Positions 1 to 64,000 of a DNA stretch of 64,000 nt are shown here, piece by piece. The notes under the pieces are model-generated. The model saw nothing but the letters and a program-made list of their open reading frames with translations. It made no database searches and had not been told where the DNA came from. How positions within the stretch are numbered: the first letter of the stretch is position 1; each line of letters starts with the position of its first letter. A program made the translations under genes and the position numbers. The stretch comes from Haliea sp. (lineage in GTDB: Bacteria; Pseudomonadota; Gammaproteobacteria; Pseudomonadales; Halieaceae): the NCBI GenBank assembly GCA_024642245.1, contig JAHEBM010000002.1, positions 62,001 through 126,000 of the forward strand, in the 5' to 3' direction.

Positions 1-69
1 CTGAAACGCCTCTGGGTGATCGCTTTTTTCCTGGTCAATTTCAGTCCCTGCTATCTCGCGGCGGATGGC

Positions 70-528
70 TTACTCGAGGCCTTCGACATCTTCAGCCTGT
101 GGTCCCTTGTCACTATCGGCCACGACGAAGGTGACCTGCTGGCCATCTCGGAGGCCGCGGCGACCCCCGCCCCTGATCGAACGGAAGTGGACGAAAATTT
201 CCTCGCCGTCATCCTTGGTAATAAAGCCAAAACCCTTGGATACATTAAACCACTTGACCTGCCCGTGTTCACGCGCGCCGTCGCTTGCATTTGCGCGCGG
301 GGTGGATTTGGCGGCTGCGGGCCTGGCAGCTTTTGGCCGGGTTTTCCCGGATGCGGGAGCCGCCCGCCGGCCCGGCAGTGAGACCAGCAGGGCCGTGCTG
401 ACAGTCGCTGCGCAAAAAGCGATGAACAGCACCGGGGCGGCATGTGTGCCGCCGGCGAGCCAGGTAGTGATGGCGGTGGCGACAGCGGCAATGGCAACGC
501 TGATAAAAATTTTTGCAATAAGACTCAT
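70..528 (-). CDS. Membrane-anchored cold-shock-domain protein
   Basis: 152 aa protein with two hydrophobic segments at about residues 4-25 and 29-51, a Lys/Ala/Pro-rich linker, and a C-terminal cold-shock domain at about 88-152. The domain carries both nucleic-acid-binding motifs, KGFGFIT (RNP1) and IFVHFRS (RNP2). The family binds single-stranded RNA or DNA; here the domain should face the cytoplasm from a two-helix membrane anchor. The start has a good Shine-Dalgarno site (GAGAGGAATTAG-ATG). A second, soluble cold-shock protein lies 221 bases away on the same strand with nearly the same motif set, suggesting duplication. The membrane role is inferred; the cold-shock domain is clear. Confidence 0.85.
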   Translation of the reverse strand: MSLIAKIFISVAIAAVATAITTWLAGGTHAAPVLFIAFCAATVSTALLVSLPGRRAAPASGKTRPKAARPAAAKSTPRANASDGAREHGQVKWFNVSKGFGFITKDDGEEIFVHFRSIRGGGRRGLRDGQQVTFVVADSDKGPQAEDVEGLE

Positions 529-749
529 CTAATTCCTCTCGTACGCTGGGCCCCGAATCTGGCAGGGGCGTGGATGCGGCGCAATTTTAGCACCATTCGG
601 CACGGCAGGTATGCAAGCCAGCGGATTACCTTACAAGAAAGCGCTGCCGGAGGAAGAACAGAAGGAAGCAAGCGCATTCGCCGTGGGCGTGCGCTGGCTG
701 GTGAATGCAGCTGAAGTCAGGTCTGTCGTGGCGCGGGGCGGGCGCCGGG

Positions 750-962
750 TTACAGCTTCATGACATCCTCGGCCTGCAGGCCCTTTGGGCCTTCGACCAG
801 TTTGAACTCTACTGCCTGCCCCTCATTGAGAGTGCGGTAACCGTCCCCCTGGATAGAGCGAAAATGCACGAATACATCATCCTCACTCTCCTGTCGGGTA
901 ATGAAGCCAAAACCCTTGGCGTTATTGAACCATTTCACCGTGCCGCTTACGCGATCTGTCAT
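750..962 (-). CDS. Small cold-shock protein (CspA-like)
   Basis: 70 aa single-domain cold-shock protein starting [25 protein letters not shown]1 (KGFGFIT) and RNP2 (VFVHFRSI) are intact. The ORF track starts 49 codons earlier, but the ATG at 962 follows GAGGAAAGTGGT, a good ribosome binding site, and gives the usual 70 aa size. The family binds single-stranded RNA and melts secondary structure in the cytoplasm. A region of about 100 bases separates it from the end of valS and may hold its promoter and leader. Confidence 0.93.
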
Positions 963-1065
963 ACCACTTTCCTCGGACTTTCGTTTGGCTTTTATTCCGC
1001 TTTTATTATGCTTCACTGACCGACGAGGACAGGGAAGACTCGAAATTCTTGTTACCGAGGTGTCG

Positions 1066-3834
1066 TTACATCTGCCGGATGTGCTTCTCCTGCTCCCGTA
1101 ACGTCTCAAGCGCCTGCTGTTGCGCCTGCATTTTTTCCTGTTCCTTGGCCACTACGGCCGCCGGGGCCTTGTCAACGAACGAAGCGTTGCCCAATTTACC
1201 CTTTATACGGTCCAGGTCTTTCTCCAGTTTTTCTATTTCCCTGGCCAGACGAAGAAGTTCTGCGCCCTTGTCTATGAGGCCCGCCATGGGCACCAGTATT
1301 TCCAGTTCACCTACCAGCGCTGTTGCCGCCACCGGGCTTTCATCGCTTGCATCGAGCCAGGTGACGTCTGCGAGTTTGGCCAGCTTTTTCAGGAACTGGG
1401 CATTATCGAGCAGTCTGTTCCTGTCCTGGGCGTCACCGTTCCTGAGGAAGACAGAGAGCGCTTTTCCGGGCGGTATATTCATTTCACCGCGAATATTTCG
1501 AATGCCGACAATCACGCCTTTGAGCCATTCTATATCCGCGTTTGCGACACTGTCCACGCCTTTCTCCCCACCCTGCGGGTAGGGTTCGAGCATGATGGTG
1601 GCGCCGGTTTTTCCCGCCAGCGGTCCAACAGTTTGCCAGATTTCCTCGGTAATAAACGGCATGAACGGATGCAGCAATCGCAGCGTCGTCTCCAGCACTA
1701 CCAGCAGGGTGTGCCGGGTCCCGCGCTTGGCTGCCTCGGAGGCATTGTCATCCCATAGAACCGGTTTCGACAGTTCGAGATACCAGTCGCAATATTCGTT
1801 CCAGGTGAATTCGTAAAGCGCCTGCGAAGCAAGGTCGAAACGATAACTTGCCACCGCATGTTCCACTGCCGCCCTGGTTTCCTCCAGCTTGCCGGTAATC
1901 CAGCGGTCGGCCAGGCTGAGTTCAACCGCGGCGCCACTGGACAGCTGGCAGTCCTGGCCTTCGCAGTTCATCAGCACATAACGGGCTGCGTTCCAGATTT
2001 TGTTGCAGAAATTGCGGTAGCCCTCGATGCGGCCGATATCGAATTTTATATCGCGGCCGGTGGATGCCAGCGAGTAATAGGTAAAGCGCAGCGCGTCGGT
2101 GCCGTAGGGTGCGAGTCCCTCGGGAAATTGCTTGCGGGTGGCCTTCTCGATTTTTTCCGCCAGCTGTGGCTGCATCATGCCTGCGGTGCGCTTACTGACG
2201 AGACTTTCCAGGTCGATGCCGTCGATCAGGTCTATGGGGTCGATCACGTTGCCTTTCGACTTGGACATTTTCTGCCCCTCGCCGTCCCTTACCAGGCCGT
2301 GGACATACACTGTGTGGAACGGCACTTCCTTGCGGAAATGCAGGGTCATCATAATCATTCTGGCAACCCAGAAGAAAATGATGTCGAAACCGGTGACCAG
2401 TACCGAGCTGGGGTGGAAGGTGGCGAGCTCAGGTGTTTCCTTCGGCCACCCCAGGGTGGAAAATGTCCACAGCGCAGACGAGAACCAGGTATCGAGTACG
2501 TCCTCGTCCTGTCGCAGCGCCAGCGTCTGTGGCAGTGCGTTTTCCTGCCGTACCGCCGCTTCGCTTGCTCCCACGTAGAAGTTACCGGCATCGTCATACC
2601 ATGCGGGAATGCGATGTCCCCACCAGAGCTGGCGACTGATACACCAGTCCTGTATGTCCCGCATCCAGGCGAAGTAGGTGTTTTCCCACTGCTTTGGCAC
2701 GAACTCGATGTCGCCGCTCTCGACAGCTGCAATTGCGGGTTTGGCCAGTTCCCTGGCGTCGACGTACCACTGGTCTGTGAGGTAGGGCTCGATCACCACG
2801 CCTGAGCGGTCGCCGCGCGGCACGCGCAGTGCGTGGTCATCGACCCGGCCCAGCAGGCCCAGTGCATCCAGGTCGGCAACGATCTGCCTGCGCGCCTCGA
2901 AACGGTCCATGCCGCGATAGGGCGCAGGCGCCTCGTTGTTGATCGCCGCGTCGTCGTTGAAGATGTTGATCATGGCCAGGCCGTGGCGGCGACCCATCTC
3001 GTAGTCGCTGAAGTCGTGCGCGGGCGTGATTTTAACCACGCCGGTGCCAAATTCCCGGTCGACATAGTCATCGGCTATAACGGGAATCTCGCGACCGGTG
3101 AGTGGCAGTTCCACCATGCGGCCTATCAGGTGCTGGTAGCGCTCGTCATCCGGGTGGACCGCTACCGCGGTGTCACCCAGCATCGTTTCGGGGCGGGTGG
3201 TGGCCACGGTGACGAAGCCCTCGCCACCGGCCAGGGGATAGTTGAAGTGCCAGAGGTGGCCCTTTTCCTCTTCCGACACGACCTCCAGGTCCGAGATGGC
3301 GGTGTGCAGTACGGGATCCCAGTTGACCAGGCGTTTGCCCCGGTAGATCAGGCCCTCGCGATACAGGCGGATGAATACTTCCTGCACCGCCTGGCTCAGC
3401 CCCGGGTCCATTGTGAAGCGTTCCCGCGACCAGTCGAGTGACGAGCCCAGGCGGCGCAGCTGGCGGGTAATGGTACCGCCGGACTCCTCCTTCCACTCCC
3501 AGACCTTTTCCACGAACTTCTCGCGACCGAGGTCGTGCCGGTTTACGCCCTGTGCTTCCAACTGGCGTTCCACCACCATCTGGGTGGCGATGCCCGCGTG
3601 ATCCGTACCGACCTGCCACAGCGTGTTGTAGCCCTTCATCCGGTGGTAGCGAATGAGGGCGTCCATTATCGCTTCCTGGAAACCGTGGCCCATATGCAGG
3701 CTCCCGGTCACATTGGGCGGCGGAATCATGATGCAGTAGGCGTTATCCCCGCCCTGCGGCGCGAAGTAGCCCCTGGCCTCCCACTCCTGGTACCAGCGGG
3801 TTTCAATATCGGCGGGTTGGAAGGTCTTTTCCAT
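1066..3834 (-). CDS. valS: Valyl-tRNA synthetase
   Basis: 922 aa class I aminoacyl-tRNA synthetase that charges tRNA-Val and edits mischarged threonine. The HIGH-type motif is HMGH near residue 47 within [14 protein letters not shown]. The KMSKS motif appears exactly in [13 protein letters not shown]. The CP1 editing region, anticodon-binding domain and the C-terminal coiled-coil arm typical of ValRS ([17 protein letters not shown]) are all present. The ORF track extends 105 codons upstream into the holC region. The start at 3834 ([11 protein letters not shown]) matches family N-termini and a length slightly under the E. coli enzyme. It lies downstream of pepA and holC, a conserved gammaproteobacterial order. 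Confidence 0.98.
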
Positions 3835-3884
3835 TACTGTGGGAATCCGTAGGGTATGGCGGGTGAACGGGCCGGAATTATACG

Positions 3885-4304
3885 CTAAATATCGTGCTTT
3901 TCGAGTTGGTAGCCCCGCGCTTTGTAAAAGCTCCAGGACTTGCGCTGGGCCGCGAGGCTGCTGGCGTCCTGGGTCACCACCTCGGCGACCCGGCGGAAAC
4001 GGCTGAAAAACGCCGGGACTCCCAGCTGCAGGTTGATCAACAAGTCGTTGTGACCCTCCGGTTCCTGGCCCCAGCCGATACCAATGCAGTCGGAGTGTGC
4101 TTCCCCTTGCAGGCCATGGGGCAGGAAGCTGGCGGGACGGTAGGTCCACAACAGTTCATCGAGGGCGCGCGCCTGTTCCTCGTCAGCCGCGTTGATAAAA
4201 ATGCTGTGGCCCTGCTGGAAGGCCTTGTCCGCCAGCCTCACTGCTACCTGCAGGCGCCGGGCCTGGTCGGCCGCCTGCACGACGTAGAAGCCTACACGGG
4301 TCAT
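3885..4304 (-). CDS. holC: DNA polymerase III chi subunit
   Basis: 139 aa protein starting [14 protein letters not shown], the typical HolC N-terminus. Chi links the clamp loader (through psi) to single-stranded-DNA-binding protein at the replication fork. The ATG at 4304 has an AGGA about 9 bases upstream; the ORF track uses a TTG three codons earlier. It lies between pepA and valS, the usual place for holC. Family conserved residues such as the [12 protein letters not shown] segment are visible. Confidence 0.93.
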
Positions 4305-4335
4305 CGGGCGCAATCCTGCGGCCTGCTGCCGGACA

Positions 4336-5826
4336 TCAGTCAGCTCTTTCCATCAGGTACTGGGCGAGCATGCCTACCGGCCGCCCCGTGGCACCCTTGG
4401 GAGAACTGTCCCAGGCCGAACCGGCGATATCCAGGTGTGCCCAGTGGTAATCCTCGGTAAACCGGGCGAGGAAACAGGCCGCTGTCACGCTGCCGCCGCC
4501 TGCCGAGCCAATATTGGCCATATCGGCAAAATTGCTGTCCAGCTGTTTCTGGTAATCATCCCACAGGGGCATCCGCCAGCCCCGATCATGGCTTTCCACG
4601 CCGGCATCCAGCAGCTGCTCCGCCAGCTTGTCATGGTTGGCAAACAGGCCTGTGGCATGAGAGCCCAGCGCTACCACGCAGGCACCTGTCAGGGTGGCGA
4701 TGTCGATGACCACCTGGGGTTTGAATCGTCCCGCATAAGTCAGGGCGTCGCACAGTACCAGGCGGCCCTCTGCGTCCGTATTGAGCACCTCGATGGTTTT
4801 CCCGGACATACTTGTCACCACATCGCCGGGCTTGGTTGCACGTCCGCTGGGCATATTCTCAGCGGCGGCGACGATACCTATCACGTTCAGGGGCAGGCCC
4901 AGTTCTGCAACGGTGTGCAGCGTGCCGAATACGCTGGCCGCACCGCCCATGTCGAATTTCATTTCATCCATTTTCGCGCCGGGCTTGAGAGAGATGCCGC
5001 CGCTGTCAAACGTGATGCCCTTGCCCACCAGCACGTAGGGTTTATGCCCGGGCTTTCCGCCCTTGTAGTTCATCACTATCAGCTTGGCAGGTTGCTCGGT
5101 GCCGGCGGTGACGGACAGCAGTGAGCCCATGCCGAGCTCCCGCATTTTCTTTTCCTCGAGGATCGTGGTGCTGAGTTTCGCGTTATCCCTGGCGAGTTTG
5201 CGTGCCTGTTGCGCCAGGTATGACGGCGTACAGACATTGCCGGGCAGGTCGGCCAGGCGGCGAGCCTCGTTTATGCCGTGCCCCACCGCGGCACCGCGCT
5301 CCAGCGCTTTTTGCCCGGCTTTTACCGACCTGGCGTCCCCGGTATTGATGACAAGGCGCGCCAGTTTCATGGCCGGCTTGGGTTTGCTGACAGTTTCAGT
5401 ATAGCGGTAAGTGGCACAGGTGAGCTGGCGGGCCAGGGTGGTCAGCAGCCAGGGCATACTGCCATCCTTGGAGTGCAGATCTGCAACGTGAAGTACGGCA
5501 TCGCCGGCCCGGGTCGTGTTGATAGCCTTGACCAGGGAGCGTGCAAACTCCCTCGCGGCGGCACGATCGAATGTGGCGGGGTCGCCACAGCCGACCAGCA
5601 GAATGCGCCTGGCACCACCGGTACCGGGCAGCAGGCAGCTTTCACCCGACTTGCCGGAAAAATCGCCCAATGTCATGGCCGCCTTAATCGCCCCGCCCGA
5701 AGCCGCGTCGAGCTGCTGCGCCTCGCGCGAGAGCTTCTTGCGGTGGTACATCGGCAGGATGGCACACTGTGTGCTGCCCTTGGCGGCATCTTCGATTTTG
5801 CGTGCGGTAAAGGTAATGGCGCTCAT
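4336..5826 (-). CDS. pepA: Leucyl aminopeptidase (M17)
   Basis: 496 aa cytosolic M17 aminopeptidase that removes N-terminal residues using two metal ions. The C-terminal catalytic domain shows VGKGITFDSGGISLKPG, FDMGGAA and the family signature NTDAEGRLVLCDAL, which carry the metal ligands and catalytic Lys/Arg. The N-terminal domain is the poorly conserved M17 type. E. coli PepA also acts as a DNA-binding architectural protein; whether this one does cannot be read from sequence. It heads the pepA-holC-valS set, 31 bases before holC. Confidence 0.97.
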   Translation of the reverse strand: MSAITFTARKIEDAAKGSTQCAILPMYHRKKLSREAQQLDAASGGAIKAAMTLGDFSGKSGESCLLPGTGGARRILLVGCGDPATFDRAAAREFARSLVKAINTTRAGDAVLHVADLHSKDGSMPWLLTTLARQLTCATYRYTETVSKPKPAMKLARLVINTGDARSVKAGQKALERGAAVGHGINEARRLADLPGNVCTPSYLAQQARKLARDNAKLSTTILEEKKMRELGMGSLLSVTAGTEQPAKLIVMNYKGGKPGHKPYVLVGKGITFDSGGISLKPGAKMDEMKFDMGGAASVFGTLHTVAELGLPLNVIGIVAAAENMPSGRATKPGDVVTSMSGKTIEVLNTDAEGRLVLCDALTYAGRFKPQVVIDIATLTGACVVALGSHATGLFANHDKLAEQLLDAGVESHDRGWRMPLWDDYQKQLDSNFADMANIGSAGGGSVTAACFLARFTEDYHWAHLDIAGSAWDSSPKGATGRPVGMLAQYLMERAD

Positions 5827-5921
5827 GCGGAATCCCCGGTTTGTTGTTCAGCTGCGTAGTGTATGACGATAGGGCGATAAACTGAATAAAAAAGGCCGGA
5901 CGCGGCGCCGCACGGCGGTAA

Positions 5922-6413
5922 TCAACCGCTCTTTTTTTGTGGGTTTGCGTCTTCGGGATTCTTTTGTTTATTTTTCCCGGGCAATAATATGAGTTCGGTG
6001 CCGGACAGGTAGTCGTGCCAGTAGCGGCCATTGCGATCGACGAGGCACCACAGGTAACCCAGGCCCATGCAGGCTGCGGAGAGCGGCGCCGCCAGGCAGC
6101 GCAAGACAAGCTGCAGGGGATTTGGCGCAGAGCCGTCGAACCTGACCAGTTTGATGCGCCAGGCCTGCATGCCCAGCGTCTGGCCATTCTTGAGCCAGAA
6201 CCAGCTGAAAAATGCCATGGTGGTCAGCAGTGCGATCAGGCGTACGAGGTTGGCGTCGAGCCGCACGGTGCCATCTGCCGCGGCCCCCAGGCCCAGCAGG
6301 GTGCGCACGCCCATAACAGCCGCAACGCAAGCCATGATGAGGGGGAGCACCAGCAGGATATCGTAGACCAGTGCGGCCAGCCGGCGGAGCAGGAAAGGGG
6401 AGTTGCGGCTAAT
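5922..6413 (-). CDS. RDD family membrane protein, probable ATT start
   Basis: About 163 aa with an RDD domain. It begins SRNSPFLLRRLAALVYD and has helices near residues 12-35 and 50-70. The rest is a typical RDD block (NGQTLGMQAWRIKLVR) ending in a basic tail. RDD proteins are small integral membrane proteins of mostly unknown transport-like function. The ORF track starts at 6494, inside the upstream gene and without a binding site. No ATG, GTG or TTG lies near the domain start. An ATT at 6413 follows GGAGG by 9 bases, and the upstream gene stops 4 bases before it, so I prefer ATT. The start is inferred; the family call is good. Confidence 0.75.
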   Translation of the reverse strand: MSRNSPFLLRRLAALVYDILLVLPLIMACVAAVMGVRTLLGLGAAADGTVRLDANLVRLIALLTTMAFFSWFWLKNGQTLGMQAWRIKLVRFDGSAPNPLQLVLRCLAAPLSAACMGLGYLWCLVDRNGRYWHDYLSGTELILLPGKNKQKNPEDANPQKKSG

Positions 6414-6417
6414 GTCG

Positions 6418-7218
6418 TCAGTCCTCCAGCGCCAGGTGGTCCGTAGGCGGCGGTGGCTGGGCGGGCTTCTTGCGATACTGTGATTCCAGCACATCAGCGC
6501 CGGCCGGCGCCAGGTTCATGCCCGTCAGGTCAAGCGCGGGCGGCGCGGCGGCCGGGGCGGCGCAGTCCGAAAAGTCGGTGCCATCAGGACTCAGCTCGAT
6601 AGCGCTGGTATCTGGGTTCAATGGCGCCAGGGACGATGGCAGCCTGGGCAGTAATTCGCCCACGGTACCCTCGCTGAGGTGACTGGTATCCGGTGGCGGT
6701 GGCGGTGCGGCTTGCAATTCGGACAGGCGTTGCCCGCTGGCACTCACTTCCAGGTTCAGTGCTTTCACTGTGCTGGCCGCGGCTGGCGACCGTTCCTCCG
6801 GACGCAGCACCGCTGTGCCCTCGGGCGCAAGCGCTATACCGCCTGCGGCGACTTCTTCCGTTTTCGGTCTGGCAGTTGCAGCGGCGGGTTTGGAGGGAGC
6901 TCCCAGGTCGGGTGCGGCCGCCAGGGCTGCAATCCTTTGCGCGGCGGACAGCGGTTTGCTCGCGACCGGTGCGGGTGCGCTGTCTGTAGCGATGCGCTTT
7001 ATCATTGGCAGCGCGCCAGCCTGCTCGATTGCCTGCCGGTACTTCAGGGCGGTGGCCTTGTCACAATCGCGCTTTACCAGTTGTGGCTTGCCGCTGAAAA
7101 GTTTGTCGACAGTGGCCGGGTCGGCATTGAACAGCCTGGCTATCTTGTCGCGCACGCTGGACAAGTCATGCCCCTCGAGCAACTGTCCGGCATAGTAAAT
7201 ATTGTAGCGATCTTCCAT
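6418..7218 (-). CDS. Hypothetical protein with conserved N-terminal domain
   Basis: 266 aa. The first 75 residues (MEDRYNIYYAGQLLEGHDL...) form a compact domain I recall at the N-terminus of various uncharacterised proteobacterial proteins, often beside RDD or DUF805-type membrane proteins. It includes FSGKPQLVKRDCDKATALKYRQAIEQAG. The remainder is low-complexity, rich in Ala and Pro, with no membrane helix, signal peptide or enzyme motif. It is probably co-translated with the downstream RDD gene (4-base gap). The C-terminal segment GMNLAPAGADVLE resembles repeated elements earlier in the chain (GGIALAPEGTAVLRPEER), hinting at degenerate internal repeats. Function unknown. Confidence 0.75.
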   Translation of the reverse strand: MEDRYNIYYAGQLLEGHDLSSVRDKIARLFNADPATVDKLFSGKPQLVKRDCDKATALKYRQAIEQAGALPMIKRIATDSAPAPVASKPLSAAQRIAALAAAPDLGAPSKPAAATARPKTEEVAAGGIALAPEGTAVLRPEERSPAAASTVKALNLEVSASGQRLSELQAAPPPPPDTSHLSEGTVGELLPRLPSSLAPLNPDTSAIELSPDGTDFSDCAAPAAAPPALDLTGMNLAPAGADVLESQYRKKPAQPPPPTDHLALED

Positions 7219-7369
7219 AAAGCGCCCCCTGGGGAGTTATGTGGCGAGTATACGGAAATTTGCCTTCCCGGTCTCGCGCGTGCCACCCGGACCTGCCCAG
7301 GGGTTTGTATCGCTGATTTCCCCATCTGCTAAGATATGCCACTTTGCCTGGGCTGGTGATCGACACCTC

Positions 7370-8428
7370 ATGAGCGACCTCGTTCCGACACGGTTTGTGA
7401 ACACATTGCTGCGCATGGTGGGGGATGGCGCCTACGATTTCAGTGGCATCCTCAATTCCGCCGGGATTGACTTCGACCCACTGGATGAGTCGGCGTCGGG
7501 CTATCGTCCCCAGATAAGCGCGATGCAGTATTCCCGTGTTTACCAGCAGGTCCTGCACCTGCTACAGGATGAGACCTTCGGATTCGCAGGCAGCGAACTC
7601 ACGGCGCCGGGTGCGTTCAGGATGATGTGTTACTGCATTATTTCCTGTCGCAATCTGGGCCAGGCCATTCAGCGCGCCGCGGAGTTTTACCGCACTTTTT
7701 TTGATGAGCGCAGCGAGCTCTATGCCAACTTCAGCGAACAGTACGCCAGGGTGGGCTACCGCAGCCTCGATCACGGCCCTGCCCCCCATGTGGGCGGGCC
7801 CCGTGCCGTGGTCGCGGATGCCTATGGACTTTCCCTGTGGCACCGGTTTTTCGGCTGGCTTTGTGGTCGCCCGATCGAGTTGAAGCGGGTGGATTTCACT
7901 GGTGCGCAACCGGACCGGGTGGAAAAATACGAGCAACTGTTCGGGTGTCCTCTCTACTTCGGGCAATCGAGTGACTTGTTGTATTTCGACAGTGCCTGCC
8001 TGGCCTGGCCGGTGGTGCACACGGAGCACTCACTGCGGGAGTTCCTGCGCACCGCGCCCTACCAGTTGCTTATTATGGACAGCGACCCGGGTGGCAGGAG
8101 CCTGTCTGTGCAGGTGAAGGCGATGATGGGCCATGACTTCAGTGCAGGGTTTCCCAGTTTTGAAACTATCAGTCGCGCCCTGAGCGTATCAGCGCCTACC
8201 CTGCGACGCAGGCTCAAGCGCGAGGGGACCACTTTCCAGCAACTCAAGGACGAGGCCCGGTGCGAGGCATCCATTCTCTGGCTGGACAGGCCTGAATTGT
8301 CGATCAATGAGGTCGCCCTGCAGATGGGGTTCACCGACCCAAGCGCGTTCCATCGCTCTTTCAAAAAATGGACCGGCCAGACACCGGGGCAGTTTCGCAC
8401 CGAGCGCCGTCGTCGCGACAGGGCTTGA
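7370..8428 (+). CDS. AraC-family transcriptional regulator (OruR/ArgR-like)
   Basis: 352 aa. The C-terminal AraC double helix-turn-helix (about residues 245-345) is clear: SVSAPTLRRRLKREGTTFQQLKDEAR, then SINEVALQMGFTDPSAFHRSFKKWTGQTPGQFR. The N-terminal 200 residues look like the arabinose-binding-like domain seen in OruR/PchR-type regulators. The start at ATG 7370 (MSDLVPTRF) matches the family; the ORF track start at 7241 would add 43 atypical residues and overrun the promoter region shared with the divergent gene at 7218. It is transcribed towards bolA but bolA has its own promoter. Target and effector are unknown. Confidence 0.88.
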   Translation: MSDLVPTRFVNTLLRMVGDGAYDFSGILNSAGIDFDPLDESASGYRPQISAMQYSRVYQQVLHLLQDETFGFAGSELTAPGAFRMMCYCIISCRNLGQAIQRAAEFYRTFFDERSELYANFSEQYARVGYRSLDHGPAPHVGGPRAVVADAYGLSLWHRFFGWLCGRPIELKRVDFTGAQPDRVEKYEQLFGCPLYFGQSSDLLYFDSACLAWPVVHTEHSLREFLRTAPYQLLIMDSDPGGRSLSVQVKAMMGHDFSAGFPSFETISRALSVSAPTLRRRLKREGTTFQQLKDEARCEASILWLDRPELSINEVALQMGFTDPSAFHRSFKKWTGQTPGQFRTERRRRDRA

Positions 8429-8456
8429 GCGACTGTCCCGGGCAGCCGTGCTCGGG

Positions 8457-8462
8457 TATAAT
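8457..8462 (+). promoter_or_regulatory. Likely -10 element for bolA
   Basis: A perfect TATAAT lies 27 bases before the bolA ATG, followed by a good ribosome binding site (GGAGG) at 8479-8483. A matching -35 hexamer at 16-18 base spacing is weak. The match suggests bolA-trhO is transcribed separately from the araC-type gene. Confidence 0.5.
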
Positions 8463-8488
8463 CCTGCTCCTTTTTTGCGGAGGTTCCC

Positions 8489-8818
8489 ATGACGGTCCAG
8501 CAAGACATAGAGCGGCAACTGGCCCGGCAATTCGCGCCGTTGTTCCTCGATGTGACTAATGAAAGCCACCAGCACAGCGTACCTGCCAATTCGGAGACCC
8601 ATTTCAAGGTGGTTCTCGTCAGCGGGCTTTTCGAAGGCCAGCGCAAGGTCGCGCGGCACCAGCAGGTATACCAGGCCCTGGCCAGCCAGCTGGAGGGCCC
8701 GGTGCACGCACTGGCCCTGCACACCTATACGGCCGGGGAGTGGCAGTCCCGTCAGGAGCAGGCCCCGGCGTCGCCCGACTGCCTTGGCGGTAGCAAGGCA
8801 GAACAGGGGAGGGTCTAG
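8489..8818 (+). CDS. bolA: BolA family protein
   Basis: 109 aa with the BolA fold: [22 protein letters not shown], then [17 protein letters not shown] with the conserved RHQ motif. BolA proteins partner with monothiol glutaredoxins in iron-sulfur handling and act as morphology and stress regulators. The last 20 residues are an unconserved tail. It stops 2 bases before trhO, so the two are likely co-transcribed. Confidence 0.9.
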
Positions 8819-8820
8819 TC

Positions 8821-9759
8821 ATGTCGGATGTTGTGGTTGCTGCACTGTACAAGTTTGTCGCGCTGGATGATTTTCACCAGCTGCGAGAGCCACTGCTGGA
8901 CGTCTGCCAGGCGGCGGGAGCCTGCGGCACGCTGCTGCTGGCCCGCGAGGGCATCAATGGAACCATTGCAGCCAGTCGCGAGGGTATCGACAAGGTACTG
9001 GACTACTTGCGATCCGACCCCCGGCTGGCGGATCTGGAGCACAAGGAGTCGGTTGATGACCATATGCCTTTTTACCGTATGAAGGTGAAGCTGAAAAGGG
9101 AGATTGTGACTATGGGCATCCCGGGTATCGACCCGAACCAGCGGGTCGGTACCTACGTCAAGCCGGCTGACTGGAACGCACTGGTGGCGGATCCTGAGGT
9201 ATTGCTCATCGATACCCGCAACGACTACGAGTATGGCATCGGCAGTTTCCGCGGCGCAGTCGACCCCGAAACCACAAGCTTCAGGGAGTTTCCCGATTAC
9301 GTCCGCAAGCACCTGGACCCGCGCAAACAGAAGAAGGTGGCGATGTTCTGTACCGGCGGCATTCGCTGCGAAAAGGCCTCTGCCTTTATGTTGCAGGAGG
9401 GCTTCGAGGAGGTCTATCACCTGGAGGGTGGGATCCTGAAGTACCTCGAGGAGGTACCGCTCGAGGAGAGCCTGTGGGAAGGTGAGTGCTTCGTGTTCGA
9501 TAACCGTGTGGCGGTCAACCACCGGCTGGAGAAAGGACAATACGACCAGTGCTATGGCTGTCGGCACCCGATTACGGAGCAGGACAAGCAATCAGACAAG
9601 TACCAGAAGGGTGTCTGTTGCCCGCGCTGTTACGATAGCCTTACCCTGGACCAGTTAGCCCGTTTTCGTGAGCGGCAGAAGCAGGTCGAACTTGCCGATG
9701 CCAGGGGCGAGGTCCACGTGGGGGCGACGCCTCCCGCTCGCCAGCAGTCGGGATCCTGA
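8821..9759 (+). CDS. trhO: Rhodanese-domain tRNA uridine(34) hydroxylase
   Basis: 312 aa protein of the TrhO/YceA family, which uses oxygen and prephenate-dependent chemistry to make 5-hydroxyuridine at wobble U34 of tRNA. An N-terminal acylphosphatase-like domain ([14 protein letters not shown]) is followed by a rhodanese domain with the active-site Cys in [13 protein letters not shown]-terminal Cys cluster (CYGCRHP and CCPRC) follows. It is tightly coupled to bolA (2-base gap) and ends just before the convergent protease gene. Confidence 0.95.
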
Positions 9760-9778
9760 ACCATCACGTGGCGGTTTC

Positions 9779-10576
9779 CTAGTCCAGGAGCCGCCCCAGG
9801 GCACCGCGAAAAACGGCCACCGGCACATAAGTGCTGAGGCCTGCACCATCGCCTTCCGATACGACACCGCTGAACAGCGGTGTTCCCAGCGCCGAGGACT
9901 GCACCACGGCACCACCGGATGCGCCCCTGTGAGCCAGGCAGTCACTGCTGCTGGAGCGCGGATTGTCGGTGGTTATCCGGCAGGCAGGGTCGTAGGTCAA
10001 GCGATTGCCATGGTCTCCCTTGCCGGCATCCCGTGAATAGCCCGCCATGCTGATCGTTTGCTGGGGGTCCGCTCGCCCGGGATGAATCAGCAGCGCGCCG
10101 GCTTCCGCAGCCGCGACGGGCTGTCGCAGTCGCAGGATCGCCCAGTCCGCATACATGCCGCCGCCGTCTGCCAGGCGGTACGCCTCTCGCGGAATTTCCC
10201 CGCCGACATCGCCAGGCAGCGTGAAGGTGATGGGTTTACTCAGGTCGTCGTAATAGGCGAGGCAATGCCACGCCGTGATCAGGGTGTCTGCCTTTCTCCC
10301 CACTGACCTGGTTACCAGGGTGGCGCTACAATCCTCGAGCAGGTGGGTCCGTTGCCCGTCTCGGTATTGGCTGCCCGGGACGCGCAGTTTCCCCACGGCC
10401 TGCAGCCAGGCGGGAGCGCGGCTGCTGCTGTTGTAGATTTCCCTGGAGTCGTCAGCTACCGCAGTATCCCCGGCTGTTGCCGGGCATGCCGCACCGCCAA
10501 GTAGCGCCAGCATCAAGCCTGCAAGTGCCCGGTTTGCCGTAGGGGTGACACTGGATGATTTCTTGCACCGGGGCAT
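9779..10576 (-). CDS. Secreted trypsin-like serine protease
   Basis: 265 aa with a Sec signal peptide (basic MPRCKK start, hydrophobic LAGLMLALLGGAA, likely cleavage near residue 36). The catalytic triad can be placed as His104 (TAWHCL), Asp144 (YADWAI) and Ser220 (HRGASGGAVV). Two Cys (83 and 105) probably form the disulfide next to the catalytic His, and Cys199/Cys213 a second. This is a chymotrypsin-fold (S1-like) exported protease without PDZ domains. It is a single gene convergent with trhO and divergent from the SDR gene. The substrate is unknown. Confidence 0.85.
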   Translation of the reverse strand: MPRCKKSSSVTPTANRALAGLMLALLGGAACPATAGDTAVADDSREIYNSSSRAPAWLQAVGKLRVPGSQYRDGQRTHLLEDCSATLVTRSVGRKADTLITAWHCLAYYDDLSKPITFTLPGDVGGEIPREAYRLADGGGMYADWAILRLRQPVAAAEAGALLIHPGRADPQQTISMAGYSRDAGKGDHGNRLTYDPACRITTDNPRSSSSDCLAHRGASGGAVVQSSALGTPLFSGVVSEGDGAGLSTYVPVAVFRGALGRLLD

Positions 10577-10683
10577 CGTGATTCCCGCGTCGCGCCGACC
10601 GTCGGCTTGGTTCGGCGTGCCGCTGCATTTAGTATGGTGTGACGATGGTAGAGAAGTCGCGTTGGCGGGTAAAGGGAGTACGG

Positions 10684-11547
10684 ATGGGTCTAAAACAGGA
10701 CAGGGTCGCGGTGGTAACCGGGGCCAGCCGCGGGGCCGGCAAGGGTATCGCCGTCGCCCTTGGGGCCACGGGCGCCACGGTGTATGTCACCGGGCGCACC
10801 CGGCAAGAGGGCGATGCGCCCCTGCCCGGAACCGTGCAGGCCACCGCCGAGGCGGTGACGGCTGCCGGTGGCAGGGGTATTGCAGTGTACTGTGACCACG
10901 CGGACGACCGGCAGGTCGAACAACTCTTCGCGCAGGTGCGCCAGCAACACGGCAGGCTGGATATTCTGGTCAACAATGCCACGGTCCTGCACGACGCACT
11001 CACCGATACAGGCCCGTTCTGGGACAAACCGCTGGCGCTGGTCGATATCCTGGGTGTGGGCCTGCGCAGCCACTACACTGCGAGCTGGTTTGCCGCGCCA
11101 CTGTTACTGGCCAATGGCGAAGGCCTGGTGGTCAACACGTCTTCCTACGGCGGCCGGATCTATATGCACGGACCGGCCTACGGCGCGGGCAAAGCCGGCC
11201 TGGACAAGATGGCCCACGACATGGCGATAGACTTTCGCCCGCACGGAGTCGCGGTGATCGCCCTGTGGATGGGCCTGTTGGCGACTGAACGCACCGCGCG
11301 TGTATTTGCTGCCGAACCTGAAAAATATGCCGCGATGGCAGAGACCGCTGAGTCGCCAGAATTCAGCGGCCGGGTGATCGATGCCCTGGCGCGCGATCCC
11401 GGGTTGATGGACAAGAGCGGCAAGGTCTGGATCGGTGCGGAACTGGGACAGGAATACGGGGTCACCGATGAGGGGGGGCGGCAGCCCTTGTCGCCACGGG
11501 TGTTCTTTGGCGATACCACCTGCTTCGGCGATGCAGTGGTTGAGTGA
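10684..11547 (+). CDS. Short-chain dehydrogenase/reductase (DHRS1-like)
   Basis: 287 aa classical SDR. It has a glycine-rich NAD(P) motif (VTGASRGAGKGIA), the structural NNA motif (DILVNNA), catalytic Ser (NTSSYGG) and a YGAGKAG Tyr/Lys pair. The insertion and order resemble DHRS1-type SDRs. The start at 10684 has AAGGGAG 6 bases upstream; the ORF track start at 10639 adds 15 unconserved residues. It is the first of a plus-strand run of oxidoreductases and a hydrolase, so a role in the same catabolic route is likely, although an 80-116 base gap separates it from the next gene. Substrate unknown. Confidence 0.9.
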   Translation: MGLKQDRVAVVTGASRGAGKGIAVALGATGATVYVTGRTRQEGDAPLPGTVQATAEAVTAAGGRGIAVYCDHADDRQVEQLFAQVRQQHGRLDILVNNATVLHDALTDTGPFWDKPLALVDILGVGLRSHYTASWFAAPLLLANGEGLVVNTSSYGGRIYMHGPAYGAGKAGLDKMAHDMAIDFRPHGVAVIALWMGLLATERTARVFAAEPEKYAAMAETAESPEFSGRVIDALARDPGLMDKSGKVWIGAELGQEYGVTDEGGRQPLSPRVFFGDTTCFGDAVVE

Positions 11548-11663
11548 GCGGTTACCCCAAATGGATGATGAAACACACTTCCCGCTGGGTTTAGATAGGG
11601 TATCAGCCATGCACCCGGGAGATTGCAATGACTATTTATCAGGACACAAAGGCAGGTGACATC

Positions 11664-12854
11664 ATGAACCAATACGGACTTGAAAGCCCCCGTGCACAGG
11701 AGATGATCGCAGCGGCAAGGGCCATGGGGCCCGCGCTGCGCAGCCGCGCGGAACGCTGCAGGATAGATCAGCGGGTACCGGATGAAACCGTAGCCGAGTT
11801 TCACGCGGCGGGTTTCTTCAAAATTCTCCAGCCGGAGCAGTGGGGGGGATATGCCATGGACCCCCAGGTCTTCTATTCGGTTGGGCTGGAGGTGGCGAAA
11901 AACTGCCCCTCCAGCGCCTGGATACTGGGCGTGATCGCCGTACATAACTGGCAGCTGGCGGTATTTGACGACCAGGCGGCGCAGGATGTCTGGGGCGAGG
12001 ATCCCACGGTGCTTATCTCTTCCTCCTACGCGCCGGTCGGTAAGGTCAAGGTAGTGGATGGCGGCTTTCGCCTCAGCGGGCGCTGGAGCTTTTCCAGCGG
12101 CTCGCAGCACTGCAAATGGGCGTTTCTGGGGGCGGTGGTACCCACCGCCGAAGCGCCGTTTGACATGGCCAATTACCGCACATTCCTGGTGCCCATCAGT
12201 GATTACAGGATCGTCGAAAACTGGGACGTGGTTGGATTGCAGGGCACGGGCAGTCACGATATCGTGGTCGATGATGTGTTCGTGCCGGAACATCGCACCC
12301 ACAGGTCCATGGATGGTTTTTTGTGTGACAATCCGGGCAATGTCGTGAACTCGGCACCTCTTTACCGTTTGCCATTTATGCAGGTTTTCGTGCGCGCCGT
12401 CTGTACGGCCACGCTGGGAGCCTGCGAGGGTGCGCTGGCTGCGTTTATCGAAGTCGCGCAGACCCGCCAGGCCGGTCCCGTGAAAATGAAGAATGATCCC
12501 TTCGCTCGGCAACTCGCGGCCCAGGTCAGGAGTTCTATCGAGGAGATGAAGCTCACCATGATTCGCAACTTTGACGCCATGATGGACTGTTGCCGCACTG
12601 GCGAGGAAATCCTCATAGAGGACCGTGTGCGCTATCGCTATGACTCCGCCGTGGTGGCGGACCGATGCCTTGCCTTGTCCAGTAGCATGCTCAAGGCCGC
12701 CGGCAGTGGTGGTATACGCCTCGACAGCGAGTTGCTGGCTTATCACCTGGATATCCTGGCCAGCCAGGCACATGTCGCCAATCACTCCACGCCTTTTGCA
12801 ATCAATATGGGCGGGGTCATGTTCGGCGAGGACAATGTGGATTTCGCAATCTGA
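11664..12854 (+). CDS. HsaA-like flavin-dependent monooxygenase (acyl-CoA dehydrogenase fold)
   Basis: 396 aa (408 if the ATG at 11628 is used; both have a plausible ribosome binding site). It has the acyl-CoA dehydrogenase fold of the group D flavin monooxygenases (HsaA, HpaB-like). Recognisable parts are the N-terminal helical domain, the beta domain (GGFRLSGRWSFSSGSQHCKWAFLGA) and TGSHDIVVDDVFVPEHRT. The closest family I recall is HsaA, which hydroxylates the phenolic A ring of 3-HSA in steroid degradation using FMNH2 from a separate reductase (HsaB). No HsaB-type reductase is in the window. It is followed 26 bases later by an HsaD-like hydrolase. Exact substrate is unproven. Confidence 0.82.
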   Translation: MNQYGLESPRAQEMIAAARAMGPALRSRAERCRIDQRVPDETVAEFHAAGFFKILQPEQWGGYAMDPQVFYSVGLEVAKNCPSSAWILGVIAVHNWQLAVFDDQAAQDVWGEDPTVLISSSYAPVGKVKVVDGGFRLSGRWSFSSGSQHCKWAFLGAVVPTAEAPFDMANYRTFLVPISDYRIVENWDVVGLQGTGSHDIVVDDVFVPEHRTHRSMDGFLCDNPGNVVNSAPLYRLPFMQVFVRAVCTATLGACEGALAAFIEVAQTRQAGPVKMKNDPFARQLAAQVRSSIEEMKLTMIRNFDAMMDCCRTGEEILIEDRVRYRYDSAVVADRCLALSSSMLKAAGSGGIRLDSELLAYHLDILASQAHVANHSTPFAINMGGVMFGEDNVDFAI

Positions 12855-12880
12855 TAACGGCAGCGAAGGCGGTACGAAGT

Positions 12881-13720
12881 ATGGCAATGAAAGGACTGTT
12901 ACCCGAGGGTCATTACGCCGATTGCGCGAACGGCTACCGCATTCACTACCTGGACGAAGGTCCGTCCGATGGTGAGGTTGTCGTGTTTCTGCACGGTTCC
13001 GGCCCTGGAGCCAGCGGCTACAGCAATTTCAGGGGAAACTATCCCTACCTGGTTGAGGCCGGGTATCGTTGCATCATCCCGGACCTGATCGGCTACGGGT
13101 TTTCTGACAAGCCCAGCGATGTGGACCATCCCCTGTCGTTTTTTGTCGAGTGTGTAAGCCAGGCCCTGGATTGCGCCGGCGTGGCCCGCTGCACCGTGGT
13201 CGGCAATTCCCTGGGCGGCGCGGTTGCGCTGGGACTCACCCTGGAAGACCCCCGGCGCGTGGAAAAACTGGTGCTGATGGCCCCGGGCGGCTTGAGCGAA
13301 TTGCCCGAGTACCAGGCCATGCCCGGTATGCAAAAAGTATTCAAGGTGTTCGGGTCCGGTGAACCCGTTACCCCCGCGGTGATGAAAGACCTGTTCGCCA
13401 CCGGCCTCATGTACGACCCGAAATACGCTACCGACGAACTCGTCGCGGAGCGCATGCAGATCATGCAGATCATGAACGGGCACGTGATGGCCACCATGAA
13501 AGTCCCCGTGTTGACTGACCGGCTGCAGGAACTCGATTGTCCGGTATTGGGATTCTGGGGGTTGGAGGAGAAAATGATGCCCGAGAACGGTATCATGGCG
13601 CTGGCCCGCAATATCCGACACCTGCGCCTTATCCTGGTGAGTGAGTGCGGCCACTGGGTGATGGTGGAGCATCAGGACATGTTCAACCGCGCCTGCCTCG
13701 ATTTTATTAAAAATGGGTAA
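12881..13720 (+). CDS. HsaD/BphD-like meta-cleavage product hydrolase
   Basis: 279 aa alpha/beta hydrolase. The oxyanion loop [16 protein letters not shown] is diagnostic of C-C bond hydrolases (BphD, HsaD, MhpC), and the nucleophile Ser110 sits in GNSLGGA. The general-base His is His258 (CGHWVMVEH). At the usual catalytic Asp position (WGREDR.NP in the family) this protein reads WGLEEKMMP, so the acid appears to be Glu230. Such enzymes hydrolyse vinylogous 1,5-diketones made by extradiol ring cleavage. It follows the HsaA-like gene by 26 bases and precedes the aldo/keto reductase by 38. No extradiol dioxygenase lies nearby. Confidence 0.85.
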
Positions 13721-13758
13721 CTGAGCCGGCGCTGGGCCGGTTCATCAAGGGAGCTGGC

Positions 13759-14775
13759 ATGCGCAAGAACAGGCTGGGCAAGAGTTCCATCGTGGTTTCC
13801 GATATCTGCATGGGAACCATGACCTTCGGCAACCAGTGCGATGAGGCGGGCGCCTTTCGTATTATGGATATGGCCTACGATGCCGGAGTCGATTTTTACG
13901 ACACGGCCGAGATGTACCCGGTACCCCCGGATGCAAAATATATCGGCGCCACCGAGGAGATCGTGGGGCGCTGGCTGAAGACCAAGAACCGGGATTCCAT
14001 TATCCTGGCGTCCAAGGTGGCAGGCCCGGGCCATGGCTGGATTACCCCGCCCTTGCGGGGCGGGCTGACAGGCCTGGACCGGCACCACATCGTGCGCGCC
14101 GTGGAGGGCAGTCTGCAGCGACTGGACACCGATTACATTGACCTGTACCAGACCCACTGGCCCGACCCCGACTTTCCCTACGAAGAGACCCTGGCGGCAC
14201 TGGATGAACTGGTGCGTTCGGGCAAGGTGCGTATCCTGGGCTGCAGCAACGAGACCAGCTGGGGGCTGACCAAGAGCCTGTGGGCTTCCGAACTGCACGG
14301 GCTGGCGCGCTTCGACACAATCCAGAACAACTTCAGTCTCAACAACCGTCGCTTTGAAGATGAACTCGCCCAGGTCTGCCGCAAGGAGCAGGTCAGCCTG
14401 ATTCCCTACTCACCGTTGGCGGGGGGCGTACTCAGCGGTAAATACAATGACGGGGCCCGGCCTGCCGGGGCGCGGTTTACGGTGTACCTCAACGCCGGTG
14501 AACGGCAGCAAAAGATGGCGGCCCGGTTTGTCAATGAACAGGCCCTGGAGTCCACCCGTCGGTTCCAGTCCATTGCCGCGGAGGCGGGCATGTCCGTGGT
14601 AACACTGGCGACAGCGTGGAGCAAACAGCATGATTTTGTGGCATCTACCATTGTCGGCGCGACCAGTGCGGACCAAATGCCGGATATACTGGCGGCGGCA
14701 GATGTCATTCTTGAGCCTGGGGTAATGGCGCAGATCGACAGGGTTTCCCGCGACATCCGCTACCCGATGGGGTGA
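13759..14775 (+). CDS. Aldo/keto reductase (Tas-like)
   Basis: 338 aa NADPH-dependent aldo/keto reductase. The tetrad is visible: Asp48 and Tyr53 (DFYDTAEMY), Lys86 (ASKV) and His133 (YQTHWPD). The length and the [17 protein letters not shown] insertion match the Tas-like AKR group rather than short AKRs. A good ribosome binding site (AAGGGAG) precedes the ATG. It sits in the same run as the monooxygenase and hydrolase, suggesting carbonyl reduction in that route. Substrate unknown. Confidence 0.92.
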
Positions 14776-14788
14776 GCGGGAGCCCATA

Positions 14789-15502
14789 GTGCCCGAACTG
14801 ACCCTGGTACCCATTGTTTTCCTGACGTCTTGCCTGACCGCGGTCATTGGCATGGGCGGGGGGGTACTGTTGCTGATGCTGATGCCCGGACTCGTCCCCA
14901 CGGCCGCAATCCTGCCTGTACACGCCCTGACCCAATTGGCGAGCAATCTGTCCAGAGCGGCTTTTGGCTGGCGTGCCATCGACCTGCGCATTGTTCCGGC
15001 CTTTACCCTGGGCGCGCTGGCCGGTGGCTGGCTGGGTGGCGAAATCTACCAGTCGCTGGATGTGCGCTGGTTGCCCGCTTACATAGGGGCATTCATCCTG
15101 GTGTTCACCTGGCTGCCCCTGCCGGTGGTGCGCGGCGGTGGCCAACTGGCCCTGGCCCTGCTGGGGTTCTGCCAGACCGGACTGGGTATGCTCGCGGGGG
15201 CTACGGGACCCCTGGGAGCGGCCGTGCTGCTCAAGCGCAATAGTGGGCGCGACTGGCTGGTGGTCAATACCGCAGTCTATATGACCCTCAACCATGGCCT
15301 CAGGGTGTTGGCGTATTTTGCTATTGGCTTCAGCTTCGCTCCCTGGTGGCCGCTGGTGGCGGGGATGGTGATCGCCGGTATACTCGGGTCATGGGTGGGA
15401 ACCCGCCTGCGCCACCTGGTGCCGCAGCGCGACTTTCACAAGTGGTTTCGCCTGCTGGTAAGTTTGCTGGCGGTTCGTATGATCCTGCTGGCCCTGTTGT
15501 AG
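14789..15502 (+). CDS. TauE/SafE-family membrane permease
   Basis: 237 aa integral membrane protein with about seven or eight hydrophobic segments and the duplicated TauE/SafE pattern (GMGGGVLLLMLMP near the start, ATGPLGAAVLL in the second half). It uses a GTG start at 14789 with GGGAG upstream, 13 bases after the aldo/keto reductase stop. Members export or import sulfonates, sulfite or small organic anions. Its place at the end of the catabolic run suggests transport of the pathway substrate or an acidic product. Confidence 0.85.
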   Translation: MPELTLVPIVFLTSCLTAVIGMGGGVLLLMLMPGLVPTAAILPVHALTQLASNLSRAAFGWRAIDLRIVPAFTLGALAGGWLGGEIYQSLDVRWLPAYIGAFILVFTWLPLPVVRGGGQLALALLGFCQTGLGMLAGATGPLGAAVLLKRNSGRDWLVVNTAVYMTLNHGLRVLAYFAIGFSFAPWWPLVAGMVIAGILGSWVGTRLRHLVPQRDFHKWFRLLVSLLAVRMILLALL

Positions 15503-15643
15503 GCGGCAGGCGGGAAGATAAGCACGATGCAAGGTTGCGACACTCTACCTGCGGCACGGGGCCGCCGCCGGTCGCTCGACCCGCGCACGGGCGGCCTTGT
15601 CGGGCCCGGACGTGGCGCCACTGCCAGAACCGGAGATTTAATC

Positions 15644-16327
15644 ATGAAGGCTTACCTGTTTTTCCCGCTGTGCTGTTGTCTGGCGCTGTCGGGGTGTGCT
15701 GGCGGCGGGGCGAAAGCGGCGGCAAGCGCTGCGGACTTCCACCCCGATGAACGACCGCTCGCCAAGACCATGGTCTATGACTGCAATGGCTATGATTTCA
15801 TTGCGCGCCTCGGGCCGGGAGAAATGGCCGTGTGGCTGCCGGACCGCTATGTGGTCCTCTCCCAGGTGCGCAGCGACTCCGGCACAAAGTACCAGGAGAG
15901 CGACATCGAGTTCTGGAGCAAGGGCGAGGAGGCGCTCCTGACGGTGGGGAGCGAGCAGCACCTGAACTGCGTCCTGGTTCCGCACCGGGTACCCTGGGAG
16001 GATGCGCGCCGCAGGGGCGTGGAGTTTCGCGCGGTGGGTAACGAGCCGGGCTGGTCCCTGGAAATACAGGCCGGCCAGAGCCTGCTGTTTGTGGGTGATT
16101 ACGGTATGCGGCGGGTCGCTACCCCGGATCCGGGTGTTCAGCAGCAGGGCGCGATCCGCAGCTACCACGCTCGCACCGAGTCCGCTGATCTGGTGGTGGA
16201 GATTACCGCTGGCGATTGCGCCGATACGATGTCGGGAGAGCCTTTTCCCAGCCAGGTGGTGGTGACCCTCAACAACGAGGTCTACCATGGCTGCGGTCGC
16301 GACCTCGATTTTCCCTGGGAACCCTAG
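15644..16327 (+). CDS. MliC-domain lipoprotein with COG3650-like C-terminal domain
   Basis: 227 aa lipoprotein: hydrophobic signal MKAYLFFPLCCCLALSGC with lipobox LSGC, lipidated on Cys18. Residues about 40-120 match the MliC/PliC lysozyme-inhibitor domain (YDCNGYDFIARL, SGTKYQESDIEFWSKGEEA). Residues about 130-225 match the COG3650-type domain (FRAVGNEPGWSLEI, ending YHGCGRDL). The ATG at 15644 with CCGGAG upstream is preferred over the ORF track start. Likely envelope protection against c-type lysozymes; the function of the C-terminal half is unknown. Confidence 0.8.
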   Translation: MKAYLFFPLCCCLALSGCAGGGAKAAASAADFHPDERPLAKTMVYDCNGYDFIARLGPGEMAVWLPDRYVVLSQVRSDSGTKYQESDIEFWSKGEEALLTVGSEQHLNCVLVPHRVPWEDARRRGVEFRAVGNEPGWSLEIQAGQSLLFVGDYGMRRVATPDPGVQQQGAIRSYHARTESADLVVEITAGDCADTMSGEPFPSQVVVTLNNEVYHGCGRDLDFPWEP

Positions 16328-16443
16328 TGTAATCCTGCCTGATTATTGCTGCATTCACGGGCCGCACTGGAGTGGTGAGCCACGGTGTTGGGCGCTTTCT
16401 TGTTAAAAAGTACCGCGGCAAACCGGGTTGACCTCGCCCGATC

Positions 16444-16485
16444 TTGATTGACATCAAGGTTCACAAGGCCAGCCGCCAATACTAT
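16444..16485 (+). promoter_or_regulatory. FNR/Anr-dependent promoter of ompW
   Basis: A perfect FNR box, TTGAT-TGAC-ATCAA, lies at 16444-16457. A -10 element TACTAT lies at 16480-16485. The box centre (16450.5) is 41.5 bases from an expected start near 16492, the spacing of a class II activated promoter. OmpW is a known FNR-responsive gene in enterobacteria, and an fnr homologue lies 10 kb away. Confidence 0.8.
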
Positions 16486-16540
16486 GTCACCCAGACGGTA
16501 CAGCGCGGCTGTTCCCCCTACCCAATACAGGAGTGAAGTA

Positions 16541-17221
16541 ATGAAAAAAGCGTTATCGATTGCGCTGGTAGCCGCCCTCGCGAGCGGCGGCATGGCGGCC
16601 CAGGCTTACGAGCAGGGTGATTTTGTGCTGCGTCTGGGCGCCGTGAATGTCGACCCCGATTCCGACAGCACGGATATCAAGCTGCCCGGGGTGCCCAACC
16701 TGAACACAGAAGTTGCTGATGACACCCAGTTCGGCATTATCCCGATGTACATGGTCACCCAGAATGTCGGTATCGAGTTGCTGGCCGCTACCCCCTTTGA
16801 GCATGACATTTCCCTGAACGGCAAGGGCGTGAACCTGGATGCGGGCTCCACCAAGCACCTGCCGCCAACCCTCACGGTGCAGTGGTATCCGCGTGGCGGC
16901 AAGGACGGCTGGCAACCCTTCCTGGGTCTGGGCGTCAACTACACGATTTTCTTTGACGAGAAAACCGACCCGGCCCTGGATGATACGCTGGGCGCGATCC
17001 TCGGTGCCACCAAGGTCGATCTGGACCTGGACAACTCCTTTGGCCTGTCTGCCCAGGCTGGCGTGGACATTCCCCTGGCCGAGAACTGGGCGCTGAGTAT
17101 GGCGGTGTGGTACATCAACATCGACACCAACGCCACGGTCAGCACCGATGTGGGCGACGTGCATTTCAAGACCCAGATCGATCCCTTTGTCTACCACCTG
17201 GGTGTTGCCTACCGTTTTTAA
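16541..17221 (+). CDS. ompW: OmpW-family outer membrane protein
   Basis: 226 aa with a Sec signal peptide (MKKALSIALVAALASGGMAAQA) and an eight-stranded OmpW barrel: amphipathic beta strands ending in aromatic YRF. The PTLTVQWYPRGGKDGWQPFLGLGVNYT segment is a family signature. The ATG at 16541 has AGGAG 8 bases upstream; the ORF track start lies inside the FNR box. OmpW forms a small hydrophobic channel in the outer membrane and is often tied to low-oxygen or stress conditions. It has its own FNR promoter and terminator. Confidence 0.94.
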   Translation: MKKALSIALVAALASGGMAAQAYEQGDFVLRLGAVNVDPDSDSTDIKLPGVPNLNTEVADDTQFGIIPMYMVTQNVGIELLAATPFEHDISLNGKGVNLDAGSTKHLPPTLTVQWYPRGGKDGWQPFLGLGVNYTIFFDEKTDPALDDTLGAILGATKVDLDLDNSFGLSAQAGVDIPLAENWALSMAVWYINIDTNATVSTDVGDVHFKTQIDPFVYHLGVAYRF

Positions 17222-17260
17222 CCCATTTGACCGGCTCACCTACGGTCACTTGGTGCCTGG

Positions 17261-17290
17261 CCCCGCTAGTTTCTAGCGGGGCTTTTTTTT
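17261..17290 (+). terminator. Rho-independent terminator after ompW
   Basis: A nine-base-pair perfect stem (CCCCGCTAG / CTAGCGGGG) with a three-base loop is followed by C and eight T residues. It lies 40 bases after the ompW stop. Confidence 0.95.
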
Positions 17291-17381
17291 ACCTGCGCCA
17301 GGCACCCTTGCGGGGCTGGTGTTACCGGATTGCCCCTGCGCCGCTGTAAACCGGTAGGCGCATCCAGCGACCACAGGCGCT

Positions 17382-18104
17382 TTACCCGTGATGCATCTGC
17401 GAATGATCCATGGGTTCCATCTCGCCGGGGTGCCCGCTGCCATGACCGGTATGCCCGCTGTGCGCTGCGGTGAGGTACACGGTCCAGGCGCCCGACGCGA
17501 TGAGCAGCAGGGCGATGACCAGCTTCAAGCCGCGTTTGCGCAGGAAAGCCTGCAGGCCTTCGGCGCCGAAACTGGTGGCGAGCATCGCGGGTAGGGTCCC
17601 CAGGCCGAACAGGAACATCATCAGGGCTGACGTAGGGGCATGTTGTGCGGTGGCAGCCCAGGCCAGGCTGCTGTAAATGAGCCCGCAGGGCATCAGACCC
17701 CAGCACAGCCCCAGGGCATAGGCCTGGGGCCAGTGGCGTATCGGCAGCCAGCGGGAAGCCAGGCGTTGCACGGGTTTCCACAGCTGCGAGCCGGCCCGTT
17801 CCAGCAGCGCCATACCGCGCCACCAGTCGGCGACGTACAGGCCCATCCCGACCAGCAGGAATCCGGCAAGATAGCGCAGGCCGAGAGTCCAGGCGCTGAT
17901 ATCGACGCTGCCGGCGGCGAAGCCGAGCAGGCCGCCCAGCGCGGTGTAGCTGCTGATCCTGCCACTGTGATAAGCAATGGTGACGGAGGGGGAGCGCGGT
18001 CCTCCCAGGCTCAGCGCGGCGGCAATACCGCCACACATGCCCAGGCAGTGTCCTGCACCGGCGAGGCCCAGCCCCAGCGCGCTGGCGTAACCGAGCTCAG
18101 TCAC
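17382..18104 (-). CDS. TauE/SafE-like (DsbD_2 fold) membrane protein of the cbb3 cluster
   Basis: 240 aa with six or so membrane segments of the COG2836/UreH-like type (GAGHCLGMCGGIAAALSLGG, LCWGLMPCGLIYSSLAWA). Both motifs carry paired Cys or Met-Cys-Gly positions suited to metal or disulfide work. The C-terminus is a striking His/Met tail: HSGHTGHGSGHPGEM then MDHSQMHHG. This gene commonly follows ccoS, and homologues are tied to copper supply for cbb3 oxidase. It overlaps the ccoS stop by 8 bases. A role in copper handling during oxidase assembly is inferred from position and the tail. Confidence 0.85.
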   Translation of the reverse strand: MTELGYASALGLGLAGAGHCLGMCGGIAAALSLGGPRSPSVTIAYHSGRISSYTALGGLLGFAAGSVDISAWTLGLRYLAGFLLVGMGLYVADWWRGMALLERAGSQLWKPVQRLASRWLPIRHWPQAYALGLCWGLMPCGLIYSSLAWAATAQHAPTSALMMFLFGLGTLPAMLATSFGAEGLQAFLRKRGLKLVIALLLIASGAWTVYLTAAHSGHTGHGSGHPGEMEPMDHSQMHHG

Positions 18105-18300
18105 GGTGCCTGGTCTCGTCGCCGGTGTTTAGCGGGGTCGCACCCGGGTCCGGTGTGGCAGATTCGTCATCGGCCAGTATTTTCCAGGCCTCCTTGTCGA
18201 GATCGTCGTACTGGCCGCTGTCAATCGCCCACAACAGCAACTTAATGGCGATTGCACAGAACAACAGGGCGATCGGTATCAGGAGGTACAGGCTATCCAC
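18097..18300 (-). CDS. ccoS: cbb3 oxidase assembly protein CcoS
   Basis: 67 aa with one N-terminal membrane helix (LYLLIPIALLFCAIAIKLLLWAI) then the conserved SGQYDDLDKEAWKIL. CcoS is required to insert cofactors into the CcoN catalytic subunit. It sits 9 bases after ccoI. Confidence 0.95.
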   Translation of the reverse strand: MDSLYLLIPIALLFCAIAIKLLLWAIDSGQYDDLDKEAWKILADDESATPDPGATPLNTGDETRHRD

Positions 18301-18309
18301 AGGTGGTTC

Positions 18310-20751
18310 TCACGGGGATGTGGGCCTGCTATTTAACCGCAGGGAATTGGCCACTACCAGCAGGGAACTGAGTGACATGCCGATGGCTGCCGCCCACGGC
18401 GGAATGAAGCCCATGGCGGCCAGTGGAATCGCGCAGGCGTTGTATAACAGCGCCCATGCAAGATTTTGCATAATCACATTCCGACACAGCCTGGCCGTGC
18501 GCCAGGCGCCGAGGATGTTGTGCAGATCACCTTCCATGAGCACAAAGTCCGCCTGGGTACGGGCGAGGTCTGTAGCACTGGCGACGGCGAAGGACGCGTC
18601 CGCCAGGCTCAGTACGGGGGCGTCGTTCAGCCCGTCTCCTACCATAACCACCACGGCGCCGTCTGCCTGCAGGGCCGTGACATGGGCCATTTTTTGCTGT
18701 GGTTCGAGCCCGGTTCTGACCCGGGTAATACCCAGCGTCGCAGCCAGCAGCGGCCCCTGGGCGGAGCTGTCGCCGGTGAGCAGTTCTACCTGCAGCCCGG
18801 CAGCCCGGGCAGCGTCTACGACTGCCGGCGTTTCCGGCCTGGTGCGGTCATCCAGGCCTATCCAGGCCAGCGGCTCTGCATCCCGGCACAGGGCCACCCA
18901 GTACAGTGGCTGAGCCGGCGGGGAGGGCAGGGTTTTGGTGAACTCGCGGCAGAATTGTTCACTGCCCATCCGGTAGGTCTGCCCCTTCAATCGCCCCTCC
19001 AGCCCGGCGCCTACACGGTACTGTGCCTCTTCCAGGCCGGTTTCGGGCTCGATGCCGGTAAACGCCCGTGCAACCGGGTGATTGGAGTACTGCTGCAGTG
19101 CCGCGCCGAGGGCCAGTACCTGCTCACGTGACGCATCGCCCAGAATGTGCACCCGGGTGACGGCCAGCGCACCCTCTGTCAGGGTGCCTGTTTTGTCGAA
19201 TATCAGGTGCGTGGCCCTGGCCAGGGCCTCCAGGGCATTTTCTCCTCGCACGATGACCCCGCGGGTGCGCAGGGCGCTGGCGGCGCTGGTCAGTGCCGCC
19301 GGGGTGGCGAGGGCCAGGGCGCAGGGACAGCTTATAACCAGCACCGACAGTGTTACCCACAAAGCCTGTTGGGGATCGATCTGGCTCCAGGCCAGGGCGG
19401 TGGCCGTGGTCAGCAATAATATGGCACCGACAAACCAGGAGGCGATGCGATCTGCAAGGTGGGCGAGGCGTGGCTTCGCGACCTGGGCCTGCTCCACCGA
19501 GCGCTGCAGGGCTGCCAGGCGGCACTGCGGGTAGCTGCCCAGCACCCGCGCCTCCAGGGCGGCCTCCACATTCGTGGTGCTGGCGTAGACGGTATCCCCC
19601 GGGGCGACGGAGCGGGGCAGGTGTTCGCCATTGAAGGTGTCCTCCCTGACCGCGCTTTGGCCGCTGGTGACCTGCGCATCTACCGGCACGGTTTCGCCGG
19701 CCCGTATCAGCACACTGTCCCCGGCCTGCAGCTGGACCCTTGGGACCGTGGCCCAACGCCCCCCGCGCCGCACGGAAACGGCATCCGGCAGGCTGCTCTC
19801 GGCGTCGAACCAGGCCAGGGCGTGGCGCTGGCGCACCCGGCGTTCCAGGAAGCGGCCCAGCAACAGGAAAAAAGTGAACATCACCACGGAATCGAAATAC
19901 ACCTGGCCGCTCCCGGTGAAGGTGGCCCAGGCGCTGGCCAGCCAGGCCAGCCCGATCGCCAACGCGACCGGTAAATCCATTACCAGGGCGCCGTGCCGCA
20001 GGTGGCGCCAGGCGGTGGTGAAAAACGGCCGGGCGCTAAACAGCACGACAAAGCTGGCCACCAGCAGGCTGACCCAGCGCAACAGGCCCTGGTACTGGAT
20101 TTCGATGCCCTGGATATCGCCCGCGTGCAGCGCTACCGCGAACATGCCGACCTGCATCATGCCCAGCCCTGCAACCGCGAGTCGACGTAATTCCTGCCGG
20201 TATTCATCGGCCATCTGCTTGCGCTGGACAGAGCTGTGAAAGGGTCGGGGTTGGTATCCCAGCGCGTCCAGGCGAGTGAAAATTTCGCTCAGGGGAATCC
20301 GGGCAGGATCAAAGCGTATATCCAGGCGGTTTTGCTGCAGGTTGACCAGGGCCATGCGCACGCCCGGCGCACGCCCCAGGCTGTGCTCTATCAACCAGGT
20401 GCAGGCTGCGCAGGACAAACCGCGAAGCAGCAGCCGGGCGGTGAGTTCTCCGCCCGGGCCCGGTTCGGTAAAGGTCCCGGCCAGCGCGGGATCATCGTAT
20501 ACCAGGTAGCGTTCCCCGGACCCGGGTGCCGGGTCCGTTGGGCGCTGGTTGTAGGCGGTGCGCTGCTGGTAGAAATTGCCGAGACCATTGCTGTTGATCA
20601 GGCTGGCGACAGCGCGGCAGCCCGGGCAGCACATGGGGCGCAGTTCGCCGTCGATGCAAATGTCCAGTTTGAGCCCGGCGGGAACCGGTTCACCGCAATG
20701 GAAGCAGGCCCGGGAAGCGGCGCTGTTGGCCGTATCACTCGATAGCGACAT
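18310..20751 (-). CDS. ccoI: Copper-translocating P-type ATPase CcoI
   Basis: 813 aa P1B-type ATPase that exports copper to the periplasm for cbb3 oxidase assembly. It has an N-terminal Cys-rich domain (CFHCGEPVP and MCCPGCRAVA) and a heavy-metal-associated domain with GLSCAACTW. These precede the CPC metal-site helix, the phosphorylation site DKTGTLTEG and the hinge GDGLNDAP. The ATG at 20751 (MSLSSDTANS) overlaps the end of ccoH by 17 bases; the ORF track start adds 19 unlikely residues. This CopA2/FixI type differs from ordinary copper-detoxifying CopA by its extra Cys-rich domain and the cco context. Confidence 0.96.
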   Translation of the reverse strand: MSLSSDTANSAASRACFHCGEPVPAGLKLDICIDGELRPMCCPGCRAVASLINSNGLGNFYQQRTAYNQRPTDPAPGSGERYLVYDDPALAGTFTEPGPGGELTARLLLRGLSCAACTWLIEHSLGRAPGVRMALVNLQQNRLDIRFDPARIPLSEIFTRLDALGYQPRPFHSSVQRKQMADEYRQELRRLAVAGLGMMQVGMFAVALHAGDIQGIEIQYQGLLRWVSLLVASFVVLFSARPFFTTAWRHLRHGALVMDLPVALAIGLAWLASAWATFTGSGQVYFDSVVMFTFFLLLGRFLERRVRQRHALAWFDAESSLPDAVSVRRGGRWATVPRVQLQAGDSVLIRAGETVPVDAQVTSGQSAVREDTFNGEHLPRSVAPGDTVYASTTNVEAALEARVLGSYPQCRLAALQRSVEQAQVAKPRLAHLADRIASWFVGAILLLTTATALAWSQIDPQQALWVTLSVLVISCPCALALATPAALTSAASALRTRGVIVRGENALEALARATHLIFDKTGTLTEGALAVTRVHILGDASREQVLALGAALQQYSNHPVARAFTGIEPETGLEEAQYRVGAGLEGRLKGQTYRMGSEQFCREFTKTLPSPPAQPLYWVALCRDAEPLAWIGLDDRTRPETPAVVDAARAAGLQVELLTGDSSAQGPLLAATLGITRVRTGLEPQQKMAHVTALQADGAVVVMVGDGLNDAPVLSLADASFAVASATDLARTQADFVLMEGDLHNILGAWRTARLCRNVIMQNLAWALLYNACAIPLAAMGFIPPWAAAIGMSLSSLLVVANSLRLNSRPTSP

Positions 20752-21235
20752 TGCCGAGGTTGCGCTGTTCAATATCCCCGTCCAGGCGCCAGCCGCCGGC
20801 CTGTGCAAGTGTCAGTGTCCAGTGCCAGCGAGGCGCGACATCCGCCGGCAGCAAGGCCTGGTATATACCGGGCGCAATCCGCCGCAGCTCGACGCTGAAA
20901 TCCCTGTCGGACTCCAGCGGATGGGATAGCAGCAGGGAGAGTGTATCGGCGGTGACCGGGCCGGATGTTTTTACTGTCACATATCCGTCGGACAGACCCA
21001 GGTCGGCCGTGATCCCCAGATCAATACTGCGCTGTTTCTTTTCGAGCTGGCGATTGATAGCGAGTCCATCCTTGTAATACTCATCCACGACAAGGTCGTC
21101 GGCGCCGCGGTTGGCGATGTACAAGGTAGACAGGCCGGCCACCACCACACTGGCCGGTAGCAGGATGAGGAACCAGGGCCAGAACTGGCGATACCAGGGC
21201 TCGTTGTCACCGCCGGGAAACGTCGCCTTCATCAC
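20735..21235 (-). CDS. ccoH: FixH/CcoH family protein
   Basis: 166 aa with one N-terminal membrane helix (FWPWFLILLPASVVVAGLSTLYIA) and a periplasmic FixH domain. The EYYKDGLAINRQLEK segment is the family hallmark. CcoH stabilises the cbb3 complex during assembly. Its start overlaps the ccoG stop by 4 bases and its end overlaps the ccoI start. Confidence 0.93.
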   Translation of the reverse strand: MMKATFPGGDNEPWYRQFWPWFLILLPASVVVAGLSTLYIANRGADDLVVDEYYKDGLAINRQLEKKQRSIDLGITADLGLSDGYVTVKTSGPVTADTLSLLLSHPLESDRDFSVELRRIAPGIYQALLPADVAPRWHWTLTLAQAGGWRLDGDIEQRNLGNVAIE

Positions 21236-22641
21236 AGGGGCTTCATGAAGCGGGATTCAGCCGTGGCCCGCAGCGACGGGGTGGCGGGGGACGCCGCGAT
21301 AAAATCAAGCTCGGTACTGGGTTGGGCGAGGGCATCGGGTTCGGCCCGCACCCGCAGTGTTATGGTGCGTACCTCACCGCCGTCAAGCAGATAGCGGGTT
21401 TCCCCGACGATGGCCGCACCCTCAACGCCGGAGATGCTGATCTCAAACTCGTGTTCGTCGTTATCCATATTCGCCAGCTGCAGGGTGTAAATATTTTCGA
21501 TCGCGCCGCTTTGTGTCGTCAGGTACAACTGGTTGCGATCGCGTATTGCCGTGAGTTCAACCGGAATCCGGGTAAACACGTTATACCAGAATACGCCCAC
21601 CATCAGGCACAACACCAGCAGATAGCCGATGATGCGCGGTCGCAGCCAGTGGGTGCGACCACCTTGCAGTTCATGCTCACTCGTGTAACGGATCAGCCCC
21701 CTGGGGTACCCCATCTTGTCCATGACGGAATTGCAGGCATCGACACACAGGGCGCAGCCGATGCATTCGTATTGTAGCCCGTTGCGAATATCGATGCCGG
21801 TAGGACACACCTGGACGCAGAGTTCACAGGCGACACAATCGCCCACCGAGAGCTCCTTGTGCTCCAGGTTGCGTTTGCGCGATCCACGGGGTTCGCCCCT
21901 TTTCCTGTCATACGATACGATCAGCGTATCCTGGTCGAACATCACCGATTGGAAGCGGGCATAGGGGCACATGTATTTGCAGACCTGTTCTCGCATCCAG
22001 CCGGCGTTGATATACGTCGCCAGGGTAAAGAATATAGTCCAAAGCACCTGCCATTTGCCGGCGGACAGGGTGGCCAGTTCGTATACCAGGTCCCTGACAG
22101 GGTAGAAATACCCGACAAACGTCAAACCCGTGACCAGTCCGACGAACAGCCAGGAGATGTGTTTAGCCGCTTTTTTCGCGATTTTCTCCCCCGACAGGGG
22201 CGCCTTGTCGAGCTTGATACGCTGGTTGCGACTGCCCTCGGTTTTCTGTTCCAGCCACATGAAAATGCTGGTCCATACGGTCTGCGGACAGGTGTAGCCG
22301 CACCAGATACGACCGGCAAAGGTTGTCACCGAGAACAGGCCGAAAGCGGCAATCATCAGCATGAAGGCAAGCATCGGGAAATCCTGCGGCCAGAAGGTGA
22401 GGCCCAGTATGTGGAATTTCCTTGCCGGCAGGTCAAACAGCACCGCCTGGTGACCGTCCCAGCTGGCCCAGGGTAACAACAGGTAACCCAGCAGCAGGGG
22501 CCAGCCGCTGAACAGGCGGATGCGCTGGTAAAAACCTTCTATTTTTCGAGTGTAGATTTTTTCGCGATGTTGGTAGAGGTCGATCTCGCCGACCTCTGCA
22601 GGCGCGATTTCCTGGAGGTCAATCAGATCCTGGTCAGACAT
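21232..22641 (-). CDS. ccoG: Cytochrome c oxidase accessory protein CcoG (FixG/RdxA)
   Basis: 469 aa membrane ferredoxin-like protein. Four or five membrane helices surround CGYTCPQTVW. Two [4Fe-4S] motifs follow (CVACELCVQVCPTGIDI and CIGCALCVDAC), then a C-terminal periplasmic Ig-like domain. The family is thought to reduce Cu(II) to Cu(I) for delivery to the CcoN copper centre. It lies 78 bases after ccoP, leading the ccoGHIS assembly genes. Confidence 0.96.
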   Translation of the reverse strand: MSDQDLIDLQEIAPAEVGEIDLYQHREKIYTRKIEGFYQRIRLFSGWPLLLGYLLLPWASWDGHQAVLFDLPARKFHILGLTFWPQDFPMLAFMLMIAAFGLFSVTTFAGRIWCGYTCPQTVWTSIFMWLEQKTEGSRNQRIKLDKAPLSGEKIAKKAAKHISWLFVGLVTGLTFVGYFYPVRDLVYELATLSAGKWQVLWTIFFTLATYINAGWMREQVCKYMCPYARFQSVMFDQDTLIVSYDRKRGEPRGSRKRNLEHKELSVGDCVACELCVQVCPTGIDIRNGLQYECIGCALCVDACNSVMDKMGYPRGLIRYTSEHELQGGRTHWLRPRIIGYLLVLCLMVGVFWYNVFTRIPVELTAIRDRNQLYLTTQSGAIENIYTLQLANMDNDEHEFEISISGVEGAAIVGETRYLLDGGEVRTITLRVRAEPDALAQPSTELDFIAASPATPSLRATAESRFMKPL

Positions 22642-22719
22642 GGTCCTTTTCCGTGGTAAGGGGTTGCGCTCCAGACGCCGGGTCCCGTCCCTGGGCCCCG
22701 GTTGGTAGACTACATCAGA

Positions 22720-23601
22720 TTATTGCTTGCTCAGGCCGTAGACATACGCCGCGATGATATGAATCTTGTCCTCGCTCAATGTGTCCTTGAAGGCGGGCAT
22801 GACGCCGTTGCGACCCGCCCGGATAGTCTGGGAGATCTGCTCTTCACTGCCGCCGTACAGCCAGACCCCGTTGGTCAGGTTGGGTGCACCCAGTGCATGA
22901 TTGCCGAGGCCTTCCGGCCCGTGGCAGGCCACGCAGTAGGTCTGGAACACCGTCTGACCCGCTGTCGCCTGGCTCTCATTGGCATCCCGCCCGTTGATGC
23001 TGAGTACGTACTGGGTGACATCCGCCACACCCTTGTCGCCGATAATGCTGCCCCAGGCCGGCATGGCCGCCTGGCGCCCGTTTTCGAGTGTCGCCTTGAT
23101 CGTGGCCGGCTCACCGCCGTAGATCCAGTCCTCATCGGTCAGGTTGGGAAATCCGTAGCGGCCCTTGGCGTCAGCGCCGTGGCACTGGGCGCAGTTGTTG
23201 GCAAACATCCGCATCCCCATTTTGCGCACCGCCGGGTCAGCCGCGATTTCCTCTATCGGCAAGGCCAGGTAGCGGTCACGCATGTCCCGGTATTTCTGTT
23301 CGGCGGCGGCAACCTCCTTGTCGTACTGTCCAACCTGGGTCCAGCCGATGGCGCCGGCAAAATTACCCATGCCGGGGTAGACAATCAGGTAGCCCACGCC
23401 CCACACGATGGTGATCACGAACATATAGAACCACCAGGCGGGCAGGGGGTTGTCCAGCTCCTCGATGCCGTCGTACTCGTGGCCGGTGGTCTTGTCTGCA
23501 GGCTGCTGCTCGCGCTTGCGATTGGCAAACAGGATCCAGCTGATCCCCACGATGGTTACGGTGGTGAGGATGATTATCCAGTAGCTCCAGAAACTAGCCA
23601 T
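22720..23601 (-). CDS. ccoP: cbb3 oxidase diheme cytochrome c subunit CcoP
   Basis: 293 aa. N-terminal membrane helices (WIIILTTVTIVGISWILF and a second at about 55-78) anchor two cytochrome c domains with CAQCH and CVACH heme sites. Distal Met ligands are expected near MGMRMFANN and in the C-terminal segment. CcoP feeds electrons to CcoO and CcoN in the periplasm. Its ATG overlaps the ccoQ stop (ATGGCTAG). Confidence 0.96.
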   Translation of the reverse strand: MASFWSYWIIILTTVTIVGISWILFANRKREQQPADKTTGHEYDGIEELDNPLPAWWFYMFVITIVWGVGYLIVYPGMGNFAGAIGWTQVGQYDKEVAAAEQKYRDMRDRYLALPIEEIAADPAVRKMGMRMFANNCAQCHGADAKGRYGFPNLTDEDWIYGGEPATIKATLENGRQAAMPAWGSIIGDKGVADVTQYVLSINGRDANESQATAGQTVFQTYCVACHGPEGLGNHALGAPNLTNGVWLYGGSEEQISQTIRAGRNGVMPAFKDTLSEDKIHIIAAYVYGLSKQ

Positions 23602-23773
23602 TCCTTACTTCCTCCTGCAGGGTCTCTTGATTAAGCGTCTCGTCCGCGAAGGGAAGGTTGGCGGCTTCATCAAATGCTTTTTTGCGCTTGCTGCTGTAAG
23701 CCCACACGCACAGCCCGAAAAATGTCGCCATCAGGAAAGCTGTGCTGAGACCTCTCAAATCGTTGATATCCAT
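23594..23773 (-). CDS. ccoQ: cbb3 oxidase small subunit CcoQ
   Basis: 59 aa, too short for the ORF track. I translated it from the minus strand: MDINDLRGLSTAFLMATFFG, then CVWAYSSKRKKAFDEAANLPF and an acidic tail ending EEVRNG. A single membrane helix followed by a basic patch and FDEAA...PF is the CcoQ pattern. It sits between ccoO and ccoP, with 6 bases from ccoO and an 8-base overlap with ccoP. Confidence 0.94.
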   Translation of the reverse strand: MDINDLRGLSTAFLMATFFGLCVWAYSSKRKKAFDEAANLPFADETLNQETLQEEVRNG

Positions 23774-23779
23774 AGTCCT

Positions 23780-24388
23780 CTAGCGCCTCGATTGCAGCAG
23801 TGTGCCCAGCTGTTGCAGGTAGGCAACGAGGGCGTCGATTTCTTTCCTGCCGGCCACGGCGGCGCTGGCGCCGGCTATGTCGTCATCGGTATAGGGCACG
23901 CCGACTTTCCGCAGCGCTGCCATTTTTGCCCCGGTCACTTCGGGGTTGATCTCATCCTCAAACAGCCAGGGGAACGCCGGCATATTGGATTCGGGCACGA
24001 CATCCCGGGGGTTGTACAAGTGAGCCCGTTGCCAGTCGTCACTGTAGCGCTTGCCCACCCGTGCCAGGTCAGGTCCGGTGCGCTTCGAGCCCCACAGGAA
24101 GGGGTGGTCATACACGAACTCCCCGGCGACCGAGTAATGGCCGTAGCGCTCTGTCTCGGCCCGCAAGGGGCGAATCATCTGGGAGTGGCAGGTATTGCAA
24201 CCTTCGCGAATGTAGATGTCGCGACCCTCAAGTTCCAGTGCCGGCAGCGGCTTGAGTCCGGCTATAGGCTCATTGGTTTCCTTGGAAAACAATAGCGGGA
24301 CCAATTCGACCAGGGTGCCGAAGCTCAGGGCCACAATGATCAGGATAATCATCAGGCCGATATTTTTTTCAATAGCGTCGTGTTTCAT
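23780..24388 (-). CDS. ccoO: cbb3 oxidase monoheme cytochrome c subunit CcoO
   Basis: 202 aa with one N-terminal helix ([26 protein letters not shown]) and a single heme site [12 protein letters not shown] typical distal Met lies in [12 protein letters not shown]. Electron-transfer subunit of the cbb3 oxidase, placed in canonical order after ccoN (10-base gap). Confidence 0.97.
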
Positions 24389-24398
24389 GGTCTGCTCC

Positions 24399-25838
24399 TT
24401 ACGCCGCGCTCGCGACAGCCGGGGCCGCTTGTGGCTCGATGTCTTTCCGGCTGGTCATATACAGGTTGTAGGCCATCAGCAACATACCGCTGAAGAAGAT
24501 CGCGCCGCCAAAGACCCGCACGACATAGCCCGGGTAACTGGCTGCGACAGACTCGACAAAACTGTAAGTCAGGGTGCCGTCCTGGTTGTAGGCGCGCCAC
24601 ATCAGACCCTGCAGGATGCCGTTTACCCACATGGAAGTGATGTACAGCACGGTGCCTATGGTAGACATCCAGAAATGCGCATTGATCAGGCTGGTGCTGT
24701 ACATACGCTCGCGGCCGAAGAGGATGGGTATCAGGTGGTACATGGCGCCGATAGAAATCATTGCCACCCAGCCAAGGGCCCCTGAGTGCACGTGACCGAT
24801 GGTCCAGTCGGTGTAATGCGACAGGCTGTTGACGGTCTTGATCGACATCATCGGGCCCTCAAAGGTTGACATGCCGTAGAACGACAGGCTCACCACCAGG
24901 AAGCGAAGGATGGGGTCGGTGCGCAGTTTGTGCCAGGCGCCGGACAGGGTCATCATGCCGTTGATCATGCCGCCCCAGGAGGGTGCCAGCAGGATCAGCG
25001 ACATGACCATGCCGAGGCTCTGGGCCCAGTCGGGCAGGGCGGTATAGTGCAGGTGGTGGGGGCCGGCCCAAATGTACACGGCTACCAGCGCCCAGAAATG
25101 GACAATGCTGAGCCGGTAGGAGTAGACAGGGCGTTCCGCCTGTTTGGGTACGAAGTAGTACATCATGCCAAGGAAGCCGGCGGTCAGGAAGAAACCCACC
25201 GCGTTGTGGCCATACCACCATTGCACCATCGCGTCGACGGTACCGGCGTAGACCGAATAGGACTTGCTGGCCGTGACAGGTATCACGAGGCTGTTGATGA
25301 TGTGCAGCACCGCCACGGCAATGATAAATGCCCCGAAAAACCAGTTTGCCACGTAAATATGTTGGGCCTTGCGCTTGGCGATAGTGCCGAAAAATACAAT
25401 GGCATACAGCACCCACACCACGGTGATGAGGATATCAATTGGCCATTCCAGCTCGGCATATTCCTTGCCGCTGGTCAGGCCCAGGGGCAGGGTTATGGCT
25501 GCACTCAGTATCACCAACTGCCAGCCCCAGAAGGTTACGGCTGCCAGCTTGTCTGAAATCAACCGGGTCTGGCAGGTACGTTGCACCACATAATAGGAGC
25601 TTGCGAACAGGGCGGAGCCACCGAACGCGAAGATCACCGCGTTGGTGTGCAGGGGTCGCAGTCGGCCAAATGAAAGCCAGGGAAGGTCGAAGTTCAGTGC
25701 CGGCCAGGCCAGCTGGGCGGCGATCAGCACACCCACCAGCATGCCCACGATACCCCAGACCACGGTCATTACGGTAAACTGGCGCACAACCTTGTAGTTG
25801 TAAATGGGGTGTTCCAGTGCAGAGTTAAGCTCGCTCAT
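24399..25838 (-). CDS. ccoN: cbb3-type cytochrome c oxidase subunit I CcoN
   Basis: 479 aa heme-copper oxidase subunit with about 12 membrane helices. Heme b and b3/CuB histidines are visible in [35 protein letters not shown] and [14 protein letters not shown]. The catalytic subunit reduces oxygen with high affinity, letting the cell respire at very low oxygen. The start follows a leader from the Yip1 gene (58-base gap); the nearest recognisable FNR promoter is upstream of that gene. Confidence 0.98.
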
Positions 25839-25896
25839 GGTTTGATTCCAGTTCTAGATGTCAGTGCTACAAAAAATCGGGGGTCACCGCGCAGGG

Positions 25897-26499
25897 TCAG
25901 TCGGTGAATGCCGGGGCCGCGCCGTATTCCCAGAGGATGACCGAGCCAACCATCATGCAGATCAGTATCACGAGTGCGACACCGACCACGGCGCTGGAGA
26001 ACAGGAAGCCGCGCTCTTCGGGAATGTTCATGACAATGGGTATGCCCAGGTAAAGCAGGTATACAGACCAGCTGACAGCAGCAACCCCGATGAGCAGGTC
26101 AACCCACAAAACCGGGTAAAAACCCACAAGGCCGGCAATGAAGAGCGGGGTGGAAGTCAACCCGGCGATCACGATGCCCTTGGTGAGGGTGGATGCGGCA
26201 CCGTAGGTATCGGCCATCCAGTGTACGAAGTAGCCTATCACTGCCACCGAAGCCAGCATGGCCAGGTAAAAGAGCACGCTGATCTGGCGCGCGCTCTCTA
26301 CCGTTAACTTGATTGTTTCGCCCTTGTCCCCGACGGTCCAGCCCACATGGCTGGTGCCGTAGTACCAGGCTACCGCGGGCAGCAAGGCGAAGAAACAGGG
26401 GTAGAGTATCAGGGTCCTGAAGGAACTCTCTGGTAGGTCAGCGACCGTGCGCCATTGGGCACTTGGCCTGACCAACAAGCCAAAGGTATGTTGAATCAT
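25897..26499 (-). CDS. Yip1-domain membrane protein
   Basis: 200 aa with five membrane helices. It starts MIQHTFGLLVRPSAQWRTVAD, the standard opening of bacterial Yip1-domain proteins. The helix content is TLILYPCFFALLPAVAWYYG, ISVLFYLAMLASVAVIGYFVHW and three more. The function of bacterial members is unknown. It lies between the FNR-type promoter and ccoN, so it is probably co-transcribed with the oxidase genes. Confidence 0.82.
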   Translation of the reverse strand: MIQHTFGLLVRPSAQWRTVADLPESSFRTLILYPCFFALLPAVAWYYGTSHVGWTVGDKGETIKLTVESARQISVLFYLAMLASVAVIGYFVHWMADTYGAASTLTKGIVIAGLTSTPLFIAGLVGFYPVLWVDLLIGVAAVSWSVYLLYLGIPIVMNIPEERGFLFSSAVVGVALVILICMMVGSVILWEYGAAPAFTD

Positions 26500-26544
26500 C
26501 GGGTTCTCGTCTCCCTGAGCAAGCTGTCAGTGTTTAAAGGCGTA

Positions 26545-26585
26545 ATATTAAATTGTGTGCAGATCTCGTCCTTGATTTACGTCAA
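26545..26585 (-). promoter_or_regulatory. FNR/Anr-dependent promoter upstream of the Yip1-cco run
   Basis: FNR box TTGAT-TTAC-GTCAA at 26572-26585. On the minus strand a -10 TAATAT lies at 26545-26550, giving an expected start near 26537 at the class II distance of 41.5 from the box centre. It lies between fnr and the Yip1 gene. The ORFs downstream on this strand are Yip1 and then ccoNOQP. Confidence 0.75.
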
Positions 26586-26601
26586 GGTAGTACCAAGGAG
26601 G

Positions 26602-27360
26602 CTAGCCGCCCATGTTGGCCATGTTCTGTAGTCCTGGCGGGTCGAGGATTTTTATCTCCTTGTTATCCACCTGGAGGATATCCAGCTTTTGCATGCGGCT
26701 GAACACCCGGCTCACGGTTTCCACCGTCAGGCCCAGGTAGTTTCCGATGTCTACCCGTGACATGGGCAAGCGGAACTGGGTGGCGCTGAGCTTGCGCCGG
26801 GAATTGCGCGTGGAAATGCTAAGCATAAGCGAGGCAACGCGCTCGTCTGCGGAATTTTTGCTGAGCAGCGTTATCAGCTGTTGGTCCTCGGTGATTTCGC
26901 GGCTCATAAGCTGGAAGAAGTGGCGCTGCAGAGAGGGCATCAGCGCGCTGAGTTTTTCCAGCGAAGTAAAAGGAATCTCGCAGACGGCGGCCGTTTCCAG
27001 GGCCTTCGCCGAGGACGCATGCAGGTTGTTGCTGATGCCGTCCATGCCAAGTATTTCACCGGGAAAGTAGAAGCCAGTCACCTGTTCGCGGCCGTCATCG
27101 GTCGTTTTGTAGGCCTTGAGGGCGCCGGAGCGCACCGCGTACACCGATTTGAAATCATCGTCCTCGCGGTAGAGATGCTGGTTTTTCTGTAAGGGCTTGC
27201 TGCGTTGGATGATGCTGTCGAGCTGTTCGATGTCGTCACTTTTCAGTGCCAGCGGCAGGCAAATACCGTTCAATCGGCAGTTTCCGCAGTTCAGCTGGTA
27301 GTCGTGAATACAGGGTGTCAGCACGTTGTCGTCGCCCGTATCTGCCAGTCTGATGGTCAT
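26602..27360 (-). CDS. fnr: FNR/Anr-type oxygen-sensing regulator
   Basis: 252 aa CRP/FNR-family regulator. The N-terminal [4Fe-4S] ligand cluster NCGNCRLNGICLPL plus a fourth Cys in ETAAVCEIPF match FNR. The cyclic-nucleotide-like beta roll and the helix-turn-helix (RVDIGNYLGLTVETVSRVFSRMQ) follow. The start at 27360 (MTIRLADTG) has GGAG 8 bases upstream; the ORF track start at 27420 is less likely. In the absence of oxygen it should dimerise and bind TTGAT-N4-ATCAA-type boxes, three of which occur in this window. It lies between hemN and the Yip1-cco run on the same strand. Confidence 0.96.
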   Translation of the reverse strand: MTIRLADTGDDNVLTPCIHDYQLNCGNCRLNGICLPLALKSDDIEQLDSIIQRSKPLQKNQHLYREDDDFKSVYAVRSGALKAYKTTDDGREQVTGFYFPGEILGMDGISNNLHASSAKALETAAVCEIPFTSLEKLSALMPSLQRHFFQLMSREITEDQQLITLLSKNSADERVASLMLSISTRNSRRKLSATQFRLPMSRVDIGNYLGLTVETVSRVFSRMQKLDILQVDNKEIKILDPPGLQNMANMGG

Positions 27361-27456
27361 GCCAAACTCTCCGTGTCCGAACCCGTCGCTACCGAATCCT
27401 GACAGTATAGTCGAAATCAAGTGTCTCCTGTAACTTGAATTTTAGGGGGGCGGCGC

Positions 27457-28902
27457 TCAGATCGTGGCGGAAAACCGCGGCGGCGGCTGGTCGCCACTAT
27501 GGCTGTTCAGGTAGGCGTCGAAGGGCATGCAGATATTGCGCAGGAAGGGACGGCCCCGCTGGGTGACGATTATTTCCTCGGCGCTGATTCCCAGCAGGCC
27601 ATCCCGTGCCAGTGGTTCCAGGGAAGCCAGCTCTGCCGGGAACCTGCCCATGAAGTCGATGCCGAACTGGCGGTTGCAGTCGGCAATGTCGAGCCTCAGG
27701 TCGCTTATCAGGCTCATGATGATGTACCTGCGCAGTTTATCCTCGGCAGTGACCTTGCAGCCACGATTGAAAGGCAGTTGGCCGTTGTTCACGAGCTGGT
27801 AATACGCCTCCAGCTCACGGGCGTTTTGCAGGTAAAAGTCGCCCATCTGGCTGATGGCCGAGACACCCAGGCCCAGCAGGTCGTCTGCCATATGCAATGA
27901 ATAGCCCTGGAAATTGCGTTGCAGGCGCCCCTCCTGCAAGGCGACTGCCAGCTCGTCTTCAGGCCTCACATAATGATCCATGCCAATGTACAGGTAGCCT
28001 GCGTCCTGCAGGGTGTGGCTGATCATTTGCTGCAGTAGCAGCTTCTCCGAGGGATTCGGTATTGCCAGGCGGTCTATCGCCCGCTGGCTGCTGAAGCGCT
28101 GTGGCAGGTGGGCATAGTTATAACAGGCAATGCGGTCGGGTCGCAGGGAGATCACCTTGCGCAGGGTTTCCTCCATCGTGTGGCGGTCCTGGTTAGGGAG
28201 TCCATAGATCAGGTCAAAACTCAGCGAGCGGAAGTGGTGGGAGCGGATATTTTCAACCAGCGCCGCCACCATTTCGTAGGGCTGCAGGCGGTTAACCGCC
28301 AGTTGTACCAGTGGGTCGAAGTCCTGGATGCCCAGGCTGATACGATTGAAGCCCAGGCCCTTGAGCAGTGCCACGGTGCTGATTTCGATGGTGCGCGGGT
28401 CTATCTCAATGGAGTATTCACGGTAGTCCTTGTCGAGCAGGCGGAAGTGGCTCGCGAGCGTGTGCATCAGCTCGGTAATCTCCGCGTTGTCGAGATAGGT
28501 GGGGGTGCCGCCGCCCCAGTGCATCTGGGTTATAGGGCGCTGTTCGCCTACCAGCTGGGACTGTTGCTCAATCTCCTTGTGCAGGTGATCGAGGTACTCC
28601 CTTGCCACGCCTTTTTTTCGGGTGACAATTTTGTTGCATGCGCAGTAGTAGCAGATGTCCTTGCAAAAGGGCAGGTGGAGGTAGAGAGACAGTGGGTCCC
28701 GCTTGTGGTCCGGATCCCGTTGCTGCCAGGCCAGGTACTGATCCACCGGGAAGTCCTGGCGGAACTGGGGCGCTGTGGGGTAGGAGGTGTAGCGCGGACC
28801 CTCGCAGGCATATTTGGCGGCCAGTTCCATCTCGGCCCGCTGGGTCGGGGATATCACGGGCTTGGCTTCGGGCGTGGGGAGTATGCTGGTCATGGCTGCC
28901 AT
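27457..28902 (-). CDS. hemN: Oxygen-independent coproporphyrinogen III oxidase
   Basis: 481 aa radical SAM enzyme of heme biosynthesis that converts coproporphyrinogen III to protoporphyrinogen IX without oxygen. The cluster motif is CKDICYYCACNK (CxxxCxxCxC), and the family segment HWGGGTPTYLD follows. The ATG at 28902 is near an AGGA. It carries its own FNR-type promoter and ends about 95 bases before fnr, matching the anr-hemN neighbourhood seen in pseudomonads. Confidence 0.97.
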   Translation of the reverse strand: MAAMTSILPTPEAKPVISPTQRAEMELAAKYACEGPRYTSYPTAPQFRQDFPVDQYLAWQQRDPDHKRDPLSLYLHLPFCKDICYYCACNKIVTRKKGVAREYLDHLHKEIEQQSQLVGEQRPITQMHWGGGTPTYLDNAEITELMHTLASHFRLLDKDYREYSIEIDPRTIEISTVALLKGLGFNRISLGIQDFDPLVQLAVNRLQPYEMVAALVENIRSHHFRSLSFDLIYGLPNQDRHTMEETLRKVISLRPDRIACYNYAHLPQRFSSQRAIDRLAIPNPSEKLLLQQMISHTLQDAGYLYIGMDHYVRPEDELAVALQEGRLQRNFQGYSLHMADDLLGLGVSAISQMGDFYLQNARELEAYYQLVNNGQLPFNRGCKVTAEDKLRRYIIMSLISDLRLDIADCNRQFGIDFMGRFPAELASLEPLARDGLLGISAEEIIVTQRGRPFLRNICMPFDAYLNSHSGDQPPPRFSATI

Positions 28903-28925
28903 GGAGTCCTGTTACACAGGTGTGC

Positions 28926-28967
28926 AGCGTAGCAAGACGGGCGGATGCGAGCGTTGACCCATGTCAA
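28926..28967 (-). promoter_or_regulatory. FNR/Anr-dependent promoter of hemN
   Basis: Box TTGAC-CCAT-GTCAA at 28954-28967, part of a perfect 8-base inverted repeat GCGTTGAC/GTCAACGC. A -10-like TACGCT lies on the minus strand at 28926-28931. The centre-to-start distance would be near 41.5 with a start near 28919, leaving a 17-base leader. hemN is a classic anaerobic FNR/Anr target. Confidence 0.7.
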
Positions 28968-28990
28968 CGCCCGCCCGCTGTTTGTGAGGC

Positions 28991-30163
28991 TTAGCCCAGC
29001 GAGGCGACGCTTTTGATGATCATTCGAACAAGCTCTGCCTGACGCGACACGCCGGTTTTGGCGAAGATCGATTTGAGCTGGGCCCTGGCCGTGTGTGGTG
29101 AAATGTTCTGCGCCTCGGAAGCCTCGGCCAGACTGAGGCCGCGGGCCAGCAGGATTGCCACATTGGCCTCAGCCGGCGTGAGCCCGAATAACTGCCCGAG
29201 GGTTTGCTGGGAGGCGCAGTCACGCTGGTCGGGGTCACTGATGAAAACCGCGGCGCAGGGTCCTGCCTGCCCTTCTTCCCACTCGGATACCGGGACCGGG
29301 CGTATGACCAGGCCCAGCGGGGTGCGCCCGCGGGGACGGGGTACGCGCAGCGCCTTTACCAGGGCGGTCTCTCCGGCCTGCTGCGCCCTGATGACGCTGC
29401 TTAAGGCGCATTGCAGCTCCCGGTCCGTGTTGCGGCCCTCGATATGCAGGTGCTTGCCCCGCAGGCTGAGGCCGTCACCGTCCTTGAGCAGGGCCGAGGC
29501 CATGGCATTGGTATTGAGTACCCTGCCTTTGTCGTCCAGGATGATCGTGGCGACGGACAGTTGGTCAACCGCTCCTGCATAGATGTCGCGCTCAGAGGTC
29601 ATCCGGTTCAGCCTGGCGTAAATTTCGAGGGCCTGGCGCAGGTGTGGAGTGATCAGGGAGAGCAAGCCCCGGTCGCGCTCGCTGAACGGCGTTTCCTCCC
29701 TGCGGCGAGAAAAACGGAGGCGGGCCAGCAGGCCGTCTGGCTGTCCGGTATCGACACCCAGGATGCGGAACAGTTGTGTGGGCTGCAGGTAATACAGGTA
29801 ATAGTCCGAGTTCACCAGTTCGTCGTCCGGCACCAGGTCATCAAGGGAGATGATCTGGTCCGGTGGCAGGTTAATAAAGGGGTCCAGGGAAAAGAACTGC
29901 TCGCGATAGGCCGTGACCTCCCAGTCGTTGGGATCGGCCAGGGGGGCAGAGCTCTCTGGTCGCCCCGGTTCGGGGCGCACGCTGTTCAGTATAATCCCCC
30001 GGTCGCCGACGGAGGGCGGTCGAAGAACCAGGGAAACGACCTGGGCGTCCATGATTTCACGCAGTGCGGGCAGTGCGCTGTGCCAGGGTGGCTGTTCCAG
30101 GGCGCCCTGGTAGATCAATCGCACCAGGCTGTCGTAGTCTCTGTTTACGAGGCGGGAAGCCAC
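28991..30163 (-). CDS. LuxR-type regulator with PAS-like sensor region
   Basis: 390 aa. The C-terminal LuxR/GerE helix-turn-helix (about 325-385) is clear: LFGLTPAEANVAILLARGLSLAEASEAQNISPHTARAQLKSIFAKTGV (quoted in parts elsewhere). A middle region (about 190-240), VATIILDDKGRVLNTNAMA, looks like a PAS core. The first 150 residues match nothing I know. No receiver domain is visible, so it is not a standard response regulator. It begins 15 bases after the DUF1631-GGDEF-EAL gene on the same strand, so it is probably its operon partner. Confidence 0.8.
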   Translation of the reverse strand: MASRLVNRDYDSLVRLIYQGALEQPPWHSALPALREIMDAQVVSLVLRPPSVGDRGIILNSVRPEPGRPESSAPLADPNDWEVTAYREQFFSLDPFINLPPDQIISLDDLVPDDELVNSDYYLYYLQPTQLFRILGVDTGQPDGLLARLRFSRRREETPFSERDRGLLSLITPHLRQALEIYARLNRMTSERDIYAGAVDQLSVATIILDDKGRVLNTNAMASALLKDGDGLSLRGKHLHIEGRNTDRELQCALSSVIRAQQAGETALVKALRVPRPRGRTPLGLVIRPVPVSEWEEGQAGPCAAVFISDPDQRDCASQQTLGQLFGLTPAEANVAILLARGLSLAEASEAQNISPHTARAQLKSIFAKTGVSRQAELVRMIIKSVASLG

Positions 30164-30178
30164 GTTGGTCCTCCGTTG

Positions 30179-33100
30179 CTACTTCTCGATTGAGGACAGG
30201 TCCTTGGCAACCTCGGACAGTACCTTCGGCCTGCCGATTCCCCAGCCCTGGAGATAGTCCACGCCGATCTCGCGTAACTTTTCCACGATCTTGTCGTTCT
30301 CGACGGACTCGGCGATGGTTTCCTGGCCCAGGAAGTGAGCCAGGTCATTGATGGAGCGGGCGATGGCATAGTCATTGCGATTATTGTGGATATTGGTGAC
30401 GAAACTGCCGTCGATCTTGACGTAATCTACCGGTAGTTCCCGCAGGTAGTTGTGGCTCGCCAGGCCAGTGCCGAAGTCGTCGATCGAAAACTTGCAGCCG
30501 ATGTTGCGAAAAGCACGGACGAAATCCGCCGCCTTCACCAGGTTGGATATGGTACCGGTCTCGGTAATCTCGAAACAGATCCTACTGGTACCTACCCCGT
30601 ACTCCGATATCTGCTCGAACAGGTAATCCATGAAGCTGTCGTCTGTCACGCTGGTGCCAGACAGGTTGATCGAGAGACTGGGCACGACCTTCTGGGCGTC
30701 CATCAGCTGACTGATCCAGCTGAACGCTTCCTTTACTACCCAGCGGTCAACCAGCGTCATGAAGCCATAGCGTTCGGCAGACACGATAAAATCCTGCGGC
30801 GAAGCCAGCGAACCGTCCTTGTTGGCCAGGCCCAGGAGCAGTTCATAGTGCTGCTGTTCGACGACATCCCCGGTAATCCGGGTCTGCACAATGGGCTGTG
30901 CCTGCAGCACGAAACGGTCCGTGGCCACCGCCTGTTCAAGATCCCGTTTGACCCGCAATTTATCCTTGGTATAGGTGCTTGCGGAGGACTGGTCCTCTTC
31001 ATATTGCACGACCCGATTGCGGCCCTGCTGCTTGGCGAGGTGCATCGTGGTGCGGGCTGTATTGAGAATCTGGCCCACGTCAGGGCTGTGCTCCCTGATG
31101 GGTACCACACCGACAGAAACGGTAAAACCGATCTTTTCGCCGTTGATATCGACGCTGCTGACCTCAATGTCCCGGCGGATTTTTTCCGCTATCTGCATCG
31201 CCTGCTCCATGCTGCGGTCCAGCAGCAGCACGGCGAAACTGTCGGACTCGATTCTGGCAGACGAGGACTTCTTGCTGTGGAGTTGCGCCAGCAGCCGGGC
31301 AAACTCGAGTAACACCTGGTCACCGTGGACACGGTCGTAAACCTCATTGACGAGGCTGAACTGGTCGATATTCAGATAGAGCACGGCGTGCTGCGAGAGT
31401 TTCTGCTGTGCGTGGCGCAAAGCCCGGCCCATCTGGTCGAGGAAGGTGGCGCGATTGATCAGCTTGGTAAGTGTGTCGTGGTTGCGCGCAAAACTCAGGG
31501 TTTTCTGCACATGTTCCAGGGTCTGGTACAGGCTCTTGTCGACCACCGAGAGCTTGTCAGCCGGGGCGGGCGGCTGCATACCGCGACTCAGTTGGCGTGC
31601 CAGCTGTATGTTGCTGAGATCCGCGATTTTCTGGCCGCGTTCGTTGACAAAGATGAAGCGGTCACGCTCCTGGCTTGTCCAGGCCAACTGCATACGGAGC
31701 TTCTGCCCCGCTTTGTCCCGGTATGTCAGCCAGGTCCCTGTTTCAAGTTCCTCGACGCGCATCACCCAGCGCCGCAACCGGGGAAGGTCCTCTATCTTGG
31801 CGCGTACCTGGGCGGGCTCCACCAGCTGTTGCGGCACCGAGCCGGAACCGTTGATGAAATCCACCGCCCGGGTGCCGGCGACAATCTCGCGCAGTTCGTC
31901 CAGGGCGTGCTGGTGGGCAACACTGGTAGGCAGGGCCGAGGCGATCTGCTGCTCGAGCATGTCGATCAGGGTTTCCGCTTCCAGGCCCCGCTGGGTCATC
32001 ATTTCATCATTTGCATCACCCTGGTTCCGCTCGTCGAGCCAGAGCGAAAACTGGTCAAGGGTTTTCAGCTGGTCTTTCCATCCCCTGCTATGCGGGCCCT
32101 CCTTGATATGGGTGAGTACCAGCAGGTCGCGCAGCCCGCTGTCCACCAGGTCGACCAGTACTCGTGGCGCGTGCTCTGTCCTGACCTTGGCGGCGATCAC
32201 CTTGTCGACGGCTTGCTGGGCCTTCAGTAATTTTTCCTGGCCTTCCTGGATGCGCACCACGCGTTCGACGTTGCGCGAGAGGGCCCTTTCCTGCTGGGCC
32301 ACCAGCTTGTCGATTTTCAGCAGGGCATTGTCGAATACCGCGTTGTCGCTGTCGTAATCCGCAACGATCTGGTCGACGATTTCCGTGATTCGGGTTTCCA
32401 GGGCCTTGTTGGGAAAGTTGGCCGAGCTGGACAGTTTCGCCAGTTTATCCAGCACGATGCGGGCGGGGTGACCGCGATCGAGGAAGAAGTGCTGATCCAG
32501 CAGCGCGAGCTTGGCCAGGGGGATATGCAGGCCACCGAGTGCCGGCCGCAATTCCTGGCTGACGTCGAGTTGGGACTTGATCGTTCCAAACAGGTTGTCT
32601 ACCAGGTCGAGCTGGTTGAGGCTGTCGGCGGTGAGTCCCTCGGTATCGCTGAGTTCTGCCAACTGCTGCTTGTTGTTGGCGAGATATTCGCGCAGCGAAT
32701 TGCCCTGTTCCACCGCGGCGCGCACCCGGGCATCGTGCTGCAGGGCTCCCAGGGCGCGCGCGATGTTATCGGCATTGGCCAGCTTCTGCCGCCCGGCACC
32801 GCCGTCCAGGCTGGTCCCGTCCCAGCTGCCGCCGGCAGGGGCCGCATCGTAGCTGTGGGCCTGGGCTGGCGCGGCATCATCGGCCGATCGCCGGAAGTTC
32901 AGTGCGTCAATAACAGACTTGTAGATGTTGTCGTATTTGGCCTGCTGGCTTCCCGGTGGTGCCGCGGGGGCAGCCTGGGGTGACTTGGCGCCCGAAATCG
33001 ACCTGGCCATTTCCGCGAGGGTAGGACCGCCCGTGGTTTCCGGCGCCCTGCCAGCGTTGCCTTCACTGTGCTGGTCTGTCGCTTGCACGGTGGTGGGCGC

Positions 33101-34153
33101 CTTGCGGATGACCGGCTTGGGCGGTTTTCCCCGGTTGAGCAGCGTGCCCTTGGCCGAAATTTCCCGCTCCAGGTCGGGGCGGATACCCTGGTGGGCAAGC
33201 TCCTGGTTGAGTTGCAGGTAATAACTCTCCAGGCTCTTCATGAATTCGCGCGTAAGGTAATCGAATATTTTCAACAGGACTGGCGCGGGGTAACGCTGGG
33301 ACGTGATGGTGCGCTGGAACGCACGACTGAGGTGCCGAATGTGTATGGGTAAGCGGACCCTGTTCGGGTCTTCGCCGATCAGGGTCGCATAACGGATGAC
33401 CAGTGCCTCCAGCGGCACCCGGTAGGTTTCTTCTCCATGGGTGATCATGCGGTCGAGTGCCAGTGAGCTTTCGAACTCCGCGGTATCCACCAGGTTGAGA
33501 TCCCCCTTCTCGCCAGAAACGGGTGATTGCAGGTAGTCCTGCATTTTGGCCGGGGTGGGATCGCGATACAGCTCGGCGAGCTGTTTGATGACGTCAGCGG
33601 CCAACTCGCCTTTATTGCGCCGGATAGCCACGGTGGCGTCGTAGAATATGTTCTGGTCGGAACTGGAGTGTTTGACCTGGGTGGACAGGTCAAAAAGGTA
33701 ATTCGCCAGATCCGACAGGAAAGGTTTGATCAATGGCTCCAGCTGCGCCAGGCTCCTTTCCCGCAGGGAATCGAGGATCTGCACATACCCGGCTGCAATT
33801 TCCGGTGTAGCGGGTTTTGCGATAGCGCCGCTGAGCCTGGCGAGCAGCTGTCTGGCAGCATCAGAGTCAGGGGTCTGCAGGGCTAAAACCAGGCTGTCCC
33901 CACTGACCTTCAGCACGGTGACCTTACTGGCCGCAGTGGGGCTGCCAGTGTCGGGCTCGTCCATCGCCAGTTGCGCCGTGGTGCCGGTCCTTGCCGCCGG
34001 TGGCTGCCCTGAAGATGGCTTGCGGATAATTCGGGCAGTGGCCAGCTGCAAATCGCCACCCGGGAGCATGGACAACTCGCCGGCGAGGCGTGTGCCATCC
34101 TCCAGTTCGAGTTTGGCCTGGCGCTCGCCCGGCTGGCTTAAGGGTTCAGGCAT
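30179..34153 (-). CDS. DUF1631-GGDEF-EAL multidomain protein
   Basis: 1324 aa. Residues about 70-730 form a DUF1631-like region, largely helical with coiled-coil stretches. About 740-830 is a PilZ-like or linker segment (RRWVMRVEELETGTWLTYR). A GGDEF domain follows, but its signature is degenerate (RIESDSFAVLLL). An EAL domain ends the protein with catalytic elements mostly kept: INLSGTSV, FEITETG, DDFGTGLASH, YVKIDGSFV and YLQGWGIGRP. The EAL signature itself reads ELL with Gly for the usual Arg. The start at 34153 (MPEPLSQ) is supported by AGAGG and by a promoter that would leave too little leader for the 34213 start. It most likely degrades or senses cyclic-di-GMP. Confidence 0.8.
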   Translation of the reverse strand: MPEPLSQPGERQAKLELEDGTRLAGELSMLPGGDLQLATARIIRKPSSGQPPAARTGTTAQLAMDEPDTGSPTAASKVTVLKVSGDSLVLALQTPDSDAARQLLARLSGAIAKPATPEIAAGYVQILDSLRERSLAQLEPLIKPFLSDLANYLFDLSTQVKHSSSDQNIFYDATVAIRRNKGELAADVIKQLAELYRDPTPAKMQDYLQSPVSGEKGDLNLVDTAEFESSLALDRMITHGEETYRVPLEALVIRYATLIGEDPNRVRLPIHIRHLSRAFQRTITSQRYPAPVLLKIFDYLTREFMKSLESYYLQLNQELAHQGIRPDLEREISAKGTLLNRGKPPKPVIRKAPTTVQATDQHSEGNAGRAPETTGGPTLAEMARSISGAKSPQAAPAAPPGSQQAKYDNIYKSVIDALNFRRSADDAAPAQAHSYDAAPAGGSWDGTSLDGGAGRQKLANADNIARALGALQHDARVRAAVEQGNSLREYLANNKQQLAELSDTEGLTADSLNQLDLVDNLFGTIKSQLDVSQELRPALGGLHIPLAKLALLDQHFFLDRGHPARIVLDKLAKLSSSANFPNKALETRITEIVDQIVADYDSDNAVFDNALLKIDKLVAQQERALSRNVERVVRIQEGQEKLLKAQQAVDKVIAAKVRTEHAPRVLVDLVDSGLRDLLVLTHIKEGPHSRGWKDQLKTLDQFSLWLDERNQGDANDEMMTQRGLEAETLIDMLEQQIASALPTSVAHQHALDELREIVAGTRAVDFINGSGSVPQQLVEPAQVRAKIEDLPRLRRWVMRVEELETGTWLTYRDKAGQKLRMQLAWTSQERDRFIFVNERGQKIADLSNIQLARQLSRGMQPPAPADKLSVVDKSLYQTLEHVQKTLSFARNHDTLTKLINRATFLDQMGRALRHAQQKLSQHAVLYLNIDQFSLVNEVYDRVHGDQVLLEFARLLAQLHSKKSSSARIESDSFAVLLLDRSMEQAMQIAEKIRRDIEVSSVDINGEKIGFTVSVGVVPIREHSPDVGQILNTARTTMHLAKQQGRNRVVQYEEDQSSASTYTKDKLRVKRDLEQAVATDRFVLQAQPIVQTRITGDVVEQQHYELLLGLANKDGSLASPQDFIVSAERYGFMTLVDRWVVKEAFSWISQLMDAQKVVPSLSINLSGTSVTDDSFMDYLFEQISEYGVGTSRICFEITETGTISNLVKAADFVRAFRNIGCKFSIDDFGTGLASHNYLRELPVDYVKIDGSFVTNIHNNRNDYAIARSINDLAHFLGQETIAESVENDKIVEKLREIGVDYLQGWGIGRPKVLSEVAKDLSSIEK

Positions 34154-34224
34154 TTGACCTCTGCTTAATGGGACAATCCCGGGTGTCGGCCACCCGGCAT
34201 GCAACAATTCCATGTCGTGCCGGC

Positions 34225-34253
34225 AGTATACCCAACTATCGACGGCCTATAAA
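34225..34253 (-). promoter_or_regulatory. Likely promoter of the DUF1631-GGDEF-EAL operon
   Basis: On the minus strand a -10 TATACT (34225-34230) and a -35-like TTTATA (34248-34253) are 17 bases apart. The expected start near 34218 is too close to the ORF track ATG at 34213 but leaves 65 bases before the preferred ATG at 34153. Confidence 0.45.
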
Positions 34254-34320
34254 CGGGCCGGCGGCGATCAATCCCGCGACCGGGCGGCCCGTCACCGCCC
34301 AGATTAATCGAGGCTCGGGG

Positions 34321-35046
34321 CTATCTGGCCCCGGCGCGTGGCAGGGAAACACTGGTGCCGCTGACGTAGGAGGCCAGTGCTGACGCGAGGAACAGGCACG
34401 CGCCGCCCGGATCGGTAGCGTCGCCGGTACTGGTCGATGATGTTCCCGGGTCCCTTGCAGCGTCGCCCCGGCGGGGTGTGGACTGCTCCGTTTGGGTCAG
34501 CTCCATTACCAGGGTGTTGATCCGCACCCGCGGCGCCCACTCGACTGCCAGCGATGTACCAAGGTTGGCCACTCCGGCATCGGCGGCATCCCGGGCAGCC
34601 CTGTCGGGGGTACCCGGCGCTGAGCCCGGCCGGGTAACATTGATGATGCAGCCGCCGTCCCTCTGCTCCTGCATCACCCGGTTGGCCACCTGGCAGAAGT
34701 TGAGCGCGGTCACCAGGCGCTGGCGAATAATCGATTCTCCGTTGGAGAGTGCGTTCGTGTCTTCGGGAAACACGTCTCCCGGGGCGTTGACCAGCACATC
34801 GATGTGGCCAAAGTGCGCCGCGACCTGTCCGATGCAGGTCTCTATCTGTGCATAGTCGGACAGGTCACAGCCGGCGTATGCAAGCTCTCGCCCGGTGCTT
34901 GTGGCCAGGCCCGGTTCCTGCGAGTGCTCACAGACGACGACCGCGGCACCCGCGCCCAGGAACGCCTGCGCGATAGCACTGCCTGTGCCGGTACCGCCAC
35001 TGCTGACAACCACGACCTTGCCGCTAAAATCCAGCGCGTTGCTCAT
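34321..35046 (-). CDS. SDR-fold protein lacking the catalytic Tyr/Lys (probable pseudoenzyme)
   Basis: 241 aa with a recognisable SDR fold: SSGGTGTGSAIAQAF nucleotide loop, DVLVNAPG (in place of NNAG), and NLGTSLAVEWAPRVRINTL. At the YxxxK position it reads RDAAD (Arg152, Asp156), and the catalytic Ser strand reads INVTRPG. The reductase chemistry is therefore unlikely. The start at 35046 follows AGGGGAG; the C-terminus (GTSSTSTGDATD) is low-complexity. It is transcribed divergently from npdG across about 160 bases. A structural or regulatory role for the F420 operon is possible but unproven. Confidence 0.8.
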   Translation of the reverse strand: MSNALDFSGKVVVVSSGGTGTGSAIAQAFLGAGAAVVVCEHSQEPGLATSTGRELAYAGCDLSDYAQIETCIGQVAAHFGHIDVLVNAPGDVFPEDTNALSNGESIIRQRLVTALNFCQVANRVMQEQRDGGCIINVTRPGSAPGTPDRAARDAADAGVANLGTSLAVEWAPRVRINTLVMELTQTEQSTPRRGDAARDPGTSSTSTGDATDPGGACLFLASALASYVSGTSVSLPRAGAR

Positions 35047-35208
35047 ATAATTGGACTCCCCTGGCCGTGCCGCCGCCACAGCTTGTGGTTGGCGGGGTAT
35101 TTACATAAGATGCCTCGGCCGCGACCATCCTAACCGAATTTATGGGGGCGCGATATTCCGGGCAGCGAATCTTCGCATACCCAGGACCGATGACAGGATG
35201 TACTGATT

Positions 35209-35892
35209 ATGACCACAGACAAATTACCCGTGCTTGCGATCCTCGGTGGCACTGGAGACCTCGGAACCGGCCTGGCCCGGCGCTGGGCCCAGGCCGGTTA
35301 CCAGGTCATTATCGGCTCGCGCACTCAGGAAAAAGCCGAGGCGGCGGTGGCCGACCTGCGCGAGGTGATGGCGGAGCGTGGCGTCGGTGCGGTAAGCGTC
35401 CAGGCGATGGCTAATCTGGAGGCGGCCAGTGCCGCTGACATCGTGACCCTTACGGTCCCTTTCAGCCACCAGGCGAGCACCCTGGAGTCGGTGAGGCAGG
35501 CATTGCAGGGAAAAATCCTTATCGATGTGACCGTCCCGCTGGTTCCACCGAAGGTGGCGAGGGTGCAATTGCCGCCACAGGGCAGCGCGGGGCAGATTGC
35601 GCAGGAGCTGCTGGGCGAGGATGTCTCGGTGGTCTCGGCATTCCAGAACGTGGCCGCGGCACACCTGCAGGAGGGCAAGGGCGTCGAGTGCGATGTTCTG
35701 GTCAGTGGCAACAGGAAAGAGGCGCGCGAAGAAGTGATCAAACTGGTCGAGGCGGCGGGCATGCGGGGGTTTCACGCGGGTATGATTAACAACGCCGCCG
35801 CGGCGGAGGCGCTGACCTCTGTCCTTATTACCATAAACAAGCAATACGGTTGCCACGCCGGTATCAAAATCAGTGGGCTGGACGATGCCTGA
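35209..35892 (+). CDS. npdG: F420H2:NADP oxidoreductase
   Basis: 227 aa Rossmann-fold enzyme that exchanges hydride between NADPH and coenzyme F420. It opens LAILGGTGDLGTGLARRWAQ and has the NADP-preferring IIGSRTQEKAE loop after strand 2. The TVPFSHQ and SAFQNVAAAHL segments match the Fno/NpdG family. It heads the F420 operon, supplying reduced F420 or recovering NADPH. Its stop overlaps the cofE start (TGATG). Confidence 0.92.
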   Translation: MTTDKLPVLAILGGTGDLGTGLARRWAQAGYQVIIGSRTQEKAEAAVADLREVMAERGVGAVSVQAMANLEAASAADIVTLTVPFSHQASTLESVRQALQGKILIDVTVPLVPPKVARVQLPPQGSAGQIAQELLGEDVSVVSAFQNVAAAHLQEGKGVECDVLVSGNRKEAREEVIKLVEAAGMRGFHAGMINNAAAAEALTSVLITINKQYGCHAGIKISGLDDA

Positions 35893-36659
35893 TGCCGATG
35901 CGGCTGGAGCTGATCGCACTTGAAGGTTTTCCCCTGGTCGAGCCGGGGGACAACCTGGCGCAAATGCTGGCGGATGGCCTCCAGCGCAACGGACTGCAAC
36001 TGCAGCCCGGGGATGTATTGGTGATCGCCCAGAAGGTTGTCTCAAAGGCCGAGGGTCGCTACGTGCGCCTGGCGGACGTGAGGGCGGGCGCCGAGGCTGA
36101 GGCCCTGGCGCAGCAGGCGGGGAAAGACCCGCGGCAGGTCGAACTGATCCTGGCGGAGAGCCGCGAAGTCATCCGGGTGCGTCCCGGGGTTATCATTGTC
36201 GAGCACCGCAACGGTTACGTACACGCCAACGCCGGTATCGACCGGTCGAATATTACCAATAGCGCGGAAGACCCGCGGGTATTGCTTTTGCCCGTGGACC
36301 CGGACGCCTCTGCCCGGGCACTGCGCCGGGACCTGGCCGTGCTCACCGGCGTGGAGGTCCAGGTTATCATTAACGATAGCGCCGGGCGTGCATGGCGCAA
36401 CGGCACTGTCGGGATCGCCATCGGTACCGCGGGCCTGGCCCCGGTGCGCGACCAGATTGGCGAGCTGGATATGTTCGGTAACGTGCTGCAGGTGACAGAG
36501 CCGGCGGAAGCGGATGAGCTCGCGGCGGCTGCCTCACTCCTTATGGGCCAGTCGACCCAGGGCCGTCCCGTGGTGCTGGCGCGCGGGGCGAACCTGCTCG
36601 CTTCGGAAGAGGGTTCAGGAAAATTGATTCGCGACCGGGCCATGGACCTGTTCCGCTGA
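35892..36659 (+). CDS. cofE: F420-0:gamma-L-glutamate ligase
   Basis: 255 aa CofE-family ligase that adds gamma-linked glutamates to F420-0 using GTP. Family segments are PGDVLVIAQKVVSKAEGR, IIVEHRNGYVHANAGIDRSN and VIINDSAGRAWRNGTVGIAIG. It is CofE only: the fused C-terminal flavin reductase domain of actinobacterial FbiB is absent. The start at 35892 is used instead of the ORF track 35850 because it couples to npdG by TGATG; the ATG at 35898 is also possible. Confidence 0.93.
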   Translation: MPMRLELIALEGFPLVEPGDNLAQMLADGLQRNGLQLQPGDVLVIAQKVVSKAEGRYVRLADVRAGAEAEALAQQAGKDPRQVELILAESREVIRVRPGVIIVEHRNGYVHANAGIDRSNITNSAEDPRVLLLPVDPDASARALRRDLAVLTGVEVQVIINDSAGRAWRNGTVGIAIGTAGLAPVRDQIGELDMFGNVLQVTEPAEADELAAAASLLMGQSTQGRPVVLARGANLLASEEGSGKLIRDRAMDLFR

Positions 36660-37621
36660 TGGCAGCCGTGCAAGGGGATGTCCTGGCGCTCTCCGGGGGG
36701 GTTGGCGGGGCCAAGCTGGCACTGGGCCTGGCGGATGTGCTTGCCCCGGGTCGACTTCACGTACTGGTCAATACGGCGGATGATTTCCGGCACCTGGGGC
36801 TTTATATATGCCCCGATATCGATACCTTGCTGTATACCCTGTCGGGGCGCGCCAACTCGACGCTGGGGTGGGGGCTGGAAGGGGAGACCTGGCAGACCAT
36901 GAGCGCGCTGGAACAACTGGGAGCCGATGCCTGGTTCAGGCTGGGTGACCGGGATATGGCGACTCACCTGTGGCGCACCGAGCAGTTGGCCGGGGGAATG
37001 CGACTTACCGCTTTTACCGCTTTGCTGGCCGAGCGCCTGTCCGTCAGCAGCCATATTCACCCGATGACAAATGACCGGGTCCGCACTATCGTGCATACCG
37101 ACAGCGGCGACCTCCCTTTCCAGCACTATTTTGTCCGTGACCAGTGTAAACCTGCGGTGACCGGCTTCAGTTTCGACGGTATTTCCGCCGCTCATCCCAA
37201 CCGGGATGTCATGCGCCTGCTGCAGCAGAAGGCGTTCGCGCAGGTGCTGATCTGTCCCTCCAACCCGTTCGTGAGCATAGACCCCATACTGCAATTGCCG
37301 GGCCTGTGGCTTGCCCTGCGGGAAAGCCCCGCCCCCGTGGTGGTGGTGTCACCCATCGTCGCCGGACTCGCCCTGAAGGGGCCGGCCGCCAAGATGATGG
37401 CGGAACTTGGAATGGTGTCTTCCGCGCTGGAAGTTGCCCGTCATTACAGCCAGCGCTACCCCGGGCTCATGGACTGCTTCGTGATCGACGAAAGTGACGC
37501 TACACTTGCCGGGGCTATTCGGGAGCTGGGGGTTGAGGTGGCCATTACATCGACGGTTATGAAGAGCAGGGCCGACAAGCAGGACCTTGCCCGTTTCGCA
37601 CTGGGTTTGCGCGGGAGCTGA
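36659..37621 (+). CDS. cofD: 2-phospho-L-lactate (or related) transferase
   Basis: 320 aa CofD/FbiA family. It opens LALSGGVGGAKLALGLADVL, the diagnostic phosphate-binding motif, then VNTADDFRHLGLYICPDIDTL. CofD joins the nucleotide-activated phospho-acid to the deazaflavin FO, making F420-0 (or the dehydro form). It starts by TGATG overlap with cofE and ends 5 bases before cofC. Confidence 0.95.
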   Translation: MAAVQGDVLALSGGVGGAKLALGLADVLAPGRLHVLVNTADDFRHLGLYICPDIDTLLYTLSGRANSTLGWGLEGETWQTMSALEQLGADAWFRLGDRDMATHLWRTEQLAGGMRLTAFTALLAERLSVSSHIHPMTNDRVRTIVHTDSGDLPFQHYFVRDQCKPAVTGFSFDGISAAHPNRDVMRLLQQKAFAQVLICPSNPFVSIDPILQLPGLWLALRESPAPVVVVSPIVAGLALKGPAAKMMAELGMVSSALEVARHYSQRYPGLMDCFVIDESDATLAGAIRELGVEVAITSTVMKSRADKQDLARFALGLRGS

Positions 37622-37626
37622 CGGCA

Positions 37627-38349
37627 GTGACACAGGCATTGGTACCCTTGAAAGACCTGGTGCGGGCAAAAACCCGCCTCGCCGGCCTGCTGAGCCCATC
37701 GGAACGACGCGCGCTGGCCCAGGCAATGGTGGAAGACGTGCTGGCCGTGCTGGCCGCCCACCCGGGAATCGAGCGCACAACGCTCGTTTCGGATGACCCC
37801 TGCGCCTATCTCCTGGCCGCGCGGTACGGCGCCGGTCACTGGCTGGAGAGCGAGCTGGGATGCACCGGGCTGAATGGGGTAGTCAGTCGCGCCGCCGACA
37901 GGCTGCTGGCCGAGGGCGCCGGGTCTGTACTGGTATTACATGCGGACCTGCCCCTGCTCACAGCAGCGGATATCAGCGCTGTGCTCAGCGCTGCACGCGA
38001 CGGCAGCAAACTGGTCATTGGCAGCGACCGCCATGGCGTGGGCACCAACCTGTTGTGTTTTGGTGGTGCTACTGCCCCGACGTTTTCTTTTGGCGAAAAC
38101 AGTTGCGAGCGTCACCTGGCTGCCGCACGGGCGCGGGGTATACCGGTGACAGTGCTGCGCAGCCGGGGCATCGGGCTGGACCTGGATGAACCGCGGGACC
38201 TGCGGGCCCTGTTGCAGAACCTCGATGGGTTGAGCCGGTCACAGACTGCCCACTTCCTGGAACAGGCGGGCCTGGGCTCACGCATCAGCCTGGCGCTGGC
38301 GTCGCTGGAGCCGGGCGAATCGTCCCTGGACACAGGGGAGGTCCGCTGA
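37627..38349 (+). CDS. cofC: Phospholactate-type guanylyltransferase
   Basis: 240 aa nucleotidyltransferase of the CofC/FbiD family. The opening ALVPLKDLVRAKTRLAGLLS and ADLPLLTAADI are family hallmarks. It activates 2-phospholactate, phosphoenolpyruvate or 3-phosphoglycerate with GTP; the substrate cannot be decided from motif inspection. It uses a GTG start. The C-terminal 35 residues (SRSQTAHFLEQAG...) extend beyond the usual domain. Its stop overlaps the fbiC start (TGATG). Confidence 0.9.
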   Translation: MTQALVPLKDLVRAKTRLAGLLSPSERRALAQAMVEDVLAVLAAHPGIERTTLVSDDPCAYLLAARYGAGHWLESELGCTGLNGVVSRAADRLLAEGAGSVLVLHADLPLLTAADISAVLSAARDGSKLVIGSDRHGVGTNLLCFGGATAPTFSFGENSCERHLAAARARGIPVTVLRSRGIGLDLDEPRDLRALLQNLDGLSRSQTAHFLEQAGLGSRISLALASLEPGESSLDTGEVR

Positions 38350-40874
38350 TGGCGCATTGGGAAGTACTGCGTGCCGATCTGCTGGCGGGGCGCCATCTCA
38401 CGCGTGAGCAGGCACTGGCCCTGGCCGAGATCCCCGAGACGCACGCGCTCGCCACCGTGGCCGGCGAGCTGCGCGACCGGGGTTTTGGCGCCGTGGTAAC
38501 TTACTCGCGCAAGGTATTTATCCCGCTGACTCACCTGTGCCGCGACGTCTGCCATTACTGCACCTTTGCCCGGACACCGAAAAAAATCGGGCAGCCGTTC
38601 ATGGATGTTGAGCAGGTGCTGGAGCTGTGCCGCGAGGGCGCGCGTCTGGGTTGCCAGGAAGCGCTGTTTACCCTGGGGGAGAAACCTGAGTTGCGCTACA
38701 GCGCGGCGCGGCGCGCGCTGGCCGACCTGGGTTTTGCCGACACCCTGTCCTACCTGCGGTATGTGGCGTCGCGCGTGCTGGCTGAAACCGGCTTGTTGCC
38801 CCATATCAATGCGGGTTGCATGACCGCCGCGGAGATCGCCGGCCTGCGCCAGGTAAGCGCCTCGATGGGTATAATGCTGGAGTCCGCCTCCGACCGCCTG
38901 TGTGAAAAAGGTATGCCGCACTACGGTTCACCGGACAAGAATCCCGCCGCGCGCCTGCAAACGCTGGAACTGGCGGGCCAGGCGGCAGTACCGTTCACTT
39001 CCGGCATCCTTATCGGTATAGGTGAGACCCGGCGAGAGCGTGTGGAGTCCCTGCTTGCACTGCGGGAAGTGCATGCGCGTCATGGTCACCTGCAGGAAGT
39101 GATCGTGCAGAACTTCCGGGCCAAGCCCGGTACACTGATGGCGTCGTCCCCCGAACCAGACCTCAACGAGTTGCTGTGGACCATCGCCGTGGCTCGCCTG
39201 GTCTTCGGCCCCCACATGAGTATCCAGGCACCCCCCAATCTCAGCCCGGGTGTATTGCCGCAACTGGTCGCGGCCGGTATCAACGACTGGGGCGGCGTGT
39301 CTCCGCTGACGCCCGACCATGTCAACCCCGAGGCACCCTGGCCACACCTGGACAAGCTGGCACTGGAGACGGCCGCCGCAGGGAAGTTCCTCGATCAGCG
39401 GCTTACGGTCTACCCCGCCTACGCCAGCGACGCGGAGCGTTGGCTGGACCCGGCGGTGCGCACCGCGGTGCTGCGCCACAGCGACAGCATGGGGTTTGCC
39501 CGGCGCGACGCGTGGGTGCCGGGTGAGGAGGGCGCAATTCCGCCTGTGGAGGCGCAATTGCTGCGCCTTGATCCATCGCCAGATTCCGTATCGCCGGAAA
39601 TCACGGCGATTGTCGATGCCTGTAGCGCGCAGGCCGATGTGAGCGAGGCGGATATTGCGCGCCTGTTTGAGGCCAGGGGCGCGGATTTCGCCTTTGTCGT
39701 GCGCAGGGCCGACCAGTTGCGCAGGCAGGTCAATGGCGACACGGTGAGCTACGTTGTCAACCGCAATATCAATTACACCAACGTATGCTATTTCAAGTGC
39801 CAGTTCTGCGCATTTTCCAAGGGAAAGCACAGCGAGGACCTGCGTGGCCGCCCCTACGATATCAGCGGTGAGGACATTGCGGGGCGTTGTCGCGAGGCCT
39901 GGCACCGGGGTGCGACAGAAGTTTGCATGCAGGGAGGAATTCACCCGGATTACACGGGCCAGACCTACCTCGATATTCTGCACACGGTTCACGCCGCGAC
40001 ACCCGGTATGCATGTCCATGCCTTTTCTCCATTGGAAGTGTCACAGGGTGCGGCGACCCTCGGTGTGGACATCGAAAGTTTCCTTCGCCAGCTCAAGGAG
40101 GCCGGCTTGAACACCTTGCCCGGTACCGCGGCGGAGGTGTTGCACGACGAGGTGCGCGCGCGGCTGTGCCCGGACAAGCTGGACACCGCCCGGTGGCTGG
40201 AGGTGATGGAGACGGCCCACCGCGTTGGCCTGCCGACCACAGCGACCATCATGTACGGCCACATCGACCTGCCCCGTCACTGGGCACGGCACCTGCGACT
40301 TATTCGCGACCTGCAGCGGCGGACAGGCGGCTTCACCGAGTTTGTGCCCCTGCCCTTTGTGCACATGGAAGCGCCCATGTATCTCAAGGGTAATGCCCGG
40401 CGTGGCCCCACTTTCCGGGAGGCGGTGTTGATGCACGCGGTGGCGCGTGTGGTGCTGCATGGCCTGATCGACAATATCCAGGCTTCCTGGGTGAAAATGG
40501 GCGAGCAGGGCGTGGCCGCGTGCCTCGCCGCCGGCGTGAACGACCTTGGCGGTACGCTCATGAATGAGAGCATTACCCGGGCCGCGGGCTCCGGCCACGG
40601 CCAGGAATGGGAGCCGGCCTTCATGGAGCGGCAGATACTCGCCGCCGGCCGGGTGCCGCGCATGCGGACCACCCTTTACGCCGATGCGGGATCCCAGCGG
40701 CGCCAGGCAGCGTTTAATGCCTCGCCGCTGGCGCCAGTGGAGAACGCCGGGGCCGGCAAGCGGGAACGCTCGAAGCGCCTGGTGCCGCTGGAAGCCGTGC
40801 GCTGGTTGTCCGGGCAGCAGGAACCCGAGAACCTGGTCTATGAACAGGTTATCCTGATGGCGGCCTGTAACTGA
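38349..40874 (+). CDS. fbiC: FO synthase (CofG-CofH fusion)
   Basis: 841 aa fusion of two radical SAM enzymes that make the deazaflavin FO from tyrosine and the flavin precursor. The CofG half (about 50-380) carries CRDVCHYCTFA; the CofH half (about 450-830) carries CYFKCQFCAFSKG. Both have the CxxxCxxC cluster. Signature segments GVSPLTPDHVNPEAPWP and MQGGIHPDYTG support each half. This bacterial fused form is like actinobacterial FbiC, rather than the separate CofG and CofH of methanogens and some bacteria. It ends the F420 operon, 16 bases before ung. Confidence 0.96.
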   Translation: MAHWEVLRADLLAGRHLTREQALALAEIPETHALATVAGELRDRGFGAVVTYSRKVFIPLTHLCRDVCHYCTFARTPKKIGQPFMDVEQVLELCREGARLGCQEALFTLGEKPELRYSAARRALADLGFADTLSYLRYVASRVLAETGLLPHINAGCMTAAEIAGLRQVSASMGIMLESASDRLCEKGMPHYGSPDKNPAARLQTLELAGQAAVPFTSGILIGIGETRRERVESLLALREVHARHGHLQEVIVQNFRAKPGTLMASSPEPDLNELLWTIAVARLVFGPHMSIQAPPNLSPGVLPQLVAAGINDWGGVSPLTPDHVNPEAPWPHLDKLALETAAAGKFLDQRLTVYPAYASDAERWLDPAVRTAVLRHSDSMGFARRDAWVPGEEGAIPPVEAQLLRLDPSPDSVSPEITAIVDACSAQADVSEADIARLFEARGADFAFVVRRADQLRRQVNGDTVSYVVNRNINYTNVCYFKCQFCAFSKGKHSEDLRGRPYDISGEDIAGRCREAWHRGATEVCMQGGIHPDYTGQTYLDILHTVHAATPGMHVHAFSPLEVSQGAATLGVDIESFLRQLKEAGLNTLPGTAAEVLHDEVRARLCPDKLDTARWLEVMETAHRVGLPTTATIMYGHIDLPRHWARHLRLIRDLQRRTGGFTEFVPLPFVHMEAPMYLKGNARRGPTFREAVLMHAVARVVLHGLIDNIQASWVKMGEQGVAACLAAGVNDLGGTLMNESITRAAGSGHGQEWEPAFMERQILAAGRVPRMRTTLYADAGSQRRQAAFNASPLAPVENAGAGKRERSKRLVPLEAVRWLSGQQEPENLVYEQVILMAACN

Positions 40875-40890
40875 ACCGGGGCAGGGGGGT

Positions 40891-41580
40891 ATGAGCAGGT
40901 CAGTGCAATTGGAGCACAGCTGGCTGGCGCGATTGGCGCCGGAGTTTGAAAAGCCCTACATGGATAAGCTGCGTTCTTTCCTGCTGGCAGAAAAAAGAGC
41001 CGGCAAACAGGTTTTTCCGGCAAGCCAGGAGATTTTCAATGCCTTTGCCCACGCGCCCCTGCAGCAGGTCAAGGTGGTGATTCTCGGGCAGGACCCCTAC
41101 CACGGCCCCGGGCAGGCTCACGGCCTGTGCTTTTCGGTCCGGCCCGGCGTGAAAGTGCCGCCGTCACTGCAGAATATTTTCAGGGAAATCGAGTCCGAGC
41201 TGGGTCACCCCGTCCCGGCCCATGGACACCTGGCGGCCTGGGCCGACCAGGGTGTACTGCTGCTGAACAGCGTGTTATCGGTCGAGTGCGGGCGGGCCGC
41301 CTCGCACCAGGGCAAGGGATGGGAGACCTTCACGGACCGCGTCATCGAGGTCATCAACCGCGAGTGCGAACATGTCGTGTTCATGCTCTGGGGCAGCTAT
41401 GCCCAGCGCAAGGGTGCGATTATCGACAGGCACCGGCACTGCGTGCTTAGCGCCCCGCACCCGTCTCCACTGAGTGCCCACCGCGGTTTTTTCGGGTGCG
41501 GGCATTTCAAGGCGGCCAATGAATACCTCCAGGCACACGGCAGGACACCGATAGACTGGAGCTTGCCGACAAAGGCCTGA
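40891..41580 (+). CDS. ung: Uracil-DNA glycosylase
   Basis: 229 aa family 1 UDG that removes uracil from DNA. GQDPYHGPGQAHGLCFSV contains the catalytic Asp, and HPSPLSAHRGF carries the catalytic His and leucine wedge. The start is 16 bases after fbiC, so it may be read through from the F420 operon. It converges on ygfZ with only 6 bases between stops. Confidence 0.97.
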   Translation: MSRSVQLEHSWLARLAPEFEKPYMDKLRSFLLAEKRAGKQVFPASQEIFNAFAHAPLQQVKVVILGQDPYHGPGQAHGLCFSVRPGVKVPPSLQNIFREIESELGHPVPAHGHLAAWADQGVLLLNSVLSVECGRAASHQGKGWETFTDRVIEVINRECEHVVFMLWGSYAQRKGAIIDRHRHCVLSAPHPSPLSAHRGFFGCGHFKAANEYLQAHGRTPIDWSLPTKA

Positions 41581-41586
41581 GCCGGA

Positions 41587-42537
41587 CTATTTTTCGGGGA
41601 TGCGGTAGGGCATCTGGCCCGTGTGCAACCTTGGGCCGTCGGCGCTTGCCGCGTGTAATCCGGCATCTACTCCCGCGGCCGTTGCCGTCACCAGCATGAG
41701 CAATCCGCCGCGCGCAGACGCCACGGCATTGATAACGTTGCCGACTGACTGGGCTGCGCCGGGGCTGTAGAGAGAATCACCACTGACCGGATGCGCCCCC
41801 GCCTGCATGTCCGCCGCCGCCAGTTCAGCCAGGTAGAGGCGACGCTTCGGTTTGCCGCGGTAATGCATGCGGGCGACAACTTCCTGCCCGGTGTAGCAGC
41901 CCTTATTGAAGCTGATATGCCCGGTAACGTCGTAATTCAGCATCTGGGGAATGTATTCTCCGGTAGTGGAAGCCTCGATGCGGGCGGTGCCGGCGGCAAT
42001 CTGCAGGGCCTGCCAGGCTGTTTCCCCAGCGTCCGTGGCCAGCTCCCGCAGCCGCTCCAGCGCACTGCCTGCACGGGCTGGCTCCAGGTGACATTCGAAC
42101 TGCTCTGCCGCCTCGTCCAGTTGCACCAGGGTAAATCCTGGGCCGGAGCAGGCGCGGTATTTACCTCCCGGCACGGCGCCGAACACCCCCTCCAGTACCC
42201 GGGCGGCTGTCGCTCCCCAGCAGGCGATGATTTGCCAGTCCTCGCGCTCCGAATCCAGTCGTGCCCTGGAAAACACGATGTATTTTCCCAGCACGGCGGC
42301 GCTTGATGCCCGGATGTCCCGGCGCATTCTCAGCGCCAGGTGCTCCTCGGCGAGCATGGTCAGGAGGAAATCGCATACCACTCTGCCCTGGGCAGTACAG
42401 TAGGCGCCGGGCAGGGCCGTATGCGCATCCAGCTTTCGTGTGTCGCAGGTGACCTGGCCCTGAAGGAATGACAGGGCAGCAGGTCCCTGCAGGTGCAGCA
42501 GGGCGTCCTGCTCCACAATGGTGTAGTAACAGCTCAA
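41587..42537 (-). CDS. ygfZ: Folate-binding protein YgfZ
   Basis: 316 aa GcvT-like folate-binding protein that supports iron-sulfur enzymes. The signature KGCYTGQEVVARMHYRGKPKR with its conserved Cys is present. It lies divergent from sdhE, the common gammaproteobacterial arrangement (ygfZ/sdhE-ygfX). Confidence 0.95.
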   Translation of the reverse strand: MSCYYTIVEQDALLHLQGPAALSFLQGQVTCDTRKLDAHTALPGAYCTAQGRVVCDFLLTMLAEEHLALRMRRDIRASSAAVLGKYIVFSRARLDSEREDWQIIACWGATAARVLEGVFGAVPGGKYRACSGPGFTLVQLDEAAEQFECHLEPARAGSALERLRELATDAGETAWQALQIAAGTARIEASTTGEYIPQMLNYDVTGHISFNKGCYTGQEVVARMHYRGKPKRRLYLAELAAADMQAGAHPVSGDSLYSPGAAQSVGNVINAVASARGGLLMLVTATAAGVDAGLHAASADGPRLHTGQMPYRIPEK

Positions 42538-42638
42538 AGTTGCCTACCTGACAATGTGAGTGAATCATCATAGGGCCTTGCGCCCGGGCTGTCAGCACCC
42601 ACCTTTGCAGGTGCCGGGCGGTTGACTGCTTTTGGCTA

Positions 42639-42644
42639 TATAAT
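42639..42644 (+). promoter_or_regulatory. Likely -10 element for sdhE
   Basis: A TATAAT at 42639-42644 predicts a start near 42651. That makes the ORF track ATG (42653) nearly leaderless and supports the ATG at 42674. The only TTGACT nearby (42622) has an 11-base spacer, too short to be its -35. Confidence 0.4.
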
Positions 42645-42673
42645 GCCCGGCTTTGATGATGATTGAGAAATTT

Positions 42674-42949
42674 ATGACTGGCAGAGTATCGGACGAGGAA
42701 ATCAATCGCATGCGCTGGGCCAGCAGGCGCGGCATGCTTGAGCTTGATCTCGTGCTGGAACCTTTTGTGATGGCCCGCTATGCCGGGCTGGACGAACTCG
42801 ACCGCAGGCGGTTCCAGCAACTTATGCGCTGTGAGGACCAGGACCTTTTCGCCTGGTTCATGCAGCGGGAAAGACCCGACGATGAGGAACTTGGCGCCAT
42901 TGTCAGAAAGGTACTCGACTTCACCCTCACTGCGCCTGACAGTCGGTAA
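42674..42949 (+). CDS. sdhE: Succinate dehydrogenase flavinylation factor SdhE
   Basis: 91 aa with the SdhE/CptB fold. The RRGMLELDLVLEPF motif contains the conserved RGxxE used in covalent attachment of FAD to SdhA. It begins MTGRVSDEEINRMRW. The ORF track start seven codons earlier has no binding site. The next gene, ygfX, overlaps its 3' end, matching the cptBA pair. Confidence 0.92.
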   Translation: MTGRVSDEEINRMRWASRRGMLELDLVLEPFVMARYAGLDELDRRRFQQLMRCEDQDLFAWFMQRERPDDEELGAIVRKVLDFTLTAPDSR

Positions 42950-43325
42950 ATCTGCTATTTGTGGCGTACTGCATGGCCTGCTGTGCACGCTCGCCGCAAC
43001 CAGCCTTTTTACATTATCCCAGCGAGGCTACCCACTGTCGGGCCTGTTGTTGCTGCCGGTCGTCGGGCTGTGCTGTCGGCAACTGGTGCGGCAGCCAATG
43101 GCCGGACTCGTGGTTTGCTGGCACCGCGGGGTCTGGACCCTCGAGCAGAACGGGAAATGCCGGGCTGTCACCATCCTTGCGGGCAGCACTTTCCTGCCGT
43201 GGCTTATTTACCTGGCCTGGCGTGACTGCGCCGGTCAGGGCAGTGGGGCAGTTTTCCTGTTTGCCGACAGTGCGCCGGCGGATGATCTACGACGCCTGCG
43301 CGTGCGCCTCACCCTTGAGCGGTGA
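42882..43325 (+). CDS. ygfX: YgfX-like membrane protein (CptA family)
   Basis: 147 aa if started at the ATG 42882, overlapping sdhE by 68 bases. Two membrane helices ([20 protein letters not shown] and [16 protein letters not shown]) precede a soluble domain ending [14 protein letters not shown], typical of YgfX. No perfect ribosome binding site is visible and the start is uncertain. The related CptA of E. coli has been reported as a toxin with SdhE (CptB) as partner. Its 3' end overlaps the convergent nadB by 39 bases. Confidence 0.75.
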
Positions 43326-44909
43326 GTTTGGCGGCACCAGTACCGTGTCGACAGCCTCGGGCAGCTGTTGGGGATAATCCAGCGTGTAATGCAGGCCCCG
43401 GCTCTCCTTGCGTGAAATGGCGCAGCGAATCATCAGCTCGGCGACCATGGCCAGGTTGCGCAGCTCAAGCAGGTCATTTCCGACCTTGTAATTGCCGTAG
43501 TACTCGGCTATCTCAGCCTGCAGCAACTGCACCCTGTGCAGGGCTCGTTGCAAACGCTTGTTGGTTCTGACGATGCCAACGTAATCCCACATGAAGCGGC
43601 GCAGTTCGTCCCAGTTATGTGAGATCACCACGTCTTCATCAGAGTCCGTGACCTGGCTCTCGTCCCAGGCGGGTGTCGGCGCCGGCGCAGCTACCGAGGC
43701 CAGCGTGCCGGCGATATCGCCGGCGGCGGATTCGGCATAAACGATGCATTCGAGCAGCGAGTTGCTGGCCATTCGATTGGCCCCGTGCAGACCGGTGCAC
43801 GATGTTTCACCGATGGCGTAGAGACCGGCGCGGTCAGTGCGACCGCGGGTGTCCACTACTACTCCGCCACAGGTGTAATGCGCTGCCGGTACAACAGGTA
43901 TCGGTTCGGCTCCTATATCGATGCCGAATTCCGCGCAGCGGGCCATGATCGTGGGAAAGTGGCTCTGTATAAATTCACGTGGCTTGTGGGAGATGTCGAG
44001 AAATACGCAGTCGGCACCCAGTCGCTTCATCTCGTGATCGATCGCCCGGGCGACGATATCCCGCGGGGCAAGCTCTCCTCTGGCATCAAACCGGTCCATG
44101 AAACGGGTGCCATCGGGCAATAACAGCCGACCACCCTCGCCGCGAATCGCCTCGGTAATCAGGAAGGATTTTGCCCGCGGGTGGTACAGGCATGTGGGGT
44201 GAAACTGGTTGAACTCCAGGTTGGCCACGCTGCAGCCTGCGCGCCAGGCCATGGCAATTCCGTCGCCGCTGGCACCATCCGGGTTGCTGGTATAGAGATA
44301 GGCCTTGCTGGCACCACCGGTGGCCAGTACCACCGCCCGGGCCTGGAAAAGCTCCACCCGGTCATTTTCACGATCGAGGATGTAGGCCCCCTGGCAGCGG
44401 TTATCTTCCACGACCAGGTCGACGGCGACACGTTGGGGGAACAGCTCGATATTGGCAGCCTGCCGCGCTTTTTCGGTCAGTACCTCGGAGATGGCCCTGC
44501 CGGTGCGGTCTGCTGCGTGGATGATACGGCGGTGGCTGTGGCCGCCCTCCATGGTCAGGTGGAACTCCCGTTGGTCTATGGTGGCCTGGTCCTCGCGCAG
44601 GTCAAAATCCACGCCCTGTGCCACCAGCCATTCCACGCAACGCCGGCTGTTGTTGACGGTAAATTCCACGGCCTCCCGGCGACACAGGCCGCCGCCCGCG
44701 GCGAGGGTATCTTCCACGTGAGAACTTACCGTATCCCGGGTGTGGAGCACCGCGGCCATACCGCCCTGGGCCCAGTAGGTAGAGCCCTCGTTCAGCTGGC
44801 CCTTGCATATCATTGCCACCCGCAGGTGGGACGGCAGGTGCAGGGCCAGGCTCAGCCCGGCCGCGCCGGTGCCGATGATAAGCACGTCGTGTTGGTGTAG
44901 GGTGGCCAT
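43287..44909 (-). CDS. nadB: L-aspartate oxidase
   Basis: 540 aa flavoprotein that oxidises aspartate to iminoaspartate in NAD biosynthesis. FAD-binding [13 protein letters not shown], the catalytic-region [21 protein letters not shown], and [12 protein letters not shown] are typical. It is divergent from rpoE, as in pseudomonads. Confidence 0.97.
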
Positions 44910-45032
44910 AGCGCCCTGTACTTGCCGCTTCAGGAAGTGAATTATATGATGCGGGTCAAAGACTTAGCTTTTGCCACATCGCTGCACGCGAGTATATACG
45001 AGCTCGCGACAAATAAGGAAACACCCCGTTGC

Positions 45033-45060
45033 GGAACTTTATCGGTCCATGTCCCTCCCA
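45033..45060 (+). promoter_or_regulatory. Sigma-E-type promoter, upstream copy
   Basis: GGAACTT (45033-45039), a 16-base spacer and TCCCA (45056-45060). The -35 is perfect for an ECF sigma-E/AlgU promoter; the -10 is weaker. It lies 140 bases before rpoE, consistent with autoregulation. Confidence 0.5.
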
Positions 45061-45085
45061 TCGACGGCAATTTTGCTCTTGTGGA

Positions 45086-45112
45086 GAACTTGCGGCGTTT
45101 TCTGTGGTCTAC
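45086..45112 (+). promoter_or_regulatory. Sigma-E-type promoter, proximal copy
   Basis: GAACTT (45086-45091), a 16-base spacer and TCTAC (45108-45112). Both halves resemble sigma-E/AlgU consensus (GAACTT and TCTAA). Together with the copy 53 bases upstream it suggests tandem self-activated promoters for the rpoE operon. Confidence 0.6.
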
Positions 45113-45174
45113 TCCAGCACGGGTCGGGTTTCCGGCGGGGCAGTGATGTCGTGGACTAGGGAGGGGTGCAGGGC

Positions 45175-45756
45175 GTGACTGCCGTAGTGACGGACCAGCA
45201 GCTTGTTGCCAGGGTAAAAAAAGGCGACACGAGAGCCTTCGACCTGCTGGTGCTGAAGTACCAGCACAGGATTTTTGCCCTGATCAGCAGGTATGTTCAT
45301 GATTCGGATGAGGTGCAGGATGTGGCCCAGGAAGCTTTTATCAAGGCTTACCGTGCACTGCCCAAGTTTCGCGGCGAAAGCGCCTTTTACACGTGGCTTT
45401 ACCGCATCGCGATCAACACGGCCAAGAACTATCTCGTATCCCGCTCGCGGCGTCCACCGGGCTCCGATGTGGAGGTGGAGGATGCCGAATATTATGCCAG
45501 CGGCGCTGCATTGCACGAGATCGAGACCCCCGAGAACGCCCTGTTCGGAGCTGAATTGAAAGAGGTTGTAGAGCGGGCGATCAGGGAGTTGCCGGAAGAT
45601 TTGCGAACTGCGGTAACTTTGCGGGAATTTGATGGTCTCAGTTACGAGGATATTGCCGACATTATGAATTGCCCCGTCGGCACCGTGCGCTCACGAATTT
45701 TTCGCGCGCGTGAGGCGATAGACAGCCAGGTCAGGGAGCAGTTGGATGGCAATTGA
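45175..45756 (+). CDS. rpoE: RNA polymerase sigma-E (AlgU/RpoE)
   Basis: 193 aa ECF sigma factor. Region 2 reads KYQHRIFALISRYVHDSDEVQDVAQEAFIKAYRALP, and region 4 reads GLSYEDIADIMNCPVGTVRSRIFRARE. I prefer the GTG at 45175 (MTAVVTDQQLVARVK) because AGGGAGGGG lies 8 bases before it; the track start at 45166 adds three residues. It controls the envelope-stress regulon and is followed by its anti-sigma factor and RseB. Confidence 0.96.
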   Translation: MTAVVTDQQLVARVKKGDTRAFDLLVLKYQHRIFALISRYVHDSDEVQDVAQEAFIKAYRALPKFRGESAFYTWLYRIAINTAKNYLVSRSRRPPGSDVEVEDAEYYASGAALHEIETPENALFGAELKEVVERAIRELPEDLRTAVTLREFDGLSYEDIADIMNCPVGTVRSRIFRAREAIDSQVREQLDGN

Positions 45757-45812
45757 TCATGCCGCCCTCCAGGCGAGAGCGTGAACGCGCACAGGCGCGA
45801 AGGAAATAGTGT

Positions 45813-46403
45813 ATGAGTGATGCAATGCGAGAGTCCCTGTCGGCGCTGATGGACGACGAGGCCAACGAACTCGAGGTGGAGCGGGTGTTGTCGCGTGTGG
45901 CGAGCGATACGCAGCTGCGCGACACCTGGGTACGCTACAACATGGTGCGCACGGTGGCTGGCGGTCATTTTCCCGCACAGCCCGGGCTGGATGTCTCGGT
46001 CCGCGTTCGCGAGGCGCTGGCGGGCCAGGGTATCAGGGCGCCGGGCCTCGGGCAGCGTCTGCTGAGGCCGCTGGCAAGCGTGGCGGTTGCAGCCTCCGTC
46101 GCCGCGACGGTCGTGTTTGGCGGGCAGCAACTGGCCCAGTTGCAGGCCGGCAGGATCGATGGAGGGACCATTGCCAGTAGTGTTTCCCCGGTGGGCATGG
46201 TGAACAGTCTTGGCGCCACATCGGTGCAGGCCAGTTACGGCACCCAGGATGTGCCCCAGTTGCAGCCCGCCACCCGCACTGCCTACCAGGAACTGGCGCG
46301 GCAGCGCCTGCAGAAGTATATGCAGGAACACGCTGAGCATGCCGCGCTCAATTCACCTAACGGCCTGGTGCCGTTTGCCCGCGTGCCGCGCATAAAGGAG
46401 TAG
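45813..46403 (+). CDS. rseA: Anti-sigma-E factor RseA (MucA)
   Basis: 196 aa single-pass inner membrane protein. The N-terminal cytoplasmic domain (MSDAMRESLSALMDDEANELEVERVLSR) binds sigma-E. A membrane helix lies near residue 87-110 (LASVAVAASVAATVVFGGQQLA), followed by the periplasmic region that RseB binds. It lies 56 bases after rpoE. Confidence 0.93.
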   Translation: MSDAMRESLSALMDDEANELEVERVLSRVASDTQLRDTWVRYNMVRTVAGGHFPAQPGLDVSVRVREALAGQGIRAPGLGQRLLRPLASVAVAASVAATVVFGGQQLAQLQAGRIDGGTIASSVSPVGMVNSLGATSVQASYGTQDVPQLQPATRTAYQELARQRLQKYMQEHAEHAALNSPNGLVPFARVPRIKE

Positions 46404-46410
46404 CAGGCGC

Positions 46411-47385
46411 TTGAGCGTGATTGCGTGCTACCGCCGGAGTCGGGGCGGTCTTGTCGGGCTCGCTGTCCTGGGCTTGCTGCTGGCGACCCGGGTCGCTGCA
46501 GCGCCGTGCCCGACGGCTGACGCCGAGGCGCTCGCATGGCTCGATAAAATGTCCCACAGCCTGCAGCAGGTGAACTACCACGGTGTGGTCACGTTCCAGC
46601 AGGGTGAGGAGATGCAGGCCATGGAGGTGTCTCACTCGGTCGTCAATGGCCTTGCCACGGAGCGACTCACCGAGCTGACCGGGCAGGGCGCGGAGGTTGT
46701 CCGGGTCAATCACCCGCTGGAATGCATTCACCCGGGGCACAAATTGCTGCAGCTGGGTGCCCAATTACAGAACGGGCAGTGCGGCATTGCACACTACTAC
46801 CGTTTCAGCCTGGTTGAGGGAGAGCTGGTGGCTGGCCGCCAGGCTGTGCAGGTCCGCATCGAACCGCGGGATATGTACCGCTATGGCTATGTGATGGAGC
46901 TGGATCGCGAAACCGGCCTGCTGCTGAAAAGCCAGACTGTGGGGCGCGGTGACAAGGTATTGGAAAAATTCCAGTTTGCCAGCCTTTCCTATGCGCCGGA
47001 GACGGCCTCCAAGGGCGAGGCGCAGCTGGTGCACAAGGCGCTTCACCCCAACCCGGCCGAACCCGAGTTATCTGCCGGCGGGGCGGGCCCTGTCTGGAAA
47101 GTGAACTGGCTGCCCCAGGGGTTTACCCCAACGGATCAGCAAAATGGCGGATCCCAGCGCCGTACCTACACTGACGGGCTGGCGGTATTCTCGGTTTTCC
47201 TGGAATTGTTGAGCGGTGAAATCCGCCCCGGGGAGGGTGTGGTGCGCAGGGGCGGGACAACCTCCTACACCCGCGGTATGCAGCTAGGCGACAGCTCCGT
47301 ACTGGTCACCGTAATCGGCGAGGTGCCGTTGAACACCGCCCGCATGGTAGCCGATTCCATCGGTGGATGTGCCGGGCCATGTTGA
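46411..47385 (+). CDS. rseB: Periplasmic sigma-E regulator RseB (MucB)
   Basis: 324 aa with a signal peptide (GLVGLAVLGLLLATRVAAAP) and the MucB/RseB N-terminal LolA-like domain and C-terminal domain. It shields RseA from DegS-type cleavage until envelope stress. TTG start at 46411 with AAGGAG at 10-base spacing. Cys at about 31 lies near the mature N-terminus. Confidence 0.94.
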   Translation: MSVIACYRRSRGGLVGLAVLGLLLATRVAAAPCPTADAEALAWLDKMSHSLQQVNYHGVVTFQQGEEMQAMEVSHSVVNGLATERLTELTGQGAEVVRVNHPLECIHPGHKLLQLGAQLQNGQCGIAHYYRFSLVEGELVAGRQAVQVRIEPRDMYRYGYVMELDRETGLLLKSQTVGRGDKVLEKFQFASLSYAPETASKGEAQLVHKALHPNPAEPELSAGGAGPVWKVNWLPQGFTPTDQQNGGSQRRTYTDGLAVFSVFLELLSGEIRPGEGVVRRGGTTSYTRGMQLGDSSVLVTVIGEVPLNTARMVADSIGGCAGPC

Positions 47386-47861
47386 TCGAAACCGGTCGGG
47401 TAGTTGCGGTGGAGGCCGCGCAGGAATCTCTTTGGGTGGAAACGATCCGCCAGAGCACCTGTGGCAGCTGTGCCGCCAACAAGGGCTGCGGACACGGCTT
47501 GCTCAACCGCATTGCCGACGGTCGTACGGGTTATGTCCGGGTATTGTCAGGGGTGGTAGCCGCCGCGCAGTGTTCGGTTGATGACCAGGTGCGCATCAGT
47601 ATTCCCGAGCAGGTGATCCTGCGCGGTTCCGTTGTGGTCTACCTGTTGCCACTGCTGTGTATGCTGGCGGGTGCAGCCGCTGCCGATCTCCTTTGGCCCG
47701 GCCACCATGAGCTCGCCGCAGTGGCGGGCGCGGCAGGCGGCCTCGCCGCCGGGTTTGCCCTGGTGCGCTGGCATGCCTGGCGGCATCGCCAGGACCGGGC
47801 CCTGCAGCCCACCCTGCTGGAGGTGCTGCCGCGGGCCAATTTAGCTGTGCACCTGGCCTGA
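47379..47861 (+). CDS. rseC: RseC (MucC) family protein
   Basis: 160 aa membrane protein with the N-terminal Cys cluster CGSCAANKGCG and two central helices (GSVVVYLLPLLCMLAGAAAADLLW and a second). It positively modulates sigma-E in some species and assists SoxR reduction in E. coli. The start at 47379 (MLIETGRVV) overlaps the rseB stop; the track start four codons earlier lacks a clear site. Confidence 0.9.
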   Translation: MLIETGRVVAVEAAQESLWVETIRQSTCGSCAANKGCGHGLLNRIADGRTGYVRVLSGVVAAAQCSVDDQVRISIPEQVILRGSVVVYLLPLLCMLAGAAAADLLWPGHHELAAVAGAAGGLAAGFALVRWHAWRHRQDRALQPTLLEVLPRANLAVHLA

Positions 47862-47912
47862 TTCCGGAGAGTTTCCTTTTTTGTTTAAACCCCTGTCAGC
47901 TGGATCCAAACC

Positions 47913-49319
47913 ATGAGAGCAATGAAGCGAATAGTCAGTTCCGTAATCCTGCTTGGCGCGTTACTGCTGCCAGCCGTGCTGTCGGCTTCCGCGCTGCCGG
48001 AATTCCGCGAGATCGTGCAGCAGAATTCCCCCGCTGTTGTGAAGATCGTTGTACAGCAAAGTGCGCCAAGCGCCGGGTACGGCCACCCCGGCCCCGAGGA
48101 AATGCCAGAGTACCTGCGGCGTTTTTTTGAATTCCGTGGAGGCCCGCCGTCGCCACAGGAGCAGATGGCCATGGGCTCGGGATTCATTATTTCCAGCGAC
48201 GGCTATATCGTGACCAACAACCATGTCGTTGAGGGTGCCGACAGTGTGCTGGTACGCCTGAGCGACCGCCGGGAGTTTGACGCTCAGGTTATCGGCACGG
48301 ATCCTCGCTCCGACCTGGCGTTGCTGCGGGTGGACGCCAGGGATTTGCCCTCGCTCACCCTTGCCAGCGGGGATGACCTCGAGGTAGGTGAATGGGTGCT
48401 GGCCATCGGTTCTCCCTTCGGCCTGGATTATTCGGTGACTGCAGGTATCGTCAGCGCAAAGGGGCGCAGCCTGCCAACCGAAAATAATGAGAACTATGTG
48501 CCCTTCATCCAGACGGACGTGGCGATCAACCCCGGTAACTCAGGCGGTCCGCTGTTTAATCTCGAAGGTGATGTCGTCGGCGTAAATTCGCAGATTTTTA
48601 CCCGCAGTGGCGGTTCCATAGGCCTTTCGTTCGCCATACCGGTGAGTGTCGTGCGCAATGTGGTGGACCAGTTGAAGGCGGACGGGCATGTCACGCGCGG
48701 CTGGCTGGGGGTGACTATCCAGGATGTCGACAAGAATCTTGCCGAATCATTCGGCCTGGACCGCCCGCGCGGTGCCCTGGTTGTACAGGTCGCGCCTGAT
48801 GGCCCGGCCGACAAGGCCGGGCTGCAGGCCGGGGATGTCATTATCCTTTTTGATGGCAATGACATCCCGGCCTCCGCCGACCTGCCCCATGTGGTAGGCC
48901 TGGTGGCGCCCGGTACGGTTGTGCCGATGGAAGTCGTGCGCGACAAGAAGCACAAGAAACTCAAGGTCGAGGTTGGCGGGCTGGATGCCGATGACAGCTA
49001 CGACCTGGCAGCGGGGCCTGGGGGTGCCGGCCAGGGCGGCGGTCGCCTGGGAATGGTGGTGGAAACCGCCCCTGCGGATGTGCTCGAACGCTTTGGAATC
49101 AACGGCGGTGTGATAGTGCGCGAGGTGCTGCCTGACTCGGTGGCTGGGGATGCCGGGGTATTGCCCGGGGATATTATTACCCTGGTTGGCTCCAGCCCGA
49201 TCAAATCTGCCGAGGCCTACGAAGATGCGGTCGCTAAACTCGGAGGTGGAAGTTCCGTACCGCTGCGGCTGATCCGTCGTGGTTCCCCGTTGTTTATCGG
49301 GCTCAAGCTCAAGGACTGA
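47913..49319 (+). CDS. mucD: Periplasmic serine protease, DegP/MucD type
   Basis: 468 aa HtrA-family protease-chaperone. Signal peptide, then the trypsin fold: His in TNNHVVEGAD, Asp in DPRSDLALLRV, Ser in NPGNSGGPLFN. Two PDZ domains follow (about 260-360 and 380-465). It completes the rpoE-rseABC-mucD operon as in Pseudomonas. The start at 47913 or the ATG at 47922 both give a good signal sequence. Confidence 0.96.
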   Translation: MRAMKRIVSSVILLGALLLPAVLSASALPEFREIVQQNSPAVVKIVVQQSAPSAGYGHPGPEEMPEYLRRFFEFRGGPPSPQEQMAMGSGFIISSDGYIVTNNHVVEGADSVLVRLSDRREFDAQVIGTDPRSDLALLRVDARDLPSLTLASGDDLEVGEWVLAIGSPFGLDYSVTAGIVSAKGRSLPTENNENYVPFIQTDVAINPGNSGGPLFNLEGDVVGVNSQIFTRSGGSIGLSFAIPVSVVRNVVDQLKADGHVTRGWLGVTIQDVDKNLAESFGLDRPRGALVVQVAPDGPADKAGLQAGDVIILFDGNDIPASADLPHVVGLVAPGTVVPMEVVRDKKHKKLKVEVGGLDADDSYDLAAGPGGAGQGGGRLGMVVETAPADVLERFGINGGVIVREVLPDSVAGDAGVLPGDIITLVGSSPIKSAEAYEDAVAKLGGGSSVPLRLIRRGSPLFIGLKLKD

Positions 49320-49470
49320 GGGCTTTTCGCCGCCACCTGCTGAACATGGCGGTTGTATCCCGGTTGGGGTACAATCGCGCGTTTTTTGCAGGGGGCGAAA
49401 GTAAACGCGCGCTTCCTTTTGTTTCCTCCGCGGGCATGGTGCCAGGCCTGCGCCAATCGAGCCCAATTGA

Positions 49471-51273
49471 GTGAGTGATCTCAGCCACATCCGTAACTTT
49501 TCGATTATCGCGCATATCGACCACGGTAAATCCACCCTCGCGGACCGGTTTATCCAGCACTGCGGCGGCCTCAGCGACCGGGAAATGGATGAGCAGGTGC
49601 TCGATTCCATGGATATCGAGCGAGAGCGCGGCATTACCATCAAGGCCCAGAGCGTCACCCTGGACTACACGGCCAGGGACGGGCAGACCTACCAGCTGAA
49701 CTTTATCGATACCCCCGGCCACGTGGATTTTTCCTACGAGGTGTCCCGCTCCCTCGCCGCCTGCGAAGGGGCCTTGCTGGTCGTGGATGCCGGGCAGGGC
49801 GTGGAAGCCCAATCCGTAGCCAATTGCTACACGGCGATTGAGCAGGGACTGGAAGTACTGCCCATTCTGAACAAGATGGACCTGCCCCAGGCCGATCCCG
49901 AGCGGGTCAAGGTGGAGATCGAGGAGATTATCGGTATTGATGCCACCCACGCCTGCCTGGTCAGTGCCAAGTCCGGTCTGGGCATTGAGGATGCGCTGGA
50001 AAGCCTGGTGCAGCGTATCCCGGCTCCCGCGGGTGATCGCGAGGCCCCGCTGCAGGCGCTGATTATCGATTCCTGGTTCGACAACTACCTTGGGGTGGTG
50101 TCGCTGGTGCGGGTCAAGAACGGCCGCTTGCGCAAGCGCGACAAGATCGTCGCCAAATCCATTGGCAAGGCCCACCAGGTGGATGCCGTGGGCATATTCA
50201 CGCCCAAGCGGGTGGAGTGCGATGTACTGCAAGCCGGTGAAGTGGGCTTTGTCGTGGCCGGTATCAAGGATATCCACGGCGCCCCGGTGGGCGACACCCT
50301 GATCCACGCGCTGCGGCAGGACGAAGTACCGGCACTGCCCGGCTTCCAGCGGGTAAAACCCCAGGTTTATGCCGGTATCTTCACCATTTCGTCCGATGAC
50401 TACGAAGATTTTCGCGATGCGCTCGCCAAGCTGACGCTGAACGACGCGTCCCTGTTCTACGAGCCGGAGACATCCGATGCCCTGGGTTTCGGTTTTCGCT
50501 GCGGGTTCCTGGGAATGCTGCACATGGAGATCGTGCAGGAGCGGCTGGAGCGGGAGTACGACCTGGACCTGATTACCACGGCCCCGACAGTAATTTATGA
50601 GGTGGTAAAAAAGAACGGGGAGGTCGTCCTCGTCGACAACCCCTCCAAGCTCCCGGATGTCGGCGACATCGAGCAAATGCGTGAACCCATCGCTCGCTGC
50701 AACATTCTGGTGCCGCACACCTACCTTGGCAATGTTATAACCCTGTGCGTGGAGAAACGAGGGCTGCAGAAGGACATGCAGTTCCTCGGCGCCCAGGTGT
50801 CACTTACCTACGATATTCCCATGGCAGAGGTCGTGCTCGACTTCTTCGATCGCCTCAAGTCCGTGAGCCGGGGATACGCTTCCCTGGACTACAGCTTCGA
50901 ACGATTCGAGGCAGCCAACCTGGCGCGCCTGGACGTACTCATCAACGGCGACAGGGTGGATGCACTGGCGGTCATTGTGCACCGGGAGCAGGTCCAGCAT
51001 CGCGGCCGGGTGCTGACGGAAAAGATGAAAGAACTGATACCCCGGCAGATGTTCGATGTGGCTATTCAGTGCGCTGTCGGCGGCAAGGTTGTTGCAAGGC
51101 AGACAGTAAAAGCCCTGCGCAAAAACGTGACAGCCAAGTGCTATGGCGGCGATGTCAGCCGCAAGCGCAAGCTGCTGGATAAACAGAAGGCGGGTAAGAA
51201 ACGCATGAAGCAGGTGGGAAGTGTGGAGATACCCCAGTCTGCTTTCCTGGCAGTACTCAAGGTGGACGGCTAA
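49471..51273 (+). CDS. lepA: Elongation factor 4 (LepA)
   Basis: 600 aa translation GTPase that back-translocates or rescues stalled ribosomes. The G1 motif [13 protein letters not shown]3 DTPGH and G4 NKMD are present. The C-terminal LepA-specific domain carries [20 protein letters not shown] start at 49471. lepA-lepB is a conserved pair. Confidence 0.97.
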
Positions 51274-51282
51274 GGCAATTAT

Positions 51283-52122
51283 ATGGATATCGATTTTCCC
51301 CTCATTCTGGTTATCCTGGTGTTTGGCAGTGGCCTGATCTGGCTGCTCGACGCGATTTTCCTCGCGCCCGGCCGCCGTCGCGTCCTGGCCCAATTGCAGG
51401 GCCAGTATCCGCAGTGGCAGGAAGAGGGCAGCAGCCAGGCCATCAAGTACCAGGCGCGCGCCGCGGACTCGGCCCGTGAGCCGGTAGTGGTGGAGTACGC
51501 CAAGTCATTTTTCCCGGTGCTGCTGGTGGTGTTTGTGCTCCGCTCGTTCCTGGTAGAGCCCTTCCAGATCCCGTCGTCCTCGATGGTTCCCACGCTGGAG
51601 GTGGGGGACTACATCCTGGTCAACAAATACACCTTTGGTATTCGCCTGCCGGTAGTGCGCACCAAGGTCATGGCCCTGAACGAGCCCCAGCGCGGCGATG
51701 TCATGGTGTTTTTCCCGCCCCATATGAATGATACCTATTTCATCAAGCGGGTTGTCGGGCTGCCCGGGGACACCATCAGTTATCGCAACAAACAGCTCTT
51801 CGTTAATGGGCAGGAGGTGCCGCAGGAGATGCTGGCGGTGGTGCCCGAAGGTGCCTCGAGGTATCGCATGGGCCTGGAAACCCTGGGCGAGGCACGACAC
51901 CTGGTGCAGGAAGATGAATCGCGTCCCAGTCGTGACTTTTCCGTGCGGGTAAAACCCGGCCACTACTTTATGATGGGGGACAACCGGGACAACAGCAGCG
52001 ACAGCAGGGTTTGGGGTCAGGTGCCGGAAAAGGATATAGTGGGCAAGGCCTTTGCGGTGTGGATGCACTGGGATTCGTTTCTCAGCATCCCGAGCTTCGA
52101 CCGCGTTGGCCTGATAGAATAA
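51283..52122 (+). CDS. lepB: Signal peptidase I
   Basis: 279 aa with two N-terminal membrane helices. The catalytic Ser is in PSSSMVPTL and the Lys in FIKRVVGLPGD; the box E motif GDNRDNSSDSR follows. It cleaves Sec and Tat signal peptides at the outer face of the inner membrane. Confidence 0.97.
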   Translation: MDIDFPLILVILVFGSGLIWLLDAIFLAPGRRRVLAQLQGQYPQWQEEGSSQAIKYQARAADSAREPVVVEYAKSFFPVLLVVFVLRSFLVEPFQIPSSSMVPTLEVGDYILVNKYTFGIRLPVVRTKVMALNEPQRGDVMVFFPPHMNDTYFIKRVVGLPGDTISYRNKQLFVNGQEVPQEMLAVVPEGASRYRMGLETLGEARHLVQEDESRPSRDFSVRVKPGHYFMMGDNRDNSSDSRVWGQVPEKDIVGKAFAVWMHWDSFLSIPSFDRVGLIE

Positions 52123-52148
52123 ACAGGGCTGAATCGGGGGAACCAGAG

Positions 52149-52532
52149 ATGAATACACTTAGACACCAGCGGGGAATGTCCATACCGGGTATGCTGGCCG
52201 TGGCGGCGATGGTCGGCTTTTTTGTGATGTGCACTATTCGCCTGGCACCGCGTTACCTGGAATACCTGAGTGTTCGCGAGATCATCACGACGGTCGCCAG
52301 GGAGTACAACCCGGAGGAGGAAGATCTGCCCGATATCCGCAGGCGGATCGACACCATGTTCAACACCAACCAGATTTATGACCTGAAGCCCAAGGATGTG
52401 GAGATATTCCACAAGGACGGCAAGACCTATATCGACGCCCGGTACGAGGCGCGGGTGCCTATCATGGGCATTATCGATGCCGTCATGCGCTTTGATGACC
52501 TGGAAATAGAAACTGGCAACCACAAGTTCTAG
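52149..52532 (+). CDS. DUF4845 membrane protein
   Basis: 127 aa with a single N-terminal membrane helix ([26 protein letters not shown]) that resembles a type-IV-pilin-like helix, then a small periplasmic domain ending [27 protein letters not shown]4845 genes commonly sit between lepB and rnc. Function unknown. The start at 52149 replaces the track start 46 codons upstream. Confidence 0.88.
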
Positions 52533-52539
52533 ACAGTTC

Positions 52540-53220
52540 GTGGTCGCGACAGCCGCCATCCAGCGGGCCCTGGGCCATGAGTTTGGTGACCCGCTGTTGC
52601 TGGATGTGGCCCTGACCCACCGCAGTGCGGGCAGCCGCAATAACGAACGCCTCGAGTTTCTGGGGGACTCCATCGTCAACCATATTATCGCCGAGGCGCT
52701 GTACCAGCGCTTTCCCCGGGCGAGAGAGGGTGATATGAGTCGTATGCGGGCATCGCTGGTAAAAGGCGACACGCTGGCAGAGCTGGCCAGGGAGTTGCAG
52801 CTCGGGGAACACCTCCTGCTGGGCCCCGGGGAGCGTAAAAGTGGCGGTTTCCGCCGCTCGTCCATTCTGGCAGACACCCTGGAAGCCCTCGCCGGCGCCA
52901 TCCTCCTGGATGGCGGTTACGATGCGTGCAAATCATGCGTGTTGCGTTGGTTCGACGCGCGGCTGGAACAGCTGTCGGCCGGTGCAGCAGACAAGGATGC
53001 CAAGACCCGGCTGCAGGAATACCTGCAGGGCCGGGGCAACCCGCTGCCGGAGTACGACCTGGTGGCGGTTCAGGGGGACGATCACGACCAGCAGTTCAGT
53101 GTGGCCTGCCGACTCAGCAAGCCGAAGCTGGTAGCCCAGGGCTATGGCAAGAGTCGGCGCAAGGCCGAACAGGCAGCCGCCAGGGATGCACTGGAGAGAC
53201 TCACAGCCCATGGCAACTGA
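52540..53220 (+). CDS. rnc: Ribonuclease III
   Basis: 226 aa. RNase III domain with [14 protein letters not shown] and the Mg-binding [11 protein letters not shown], then a C-terminal double-stranded-RNA-binding domain. GTG start 7 bases after DUF4845. It processes rRNA and other duplex RNA. Confidence 0.97.
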
Positions 53221-54106
53221 ACCCAGGCGCTGTGGCTATGTCGCGATCGTCGGGCGACCCAATGTAGGGAAATCCACTCTCCTGAATCACCTGCTGGGCC
53301 AGAAAATCAGCATTACTTCGCGCAAGCCCCAAACCACCCGGCACAGGGTGCTCGGCATCAAGACCGAAGCCAATCACCAGATCATCTTTGTCGACACACC
53401 CGGGCTGCACAAGGATGCGGAAAAGGCGATCAATCGTTACATGAACCGGGCTGCCAGCGCCGCTATCCGCGATGTTGACCTTGTGGTGTTCGTTGTCGAC
53501 CGCACCGCCTGGACAGAAGAGGACGGCATGGTGCTGGAGCAGATTCGCCAGGGCGGGCTGCCCTGCCTGCTGGTGGTGAACAAGGTTGACCTGCTGGAGG
53601 ACAAGCGCGCGCTGCTGCCACATCTCGAAGCGCTCGCGCAAAAAGCGAACTTCGCCGCGATCCTCCCCGTGTCGGCCCTTCGCCGGCACAATGTGGAAGA
53701 ACTCGAGGGGGAGATCCTGAAGCTGCTCCCCGAGTCTGACCACTTTTTCCCGGAAGACCAGATCACCGACCGCAGCCAGCGCTTCCTGGCGGCGGAGATC
53801 GTGCGGGAGAAGATCATGCGGCAGCTGGGCGAGGAGATTCCCTACGCCATTACCGTGGAAATCGAGGAGTTTGCATTGGATGGGGCGGTCCTGCATATTT
53901 CCGCCCTGATTTTTGTGGAGCGCAAAGGGCAAAAAATCATCCTGGTCGGTGAAGGCGGTGCCCGCCTGCGCTCTATTGGCAGCGAGGCCCGCAAGGATAT
54001 GGAGCAGTTATTTGACAGCAAAGTCATGCTGCGCCTGTGGGTGAAAGTGAAATCGGGCTGGTCTGATGACGAACGCGCCCTGCGCAGCCTGGGCTATGAC
54101 GACTAG
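53210..54106 (+). CDS. era: GTPase Era
   Basis: 298 aa. GTPase domain with [10 protein letters not shown] (G1), VDTPG (G3) and VVNKVD (G4), then a C-terminal KH domain ([18 protein letters not shown]). It binds 16S rRNA during 30S assembly. The start at 53210 overlaps the rnc stop by 11 bases. Confidence 0.97.
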
Positions 54107-54118
54107 CCGCTGGCGGCT

Positions 54119-54874
54119 GTGAGCATTATGCGAGCCGCGCTGCAGCCCAGCTATATCCTCCACAGCCGCCCCTACCGGGACAGCAGTATGCTGCTGGAGG
54201 TGCTCACCGCTGAACAGGGTCGCATCAGCCTGGTCGCCCGGGGTGCAAGGCGCAGGGCACGCGGCGGTAGCGCCGGTGCGCTGCTGCAACCGTTTATTCC
54301 ATTGCTGCTGGGCTTCAGCGGCCGTACCGACCTGAAAAACCTGACCGCCACCGAGGTGGCCGGGCGACCGCTGATGCTGCGTGGTGAGCGGATGTTCAGC
54401 GGCCTGTACCTGAATGAGCTGCTGGTCAGGCTCCTGCATCGCTACGACCCGCATCCGCAACTTTTTGCAGCTTATGCATCCACCCTGGATGCCCTGGCCG
54501 CAACGGGAGAGATCGACGATATCCTGCGCCGTTTCGAGTTCGCCCTGCTGGCGGAGCTCGGCTACGGTTTCGACCTCGACCTGGATGGGCACTCTGGGGA
54601 GGCCGTGCTGCCGCAGTCGTGGTATCACTACCATCCGGATTACGGGTTGGTGGCGCGGGGACCGGTGGCGGACCCCGCCAGGCCCGCGTTCAAGGGCGCG
54701 GATTTACTCGCCATAGCCGCTGACGATTTCAGTGGGGACGCACGTACCACAGCCAAGCGCCTGCTGCGCCTGGTACTTGCGATACAGCTCGGGGACGCGC
54801 CCCTGCGCAGCAGGGACCTGTTCCGGGCACATAACCGACGGGCGCTGGCAGAAGCAGGAGAACAGCAGCAGTGA
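54119..54874 (+). CDS. recO: DNA repair protein RecO
   Basis: 251 aa. N-terminal OB fold (SYILHSRPYRDSSMLLEVLTAEQGRISLVARGARR) and a helical C-terminal domain. It helps RecR load RecA. The stop overlaps the acpS start by 4 bases; pdxJ, which often lies between them, is missing. GTG at 54119 or ATG at 54128. Confidence 0.94.
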   Translation: MSIMRAALQPSYILHSRPYRDSSMLLEVLTAEQGRISLVARGARRRARGGSAGALLQPFIPLLLGFSGRTDLKNLTATEVAGRPLMLRGERMFSGLYLNELLVRLLHRYDPHPQLFAAYASTLDALAATGEIDDILRRFEFALLAELGYGFDLDLDGHSGEAVLPQSWYHYHPDYGLVARGPVADPARPAFKGADLLAIAADDFSGDARTTAKRLLRLVLAIQLGDAPLRSRDLFRAHNRRALAEAGEQQQ

Positions 54875-55245
54875 TTGCCATTGGCACCGATATTCTCAGG
54901 ATCAGCCGGGTCGAGGACGTGGTGGCACGCCTGGGTGATCGCTTTGTCGCCCGTATCCTTACCCCGGTGGAGCAGGACGAGTATCGCGCAAGCCAGCAGC
55001 CCAACCGCCTGCTGGCGAAGCGCTTTGCGGCCAAGGAGGCGATTGCCAAGGCCCTGGGCACCGGTATCGGTCGCGGCGTGAGTTGGCAGGACATTGTCAT
55101 CGGGCACGATGCTTTCGGGGCACCCCAGGTCATTCTCAGCGGCGGTGCCCTGCGGGTGGCCACGGACCGCGGTAGCGCCCGGGTCGAGCTGAGCCTGGCA
55201 GATGAGGCCGAATATGTTGTGGCCTTCGCGGTTCTTGCACGGTAA
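54871..55245 (+). CDS. acpS: Holo-[acyl-carrier-protein] synthase
   Basis: 124 aa phosphopantetheinyl transferase. IGTDILRISRVEDV holds the Mg-binding Asp; FAAKEAIAKALGTGI is the second signature. It activates acyl carrier protein. GTG start coupled to recO. Confidence 0.96.
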   Translation: MIAIGTDILRISRVEDVVARLGDRFVARILTPVEQDEYRASQQPNRLLAKRFAAKEAIAKALGTGIGRGVSWQDIVIGHDAFGAPQVILSGGALRVATDRGSARVELSLADEAEYVVAFAVLAR

Positions 55246-55326
55246 TGCGCGGCCCCGTGACCTCGCCCCTCCCGGCCACCGGCCAAGTTCGCTATACTGA
55301 CGCCCCGATTGTGCGGTAACCCGGAT

Positions 55327-56220
55327 ATGCCTCAATACCCAAGCATTGAAGCCTGTATTGGCAACACGCCACTGGTGCGCCTGCAGCGCCTGCCCGGAAC
55401 AACCAGCAACCTGGTACTGGCCAAGCTCGAAGGCACCAACCCCGCGGGGTCAGTCAAGGACAGGCCCGCCCTGAGCATGATTGCCCAGGCCGAGGCACGT
55501 GGGGAGATCAGCCCCGGCGATACCCTGATAGAGGCTACCAGCGGCAATACGGGTATTGCCCTGGCGATGGCGGCGGCGATTCGCGGTTACCGACTGGTAC
55601 TGATAATGCCGTCCCACATGAGTGATGAACGCAAGCTCGCGATGTCCGCCTACGGCGCAGAGCTGGTAGAGGTCACCCAGGCGCAGGGGATGGAAGGCGC
55701 CAGGGATCTTGCGCTGGCGATGCAGGCCAGGGGTGAGGGCAGGGTACTGGACCAGTTCGCCAACCCGGACAATCCCCGCGCCCACCTGACGGGCACCGGA
55801 CCGGAAATCTGGCAGCAAACCGGTGGCACCGTCACGCATTTCGTCAGCTCGATGGGGACCACCGGCACCATCATGGGTTGCTCGGCTTACCTCAAGCAGC
55901 AGAATCCGGAAATAGAGATCATCGGGCTGCAGCCGCTGGAGGGATCGAGTATTCCGGGGATCCGGCGCTGGCCCGCGGCCTACCTGCCAAAGATTTACGA
56001 TGCGGCCCGGGTGGACAGAGTGATCGATATATCCCAGCAGGAATCGGAGGAGACCATGCGTGAGCTGGCCCGGCGAGAGGGCATTTTTTGCGGTGTATCC
56101 TCCGGCGGCGCCATTGCCGCTGCCCTGCGGCTCTCGTTGGAGCTGGAAAACGCCGTCATAGTAGCGATCATCTGCGACCGCGGCGATCGCTACCTGTCCA
56201 CTGGCGTGTTCGCCGATTGA
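55327..56220 (+). CDS. cysM: Cysteine synthase B
   Basis: 297 aa PLP enzyme. The PLP lysine is in PAGSVKDRPA, with GNTGIALAMAAA and the phosphate-binding GTTGTIMG loop. The start at 55327 (MPQYPSIEACIGNTPLV) matches CysM. It leads cysM-relA-mazG. Confidence 0.96.
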   Translation: MPQYPSIEACIGNTPLVRLQRLPGTTSNLVLAKLEGTNPAGSVKDRPALSMIAQAEARGEISPGDTLIEATSGNTGIALAMAAAIRGYRLVLIMPSHMSDERKLAMSAYGAELVEVTQAQGMEGARDLALAMQARGEGRVLDQFANPDNPRAHLTGTGPEIWQQTGGTVTHFVSSMGTTGTIMGCSAYLKQQNPEIEIIGLQPLEGSSIPGIRRWPAAYLPKIYDAARVDRVIDISQQESEETMRELARREGIFCGVSSGGAIAAALRLSLELENAVIVAIICDRGDRYLSTGVFAD

Positions 56221-56235
56221 TGGTGCCGTAGTTCC

Positions 56236-58461
56236 GTGGTCCAGGTACGCGATCAGTCCCACCTTGATTCCTCCGGGGACATCGATCTGCAGCAGTGGTT
56301 GCGCAAGCTGTCCACCGCTCACAGTGACCTCGAGTCCAGTCGCCTGCTCGCCGCGTGCCAGATGGCGCAGGATGCCCTGCAGGCCCCGGGTGTCGATAGT
56401 GGCGACTGGTCGCTGGATCCCAACTGCTTTATCGCCGGCCTGGATATTGCGCTGATTCTCGCGGAACTGCAGGTGGGGTCAGATTGCCTGCTCGCCGGAA
56501 TCCTCTACCGGGCCGTGCGGGAGCAGCGGGTATCACCGCAGCGGGTAGAGGAAACCTTCGGTGCAGGTGTCGCCGGCCTGATCGACGGGGTCAGCCGGAT
56601 GGCCGCCATCGGCGAATTGCGCGGTAACAGCAATCGACCGGTACTGGGGCAGGCGCAGGACCAGAAAAACAATATTCGCAAGATGCTGATCGCCCTGGTG
56701 GATGATGTCAGGGTCGCCCTGATCAAGCTGGCCGAGCGCACCTGCGCAATTCGCGCGGTCAAGAACGATGAGCAGCGGCGCCTGCCGGTCGCCCGCGAAG
56801 TTTTCGATGTGTACGCGCCACTGGCGCACCGCCTCGGTATAGGACATCTGAAATGGGAACTCGAGGATCTTTCCTTCAGGTATATCTACGGGGACGCCTA
56901 CCGTAAGATCGCCCGCCTGCTTGACGGCAAGCGGGTTGAGCGGGACCAGTTCATCGCACGAGTCAAGGATGAGCTCAACCGTGTGTTGCGCAATGCCGGG
57001 CTCGAGGTCGAGATCGACGGTCGTGCAAAGCATATTTACAGCATATGGCGGAAAATGCAGCGCAAGGGCATCGGGTTCTCCCAGGTCTACGATATTCGCG
57101 CCGTACGCATCCTGGTGCCCGCGATACAGGACTGCTATGCCACCCTCGGCCTGGTGCATGGTCTGTGGCATAACATTCCCAATGAGTTCGATGATTACAT
57201 AGCCAATCCCAAGGAAAATGGCTATCGCTCGCTACACACGGCGGTGGTAGGGCCGGAGGGCAAGGTTCTCGAGATACAGATTCGCACCCGCCAGATGCAC
57301 GAGGAGGCCGAGCTGGGCGTCTGTGCCCACTGGCGTTACAAGGGTACCGACGCGAGCAACAGGAACACCGACACCTACGAGGAAAAAATCGCCTGGCTGC
57401 GACAGGTGCTGGACTGGCACGAGGAGACCGGCGATGCGGAGGACGTAGCGGAGCAGTTCAGTTTCCAGTCCGCCCAGGACCGGGTCTACGTGTTCACTCC
57501 ACAAGGTGACGTGGTCAACCTTGCAGACGGCGCAACGCCGCTGGATTTTGCCTATCACGTGCATACTGAAATCGGGCACCGATGCCGCGGAGCCAAGGTC
57601 AACGGCTCGATCGTGCCGCTGACCTACACCCTGAAAATGGGCGAGCGGGTGGAGATACTGACCAGCAAGGACGGCCTGCCAAAAAGGGACTGGTTACAAC
57701 CGGGCCTGGGCTACCTGAAAACGTCCCGGGCCCGGGCCAAGGTGCAGCACTGGTTCAAAGCCCAGGCAAGGGAGGAGAACATCTACGCCGGGCGCCACCT
57801 GCTGGAGCGGGAATTCAAGCGACTAGCGCTCACCAGCGTCGATTACCTGCGGGTAGCGCGCAAGATGCAGCAGGGTAGCGTGGAGGACATGTATGCCGCG
57901 GTGGGATCCGGGGACCTGGGTTCAGCCCAGGTTTTAAATGCGGCACAAGGGCTGGTGGAAAACCGCGGCCCGCAGCTCAAGCTGGCCCGCCCCGGGGGCG
58001 GGCTGTATCGCGGCCAGGTACAGGTGCGCGGCGTGGGCAACCTGATGACCCATATGGCCGGGTGTTGCAAGCCGCTACCCGGAGACGCGATTACCGGGTT
58101 TATTACCCAGGGACGCGGGGTCAGTATCCATCGTGCCGATTGCGGCCGCCTGGTGCGCTTGTTGGAAACTGTCCCGGAACGCGTGATTGAAGTGGAATGG
58201 GGGCTCTCGCCCCAGGAGAATTATGAGGTCGATGTGGCGATCGAGGCCTATGACCGCCAGGGCCTCCTGCGGGATATCACCAGCCTGTTTGCCAATGCCC
58301 GCATCAACGTGCTTTCCATCAATACCCAGACCAACATGAAGAGCAACACGGCGACCATGCGCCTGCGAGTGGAGGTGCCGAACCTGGGTTCACTCTCGAA
58401 GCTGTTGGAGCGCATCAATCGCCTGAAAAACGTGGTGTCAGCCACGCGCCTGTCGGAATAG
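56236..58461 (+). CDS. relA: GTP pyrophosphokinase RelA
   Basis: 741 aa. The N-terminal hydrolase region lacks the catalytic HD (reads AGILYRAVREQ), so it is a synthetase-only RelA. The synthetase domain shows the ExDD variant (NEFDDYIANPKENGYRSLHTAV), the Mg-type signature of RelA. TGS and C-terminal ACT domains follow. GTG start (MVQVR). It makes (p)ppGpp on starved ribosomes. Confidence 0.97.
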   Translation: MVQVRDQSHLDSSGDIDLQQWLRKLSTAHSDLESSRLLAACQMAQDALQAPGVDSGDWSLDPNCFIAGLDIALILAELQVGSDCLLAGILYRAVREQRVSPQRVEETFGAGVAGLIDGVSRMAAIGELRGNSNRPVLGQAQDQKNNIRKMLIALVDDVRVALIKLAERTCAIRAVKNDEQRRLPVAREVFDVYAPLAHRLGIGHLKWELEDLSFRYIYGDAYRKIARLLDGKRVERDQFIARVKDELNRVLRNAGLEVEIDGRAKHIYSIWRKMQRKGIGFSQVYDIRAVRILVPAIQDCYATLGLVHGLWHNIPNEFDDYIANPKENGYRSLHTAVVGPEGKVLEIQIRTRQMHEEAELGVCAHWRYKGTDASNRNTDTYEEKIAWLRQVLDWHEETGDAEDVAEQFSFQSAQDRVYVFTPQGDVVNLADGATPLDFAYHVHTEIGHRCRGAKVNGSIVPLTYTLKMGERVEILTSKDGLPKRDWLQPGLGYLKTSRARAKVQHWFKAQAREENIYAGRHLLEREFKRLALTSVDYLRVARKMQQGSVEDMYAAVGSGDLGSAQVLNAAQGLVENRGPQLKLARPGGGLYRGQVQVRGVGNLMTHMAGCCKPLPGDAITGFITQGRGVSIHRADCGRLVRLLETVPERVIEVEWGLSPQENYEVDVAIEAYDRQGLLRDITSLFANARINVLSINTQTNMKSNTATMRLRVEVPNLGSLSKLLERINRLKNVVSATRLSE

Positions 58462-58469
58462 TTGGCGCG

Positions 58470-59291
58470 ATGAGCAGTCCAGGGTATCAGCTGGCTGACC
58501 TGTTGCGGGTCATGGCGCGCCTGCGGGACCCGGATACGGGTTGTCCCTGGGATATCCGCCAGGACTTCCGCAGCATCGTTCCCTCCACGCTGGAGGAGTG
58601 CTATGAACTGGCCCAGGCTATCGAGCACGAGGATTTCGCGCATATCGCCGAGGAACTGGGGGACGTGTTATTCCAGGTGATTTTCTATGCCCAGCTGGGC
58701 CGTGAGAGAGACCTGTTTTCCTTCGAAACGATAGTCGACACACTGGTAAGCAAGCTGGTCAGGCGGCATCCCCATGTATTTGCCGACGGTGAGATCGAGG
58801 GTGTGGTAACAACCCGCAGCAGCGTGGAGTCAGTCAAGGCGAGTTGGGAATCCATCAAGCAAGAAGAACGCAGGGAAAAATTACAGGCAGGCGTGCTGGC
58901 AGACGTACCGGTGGCCCTGCCCGCGCTGCCAAGGGCACAAAAACTGCAAAAGCGGGCCGCGCAGGTCAATTTTGACTGGCCTGGCGCCGCTGCGGTGTTA
59001 TTGAAGCTGGAAGAAGAGATAGCAGAATTGCGCGCGGCGATTGGCGCTGCCAGCCAGGCGGGGATTGAGGAGGAAATGGGCGACATCCTGTTCACTTCGG
59101 TCAATCTTTGCCGCCACCTCGGGCTGGATGCGGAGGCAAGCTTGCGTCGTTCCAGCAGCAAGTTTGAGCAGCGTTTCCTCGCGATGGAGACGCAGGCGGC
59201 GGCCCTGGGAAAACCCTTGTCAGGGCTGTCCGAGCGGGAGTTGGATGAGCTTTGGGAGGCGGCGAAACAGGCCGGGAGGCGACCAAGGTAG
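58470..59291 (+). CDS. mazG: Nucleoside triphosphate pyrophosphohydrolase MazG
   Basis: 273 aa with two MazG domains. The first has CPWDIRQDF and EECYELAQAIE; the second has KLEEEIAELRAAI and EEEMGDILF. These Glu-rich sets bind Mg for NTP hydrolysis. It follows relA by 8 bases; MazG lowers (p)ppGpp in some bacteria. Confidence 0.95.
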   Translation: MSSPGYQLADLLRVMARLRDPDTGCPWDIRQDFRSIVPSTLEECYELAQAIEHEDFAHIAEELGDVLFQVIFYAQLGRERDLFSFETIVDTLVSKLVRRHPHVFADGEIEGVVTTRSSVESVKASWESIKQEERREKLQAGVLADVPVALPALPRAQKLQKRAAQVNFDWPGAAAVLLKLEEEIAELRAAIGAASQAGIEEEMGDILFTSVNLCRHLGLDAEASLRRSSSKFEQRFLAMETQAAALGKPLSGLSERELDELWEAAKQAGRRPR

Positions 59292-59447
59292 GGCTTGTAC
59301 AAAACCCGGTCGCTGTGTATGGTTACGGCCCTTCATATAACGGCTTGGCGTTCTGGCCCTGTCTGGTTTTATCCCGAAAGGCGCCGATTCTGTCGATATT
59401 GCTCTGGCAGGCACTGATAGTGCGTACATTACTGAGGAATACCATAA

Positions 59448-60095
<648 letters not shown>

Positions 60096-60112
60096 GCAGT
60101 GGCACGATAAAG

Positions 60113-60137
60113 AGGGAGCATTCGCTCCCTTTTTTTT
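60113..60137 (+). terminator. Rho-independent terminator after adk
   Basis: AGGGAGC/GCTCCCT stem with a short ATTC loop and a run of eight T. It lies 18 bases after the adk stop. Confidence 0.9.
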
Positions 60138-60232
60138 GCGTAAAAAGTCAGTAAAGTTCTGTTGTATGGTGATGTTTATGTTGGTATTTTCCAACGGACG
60201 TCAGACGTCATCAACCATTGGAGAGTAATGAA

Positions 60233-60820
60233 ATGGCTACAGCGAAGAAAAAAGCACCTGCAAAACGGGCTGCTGCAGCGCCTCGCAAGGCAGCAGCAAA
60301 GAAATCACCGGCCAAAAAAGCGGCCGCCGCGAAGAAAAAACCGGCCAAGGGAAATGCGTTTCGCAACGCGATAAATGACGCGCTTGGCCAGATGGACCAG
60401 TGGATGGACACCGCCAAGCTCAAGGCGAAGCAACTTGCTGCCGAAGAGAAGTTGATGCAGAAAAAGGCGGAACTTGCTGCCAAGGCCGAGATGGACAAGG
60501 TCAAGCACCTGGCGGACCAGGCTGAAAAGTGGATGCGTGCGCGCCTCAAGTCCGACAGCAAGAAGCTCAACGCGTTGGAGAAAAAGCTCTCCAAGCAGTT
60601 GCGCGACACCGAGAAGAAACTCATATCCCAGGCCAAGGCGGCTGAGAAAAAAGCAAACAAGGCCGGCAAGGACCTGAAGAAAAAAATCCAGGGCACCGCA
60701 AAGAAAGCGCCGGCAAAAGCCAAGGCGGCGGCACCGAAGAAAAAGGCCGTAGCCAAGAAGAAACCCGCCGCCAGGAAGAAGGCCGCTCCGAGAAAAGCCA
60801 AGGCTCGCGCCAGCAAGTAA
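60233..60820 (+). CDS. Histone-H1-like Lys/Ala-rich protein
   Basis: 195 aa. Lys/Ala/Pro-rich N-terminal (residues 1-45) and C-terminal (about 155-195) tails with AKKSPAKK and PKKKAVAKK repeats flank a helical coiled-coil core (KAKQLAAEEKLMQKKAELAAK). This resembles AlgP and H1-like nucleoid proteins, which bind DNA through such tails. The start at 60233 follows GGAGAG; the track start is a TTG five codons earlier. Function inferred from composition. Confidence 0.8.
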   Translation: MATAKKKAPAKRAAAAPRKAAAKKSPAKKAAAAKKKPAKGNAFRNAINDALGQMDQWMDTAKLKAKQLAAEEKLMQKKAELAAKAEMDKVKHLADQAEKWMRARLKSDSKKLNALEKKLSKQLRDTEKKLISQAKAAEKKANKAGKDLKKKIQGTAKKAPAKAKAAAPKKKAVAKKKPAARKKAAPRKAKARASK

Positions 60821-60842
60821 GCGCAGTCCATAGGCTATAGAG

Positions 60843-60877
60843 AACCCGTCGGGATTTATCCCGGCGGGTTTTTTTAT
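60843..60877 (+). terminator. Rho-independent terminator after the H1-like gene
   Basis: AACCCGTCGGG / CCCGGCGGGTT stem with one mismatch, a short loop and a run of seven T. It lies just before the convergent mobA and may serve both. Confidence 0.85.
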
Positions 60878-60881
60878 AGTT

Positions 60882-61475
60882 TCAAAGCAGGCCTGGGTCG
60901 TGCCCGCTTTCGCGTGAGGCAAATTCGTTATAGTTGGCGAAAGCGGCCGCCTGGTCCGAGAAATCAACGGCCTCACACTCGTGCTGTGCATACCAGTGCC
61001 GCACAGCGCGGTTCCCGCCCTCGAGGTAGCCGGACAGCGACGGTAAAATACTGCGGCGCAGCGCAGCGCACAAATACTGCGCGCGTTCTCCGTCATGGGC
61101 ATAGCTGATAGCCTTGCCGGAGCAGTCAAGCGCATTGACCAGGCGCGAGACGAGGTCGCCGGGAAGTAGTGGCATGTCGCAGGGCGCGACGACGAGGAAC
61201 CCGGTCGATATATGCATGGCAGCCGCCTCCAGGCCCGCCAGTGGCCCCTGGTAGTCCTCGCGGGTGTCTTTCACGATGGCGTCTGCGAGTCCGGCATAGA
61301 ATCGGCTGTTGCGGTTGCAACTGACAAGCAGCGGGCCAAGCTGTGGGCGCAGTCTGGCAATGACCTGCGCTGCCAATGGCTGGCCGCGCCACTCAAGCAG
61401 GCCCTTGTCCTGTCCTCCCACTCTCCGGCCGGCGCCTCCGGCGAGGATGAGTCCTGTGATGTTATCTTTTGCCAA
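60882..61475 (-). CDS. mobA: Molybdenum cofactor guanylyltransferase
   Basis: 197 aa nucleotidyltransferase. LILAGGAGRRVGGQDKGLLEWRG is the MobA signature; ALDCSGKAISYAHDGER and APCDMPLLPGDLV follow. It attaches GMP to molybdopterin. No other Mo-cofactor gene is in the window. Confidence 0.93.
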   Translation of the reverse strand: MAKDNITGLILAGGAGRRVGGQDKGLLEWRGQPLAAQVIARLRPQLGPLLVSCNRNSRFYAGLADAIVKDTREDYQGPLAGLEAAAMHISTGFLVVAPCDMPLLPGDLVSRLVNALDCSGKAISYAHDGERAQYLCAALRRSILPSLSGYLEGGNRAVRHWYAQHECEAVDFSDQAAAFANYNEFASRESGHDPGLL

Positions 61476-61536
61476 TAGTGCTTACCGGTCGTTCCCTGTG
61501 GGATAATTGCATCTTATCACTTCACCGGAGTCACTG

Positions 61537-62247
61537 ATGACCGGAATACTGGCAATCGACACCGCCACTGAAAGCTGTTCGGTGGCGCTGTGTGTCGATG
61601 GCGAATACCGCGAGGAGTTCGAGGTGGTCCCCCGCGAACACAGCCAGCGCCTGTTCGGCATGTTGCAGGCCCTGCTTCCCGATGGCCGCCTGCGTGATCA
61701 CGGGATCGATGCTATTGCCTACAGTTGCGGACCGGGGTCGTTTACCGGGCTGCGAATTTGTGCCAGCGCGGTGCAGGGGCTGGCCTATACCAGCGGTCTT
61801 CCTGCTATTGCCGTATCAACGCTGGCGCTCCAGGCCCAGACAGCCCTGCGACTGGGGCATGTGCATGCCGATGCGGTGGTCTTGAGCATGATCGACGCTC
61901 GTATCAACGAGGTCTACTACGGGGTCTACCGGTTTGCCGGGGGATTGGCCGAGCTTCACCAGGGGCCGGTTGCGTGTGCTCCGTCGCAGGTGAAGGTCGA
62001 CCCCGCATTGGGCCCGCTACACGCTGTTGGCAGCGGTTGTCGTTTTGCGCAGGACCTGCCCGGGGCTGTGTCCTCCCGCCTGGCCGGCACGTTTGCCGAT
62101 TTGTTGCCTGCCGCGCAAGACCTCATACCGCTCGCACTGGACAGGCTGGCTCGCGGCGAGGTGCAACAGCCGCAACAGGTACAGCCCGTCTATGTGCGGG
62201 ACGAAATCAGCTGGAAAAAATTGGCAGAGCAGGGCAGACCTTCATGA
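61537..62247 (+). CDS. tsaB: tRNA threonylcarbamoyladenosine protein TsaB
   Basis: 236 aa ASKHA-fold protein. ILAIDTATESCSVAL and SCGPGSFTGLRICAS are typical. It partners TsaD and TsaE in t6A37 synthesis. Start at 61537 with CCGGAG; the stop overlaps the uppP start (ATGA). Confidence 0.94.
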   Translation: MTGILAIDTATESCSVALCVDGEYREEFEVVPREHSQRLFGMLQALLPDGRLRDHGIDAIAYSCGPGSFTGLRICASAVQGLAYTSGLPAIAVSTLALQAQTALRLGHVHADAVVLSMIDARINEVYYGVYRFAGGLAELHQGPVACAPSQVKVDPALGPLHAVGSGCRFAQDLPGAVSSRLAGTFADLLPAAQDLIPLALDRLARGEVQQPQQVQPVYVRDEISWKKLAEQGRPS

Positions 62248-63047
62248 TAGAGACATACCAGGCGATTCTATTGGCGATCTTGCAGGGCTTCACCGAATTC
62301 CTGCCCATATCCAGTTCTGCACACCTGGTGATTCCCTCACTGGTGCTGGGCTGGCCCGATCAGGGTCTGGCGTTTGACGTGGCGGTGCATGTCGGGACGC
62401 TGTCAGCCGTAATCTTCTACTACCGTGCCGACCTGGCGAGGATGGCAGGCAGCTGGCTCAGGTCGCTTGCGGGTGGACCTGCCAGCGAGGACAGCCTGCT
62501 GGTATGGTATCTCGCGCTGGCCACCCTGCCGGTTATAGCTGTCGGTTTCCTGGCTGGAGACTATATCGAATCCGGGCTGCGTAACCTGCCGGTCATTGCC
62601 ACGACCACCTTGCTGTTCGGCCTTTTGCTTGGGGTTGCAGACAGGCGCGCGGTAAAGGTCCCTGGCAGCAAGCCCATCACGCTGGCGATGGCGTTACTGG
62701 TCGGCCTTGCGCAGGCCGTGGCGCCCATACCCGGGGTCTCGCGTTCGGGTATTACCATAAGCGCTGCGCTTTTGCTGGGCATGAACCGGCAGGCGGCGGC
62801 CCGCTTCTCCTTTTTGCTGTCCATTCCCGTCATCGCCGGTGCAGGTACGCTTAAAACCTGGGAGCTGTTGAGTTCCGGTGTATTTGTGGACTGGCTGCTG
62901 CTGGGCCTGGGAGCGCTTGTGTCAGGCATTACCGCCTACCTCTGTATTGCGCTGTTCCTGCGCCTGCTGGACAGGATGGGGCTCATGCCCTTTGTCTACT
63001 ACCGCGTGTTGCTGGCCCTGGCGTTATACGCGCTGTGGCTGGCCTGA
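62244..63047 (+). CDS. uppP: Undecaprenyl-diphosphate phosphatase (BacA/UppP)
   Basis: 267 aa membrane protein. The active-site motifs are EFLPISSSAHLVI and PGVSRSGITI. It recycles the lipid carrier for peptidoglycan and O-antigen. The ORF track shows a 440 aa ORF from 61725, but its first part is tsaB antisense-frame shadow; the real ATG is 62244. Confidence 0.96.
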   Translation: MIETYQAILLAILQGFTEFLPISSSAHLVIPSLVLGWPDQGLAFDVAVHVGTLSAVIFYYRADLARMAGSWLRSLAGGPASEDSLLVWYLALATLPVIAVGFLAGDYIESGLRNLPVIATTTLLFGLLLGVADRRAVKVPGSKPITLAMALLVGLAQAVAPIPGVSRSGITISAALLLGMNRQAAARFSFLLSIPVIAGAGTLKTWELLSSGVFVDWLLLGLGALVSGITAYLCIALFLRLLDRMGLMPFVYYRVLLALALYALWLA

Positions 63048-63075
63048 ACCTGGATCACCCAATAATGGAATCACT

Positions 63076-64000
63076 ATGAGTCAACAGCATTTCAACGACG
63101 AACTGTGTGAATTTATCGCCGCGGCCAGTACGCCGTTCCACGCTGTCGCCGAGTTGTCCCGGCGACTTGACGCGGGTGGGTTCCGGAAGATTCCCGAGGA
63201 CGGCGTGCGTGATCTCGCGGCCGGCGGACGCTACTACCTCACACGGAATGACAGTTCAATCATCGCCTTTATCTGCGGTTCGCAGTCGCCACCAGTCGAG
63301 GGGATTCGCATGGTCGGCGCGCACACGGACAGCCCCTGCCTGATGGTGAAACCCCAGCCTGAAAAGCTGCGCAACGGTTGTTTCCAGCTTGCGGTGCATG
63401 TGTACGGCGGCGCCCTGCTGAATCCCTGGTTCGATCGGGACCTGTCCCTGGCCGGGCGTGTCAGCTTCCAGTGCGGTGACGGCCAGCTGCGCACTGCACT
63501 GATCGATTACCGCGCACCACTGGCGACGATTCCCAGCCTCGCTATTCACCTGGACCGGGACGCTAATACCGGTCGCACGGTCAATCCCCAGACCGACGTG
63601 CTGCCGATACTGTTCCAGCAGGCCGGGGAGGACCCCGCCGACTTTCGCGCCCTGCTCAAAGCGCGCCTGCTGGAGGAGCATCCGGATTGCAATGTGCAGG
63701 AGGTACTGGATTACGAGCTGTCTTTCTATGATACCCAGGGCCCCGCCGTCATCGGCCTGCAGCACGAGTTTATTGCCTCGGCGCGCCTGGATAACCTGCT
63801 CAGCTGTTTTGTCGGGCTCAAGGCACTGTTGCAGTCGGATGGTACCGCCAGCAGTTTGCTGGTGTGCAATGATCACGAGGAGGTGGGCAGCCTGTCCGCC
63901 GCGGGCGCACAGGGTCCCATGCTGAGCTCGTTACTCAAGCGCCTGGCGGGCAACGAACACGCCCTGGCAGAGCTGGTGGAGCGCTCCCTGATGATTTCTG
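63076..64000 (+). CDS. apeB: M18 family aminopeptidase (partial, runs off the end)
   Basis: 308 residues present, starting MSQQHFNDELCEFIAAASTP; the 3' end lies outside the window. Family motifs: VGAHTDSPCLMVKP (metal His and Asp), ARLDNLLSCF and NDHEEVGS. M18 enzymes are dinuclear-zinc aspartyl or general aminopeptidases of about 430 aa. It is not in the ORF track because it is open-ended. Confidence 0.92.
   Translation, partial: MSQQHFNDELCEFIAAASTPFHAVAELSRRLDAGGFRKIPEDGVRDLAAGGRYYLTRNDSSIIAFICGSQSPPVEGIRMVGAHTDSPCLMVKPQPEKLRNGCFQLAVHVYGGALLNPWFDRDLSLAGRVSFQCGDGQLRTALIDYRAPLATIPSLAIHLDRDANTGRTVNPQTDVLPILFQQAGEDPADFRALLKARLLEEHPDCNVQEVLDYELSFYDTQGPAVIGLQHEFIASARLDNLLSCFVGLKALLQSDGTASSLLVCNDHEEVGSLSAAGAQGPMLSSLLKRLAGNEHALAELVERSLMIS

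Follow-up and report, generated by a model that had tools for sequence, protein, structure and literature searches.

We found that the genes npdG, cofE, cofD, cofC and fbiC of a Haliea sp. genome constitute a genuine, complete and resident coenzyme F420 operon, and that this operon is an ancient trait, stably passed on in most Halieaceae. The operon itself is of an already known type; its interest lies in family-wide retention, a large predicted set of F420 users, a missing reductase and the likely recurrent fusion of CofC and FbiC. We place high confidence in the overall model, in which a coupled operon would make F420, other enzymes of the cell would spend it, and the genes would descend from a single old insertion that has been inherited since. 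"Window" refers to the whole stretch of 64,000 nucleotides that was analyzed.

Gene content and organization of the operon

The host genome is a Halieaceae metagenome-assembled genome (MAG) of 3.66 Mb in 133 contigs, 81% complete. Its closest named relative is Haliea sp. Ww140, with 80-90% protein identity for npdG, cofE, cofD and fbiC, followed by Sediminihaliea albiluteola and Parahaliea mediterranea. The five genes are intact open reading frames (ORFs) on one strand at positions 35209-40874 (Table 1), with the identities given in the original prediction, which called the set a translationally coupled unit. Gene identities were assigned by curated NCBIfam equivalog cutoffs. CofC, CofD, CofE, CofG and CofH, the enzymes by which a bacterial F420 biosynthesis operon is judged complete, are all intact and above their family cutoffs, and FbiC also exceeds those of TIGR03550 and TIGR03551. 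Stop and start codons overlap by one base (TGATG) at three of the four junctions (npdG/cofE, cofE/cofD and cofC/fbiC), again as predicted, and five bases separate cofD from cofC. The operon would thus be a complete, translationally coupled unit for both F420 biosynthesis and reduction. A simple sigma-70 scan of the gap upstream of npdG returned no site.

Table 1. Genes of the F420 operon and its flanks in the window (scores and cutoffs in bits)
Feature	Position	Strand	Product or remark	Model, score (cutoff)
DUF1631-GGDEF-EAL gene	30179-34213	-	left flank of insertion site	
SDR oxidoreductase gene	34321-35079	-	divergent from operon; beside operon in most relatives	
npdG (Fno)	35209-35892	+	NADPH:F420 oxidoreductase	TIGR01915, 201 (150)
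cofE	35892-36659	+	F420-0:L-glutamate ligase, 255 aa	TIGR01916, 272 (181)
cofD	36659-37621	+	transferase joining activated C3 acid to FO	TIGR01819, 280 (257)
cofC	37627-38349	+	guanylyltransferase, GTG start	TIGR03552, 147 (105)
fbiC	38349-40874	+	fused FO synthase (CofG + CofH), two radical-SAM domains	PRK09234, 1162 (1018)
ung	40891-41580	+	uracil-DNA glycosylase; right flank of insertion site	NF003589, 358 (223)

Four of the five proteins aligned with solved enzymes. CofE aligned with 2phn and 7uld, and CofD with 3c3d and the FbiA structure 6uvx. In addition to passing its family cutoff, NpdG matched solved F420:NADP oxidoreductases (5n2i, 1jax/1jay) over most of its length, as is required of an Fno. 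Both radical-SAM Cx3Cx2C motifs are kept in FbiC (CRDVCHYC and CYFKCQFC). Such agreement goes well past what chance would produce. A frameshift or an assembly chimera is very unlikely, because the same five-gene order recurs in dozens of relatives, isolates included, and we have rejected this explanation.

Judging from homology, FbiC would form FO from tyrosine and a ribityl-uracil precursor, CofC would activate a C3 phospho-acid using GTP, CofD would move the activated C3 unit onto FO, and CofE would attach the glutamate tail. NpdG would then charge F420 with hydride from NADPH, and the resulting F420H2 would be consumed by reductases of the LLM, Ddn and PPOX types, whose genes lie elsewhere in the genome. 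F420 operons have been predicted in many other Proteobacteria, and three species, Paracoccus denitrificans, Oligotropha carboxidovorans and Mycetohabitans rhizoxinica, have been demonstrated to produce the cofactor. Such operons contain the same enzymes, a fused FbiC, and Fno as the F420-reducing dehydrogenase (PMC8498797); what sets the Halieaceae operon apart is its fixed chromosomal site through most of the family.

The C3 unit and the final step of F420 biosynthesis

In Mycetohabitans CofC, use of 3-phosphoglycerate (3-PG) depends on Ser162, with contributions from M91, C95 and H145 (PMC8764529). We aligned CofC from the window with the solved structures 6bwg and 7p97; in this alignment S162 of Mrhiz-CofC corresponds to G163 of Mtb-FbiD. 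The window protein has Gly in place of S162, Leu in place of M91, and Val in place of both C95 and H145. At the site of S162, which is diagnostic, every one of the 142 aligned rows has glycine: 72 of 72 from the family and 70 of 70 others, some of which duplicate family genomes. Since these residues are not those of a 3-PG enzyme such as that of M. rhizoxinica, classical F420 is expected, with 2-phospholactate or phosphoenolpyruvate (PEP) as the probable C3 unit.

If PEP is the C3 unit, an additional dehydro-F420 reductase would be required to finish the cofactor. The actinobacterial pathway (FbiA, FbiB, FbiC, FbiD), which is homologous to that of Haliea sp. in FbiC, CofD/FbiA and CofC/FbiD, has such a reductase as the C-terminal domain of FbiB. 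In contrast, CofE of Haliea sp. is a single-domain protein without this domain, and none of the 140 Halieaceae genomes has an FbiB C-terminal domain or FbiE (TIGR03553) above cutoff, the best match scoring 67 bits. For calibration we used Thermomicrobium roseum, which also has CofC and CofD homologs and for which, as for Haliea sp., a PEP route is possible; it differs in having a stand-alone FbiE-like nitroreductase, which is encoded beside cofD/cofC, is treated here as FbiE from its position and score, and reaches 163 bits with TIGR03553. In the searches of the 140 genomes, neither TIGR03553 nor T. roseum FbiE matched the Haliea sp. genome at E <= 0.001, and several operon-bearing genomes that are nearly complete, G043 and G017 among them, gave no TIGR03553 match at this threshold. 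The two nitroreductases of the Haliea sp. genome were considered as candidates and rejected: with the FbiB C-terminal model L099 reaches just 37 bits, and L100 belongs to another nitroreductase type.

The lack of an FbiB C-terminal domain or FbiE would be accounted for if the operon yielded 3PG-F420, the Mycetohabitans variant that requires no dehydro-F420 reductase and is a known proteobacterial answer to such a lack (PMC8764529). However, none of the four CofC specificity positions has the 3-PG-type residue, and Mycetohabitans has no recognized F420-dependent enzymes, whereas the Haliea sp. genome encodes many. We consider production of 3PG-F420 unlikely and reject it on the diagnostic CofC residues. 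With CofC of the non-3-PG type and no homolog of the FbiB C-terminal domain or FbiE, we tentatively suggest, at somewhat below even confidence, that Halieaceae, and perhaps other F420-making Proteobacteria, may have a dehydro-F420 reductase from a family so far not connected with this reaction, or a novel bacterial source of 2-phospholactate.

Enzymes predicted to use F420

Nineteen proteins of the Haliea sp. genome match the LLM superfamily. Thirteen of these exceed F420-specific NCBIfam cutoffs (one by just 0.1 bit), the "F420" names of these families being largely genomic inference, and one further protein exceeds the cutoff of an FMN-type model. None of the nineteen exceeds the Fgd cutoff (TIGR03554) in this 81% complete genome; thus, in contrast to the actinobacterial pathway, F420 would be reduced by Fno. 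NpdG is the sole F420-reducing dehydrogenase recognized in the genome, which makes NADPH the probable electron source. The genome also encodes a Ddn-type protein (109 bits, cutoff 46), a second Ddn-like protein slightly under the cutoff and an Rv2061-type PPOX protein (97 bits, cutoff 85). As in mycobacteria, where these families are known, the LLM, Ddn and PPOX reductases would draw on the reduced cofactor.

The architecture of one protein stands out (L071:646-2466; 607 aa): an N-terminal region of about 275 aa, with no significant Pfam match, is fused to an Rv3520c-type F420-dependent LLM domain.

Ddn-like genes (PF04075) follow cofD across the family. They are present in 66 of 89 cofD-positive and 2 of 51 cofD-negative genomes and, outside a genus that we designate g21, in 65 of 67 and 2 of 16, respectively; the Fisher p values (3e-17 and 5e-12) take no account of relatedness and serve only as description. 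Of the two cofD-negative exceptions, one is a 60%-complete MAG and the other a genome (G117) that carries fbiC sequence, with the fbiC end at a contig edge, beside ung. No PF04075 match was found in 14 control genomes. LLM proteins of the TIGR03617 family track cofD likewise, typically with 10-16 matches per operon-bearing genome outside g21.

The complement of LLM, Ddn-type and PPOX-type reductases, together with the co-occurrence of Ddn-like genes and cofD, indicates that Haliea sp. very probably makes and uses F420, charged by NpdG from NADPH. The original prediction had called production probable; the intact operon and the co-occurring reductases raise this to very probable. That FO is the main product, serving as a photolyase antenna as it does in some organisms (PMC8498797), with the later genes vestigial, is highly improbable, given that cofC, cofD, cofE and npdG are intact, above cutoff and conserved with fbiC family-wide, and that F420-dependent reductases track cofD. 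In the literature searched, we found no report that F420 had been detected biochemically in a member of the Halieaceae.

Distribution and history of the operon in Halieaceae

The genome search proposed in the original prediction found cofD in 89 of 140 Halieaceae genomes (57 of 78 high-quality ones). In a class-wide sample it is above cutoff in 14 of 369 genomes, that of the window included. The trait thus has a stronghold in this family and is sporadic elsewhere. The view that F420 is chiefly archaeal and actinobacterial, with few proteobacterial cases, is out of date: broad occurrence among bacteria was described in a review of 2021 (PMC8498797), and most Halieaceae carry the operon. We found no mention of F420 in the literature searched on Halieaceae genera or in the comparative genomics paper on the family. 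A CofD homolog with 36% identity is also encoded in MT835975.1 (6471-7322), a 14 kb record from human faeces labelled Bacteriophage sp., which may be a misassigned cellular contig.

Outside g21, nearly all sampled genomes share the order DUF1631 - SDR (divergent) - npdG-cofE-cofD-cofC-fbiC - ung - ygfZ. This synteny is kept across about 20 genera, and the DUF1631-to-ygfZ arrangement is also seen in isolates, for example Parahaliea mediterranea. In the window, ung starts 16 bases downstream of fbiC. Ung and ygfZ are flanking genes as originally described; the LuxR-type regulator named with them is not the immediate upstream neighbor and lies beyond the SDR and DUF1631-GGDEF-EAL genes. Twelve cofD-less relatives show the corresponding empty site, in which ung is followed by ygfZ-sdhE-nadB-rpoE-rseA with no operon ahead of ung; in 10 of the 12, DUF1631, matched weakly in g21, lies across from the ygfZ side of ung. 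The divergent SDR gene is absent from the empty sites examined, and where present its conservation (38-49%) falls far below that of npdG (73-91%).

When a tree was built from the flanking genes ung, ygfZ and DUF1631, a branch with support 89 separated all genomes with an occupied site from the others, so that the state of the site changes once; this suggests a single old insertion of the operon into the DUF1631-ung site. The direction of this change depends on the root; one gain is the simpler reading when the groups with empty sites are placed outside. In the operon tree, a branch with support 99 sets the Halieaceae sequences, together with three unassigned MAGs, apart from the rest. Acquisition by an ancestor of Halieaceae is likely: the operon would probably have entered this site once, in the ancestor of most Halieaceae, and been inherited since.

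Recent horizontal acquisition by Haliea sp. itself might be considered in light of the sporadic occurrence of F420 genes in the class (14 of 369 genomes) and of the alpha- and betaproteobacteria, some of which carry cofD on plasmids. The gene order shared by about 20 genera, the matching empty sites and both trees argue against it so strongly that we regard it as extremely unlikely and reject it. Neither do features of a recently transferred element appear: the window contains no tRNA, the operon has no long flanking repeats, its G+C content (0.62-0.66) is inside the range of the window, and close relatives have it too. The earlier description of the operon as resident, free of mobile-element traces and similar in G+C is thus borne out.

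Genus g21 (L158-L167) departs from this pattern. Its small-genome members have the operon at another locus, with no ung beside it, which may reflect relocation or separate acquisition. Nearly all of these small-genome members are without Ddn-like genes, and g21 includes genomes that have cofD at the other locus but no Ddn-like gene.

In 20 of 72 Halieaceae genomes (L123-L138, L149, L155, L168, L180), complete or near-complete ones among them, cofC and fbiC form a single continuous ORF, encoding 1035-1091 aa where a contig end does not interrupt, with linkers of 13-53 aa. In the window the two genes are separate, and CofC has a C-terminal tail of about 43 aa (38220-38349), placed as the fusion linkers are. 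The tail extends past the family model; similar T..YL..SGI..RL-like tails are seen both in further proteobacterial CofCs and in the linkers of the fused proteins. On the operon tree, at least five changes are needed to account for the fused state, and grouping all fused genes in one clade was rejected (AU p 1e-9, for a group named after the tree was seen). Since the outgroups are unfused, recurrent fusion in Halieaceae is likely. The literature searched contains no description of this fusion.

Fused and unfused CofC-FbiC proteins offer a natural series for comparing how precursor supply is organized, and the family poses a biochemical question, namely what finishes F420 without a known reductase. 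Taken together, the results place most of a marine gammaproteobacterial family among probable F420 users, and this use is testable in its culturable members.
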